IMG/VR virus record: IMGVR_UViG_3300009068_004973
Location: 1 to 23,195 of that record
DNA: 23,195 nt
Strand: one strand, 5' to 3'
Source of the DNA: a virus
The notes beneath the pieces are model-generated. The model did no database searches, was not told the origin of the DNA, and worked only from the letters and a program-made list of their open reading frames with translations. The position numbers and the translations under genes are program-made. Below are positions 1 through 23,195 of the stretch, piece after piece; positions within the stretch are counted from its first letter, which is position 1, and every line of letters begins with the position of its first letter.

Positions 1-522
1 GGGGAAGTTACTGTACCTGTTGCAACTAGCTCTTTCGAAATTGAAAATAACATGTATGGAGGCTACTGGAATCCTTGGGGTTATGCTACAAACGGCCATC
101 AGGTGCTGATTGATCTAGATGCCGGTGATTTGGTAGTAGGATTCTACTTCTTATCGGAAAATAGCACTAGCTGGACCTATATGCCTAATGCTTGGGATGT
201 CGGTATTGGAAGAGCCTGGGAAAAAGGTCTGAACAATTTTGCATTTATGACGCACAACGGCGCCTTATTCGCAGCAGGCGGGTATGTCTATATGAACTAT
301 AATATGACAACTGGCGCCTTTATTAGCGGAGGCACCAGTGAGATACTCTTTGGGGGCAACTTTGGCATTAATGCTGTAGGTGACCGAATGTCAGCACGGA
401 CTGAGCTGCCAGTCACAGGAGACTATGAGTTTAACTGCTTTACAGGTGCAGGAATTGTTAAAGTTACCACGCCTGCCACATATAACCTGGCATTTAATGA
501 CGCCACTTGGTCATGGGACTAA
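1..522 (+). CDS. Probable virion structural protein, C-terminal part
   Basis: The reading frame is open from base 1 through the first ATG at 52, so the gene very likely begins outside the window and only its last 173 residues are seen. The protein is rich in Gly, Asn, Tyr, Trp and Phe, has no charged clusters and no membrane segment, and ends in a short beta-type run (ATWSWD). This composition is typical of phage tail, fibre or baseplate beta-sandwich proteins, but I do not recognise the family. It is followed after 23 bases of A-rich sequence by a small gene on the same strand. Assignment as structural is an inference from composition and from the nearby head genes. Confidence 0.6.
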   Translation, partial: GEVTVPVATSSFEIENNMYGGYWNPWGYATNGHQVLIDLDAGDLVVGFYFLSENSTSWTYMPNAWDVGIGRAWEKGLNNFAFMTHNGALFAAGGYVYMNYNMTTGAFISGGTSEILFGGNFGINAVGDRMSARTELPVTGDYEFNCFTGAGIVKVTTPATYNLAFNDATWSWD

Positions 523-545
523 AATAAAATAAAACAAAATAAGAT

Positions 546-809
546 ATGACACAATATAGAAAAGTAGAACTTTTACTAGTTAAAGGCGAAAGAACAAAAG
601 TGATAGACACCTCTGAAGTAAAACTACGTGAAGAAGACGCAACGGTTGCTGACCTGAAAGCAGCAGGGTTTGCTAAACTCTTTAATGCAGACAAATACAT
701 TAAAGACCGAGAAGAGGTAACTGGAACCGCATACATCGTGACTACTGATGAGTCGCTGGTATCAGCGGACAGGCACTTGCAATACAAACTCTATGTAACC
801 GCGAAGTAA
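546..809 (+). CDS. Hypothetical protein, 87 aa
   Basis: The ATG follows an A-rich leader without a Shine-Dalgarno sequence, like most genes here. The product is small and charged with alternating acidic and basic residues, and has no signal peptide, membrane segment or metal motif. I do not recognise it. It follows the partial virion gene by 23 bases and is probably cotranscribed with it; the next promoter begins about 20 bases after its stop. An antisense frame of similar length covers the same bases, but it lacks a promoter and its protein looks non-globular, so this strand is preferred. Confidence 0.65.
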   Translation: MTQYRKVELLLVKGERTKVIDTSEVKLREEDATVADLKAAGFAKLFNADKYIKDREEVTGTAYIVTTDESLVSADRHLQYKLYVTAK

Positions 810-828
810 TTTAGGAGCCTATAGAGAA

Positions 829-852
829 AACTTTTTTACTCTGGTGTATAAA
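829..852 (+). promoter_or_regulatory. Phage promoter upstream of small ORF and tmRNA
   Basis: It contains ACTTTTTT, then nine bases ending in GTG, then TATAAAA. The same spacing occurs at 3654, 5929 and 20915. It would drive the 28-codon ORF and the tmRNA. Confidence 0.6.
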
Positions 853-860
853 AAAGATAT

Positions 861-891
861 CAGAAGTAAGGAGGAAAAATACTATCTTCTG
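861..891 (+). promoter_or_regulatory. Hairpin with AGGAGG in its loop
   Basis: CAGAAG (861-866) pairs with CTTCTG (886-891), and the loop carries AAGGAGG, one of the few strong Shine-Dalgarno-like strings in the window. No ATG lies at a normal distance; the nearest is at 912. It may be a leader structure or a processing site; no function is shown. Confidence 0.3.
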
Positions 892-911
892 GCTTAACTA
901 AAACAACTAAC

Positions 912-998
912 ATGAGTAAAACATCGGTAAAAGGTAGACTTGAGACTCTACGAGATTGGATTCTTTCATTAAAGAACTCTAAACAGTCTTCTCGTTAA
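912..998 (+). CDS. Possible 28-aa basic peptide
   Basis: ATG at 912 opens a 28-codon frame ending TAA at 998, 15 bases before the tmRNA. The peptide is basic and amphipathic, with a central RLETLRDWILSLKNS helix-like segment. It lies between a phage promoter and the tmRNA, so it would be the first thing translated on that transcript. At this length coding is uncertain. It could be a true small protein or just leader sequence. Confidence 0.35.
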   Translation: MSKTSVKGRLETLRDWILSLKNSKQSSR

Positions 999-1013
999 GA
1001 ATACATTAAAATT

Positions 1014-1406
1014 GGGCCTGCCTTGGATTTGACAGGCGAAGGTAGTCTCTTGAGACGCATGCAGGGTTAGATGGAAATCCTTAATCACCTATCACAACTC
1101 AAACGGCAACGTTTACAACTCCGAGGATATGATGAGTATCCCCACCTCAATCACTCGCGTGGCTGAGGAGGTAGAGCTAGCGATAGCAGCTTAACCACTG
1201 AGCGGCAACTGCTCAGGAAAAGAAAGTTGCACACTGAGTACACCCAACGGCTCATTAAATTCAGGAGGGAAGAACCCATTGGTTGTCGCGTTGACGATGG
1301 TGAAGAACCAACCGACTAGTTTGTCCGTTTAGAAAAATTGACTAAGCATGTGAATGAGTCCATTGGACATTCGAGCTGGACGAGGGTTCGACTCCCTCCA
1401 GGTCCA
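1014..1406 (+). ncRNA. ssrA: tmRNA (transfer-messenger RNA)
   Basis: Rescues stalled ribosomes by acting first as an alanyl-tRNA and then as a short mRNA that adds a degradation tag. The acceptor stem GGGCCTG (1014-1020) pairs over 7 bp with CAGGTCC (1399-1405), discriminator A1406. The T-arm is GAGGG-TTCGACT-CCCTC. The 5' side has the typical TGGATTTGACAGG block and GCATGC, and the 3' side has the hallmark GACTAAGCATGT. A tag frame runs from a likely resume codon near GGC 1105 to TAA 1192-1194 and ends EEVELAIAA, matching the Ala-Ala proteolysis tails of known tags. A pseudoknot follows: CTGAGC/GCTCAG with loop GCAACT pairing to AGTTGC. The CCA end is not encoded (ACA follows). The resume codon is an estimate; the RNA call is firm. 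Confidence 0.95.
1105..1194 (+). other. tmRNA tag reading frame, about 29 codons
   Basis: Frame GGC AAC GTT TAC ... GCA GCT TAA inside the tmRNA. It begins G-N-V-Y-N, resembling the start of ordinary tags, but carries a long extra central part before ending LAIAA and stop. The usual bacterial tag is about 8 to 15 residues, with longer exceptions. The first codon is inferred by position; the end and stop are clear. Confidence 0.75.
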
Positions 1407-1415
1407 CACCCAGAT

Positions 1416-1449
1416 ACTTTTTTTGATTGGTCTTGATATATATAAAATA
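1416..1449 (+). promoter_or_regulatory. Phage promoter of the GIY-YIG gene
   Basis: ACTTTTTTT, then a short spacer, then TTGATATATATAAAATAAAA, ending 8 bases before the ATG. The GATATATA-AAATAAAA leader is almost the same as the one ahead of the second, unrelated endonuclease gene at 4280. Confidence 0.6.
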
Positions 1450-1456
1450 AAACAAT

Positions 1457-2107
1457 ATGTACAAGATCAATCGGAAGTATCACTTCATATATAAAACCAC
1501 AAACTTACTTTCTGGACGATACTATATCGGAATGCATTCAACGGATAATCTAGATGATGGTTATCTAGGTTCTGGTAATAGATTAATTCAGGCAATTGCA
1601 AAGCATGGTAAAGAAAACTTCAAACGAGAAATTCTTGAATTTTGCTCATCCCGAGAAGAGTTAGCCCTAAGAGAATCCGAAATTGTCGATCTTGATGAGA
1701 TTGCAAAAAAGGATTGCATGAACTTAAAAGTCGGTGGAATCGGCGGAGGAAGAATTTGGAACGAAGAACATATGAAAGCCTTTTCAAAAGCCGGAAACGA
1801 AGCCTTTAGAAAAAAACTTAAAGACGACGGAGAATTCCGAGAAAAATTTTCATCATCGGTTAGTGAGTCTAATACAAATCTAAAAAGAGGATTCTTAAAG
1901 TCGCCGTTAGATTGGACCGGTAGATTACACTCAGAAGAAACAAAATCTAAAATGAAAGAATCTAAAAGCGGAACCGGTAAAGGGGATAAAAATTCTCAAT
2001 TTGGAACTTGTTGGATAACCAATGGTTCTGAAAATAAAAAGATAAAGAAAACAGATGACTTGCCAAAAGGTTGGTCATATGGTAGAAAGATAAAAATTGG
2101 AAAGTAA
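1457..2107 (+). CDS. GIY-YIG homing endonuclease (Seg-like)
   Basis: A free-standing homing endonuclease that would cut a specific DNA site and spread its own gene by repair. The GIY-YIG nuclease domain occupies about residues 8-95: IYKTTN, then YYIG at 22-25, a YLGSG motif near residue 37, and a conserved Glu in the ESEIV stretch near residue 72. The C-terminal half contains two NUMOD3-like DNA-binding repeats (WNEEHMKAFSKAG and SEETKSKMKESKSG) and a short basic tail, as in T4 Seg proteins. It has its own phage promoter and sits directly between the tmRNA and a tRNA-Ser. Its stop codon overlaps the first bases of the tRNA. Family assignment is confident; the cleavage site is unknown, but adjacency suggests the tmRNA-tRNA junction. 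Confidence 0.92.
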   Translation: MYKINRKYHFIYKTTNLLSGRYYIGMHSTDNLDDGYLGSGNRLIQAIAKHGKENFKREILEFCSSREELALRESEIVDLDEIAKKDCMNLKVGGIGGGRIWNEEHMKAFSKAGNEAFRKKLKDDGEFREKFSSSVSESNTNLKRGFLKSPLDWTGRLHSEETKSKMKESKSGTGKGDKNSQFGTCWITNGSENKKIKKTDDLPKGWSYGRKIKIGK

Positions 2108-2182
2108 TACAGATAGGGTTCTGTCACCGCCTGCTAAGCGAGTGGTACTTTCAGGTATGTGTTTCGAGTACACTACTTTCCG
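2099..2182 (+). tRNA. tRNA-Ser(GCU), atypical
   Basis: Acceptor GGAAAGT (2099-2105) pairs with ACTTTCC (2175-2181), discriminator G. D-stem ACAG/CTGT, anticodon loop CTGCTAA (anticodon GCT), a long class II variable arm with TAC/GTA, and T-loop TTCGAGT are all present. Odd points: position 8 is A instead of U, the anticodon stem needs a bulged A on its 3' side, and the outer T-stem pair is T-T. It may be degenerate or newly chimeric. Its first three pairs overlap the end of the endonuclease gene, including the stop codon. Confidence 0.75.
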
Positions 2183-2235
2183 CAATCTTAAAAAAACTAA
2201 AAGGTATGAAAGACGAAGTAATAATTAAAGGCCAA

Positions 2236-2326
2236 GTTGGCTAAAGAATATATAAATTGATTTGGGGGATTAGCTCAGCTGGCTGAAAGATATATAAATT
2301 GATTCGGGGGTATAGCTCAGTTGGCT
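2236..2326. repeat. 42-bp tandem duplication of promoter plus tRNA 5' fragment
   Basis: Unit 1 (2236-2277) and unit 2 (2278-2319) each read GTTGGCT or GCTGGCT, then A/G-rich bases, TATATAAATTGATT, GGGGG and TAGCTCA. A third GTTGGCT (2320-2326) is the D-loop of the intact tRNA-Ala. Unit 1 therefore carries a truncated tRNA-Ala/Ile 5' end, and each tRNA start is preceded by TATATAAA, a possible promoter. Confidence 0.8.
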
Positions 2327-2602
2327 AGAGCATCTGCCTTGCACGCAGAGGGTCATGGGTTTTTTCGGACCCACTCATTAGCGATGATGAGTTAAAAATT
2401 GGGTGAATTGCTGGAACGCTAAGTCCTAACGGATATGCCAATCAGCAGCCAAGCCAGAAGTACACTTCTGGAAGGTTCAGAGACTACTGGAGAGGTTGAG
2501 CCCTCTTAATAACCAGTTCAAGCGCCCAACGTCTCACTGAGACGATGATATAGTCCAAACTAAATGGAAACATTTAGACTGCTGCGAATCCCTTTACCTC
2601 CA
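2306..2602 (+). tRNA. tRNA-Ala(UGC) interrupted by a group I intron in the T-loop
   Basis: The exons are 2306-2361 and 2585-2602. Acceptor GGGGGTA pairs with TACCTCC, anticodon stem TCTGC/GCAGA encloses CTTGCAC (anticodon TGC), and joining the exons gives the T-loop TTCGAAT with stem ATGGG/CCCTT (one T-T mismatch). Without removal of the intron the T-arm cannot form. A73 is followed by CA, so CCA is not fully encoded. An intrinsic terminator follows directly. Confidence 0.88.
2362..2584 (+). ncRNA. Group I self-splicing intron, 223 nt
   Basis: All four conserved core elements are visible: P-like AATTGCTGG (from 2406), Q-like AATCAGCAGCCAAGCC (2440-2455), R-like GGTTCAGAGACTA (2474-2486) and S-like GATGATATAGTCC (2544-2556). 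P7 forms between GACTA and TAGTC, and P3 between TTGGGTG (2399-2405) and CGCCCAA (2523-2529). P1 pairs exon GGGTT with GACCC (2368-2372), placing the required U-G wobble at the 5' splice site; the terminal G is 2584. A CTAAATG-gaaa-CATTTAG hairpin closes the 3' side. It carries no ORF, so it needs mobility functions from elsewhere or is immobile. Confidence 0.9.
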
Positions 2603-2603
2603 C

Positions 2604-2633
2604 AAAAAGCCAGACTATTCGGTCTGGCTTTTT
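2604..2633 (+). terminator. Intrinsic terminator after tRNA-Ala
   Basis: AAAAAGCCAGAC pairs with GTCTGGCTTTTT around a 6-nt loop. It ends the upstream RNA transcript and separates it from paaA. Confidence 0.9.
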
Positions 2634-2651
2634 AATTTAATCATGTCAGAT

Positions 2652-2676
2652 GTACTTGGGACAAATATATAAACAA
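2652..2676 (+). promoter_or_regulatory. Possible phage promoter of paaA
   Basis: TACTTGGGACAAATATATAAAC resembles the promoter set (ACTT element and TATATAAA) but with a weaker upstream half. It lies about 15 bases ahead of the ATG. Confidence 0.4.
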
Positions 2677-2690
2677 AATACCCAATAACA

Positions 2691-3638
2691 ATGGCATCAG
2701 CAGGAATTTCCTCATTAGAGAGCGCATTTCAATCCAAGATTGACGGAGACATAAAGATCGAGCCAAGGGATTGGATGCCAGATGCATATCGAGAAGCACT
2801 AATTCGACAAATATCTCAACATGCGCACTCAGAAATTGTTGGCATGTTACCAGAAGGAAATTGGATAACTCGCGCGCCTAATTTGCGCAGGAAGGCTGTC
2901 CTCTTGGCAAAAGTGCAAGATGAGGCAGGACACGGCCTATATCTCTACAGCGCCGCAGAAACATTAGGTGTTGATCGTGAAGACCTAATCGATGATTTAC
3001 ACGAAGGCCTGGCAAAGTATTCCTCTATTTTCAACTACCCAACACTTTCATGGGCTGACATAGGAGCCATTGGCTGGTTGGTTGATGGTGCTGCTATTAT
3101 GAATCAGGTTCCACTGTGTCGCTGTTCATACGGACCTTATGCACGTGCAATGGTCAGGGTATGTAAAGAGGAGTCTTTTCATCAGCGGCAAGGATATGAA
3201 ATCATGATGAGTCTTGCAAACGGAACACCGGAACAAAAAGAGATGGCGCAAGATGCACTGAATCGTTTTTGGTGGCCAGCACTCATGATGTTTGGTCCGG
3301 ATGACGCAACTTCTACACACACGGAACAGTCCATGAAATGGAAAATTAAGCGAAACACCAATGACGAATTGAGACAGCAGTTTATTGATGCCACCGTTCC
3401 ACAAGCAGAGCTGTTAGGGCTCTCTATTCCTGATAAAAATTTAGCATGGAATAAAGAGACTGGACATTATGTTACAAGCCCTATTGATTGGAATGAGTTT
3501 TGGGAGGTGATTAAAGGCAATGGTCCATGTAACAAGGAGCGGGTAGCCGCTCGAAAGAAGGCAAAAGAGGATGGAAAATGGGTAAGAGACGCTGCTATGG
3601 CCCATGCAGCTAAAAGACAATCCAAAAAGTTGGATTAG
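2691..3638 (+). CDS. paaA: PaaA-like phenylacetyl-CoA 1,2-epoxidase alpha subunit
   Basis: In bacteria PaaA is the diiron catalytic subunit of the PaaABCE ring-1,2-phenylacetyl-CoA epoxidase of aerobic phenylacetate breakdown. The 315-residue protein is the usual length and matches the family over its whole extent as I remember it: [11 protein letters not shown] near residue 24, [20 protein letters not shown] (43-62), [20 protein letters not shown] (74-93), [17 protein letters not shown] near 110, and [10 protein letters not shown] (159-168). Candidate diiron ligands E48, E78/H81 and E161/H164 are intact. It stands alone between a terminator and a tRNA promoter, with no paaB, paaC or paaE in the window, so it would have to pair with host subunits or do something else. 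Family identification is strong; function in the phage is open. Confidence 0.95.
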
Positions 3639-3653
3639 AATTTAAGTCTAGAA

Positions 3654-3678
3654 AACTTTTTTCTAGGCGTGTATAAAA
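3654..3678 (+). promoter_or_regulatory. Phage promoter of the tRNA cluster
   Basis: ACTTTTTT, nine bases ending GTG, TATAAAA. It sits about 25 bases upstream of tRNA-Glu and after the paaA stop. Confidence 0.65.
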
Positions 3679-3700
3679 CTACTAAATTCCAAATTAATTT

Positions 3701-3772
3701 GGTCCCATCGTCTATCGGTTAGGACGCCAGGTTTTCATCCTGGAAAGCGGGGTTCGATTCCCCGTGGGACTA
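3701..3772 (+). tRNA. tRNA-Glu(UUC)
   Basis: Acceptor GGTCCCA pairs with TGGGACT, anticodon stem CCAGG/CCTGG encloses TTTTCAT (anticodon TTC), and the T-arm is CGGGG-TTCGATT-CCCCG. A73 is followed by CA. It is very like Bacteroidota tRNA-Glu. Confidence 0.95.
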
Positions 3773-3774
3773 CA

Positions 3775-3870
3775 ACACGTAAACCTAAGTACCCGCACAG
3801 CGGTGAGTAACGGGCTAAGTTATATACAATTCCTCGGAGCTGGGAGTAGAATGCTTAGGAGCGTGTTTTT
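3775..3870 (+). ncRNA. Structured small RNA between tRNAs
   Basis: Nested complementarity spans the whole spacer: ACACG (3775-3779) with CGTGT (3862-3866), CCTAAG (3784-3789) with CTTAGG (3854-3859), and CCCG (3792-3795) with CGGG (3811-3814). An inner hairpin, ATTC-CTC with GAG-TA-GAAT, lies at about 3829-3853. The outer stem is followed by TTTTT. There is no tRNA anticodon or T-arm and no ORF. It may be a distinct small RNA or a decayed, rearranged tRNA. The pairing is visible; the function is unknown. Confidence 0.5.
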
Positions 3871-3872
3871 AT

Positions 3873-4041
3873 AGTCAGGTGGCGGAATGGTAGACGCTAA
3901 CATTAACCCGCAAGGTTGATATTGATGAAAAGAGGAAAGCGGACTTTCATCAGTCGTAGTAAAACGCAAGTGGTACCTTTGCAAAGGTAAACGAAAGAGA
4001 AAACCACGAATGACATACAGGTTCGAATCCTGTCCTGACTA
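3873..4041 (+). tRNA. tRNA-Leu(UAA)-like gene with an insertion of about 80 nt
   Basis: Acceptor AGTCAGG (3873-3879) pairs perfectly with CCTGACT (4034-4040), the D-arm TGGCGGAATGGTAGACGC is that of tRNA-Leu, and the T-arm ACAGG-TTCGAAT-CCTGT is perfect. Between them lie CTAAC-ATTAA, giving the start of a UAA anticodon loop, and then a structured insert: ATTAACC/GGTTGAT, GATGAAA/TTTCATC (3924-3951) and GTGGT/ACCAC (3970-4007). The expected anticodon-stem partner GTTAG is missing, so this is either a broken gene or an interrupted tRNA with unusual processing. The insert is too short for a normal group I intron. Confidence 0.55.
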
Positions 4042-4045
4042 CATT

Positions 4046-4131
4046 GGAAAGTTGGCAGAGCTGGTCTATCGCACCGATCTTGAAAATCGGCATACTGAGA
4101 GGTATCGAAGGTTCGAATCCTTCACTTTCCG
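4046..4131 (+). tRNA. tRNA-Ser(UGA)
   Basis: Acceptor GGAAAGT pairs with ACTTTCC, anticodon stem CCGAT/ATCGG encloses CTTGAAA (anticodon TGA), the class II variable arm is TACTGAGAGGTA, and the T-arm is GAAGG-TTCGAAT-CCTTC. Discriminator G is followed by an encoded CCA (4132-4134), unlike its neighbours, which mostly show ACA. Confidence 0.95.
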
Positions 4132-4134
4132 CCA

Positions 4135-4208
4135 GATCCGGTAGTTCAGCTGGTTAGAATGCCTGTCTGTCACATAGGAGGTCGCGGGTTCGAGTCCCGT
4201 CCGGTCCG
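4135..4208 (+). tRNA. tRNA-Asp(GUC), chimeric after endonuclease insertion
   Basis: Anticodon stem CCTGT/ATAGG encloses CTGTCAC (anticodon GTC). The 5' acceptor strand GATCCGG meets CCGGTCC on the 3' side, leaving mismatches at pairs 2-71 (A-C) and 3-70 (T-T). The perfectly matching 3' strand CCGGATC lies about 750 bases downstream at 4962-4968. The gene therefore looks like a resident 5' half joined to an imported 3' half. It may still fold, less stably. Confidence 0.85.
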
Positions 4209-4243
4209 CTCTTGAGTTAATTGATCACGCAACTATGCAAGAG
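4209..4243 (+). promoter_or_regulatory. Hairpin at the left end of the endonuclease insert
   Basis: CTCTTG (4209-4214) pairs with CAAGAG (4238-4243), with AGTT/AACT inside. It abuts the imported tRNA 3' half and may aid tRNA 3' processing or limit read-through. There is no T-tract. Confidence 0.4.
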
Positions 4244-4254
4244 TTCAAATTATT

Positions 4255-4275
4255 GTTTTGATATATAAAATAAAA
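4255..4275 (+). promoter_or_regulatory. Phage promoter of the second endonuclease gene
   Basis: TTTTGATATATAAAATAAAA ends a few bases before the ATG. It closely matches the leader of the GIY-YIG gene at 1457, although the proteins are unrelated. Confidence 0.55.
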
Positions 4276-4279
4276 TAAT

Positions 4280-4936
4280 ATGAAAACTTGTGAAAATTGT
4301 GGTGGTGAGCATAAAGGAGAATACGGTAGTGGGAGATTTTGCACCAGTAAATGTTCTAGAGGTTTTAGTACAAAAGCTAAAAGAGCTGAAATAAATGCTA
4401 AAGTTTCAAAAAAGTTAAAAGCTATACCACAGATTAAAACATGCCCTTCTTGTAAAAAAGAATTTGAATCTACAAGAAATAAACACTGCTCAAAATCATG
4501 TGCAGCAAAGGGAAACGGTGGTTGGAAAAATCATAAAACAATTGATTGGTCTTGCGTAAATAAAGCTTCTTACGCAAGTGGAAAAAATTATGTTGCAGGT
4601 GGAACTACTAAATGGCTACAATACAAAGACATAAAGGTACAAGGAACTTATGAACTTAGAACCTGTTTTATATTGGATAGGCTAAAAGAACTTAATGAAA
4701 TTAAAGATTGGAAATATGCAGCCAAAAAAATTCCATATATAGTTGATGATCAATTGCGTACATACATAATAGACTTTGAAATTTTAAGCAATGATAACAA
4801 TTTCAAATACGTTGAAGTTAAAGGAAGGATACGTGAAAATGACGAAGTAAAATGGAATGCTGCCAAATCTTTAGGTTTAGATTTTGAAGTTTGGTTTAAT
4901 AAAGACATTTATGAAAAAGAGCTTCTTTATCTATAA
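4280..4936 (+). CDS. Putative homing endonuclease with zinc fingers and a PD-(D/E)xK-like domain
   Basis: The 218-residue protein starts with two Cys4 zinc-finger-like modules (C4, C7, C21, C25; and CPSC...CSKSC at about 55-75). A C-terminal domain has QGTYELRTCFILDRL, then YIIDFEIL, then KYVEVKGR, an E...D...ExK order that fits PD-(D/E)xK or Vsr-like endonuclease folds found in some free-standing homing endonucleases. It is preceded by its own phage promoter and bounded by two copies of a tRNA-Asp 3' half, which strongly implies DNA mobility. The stop codon is 4 bases before the downstream tRNA half. No experimental family name is assigned; nuclease activity is inferred from motif order and context. 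Confidence 0.75.
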   Translation: MKTCENCGGEHKGEYGSGRFCTSKCSRGFSTKAKRAEINAKVSKKLKAIPQIKTCPSCKKEFESTRNKHCSKSCAAKGNGGWKNHKTIDWSCVNKASYASGKNYVAGGTTKWLQYKDIKVQGTYELRTCFILDRLKELNEIKDWKYAAKKIPYIVDDQLRTYIIDFEILSNDNNFKYVEVKGRIRENDEVKWNAAKSLGLDFEVWFNKDIYEKELLYL

Positions 4937-4940
4937 CGAA

Positions 4941-4970
4941 GGTCGTGGGTTCGAGTCCCATCCGGATCGC
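4941..4970 (+). pseudogene. Displaced original 3' half of tRNA-Asp
   Basis: This 30-base stretch matches 4180-4209 at 27 positions. The differences are C to T and G to A, which together keep a T-stem pair, and T to A in the acceptor strand. Its CCGGATC is the perfect partner of GATCCGG at 4135, so it is the resident end separated by the endonuclease insert. Confidence 0.85.
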
Positions 4971-4974
4971 ATTT

Positions 4975-5053
4975 GCCTCGTTGGTGGAATTGGTTAGACA
5001 CGCATGCCTTAGGAGCATGTCTTCGGGTGTAGGTTCGAGTCCTACACGAGGTA
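4975..5053 (+). tRNA. tRNA-Leu(UAG)
   Basis: Acceptor GCCTCGT pairs with ACGAGGT, D-arm TGGTGGAATTGGTTAGACAC is leucine-like, anticodon stem CATGC/GCATG encloses CTTAGGA (anticodon TAG), variable arm TCTTCGGG, T-arm TGTAGG-TTCGAGT-CCTACA. A73 is followed by CA. It begins 4 bases after the displaced tRNA-Asp half. Confidence 0.93.
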
Positions 5054-5066
5054 CAAAATTAAGAGC

Positions 5067-5087
5067 TTCTAGTAATATATACTAGAA
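5067..5087. promoter_or_regulatory. Perfect 8-bp inverted repeat before the Smr gene
   Basis: TTCTAGTA and TACTAGAA flank ATATA, and the repeat ends 3 bases before the GTG start. As RNA it would hide the initiation region; as DNA it looks like a small operator and also covers an AT-rich promoter-like stretch. Confidence 0.5.
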
Positions 5088-5090
5088 AAG

Positions 5091-5312
5091 GTGTTGACAC
5101 TTGACTTACATGGAATAAAGCACGCAGAAGTACCGCGTCAAATTGACACTTTTATCTGGCAAGCCATGCAGCGGGATGACACGCATGTAGAAATCATTAC
5201 CGGACATAGTGATGAGATGAAAAGTATTGCAAAGGAGACTCTTAAAGACTACAATATGACTTGCGAAATTGCTATGTTAAATAGCGGTTGTATGGTGGTC
5301 AAATTGCGTTAA
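5091..5312 (+). CDS. Stand-alone Smr-domain protein, 73 aa
   Basis: Smr domains occur at the C-terminus of MutS2 and as small stand-alone proteins with nicking nuclease or RNA-cleaving activity. Here the whole protein is one Smr domain: LDLHG at residues 4-8 (the conserved LDLHG motif), a central helix, IITGHS near residue 36 in place of the usual TGHG, and the closing NSGCMVVKLR strand. It starts with GTG just after a perfect inverted repeat, and its stop codon directly abuts tRNA-Arg, so it shares the tRNA transcript. The position among tRNAs and mobile elements suggests an RNA or DNA processing role, but this is inference. Confidence 0.85.
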   Translation: MLTLDLHGIKHAEVPRQIDTFIWQAMQRDDTHVEIITGHSDEMKSIAKETLKDYNMTCEIAMLNSGCMVVKLR

Positions 5313-5386
5313 GGCCTTGTGGCGCAACTGAATAGCGCACCTGATTACGGCTCAGGAGGTTTCAGGTTTGAATCCTGACAAGGTCA
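5313..5386 (+). tRNA. tRNA-Arg(ACG)
   Basis: Acceptor GGCCTTG pairs with CAAGGTC, anticodon stem CCTGA/TCAGG encloses TTACGGC (anticodon ACG, needing A34 to inosine editing by TadA), T-arm TCAGG-TTTGAAT-CCTGA. A73 is followed by CA. It begins right after the Smr stop codon. Confidence 0.93.
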
Positions 5387-5454
5387 CAAAAATATAAATA
5401 TGGCAAAAGAAGAAAGTTGGTGTCACGAATTGAACAACACACAAAATAAAAAAG

Positions 5455-5928
5455 ATGAAAATTGGAATAACCTGTAGTACCTTTGATCTGCTCCATGCTG
5501 GGCATGTACTTATGTTGGAAGAGTGTAAGCAGCACTGTGATTATCTTATCTGTGCTCTACAAACAGATCCAACAATTGATAGGCCTTCAAAAAATAAGCC
5601 AATACAATCACTAGTTGAGCGGTACATTCAATTAGACGGCGTAAAATGGGTTGACAAAATTATACCGTATTCAACCGAGGCCGAGCTGGTAGAAATTTTC
5701 AAAGCGTTTCCTATTAATGTACGCATTATTGGTAGTGATTATGTAGGTAAAGAGTTTACTGCCAAAGACGTTTGTGCCGACCGCGGAATCGAAATTGTTT
5801 ACAATAAACGTGATCACGAGTATTCGTCAACCTCTCTAAGAAAAGCAATTTATCGAGAAGAAGGCTTAAAGAATGTAAGACCTACATTAAAATCCGATGC
5901 TTATACTCTGAGATACGGTCCTTTCTAA
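5455..5928 (+). CDS. Cytidylyltransferase-like nucleotidyltransferase
   Basis: Transfers a nucleotide, usually CMP from CTP, to a phosphorylated acceptor such as glycerol 3-phosphate, making an activated donor. The Rossmann-like fold shows TFDLLHAGH with HxGH at residues 14-17, a central VERYIQLDGVKWVDKIIPY region, IIGSDYVGKEF, and the closing STSLR motif that corresponds to the ISSTxLR signature. Length (157 aa) suits a TagD/RfaE2-like enzyme. A 25-codon frame at 5400 overlaps its start in another frame and looks like leader only. A second family member lies at 8402, and LicD-like and kinase-fusion genes are nearby, so it is probably part of surface or virion glycan decoration. The exact substrate is unknown; adenylyltransfer is possible. 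Confidence 0.85.
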   Translation: MKIGITCSTFDLLHAGHVLMLEECKQHCDYLICALQTDPTIDRPSKNKPIQSLVERYIQLDGVKWVDKIIPYSTEAELVEIFKAFPINVRIIGSDYVGKEFTAKDVCADRGIEIVYNKRDHEYSSTSLRKAIYREEGLKNVRPTLKSDAYTLRYGPF

Positions 5929-5954
5929 AACCTTTTGTATGTCGTGTATATAAG
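5929..5954 (+). promoter_or_regulatory. Phage promoter of the coiled-coil protein gene
   Basis: ACCTTTTG, nine bases ending GTG, TATATAAG: the same spacing as the promoters at 829 and 3654. It overlaps the last bases of the upstream cytidylyltransferase gene stop region. Confidence 0.6.
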
Positions 5955-5992
5955 ATCTGTAAAGTTCTATAACACTAATAAATACACAAAAC

Positions 5993-6637
5993 ATGGAAAC
6001 AACAATTACGTTTGTTCTAGGCACATTTACCGGAGCAGTTCTTTTAGGGATTGTATTTGGTATTGTAAAGTTGCTTAGGATCAACAAGGAAATTGCAACA
6101 ATGCAAGAAAATTTACAAAAAAACAAAGAAGCTGGCAAAAATCGTCAGATTCACACCGACGAACGTTTTGCCATCAGGGATCAACGTGCTAAAGAGGCAC
6201 GCCAGGAATTAGAAAGAGACCTTGAAGATAGATTTCGTGGAGTTTACGATACCTTTGCATCAATTCAAAACTCCGTTTGGAAACAGGCAGATGAAGTACA
6301 GCAACAAATTGGTGAACTGATTGCCAAACTAGAAAAAATGACAGATGAAAGCGAAAGTTACACAGACAAAGAAGTACACCGACTAGTTGATTTAATAGAT
6401 GATGTTCGCACCGAAGCAAACGATGAATGCGAAGCAGTACGTCGCTACACAGACAAACGGATTGACAAAACCGTAGATGTTTTGTGCGAACGCATGGACT
6501 CATCATTTAATGATGTTAAATCATATCATGGTGCTGCACATCCCTATAACAAACAGTCTACTGAGTACCAATACGGAAGCGACGCCAGCAAAACCATAAC
6601 CTCAACATCTGAGGTGCCGGACCGCATATACTCATAA
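5993..6637 (+). CDS. Membrane-anchored coiled-coil protein
   Basis: The N-terminus has one hydrophobic segment at about residues 5-27, with two Gly-rich stretches, followed directly by basic residues (KLLRINKE). This predicts a single-pass membrane protein with its bulk in the cytoplasm. Residues 30-180 are highly charged and heptad-rich, a long helical coiled coil, and the last 40 residues are polar and Ser/Thr-rich. There is no catalytic motif. It has its own promoter and a strong terminator, so it is a single-gene unit. A spanin, inner-membrane or superinfection role is possible, but nothing specific supports one. The family is not recognised. Confidence 0.75.
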   Translation: METTITFVLGTFTGAVLLGIVFGIVKLLRINKEIATMQENLQKNKEAGKNRQIHTDERFAIRDQRAKEARQELERDLEDRFRGVYDTFASIQNSVWKQADEVQQQIGELIAKLEKMTDESESYTDKEVHRLVDLIDDVRTEANDECEAVRRYTDKRIDKTVDVLCERMDSSFNDVKSYHGAAHPYNKQSTEYQYGSDASKTITSTSEVPDRIYS

Positions 6638-6657
6638 AAAAAATTGGAACTTTACAC

Positions 6658-6695
6658 AAAAGGTGATTCTGGCTACCTCTGGAATCACCTTTTTT
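6658..6695 (+). terminator. Intrinsic terminator after the coiled-coil gene
   Basis: AAAAGGTGATTC pairs with GAATCACCTTTT around a 12-nt loop and is followed by a T-run. Confidence 0.92.
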
Positions 6696-6715
6696 CATTT
6701 TCTACCGGCCAGATA

Positions 6716-6738
6716 ACCTTAATTGTGATATATAGTAT
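6716..6738 (+). promoter_or_regulatory. GATATATAG-type promoter
   Basis: AACCTTAATTGTGATATATAG, the second form of the phage promoter, about 20 bases ahead of the small gene at 6756. Confidence 0.5.
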
Positions 6739-6755
6739 AGGTGGGAAAATGACAA

Positions 6756-6992
6756 ATGAAGACAGAAAATATCGTAATAATTGTAGTGGAGATGTTAGAC
6801 GAGGCGGGGTTTCCACCGGATCTATACATCATTAAGTCATTTGGTGATTCTGTGACTGTACACTTTGATGACCGAGCCGCGATTGATTACTTTGTTGATG
6901 ACGTAGAAAAGTACTCCGAACATGCGCAACACTTTGTAATTCAAAAAGGGCGAGACGGAAAAAGGCATACAGTTACTTTTCAATTGTGGTGA
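6756..6992 (+). CDS. Hypothetical protein, 78 aa
   Basis: A small acidic protein with an alternating beta/alpha pattern (ENIVIIVVEMLDEAG, then VTVHFDDRAAIDYFVDD, then HTVTFQLW). I do not recognise a family. The ATG at 6756 is preferred to the ATG six bases earlier, which opens a different frame without a sensible protein; GGTGGG lies about 12 bases upstream. It begins after a terminator and a GATATATAG promoter, and its end overlaps the promoter of the LicD-like gene. Confidence 0.7.
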   Translation: MKTENIVIIVVEMLDEAGFPPDLYIIKSFGDSVTVHFDDRAAIDYFVDDVEKYSEHAQHFVIQKGRDGKRHTVTFQLW

Positions 6993-7000
6993 TATATAGT
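6974..7000 (+). promoter_or_regulatory. Phage promoter of the LicD operon
   Basis: ACTTTTCA, nine bases ending GTG, ATATATAG: it combines both promoter forms in one site. It lies within the end of the small gene and 18 bases before the LicD-like ATG. Confidence 0.6.
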
Positions 7001-7017
7001 CAAAATCTTTTTCAAAC

Positions 7018-7782
7018 ATGAACAACCTAAAAAGTTACACAGAATTCTTACTAGAGAGCAACTACCTGCTTTCTGAGTCAAAAATTCGCACTACTGGCTG
7101 GACTGATGAAGACCATGAGTTGTTTGAAAAAATGAAATTAGACAATCTTCGCAAAACATGTGCATTATGTGATAAACATAAAGTAAGATATTTTTTAGAT
7201 GCCGGCACACTATTAGGTTTGTATCGCGACAAAAAAATTATTCGTGGCGATAGCGATAACGACATTTCAATCTTTGCAGAAGACATTACACCTGAATTTT
7301 TGGAAGAACTTGCACCCTATTGCAAATCACCAGAAGCAGACACCAGTTTTTTTCAGCCAAACGATATGCCAGACTTTGGGGACACTGAAAAATTCTTAAA
7401 GCCACTTTCACTTAAATACCACACTCTCGCTGACACCGGTCGACGCAAGAGTTACAAAGGAAAACAGGTGTGGACAGATATGTTTGTCCTCTATCCACAT
7501 CAAAACTACCACCTTTTTATGCTGGGACCTAAATACTTCCGCATACCAAACAAATTTACAAAAAGGCTGGGTCAGCTTACGCACGAAGGAACTACCTTCA
7601 AAATACCTAACCCGGTAGAAGGTTATCTTGCACATGTTTTTGGTGAAGGCTGGGCTACTCCAGATCCACACTATGTAAGCAGTAAAGAAAACCGAGGTTT
7701 TTATGTAATTGATAAAAAGGAGCACGGGGTTTACAAATACAACTGGGCAACACAAACAGGAAAGGTTGAAAAACCTGATTAA
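7018..7782 (+). CDS. LicD-family phosphotransferase
   Basis: LicD proteins move phosphocholine or a similar polar phosphate from a CDP carrier to a glycan. The family signature is clear: YFLDAGTLLGLYRD (GTLLG at 63-67) followed by GDSDNDISIF with metal-binding Asp at 78, 80 and 82, typical of this nucleotidyltransferase-like fold. Before the domain is a 22-residue leader beginning MNNLKSYTEFLLE, which looks like the capsid-targeting peptides of T4 internal proteins, with possible gp21-type L-x-E cleavage points. It heads an operon with a methyltransferase, a cytidylyltransferase and a HAD protein. The acceptor and transferred group are unknown; packaging in the head is an inference. Confidence 0.85.
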   Translation: MNNLKSYTEFLLESNYLLSESKIRTTGWTDEDHELFEKMKLDNLRKTCALCDKHKVRYFLDAGTLLGLYRDKKIIRGDSDNDISIFAEDITPEFLEELAPYCKSPEADTSFFQPNDMPDFGDTEKFLKPLSLKYHTLADTGRRKSYKGKQVWTDMFVLYPHQNYHLFMLGPKYFRIPNKFTKRLGQLTHEGTTFKIPNPVEGYLAHVFGEGWATPDPHYVSSKENRGFYVIDKKEHGVYKYNWATQTGKVEKPD

Positions 7783-7793
7783 AAACAATTTTT

Positions 7794-8414
7794 ATGCAAA
7801 AAGAAGCAGTTTCCAAAGCCTTTTGGGAAGGCACGGAATTTTATCCAACGTATCCGTATGTTAAAGAGAGAAGAAAATTCGAAATTGACTACATACTCCA
7901 GCAAATCACAAATGAGACAAAAACGCTATTAGACCTTGGATGCGGAAACGGATCCACTGTGATTCTTCTTCGCGAACTCACATACATTGAAAAGTACCAT
8001 TGTTACGATATTGGCCCTGGTATGCTTTCAACTATCGGAGGCAATCGTGATAGCGAGCTCATAACCAAGGTATGGGACGCCAATGATGGCGATTTTAACT
8101 TTCCAGAAACAGACATAACAATCTCTATGAATATGTTTCCTTGCATTTTTCAGGACGATGTGGTGGAAAAAATCATTGCAAATATAAAGTCTCCAACATT
8201 TATTACAAGAGTTACCTGCGAAAAGGAGAGACTGGAAATTAATAAGTTTTCCGAAGATCTGGGCCATCACTTTGCCGCATGCTATCGGACAGTTGAAGAG
8301 TACACTCATATATTGAAAAAATACTACTCCACCGTTGAAGTTACGAGAGCTTTCCCTGACGAAATTGAAAGCCACTATGGCAGCAAACAAATGTTTTTCC
8401 TATGCAAGCGATAA
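7794..8414 (+). CDS. Class I SAM-dependent methyltransferase
   Basis: Motif I LLDLGCGNG (45-53) and the following CYDIGPGM stretch are the standard SAM-binding elements of a Rossmann methyltransferase; the 206-residue length is typical. The N-terminal FWEGTEFYPTYPY and the later HHFAACYRTVEEY segment could shape the substrate pocket. No tRNA, rRNA or DNA-methylase signature (such as DPPY or NPPY) is visible, so a small molecule or sugar substrate is more likely. It starts 11 bases after LicD and overlaps the next cytidylyltransferase by 13 bases, implying translational coupling and a shared pathway. A phosphoethanolamine-to-choline type step would fit, but nothing proves it. Confidence 0.8.
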   Translation: MQKEAVSKAFWEGTEFYPTYPYVKERRKFEIDYILQQITNETKTLLDLGCGNGSTVILLRELTYIEKYHCYDIGPGMLSTIGGNRDSELITKVWDANDGDFNFPETDITISMNMFPCIFQDDVVEKIIANIKSPTFITRVTCEKERLEINKFSEDLGHHFAACYRTVEEYTHILKKYYSTVEVTRAFPDEIESHYGSKQMFFLCKR

Positions 8415-8827
8415 AGAGAGTTTACATACCAGGCGTTTGGGATCTATTTCATGTAGGCCATCTAAACGTTCTTCGAGAGGCTAAAAAATACGGTACAAAT
8501 CTTATTGTTGGAATATGCTGTGATAGTGTTGTTTGTCAAACCAAAAAGGATCCACCCATAGTAAAGGACAAATGGAGAAGAGAGGTTTTAGATGCAATCA
8601 ACATAGTAGACGCCACGGTTATCTACCGAGATCTTGATTACTTCAAAATGGTACAATTTCTTGGTGCGGAAGTCTTTGCAGTCGGTGAAGAGTTTGGTTA
8701 TCTTCCAGAACACCAAACGGCTTTACGCAAATTTGAAAAGGCTGGAATAGAGGTTCACTACATTCCGCGAATGACAGGTGTTTCCACCACTGAAATTAAA
8801 GAGAAAATACTAACACTTAATTCATGA
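8402..8827 (+). CDS. Cytidylyltransferase (phosphocholine/ethanolamine or glycerol-phosphate type)
   Basis: Makes CDP-linked donors from CTP and a phosphorylated alcohol. HVGH sits at residues 17-20 in GVWDLFHVGHLN, WRREVLDAINIVDATVI matches the mid-domain R-x-x-x-(V/I) helix of the family, and TGVSTTEIKEKI is the closing (I/V)STT motif. At 141 residues it is a minimal catalytic domain. The GVWDLFHVGH form resembles eukaryote-like choline/ethanolamine-phosphate enzymes and TagD. It overlaps the methyltransferase by 13 bases, and the HAD gene through ATGA, placing it between LicD and a phosphatase-like protein in one coupled operon. The substrate is not determined. Confidence 0.88.
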   Translation: MQAIKRVYIPGVWDLFHVGHLNVLREAKKYGTNLIVGICCDSVVCQTKKDPPIVKDKWRREVLDAINIVDATVIYRDLDYFKMVQFLGAEVFAVGEEFGYLPEHQTALRKFEKAGIEVHYIPRMTGVSTTEIKEKILTLNS

Positions 8828-9309
8828 GTAAAATAAACATAGGCGTTGATTACCACGACACGCTCAGCTACAATCCTAAATTTTTTCAAAATCTCTTCTC
8901 TGCATGGAAACTCTTTGGAGAAGTCTACATTGTAACCGGAACTCCTGCTTCCAAAACCGAGGAGGTAAAGGACGAGTTGGAAGTTTTAGGTTTTGGAAGA
9001 GACTCATACACTGACATACTTTCGGGGTTTGAGTACGATAAGAAAAAAATGACTTCTGCCCACTTTCTGAGAATGCGTGATCACAAACTCGCCCTTATTA
9101 AGAAGTATGACATTGGAGTTTTCTTTGATGACAATCCATTTTATGTTGAACATGTACGAAATCACGGAGTTACAGTTTTCCAAACTATTTTGGATGACGA
9201 GTACATTGAAAGATTTTCTAAAATCAATCCATTTTTTACCTGCAACTTGCAGGAAAAGCAATTTGAATTTCTGGGTTCTCTTGGACAGATTGAACGAAAA
9301 AATGACTAG
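8824..9309 (+). CDS. HAD-like protein with altered motif I
   Basis: The N-terminal IGVDYHDTLS (D9, H11, D12, T13) stands where HAD phosphatases have DxDGT, with VYIVTGTPA as motif II and VFFDDNP (near residue 100) as motif IV. The nucleophile Asp is kept, but the usual acid Asp two residues on is His, followed by Asp in place of Gly. This may change or reduce phosphatase activity. The gene overlaps the cytidylyltransferase by ATGA, so it is translationally coupled. By context it could dephosphorylate an intermediate or act as a binding protein. The 161-aa length lacks a large cap domain. Confidence 0.75.
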   Translation: MSKINIGVDYHDTLSYNPKFFQNLFSAWKLFGEVYIVTGTPASKTEEVKDELEVLGFGRDSYTDILSGFEYDKKKMTSAHFLRMRDHKLALIKKYDIGVFFDDNPFYVEHVRNHGVTVFQTILDDEYIERFSKINPFFTCNLQEKQFEFLGSLGQIERKND

Positions 9310-9324
9310 GTAAACATAATTTAG

Positions 9325-9340
9325 GTTGATATATAGTAAA
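9325..9340 (+). promoter_or_regulatory. GATATATAG-type promoter of the head genes
   Basis: GTTGATATATAGTAAAA, 21 bases ahead of the protease-scaffold ATG. Confidence 0.55.
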
Positions 9341-9360
9341 AATTAGCAAAAACCTGTTTC

Positions 9361-11256
9361 ATGAGTAATCAAAAATTTGTAATGATCCTTGAACGTAGCG
9401 GTGAAAACCTAAGCGTTAAAAAAGGCGAAAACGATGACTATGTGTTGGAAGGAGTATTTGCCCAGTTCGGCATTGAAAACAACAACAATAGAATCTACGA
9501 GGAGAAAGAATATCTTCCTCACATGGACTACCTAAAAAAGAAGATTTCTGAAAATCGTCTTCTCGGAGAACTTGATCACCCTGAAAAGTTTGACATCTCA
9601 CTTAACAAAGTAAGTCACTTAATTGAGGACATCAAATATGACTCAAAGAAGAGACAGATTGTTGGAAAAATCAAATTGCTTGATACACCTTCTGGCCAAA
9701 TCGCCAAAAATCTTGTAGACAGCGGTATTCCAATTAGCATTTCTTCAAGAGCCGCTGGCGTAGTAGGTGAAAACAAAAAAGTACAAATTAAACGTATTTT
9801 TACCTATGACCTGGTAGCGGATCCTGGATTTGAAAATGCTCAAATGAAACGTATCAATGAGAGTTTGGGATTCGGTGATGACGATTCACTTGCAATCTAT
9901 GATATGAGCGATAAAGCATCGTTGGCTTTTATGGAAAGCTTTAGAGGGGAGGAGATAAATAATACATCTACTGAAAAAACATCACAAAAAATGAGTGAAT
10001 TTGTAACAATTGACGACATGAACAAGTACTCCTTAATCATCAAGGAGGAAATCGAAAAAATGAACGGTCGAATCGAAAAGATTTCAGAATCTACTGACAA
10101 AGAGGCCAAGTTATTGGCTCTTGAAGAAGAGGTTGAAAATTTGAAGCAGTACGCTTCTTACCTTGCAGAGGAACAAAACAAAGCAGTAAAGTACTCTGAG
10201 TATTTAGCAGAAAAGGTAAACCAAGGAATTGAGTATACTGAGCACATTGCTGAACGCGCGGATAAAGGAATTCAATATGCTGAAAGCATTTCTGAGAAAT
10301 TAGGTTCTGCTATTGAATACAGCGAGCACATTGCTGAAAAGGCAGACCAAATGATTCAATTTGCTGATTACCTTGCAGAGAAGCAAAACCAAGGATTGGC
10401 TTTCGCTGACTACCTTGCTGAGAAATTAGGACATACTATTGGTTACGCTGAGCATGTTGCTGAGCACGCTGACAACAGCATCCGTTATTCTGAATACCTT
10501 GCAGAAAACTCTGCTTCTAAAGAAGATTTCAAAGCACTTACAGAATATGCTGAGTATTTAGCAGAAAGCCTTAACGGAGGAATTTCTGGCAAATCAAATA
10601 ACATCAACGAAGAGGGCGATGAAAATGAGGAAGGAACTGAAAAGACTGGAAAGTCGACTAAAGGAATTCTGAGTGGTGCGATAAAAGAAAGCGCATCAAT
10701 TTCATCCCGATACTCTTCTCTTGACGATAAAATTAAGAACGTCCTTGAATCCATTGAAAAACAGAGAATGGAAGCAAATTCATTGGACAAAACTTATCCA
10801 TTCGTAAAGTTCTTGGGTGAGGAAAAGCGTAATGCTTTCGCATCTTTGAGCGAGGCCGATAAAATGAGGGTCACAAACGCATACAATGCTAAACCTGCGT
10901 ATGATGAAGCTGGAATTGTTTCTACCTGGGAAACTGCTCTAAAAAAGACAGAGGTTAACGAAAAGTGGTTGACAAATATGCCAATCGAGTACATCCCTTT
11001 ATGGGAAAACGCTTCTGATGAATTGAAAGAACGTATCATTCGTCAAGCCAAAGTCTATCGCATGGAGTCAGATTACCAAATTAAAAACTTCTGGCAGACT
11101 CGTGGACTAGGAGCAACCTACTCGACTGAAGCTGGCACAATCAACGAAAACCACGTTGTTGAACCAATTAAAGACGAGAAACTTGCATCACTAGGCTATA
11201 CGCAAGACTACATTGAAAGCATTAAAAAAGGTCTAGATCGCTATACTAAGCGATAA
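9361..11256 (+). CDS. Prohead protease fused to scaffold core (gp21-gp22-like)
   Basis: In T4 the prohead core protein and the maturation protease are separate genes, 22 and 21; here one 631-residue protein seems to hold both. Residues 1-205 match the gp21 protease family: NNRIYEEKEYLP, LLGELDHPEKF with H73, VSHLIEDI, and GIPISISSRAAG with the candidate Ser at 126-129. Residues about 211-420 are a helical region with eight exact-length 14-residue repeats (264-375) of the form (Y/F)(A/S/T)(E/D)xxAEK, plus two looser copies. A C-terminal 200-residue region ends before the capsid gene, 23 bases away. An in-frame ATG at 9991 could give a scaffold-only product. The fold call is strong; the fusion needs confirmation. 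Confidence 0.9.
   Translation: MSNQKFVMILERSGENLSVKKGENDDYVLEGVFAQFGIENNNNRIYEEKEYLPHMDYLKKKISENRLLGELDHPEKFDISLNKVSHLIEDIKYDSKKRQIVGKIKLLDTPSGQIAKNLVDSGIPISISSRAAGVVGENKKVQIKRIFTYDLVADPGFENAQMKRINESLGFGDDDSLAIYDMSDKASLAFMESFRGEEINNTSTEKTSQKMSEFVTIDDMNKYSLIIKEEIEKMNGRIEKISESTDKEAKLLALEEEVENLKQYASYLAEEQNKAVKYSEYLAEKVNQGIEYTEHIAERADKGIQYAESISEKLGSAIEYSEHIAEKADQMIQFADYLAEKQNQGLAFADYLAEKLGHTIGYAEHVAEHADNSIRYSEYLAENSASKEDFKALTEYAEYLAESLNGGISGKSNNINEEGDENEEGTEKTGKSTKGILSGAIKESASISSRYSSLDDKIKNVLESIEKQRMEANSLDKTYPFVKFLGEEKRNAFASLSEADKMRVTNAYNAKPAYDEAGIVSTWETALKKTEVNEKWLTNMPIEYIPLWENASDELKERIIRQAKVYRMESDYQIKNFWQTRGLGATYSTEAGTINENHVVEPIKDEKLASLGYTQDYIESIKKGLDRYTKR
9948..9993 (+). promoter_or_regulatory. 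Possible internal start of a scaffold-only product
   Basis: Inside the fusion gene, GGAGGAGATAAATAATAC is followed by an A-rich leader and ATG at 9991, in frame at residue 211. This is exactly where the protease domain ends and the coiled coil begins. The leader looks like other gene starts in the window. Confidence 0.4.
10150..10485 (+). repeat. Eight 42-bp coding repeats (14-aa scaffold repeats)
   Basis: Each unit encodes a Tyr or Phe followed by an acidic helix with AEK or AER and a polar tail. All eight are exactly 14 residues, about four helical turns. Nucleotide identity is partial, so the repeats are old. A ninth copy starts at 10486 and a last one at 10546. Confidence 0.9.
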
Positions 11257-11279
11257 ACTAAAAACACAAAAACAAAACC

Positions 11280-23195: not shown

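Follow-up and report, generated by a model that had tools for sequence, protein, structure and literature searches.

The locus described here raises the question of what kind of element interrupts a phage tRNA gene within its T-loop and by which route it could have come to lie there. The window, i.e., the whole 23,195-nt stretch of DNA that was analysed, is a 23-kb phage contig (an IMG/VR record) with T4-like genes (gp23, prohead protease), a tmRNA and five intact tRNAs. At positions 2306-2602 it holds a tRNA-Ala(UGC) gene split by a group I intron inside the T-loop. The features of this region are the following:

1014-1409, plus strand: tmRNA gene without an intron; the T-arm, GAGGGUUCGACUCCC, is similar to the intron target.
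1457-2107, plus strand: gene of a GIY-YIG (Seg-like) homing endonuclease, free-standing, between tmRNA and tRNA-Ala.
2306-2361, plus strand: 5' exon of tRNA-Ala(UGC), positions 1-55, ending in AUGGG-U54-U55 (ARAGORN, joined exons).
2362-2584, plus strand: group I intron of 223 nt, IA-type core with P7.1/P7.2, no ORF (cmscan, structure, covariation).
2585-2602, plus strand: 3' exon of tRNA-Ala, C56 to A73 (ARAGORN, joined exons).
2604-2633, plus strand: hairpin with a T-run directly 3' of tRNA-Ala, a probable terminator (AAAAAGCCAGAC..GTCTGGCTTTTT), read from the sequence.

After 2306-2361 was joined to 2585-2602, ARAGORN reported tRNA-Ala(tgc), in line with the T-loop site between U55 and C56 given by the original prediction; the unspliced DNA yielded no tRNA at this place, and cmscan returned a group I intron plus a partial tRNA match at 2306-2602. 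Since ARAGORN misses such split genes, the tRNA repertoires of phages are probably undercounted. The placement at U55|C56 follows from the intron ending in G2584, as no other cut gives back the 7-nt loop UUCGAAU; the insertion point is after U55, not in the anticodon loop. The joined tRNA carries G3.U70, and CCA is absent from the DNA, the 3' exon stopping at A73. The tmRNA of the window is uninterrupted, so that the host of the intron is tRNA-Ala and not tmRNA. A consensus scan did not pick up the hairpin at 2604-2633. Immediately upstream of tRNA-Ala lies a truncated tRNA 5' half (2264-2284, GGGGGATTAGCTCAGCTGGCT), and near-identical leaders precede this half (2244-2263) and tRNA-Ala (2286-2305), a partial duplication. 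Moreover, a degenerate tRNA-Ser(GCU)-like sequence, not called by ARAGORN, overlaps the end of the GIY-YIG gene at 2099-2190.

The Rfam scan that had been proposed as a check gave a match of RF00028 to 2353-2577 (model positions 1-253) with 92.3 bits against a gathering score of 50 and an E-value of 7.8e-23. Pairing in the window sequence extends to every helix from P1 to P9, the predicted P1, P3 and P7 as well as the IA-type P7.1/P7.2 among them, and P3 (2399-2403 with 2525-2529) forms a pseudoknot with P7. As foreseen, the intron is without an ORF, none of at least 60 aa being found inside it. Three short elements define the contacts with the exons and the core:

2364-2367, plus strand: UUCG, forming P10 with the 3' exon CGAA at 2585-2588 (pairing, 4 pairs).
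2368-2373, plus strand: internal guide sequence GACCCA, forming P1 with exon UGGGUU at 2356-2361, with U.G at the splice site (pairing).
2482-2486, plus strand: 5' strand of P7, GACUA, pairing with UAGUC at 2551-2555 (structure, covariation).

P1 of the window consists of six pairs, among them native U50 with A2373. The -1 base is U55, in a U.G pair with G2368, and the final intron base is G2584 (omega-G). Among 18 aligned T-loop introns, standard pairs occupied 90.3% of the pair cells compared to 32-48% in slid controls, a contrast partly expected from a structure derived from one aligned row, although the double changes are nonetheless many, with 40 pairs changed on both sides. The covariation score of the same set was 0.460 against 0.151 +/- 0.011 in shuffles, the covarying helices being P2, P3, P4, P6, P8 and P9, with P7 invariant. 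Across 26 distinct T-loop introns, each paired with the exons of its own gene, P1 had a mean of 5.0 bp and P10 of 3.3 bp, compared to 2.2 and 0.8 with shuffled exons, and none of the 500 shuffles reached the observed values.

Judged from this anatomy, the intron would be removed in the two guanosine-dependent steps usual for group I introns. The guide GACCCA would hold the 5' strand of the T-stem and loop, UGGGUU, as P1, and exoG would attack after U55, whereupon P10 (UUCG with CGAA) would align the 3' exon and ligation would restore the TTCGAAT loop. Because bases 50-53 are used by both P1 and the T-stem, folding of the T-arm and the maturation steps dependent on it would have to wait for splicing.

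The viral contigs were scanned for the tRNA-Ala body of the window with a free T-stem, which gave 23 intron-free genes. In five of them (L117, L118, L121, L122 and L123) the uninterrupted tRNA-Ala equals the joined exons of the window at every compared position. These contigs have other tRNA segments in common with the window, yet they are not its close relatives. The window flanks thus form one tRNA and an empty site exists; the original prediction had named intron-free relatives in which the flanks were never one tRNA as its refutation, and the outcome spoke in its favour. Close phage relatives recognized by the prohead protease did not cover the tRNA-Ala region, the best of them (L017) ending within the tRNA cluster. 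The T-T mismatch noticed in the ligated T-stem is real (U50.U64), but its interpretation as a possible trace of coconversion is ruled out, since the same mismatch occurs in 22 of the 23 intron-free phage genes, with T-stems AUGGG/CCCUU in 5 and GUGGG/CCCUC in 17, and is hence native to phage tRNA-Ala.

Further T-loop introns were sought in viral contigs by pattern scans for P7, J8/7 plus the 3' T-loop exon, and also from the 5' side, followed by ligation and ARAGORN. Introns were found at U54|U55 of tRNA-Ala(UGC) in three contigs (L033, L040 and L072), at U55|C56 of tRNA-Pro(UGG) in L071 and at U55|C56 of more than 20 viral tmRNA genes, one further tmRNA intron (L059) lying after U54 instead. 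ARAGORN called only part of the intron-bearing tmRNAs, the rest being recognized by a 3' sequence typical of tmRNA. In the numbering of the tmRNA survey cited below, U55|C56 is subsite 3 and U54|U55 is subsite 2. The same-site survey suggested at the outset extended the site to a second tRNA and to tmRNA; for a tRNA the site remained out of the ordinary, whereas among group I introns it has precedents, since tmRNA genes carry T-loop introns. A broad 5'-side pattern gave one true case (L033) among 17 matches and a second 5'-side pattern no true T-loop case; in bacterial genome contigs, one narrow pattern had 4 matches, none of them a T-loop intron of tRNA or tmRNA, which is a weak negative. The P1 of the tRNA-Pro intron has just 4 bp and its guide still reads GACCC, which would fit an intron that recently moved in from a GGGUU target. 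In the same record the next tRNA downstream contains a second group I intron, by eye an anticodon-loop insertion, so that both site classes stand side by side there.

Several other loci were noted. In the 735-kb phage LR756501 (L003, 1454-1685), a tmRNA-like T-arm carries a group I intron apparently ending in A rather than G, and the 3' ends in L053 and L061 are odd too. In contigs L151-L153, at about 2850-2930, a tRNA-Ala-like gene without an intron has an aberrant T-loop (GGATCGTAACC); the 250-aa ORF behind it is the one that also follows the intron-bearing tRNA-Ala genes. One viral contig (L049, about 2950-3180) has a tRNA-Asn-like gene whose anticodon loop is interrupted by a group I intron, as judged by eye.

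Overall, the insert is very probably an ORF-less IA-type intron at U55|C56 of a phage tRNA-Ala(UGC), predicted to remove itself, one of a T-arm-targeting set and probably exchanged between tmRNA and tRNA. A decayed intron in a dead tRNA gene, with splicing lost, is improbable. The U50.U64 mismatch could be taken as a sign of decay, as could the rearrangement of the tRNA region indicated by the truncated 5' half just upstream; however, the mismatch is native to phage tRNA-Ala, the exons are the same as in intact tRNAs that lack the intron, all core helices pair, and P1, P10, the U.G pair and omega-G are intact. Archaeal and eukaryotic tRNA introns spliced by proteins are described in the review literature, but an archaeal bulge-helix-bulge intron is hardly conceivable here, because the complete group I core with its covariation in the 223-nt insert already excludes it and the contig has T4-like phage genes such as gp23.

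That each T-loop intron arose independently, through reverse splicing of protein-gene introns, and that the guides are alike solely through the shared GGUUCRA target, is the more serious competitor, albeit rather unlikely. It would agree with the tree, built on about 165 nt of the core, in which protein-gene introns are intermixed with T-loop introns and few forks are supported. Against it, the window intron and the tmRNA intron of L041, at the same subsite, are 85.4% identical over 212 nt, almost the full length, compared to about 79% or less for the remaining T-loop introns, and the subsite-2 tRNA-Ala introns group together, with modest support (81/65). The L041 intron is also the nearest row to the window intron in the tree, which supports the kinship of the two; poorly resolved and with protein-gene introns mixed in, the tree supports neither a single T-loop lineage nor a direction of transfer. 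The 85% identity suggests an exchange between the T-arms of tmRNA and tRNA, and the window intron has probably moved between tmRNA and tRNA-Ala. It is very probably part of a phage intron set aimed at the conserved GGUUCRA of T-arms, in tmRNA and in a few tRNAs.

Phage introns without an ORF are known to spread with the aid of linked endonucleases. The GIY-YIG gene at 1457-2107 is a possible mobility partner of the window intron, and nearby free-standing homing endonucleases perhaps helped its movement between tmRNA and tRNA-Ala. Next to the three subsite-2 tRNA-Ala introns, a conserved ORF of 254-256 aa begins about 130 nt past the tRNA, its matches being phrog_23051 and, in part, a family of HNH endonucleases; the predicted structure of the 256-aa protein had a pLDDT of 49.8, a confidence too low for use. 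The broader proposal, of a T-arm-specific phage intron set that crosses between tmRNA and tRNA, with guides reading the shared GGUUCRA, the T-loop as a second tRNA intron site and free-standing endonucleases aiding the spread, has an even chance of being correct.

Bacterial tmRNA is known to carry group I introns in its TpsiC-loop, from a survey of 883 sequences at subsites 2, 3, 7 and 8, in which subsite 3 falls to Bacteroidia and subsite 2 nearly exclusively to Anaerolineae (PMC11915505). The phage introns share with them the loop (subsite 3 in the window, subsite 2 in the three other tRNA-Ala genes), the -1U and omega-G rule and, in most cases, the lack of an endonuclease gene. In contrast, the host gene in the window is a tRNA in a phage contig, and the passages of PMC11915505 drawn on here name no phage form. 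Among tRNA genes, group I introns are known from cyanobacterial tRNA-Leu and tRNA-fMet and from Azoarcus tRNA-Ile (PMC4033280, PMC8450103). The window intron resembles these in having a tRNA host and, by prediction, in self-splicing, but they lie in or near the anticodon loop, whereas its own site is the T-loop and the nearest relative found for it belongs to a tmRNA gene. The IA-type core is shared with introns of phage protein genes such as psbA (cyanophage S-PM2) and RNR (Pseudoalteromonas phage J2-1), the identity being 70-79% across part of the window intron, although the latter is inserted in a tRNA gene.

Searches of the open-access literature for a published group I intron in the T-loop, T-arm or TpsiC-loop of a tRNA returned tmRNA work only. 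By every sequence test the element is a group I intron, and its T-loop site appears to be new for tRNA, adding a second position to the tRNA group I introns. A review of 2014 stated that every phage intron then observed was in protein genes (PMC3984707); the present introns lie in phage tRNA and tmRNA genes, described there as intron-free. With one intron type shared by tmRNA and tRNA-Ala, the system would represent a natural case of host-gene change, the target being a sequence common to both.

Elsewhere in the window, the gene at 2691-3638 encodes a phage-borne PaaA, a subunit of phenylacetyl-CoA oxygenase; it scores 330 bits against Pfam PaaA_PaaC, matches no PHROG and is possibly an auxiliary metabolic gene. 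A SET-domain protein (13292-13963) adjoins the gp23 capsid gene, and a TROVE (Ro60-like) RNA-binding protein, phrog_850, is encoded at 19305-20912.
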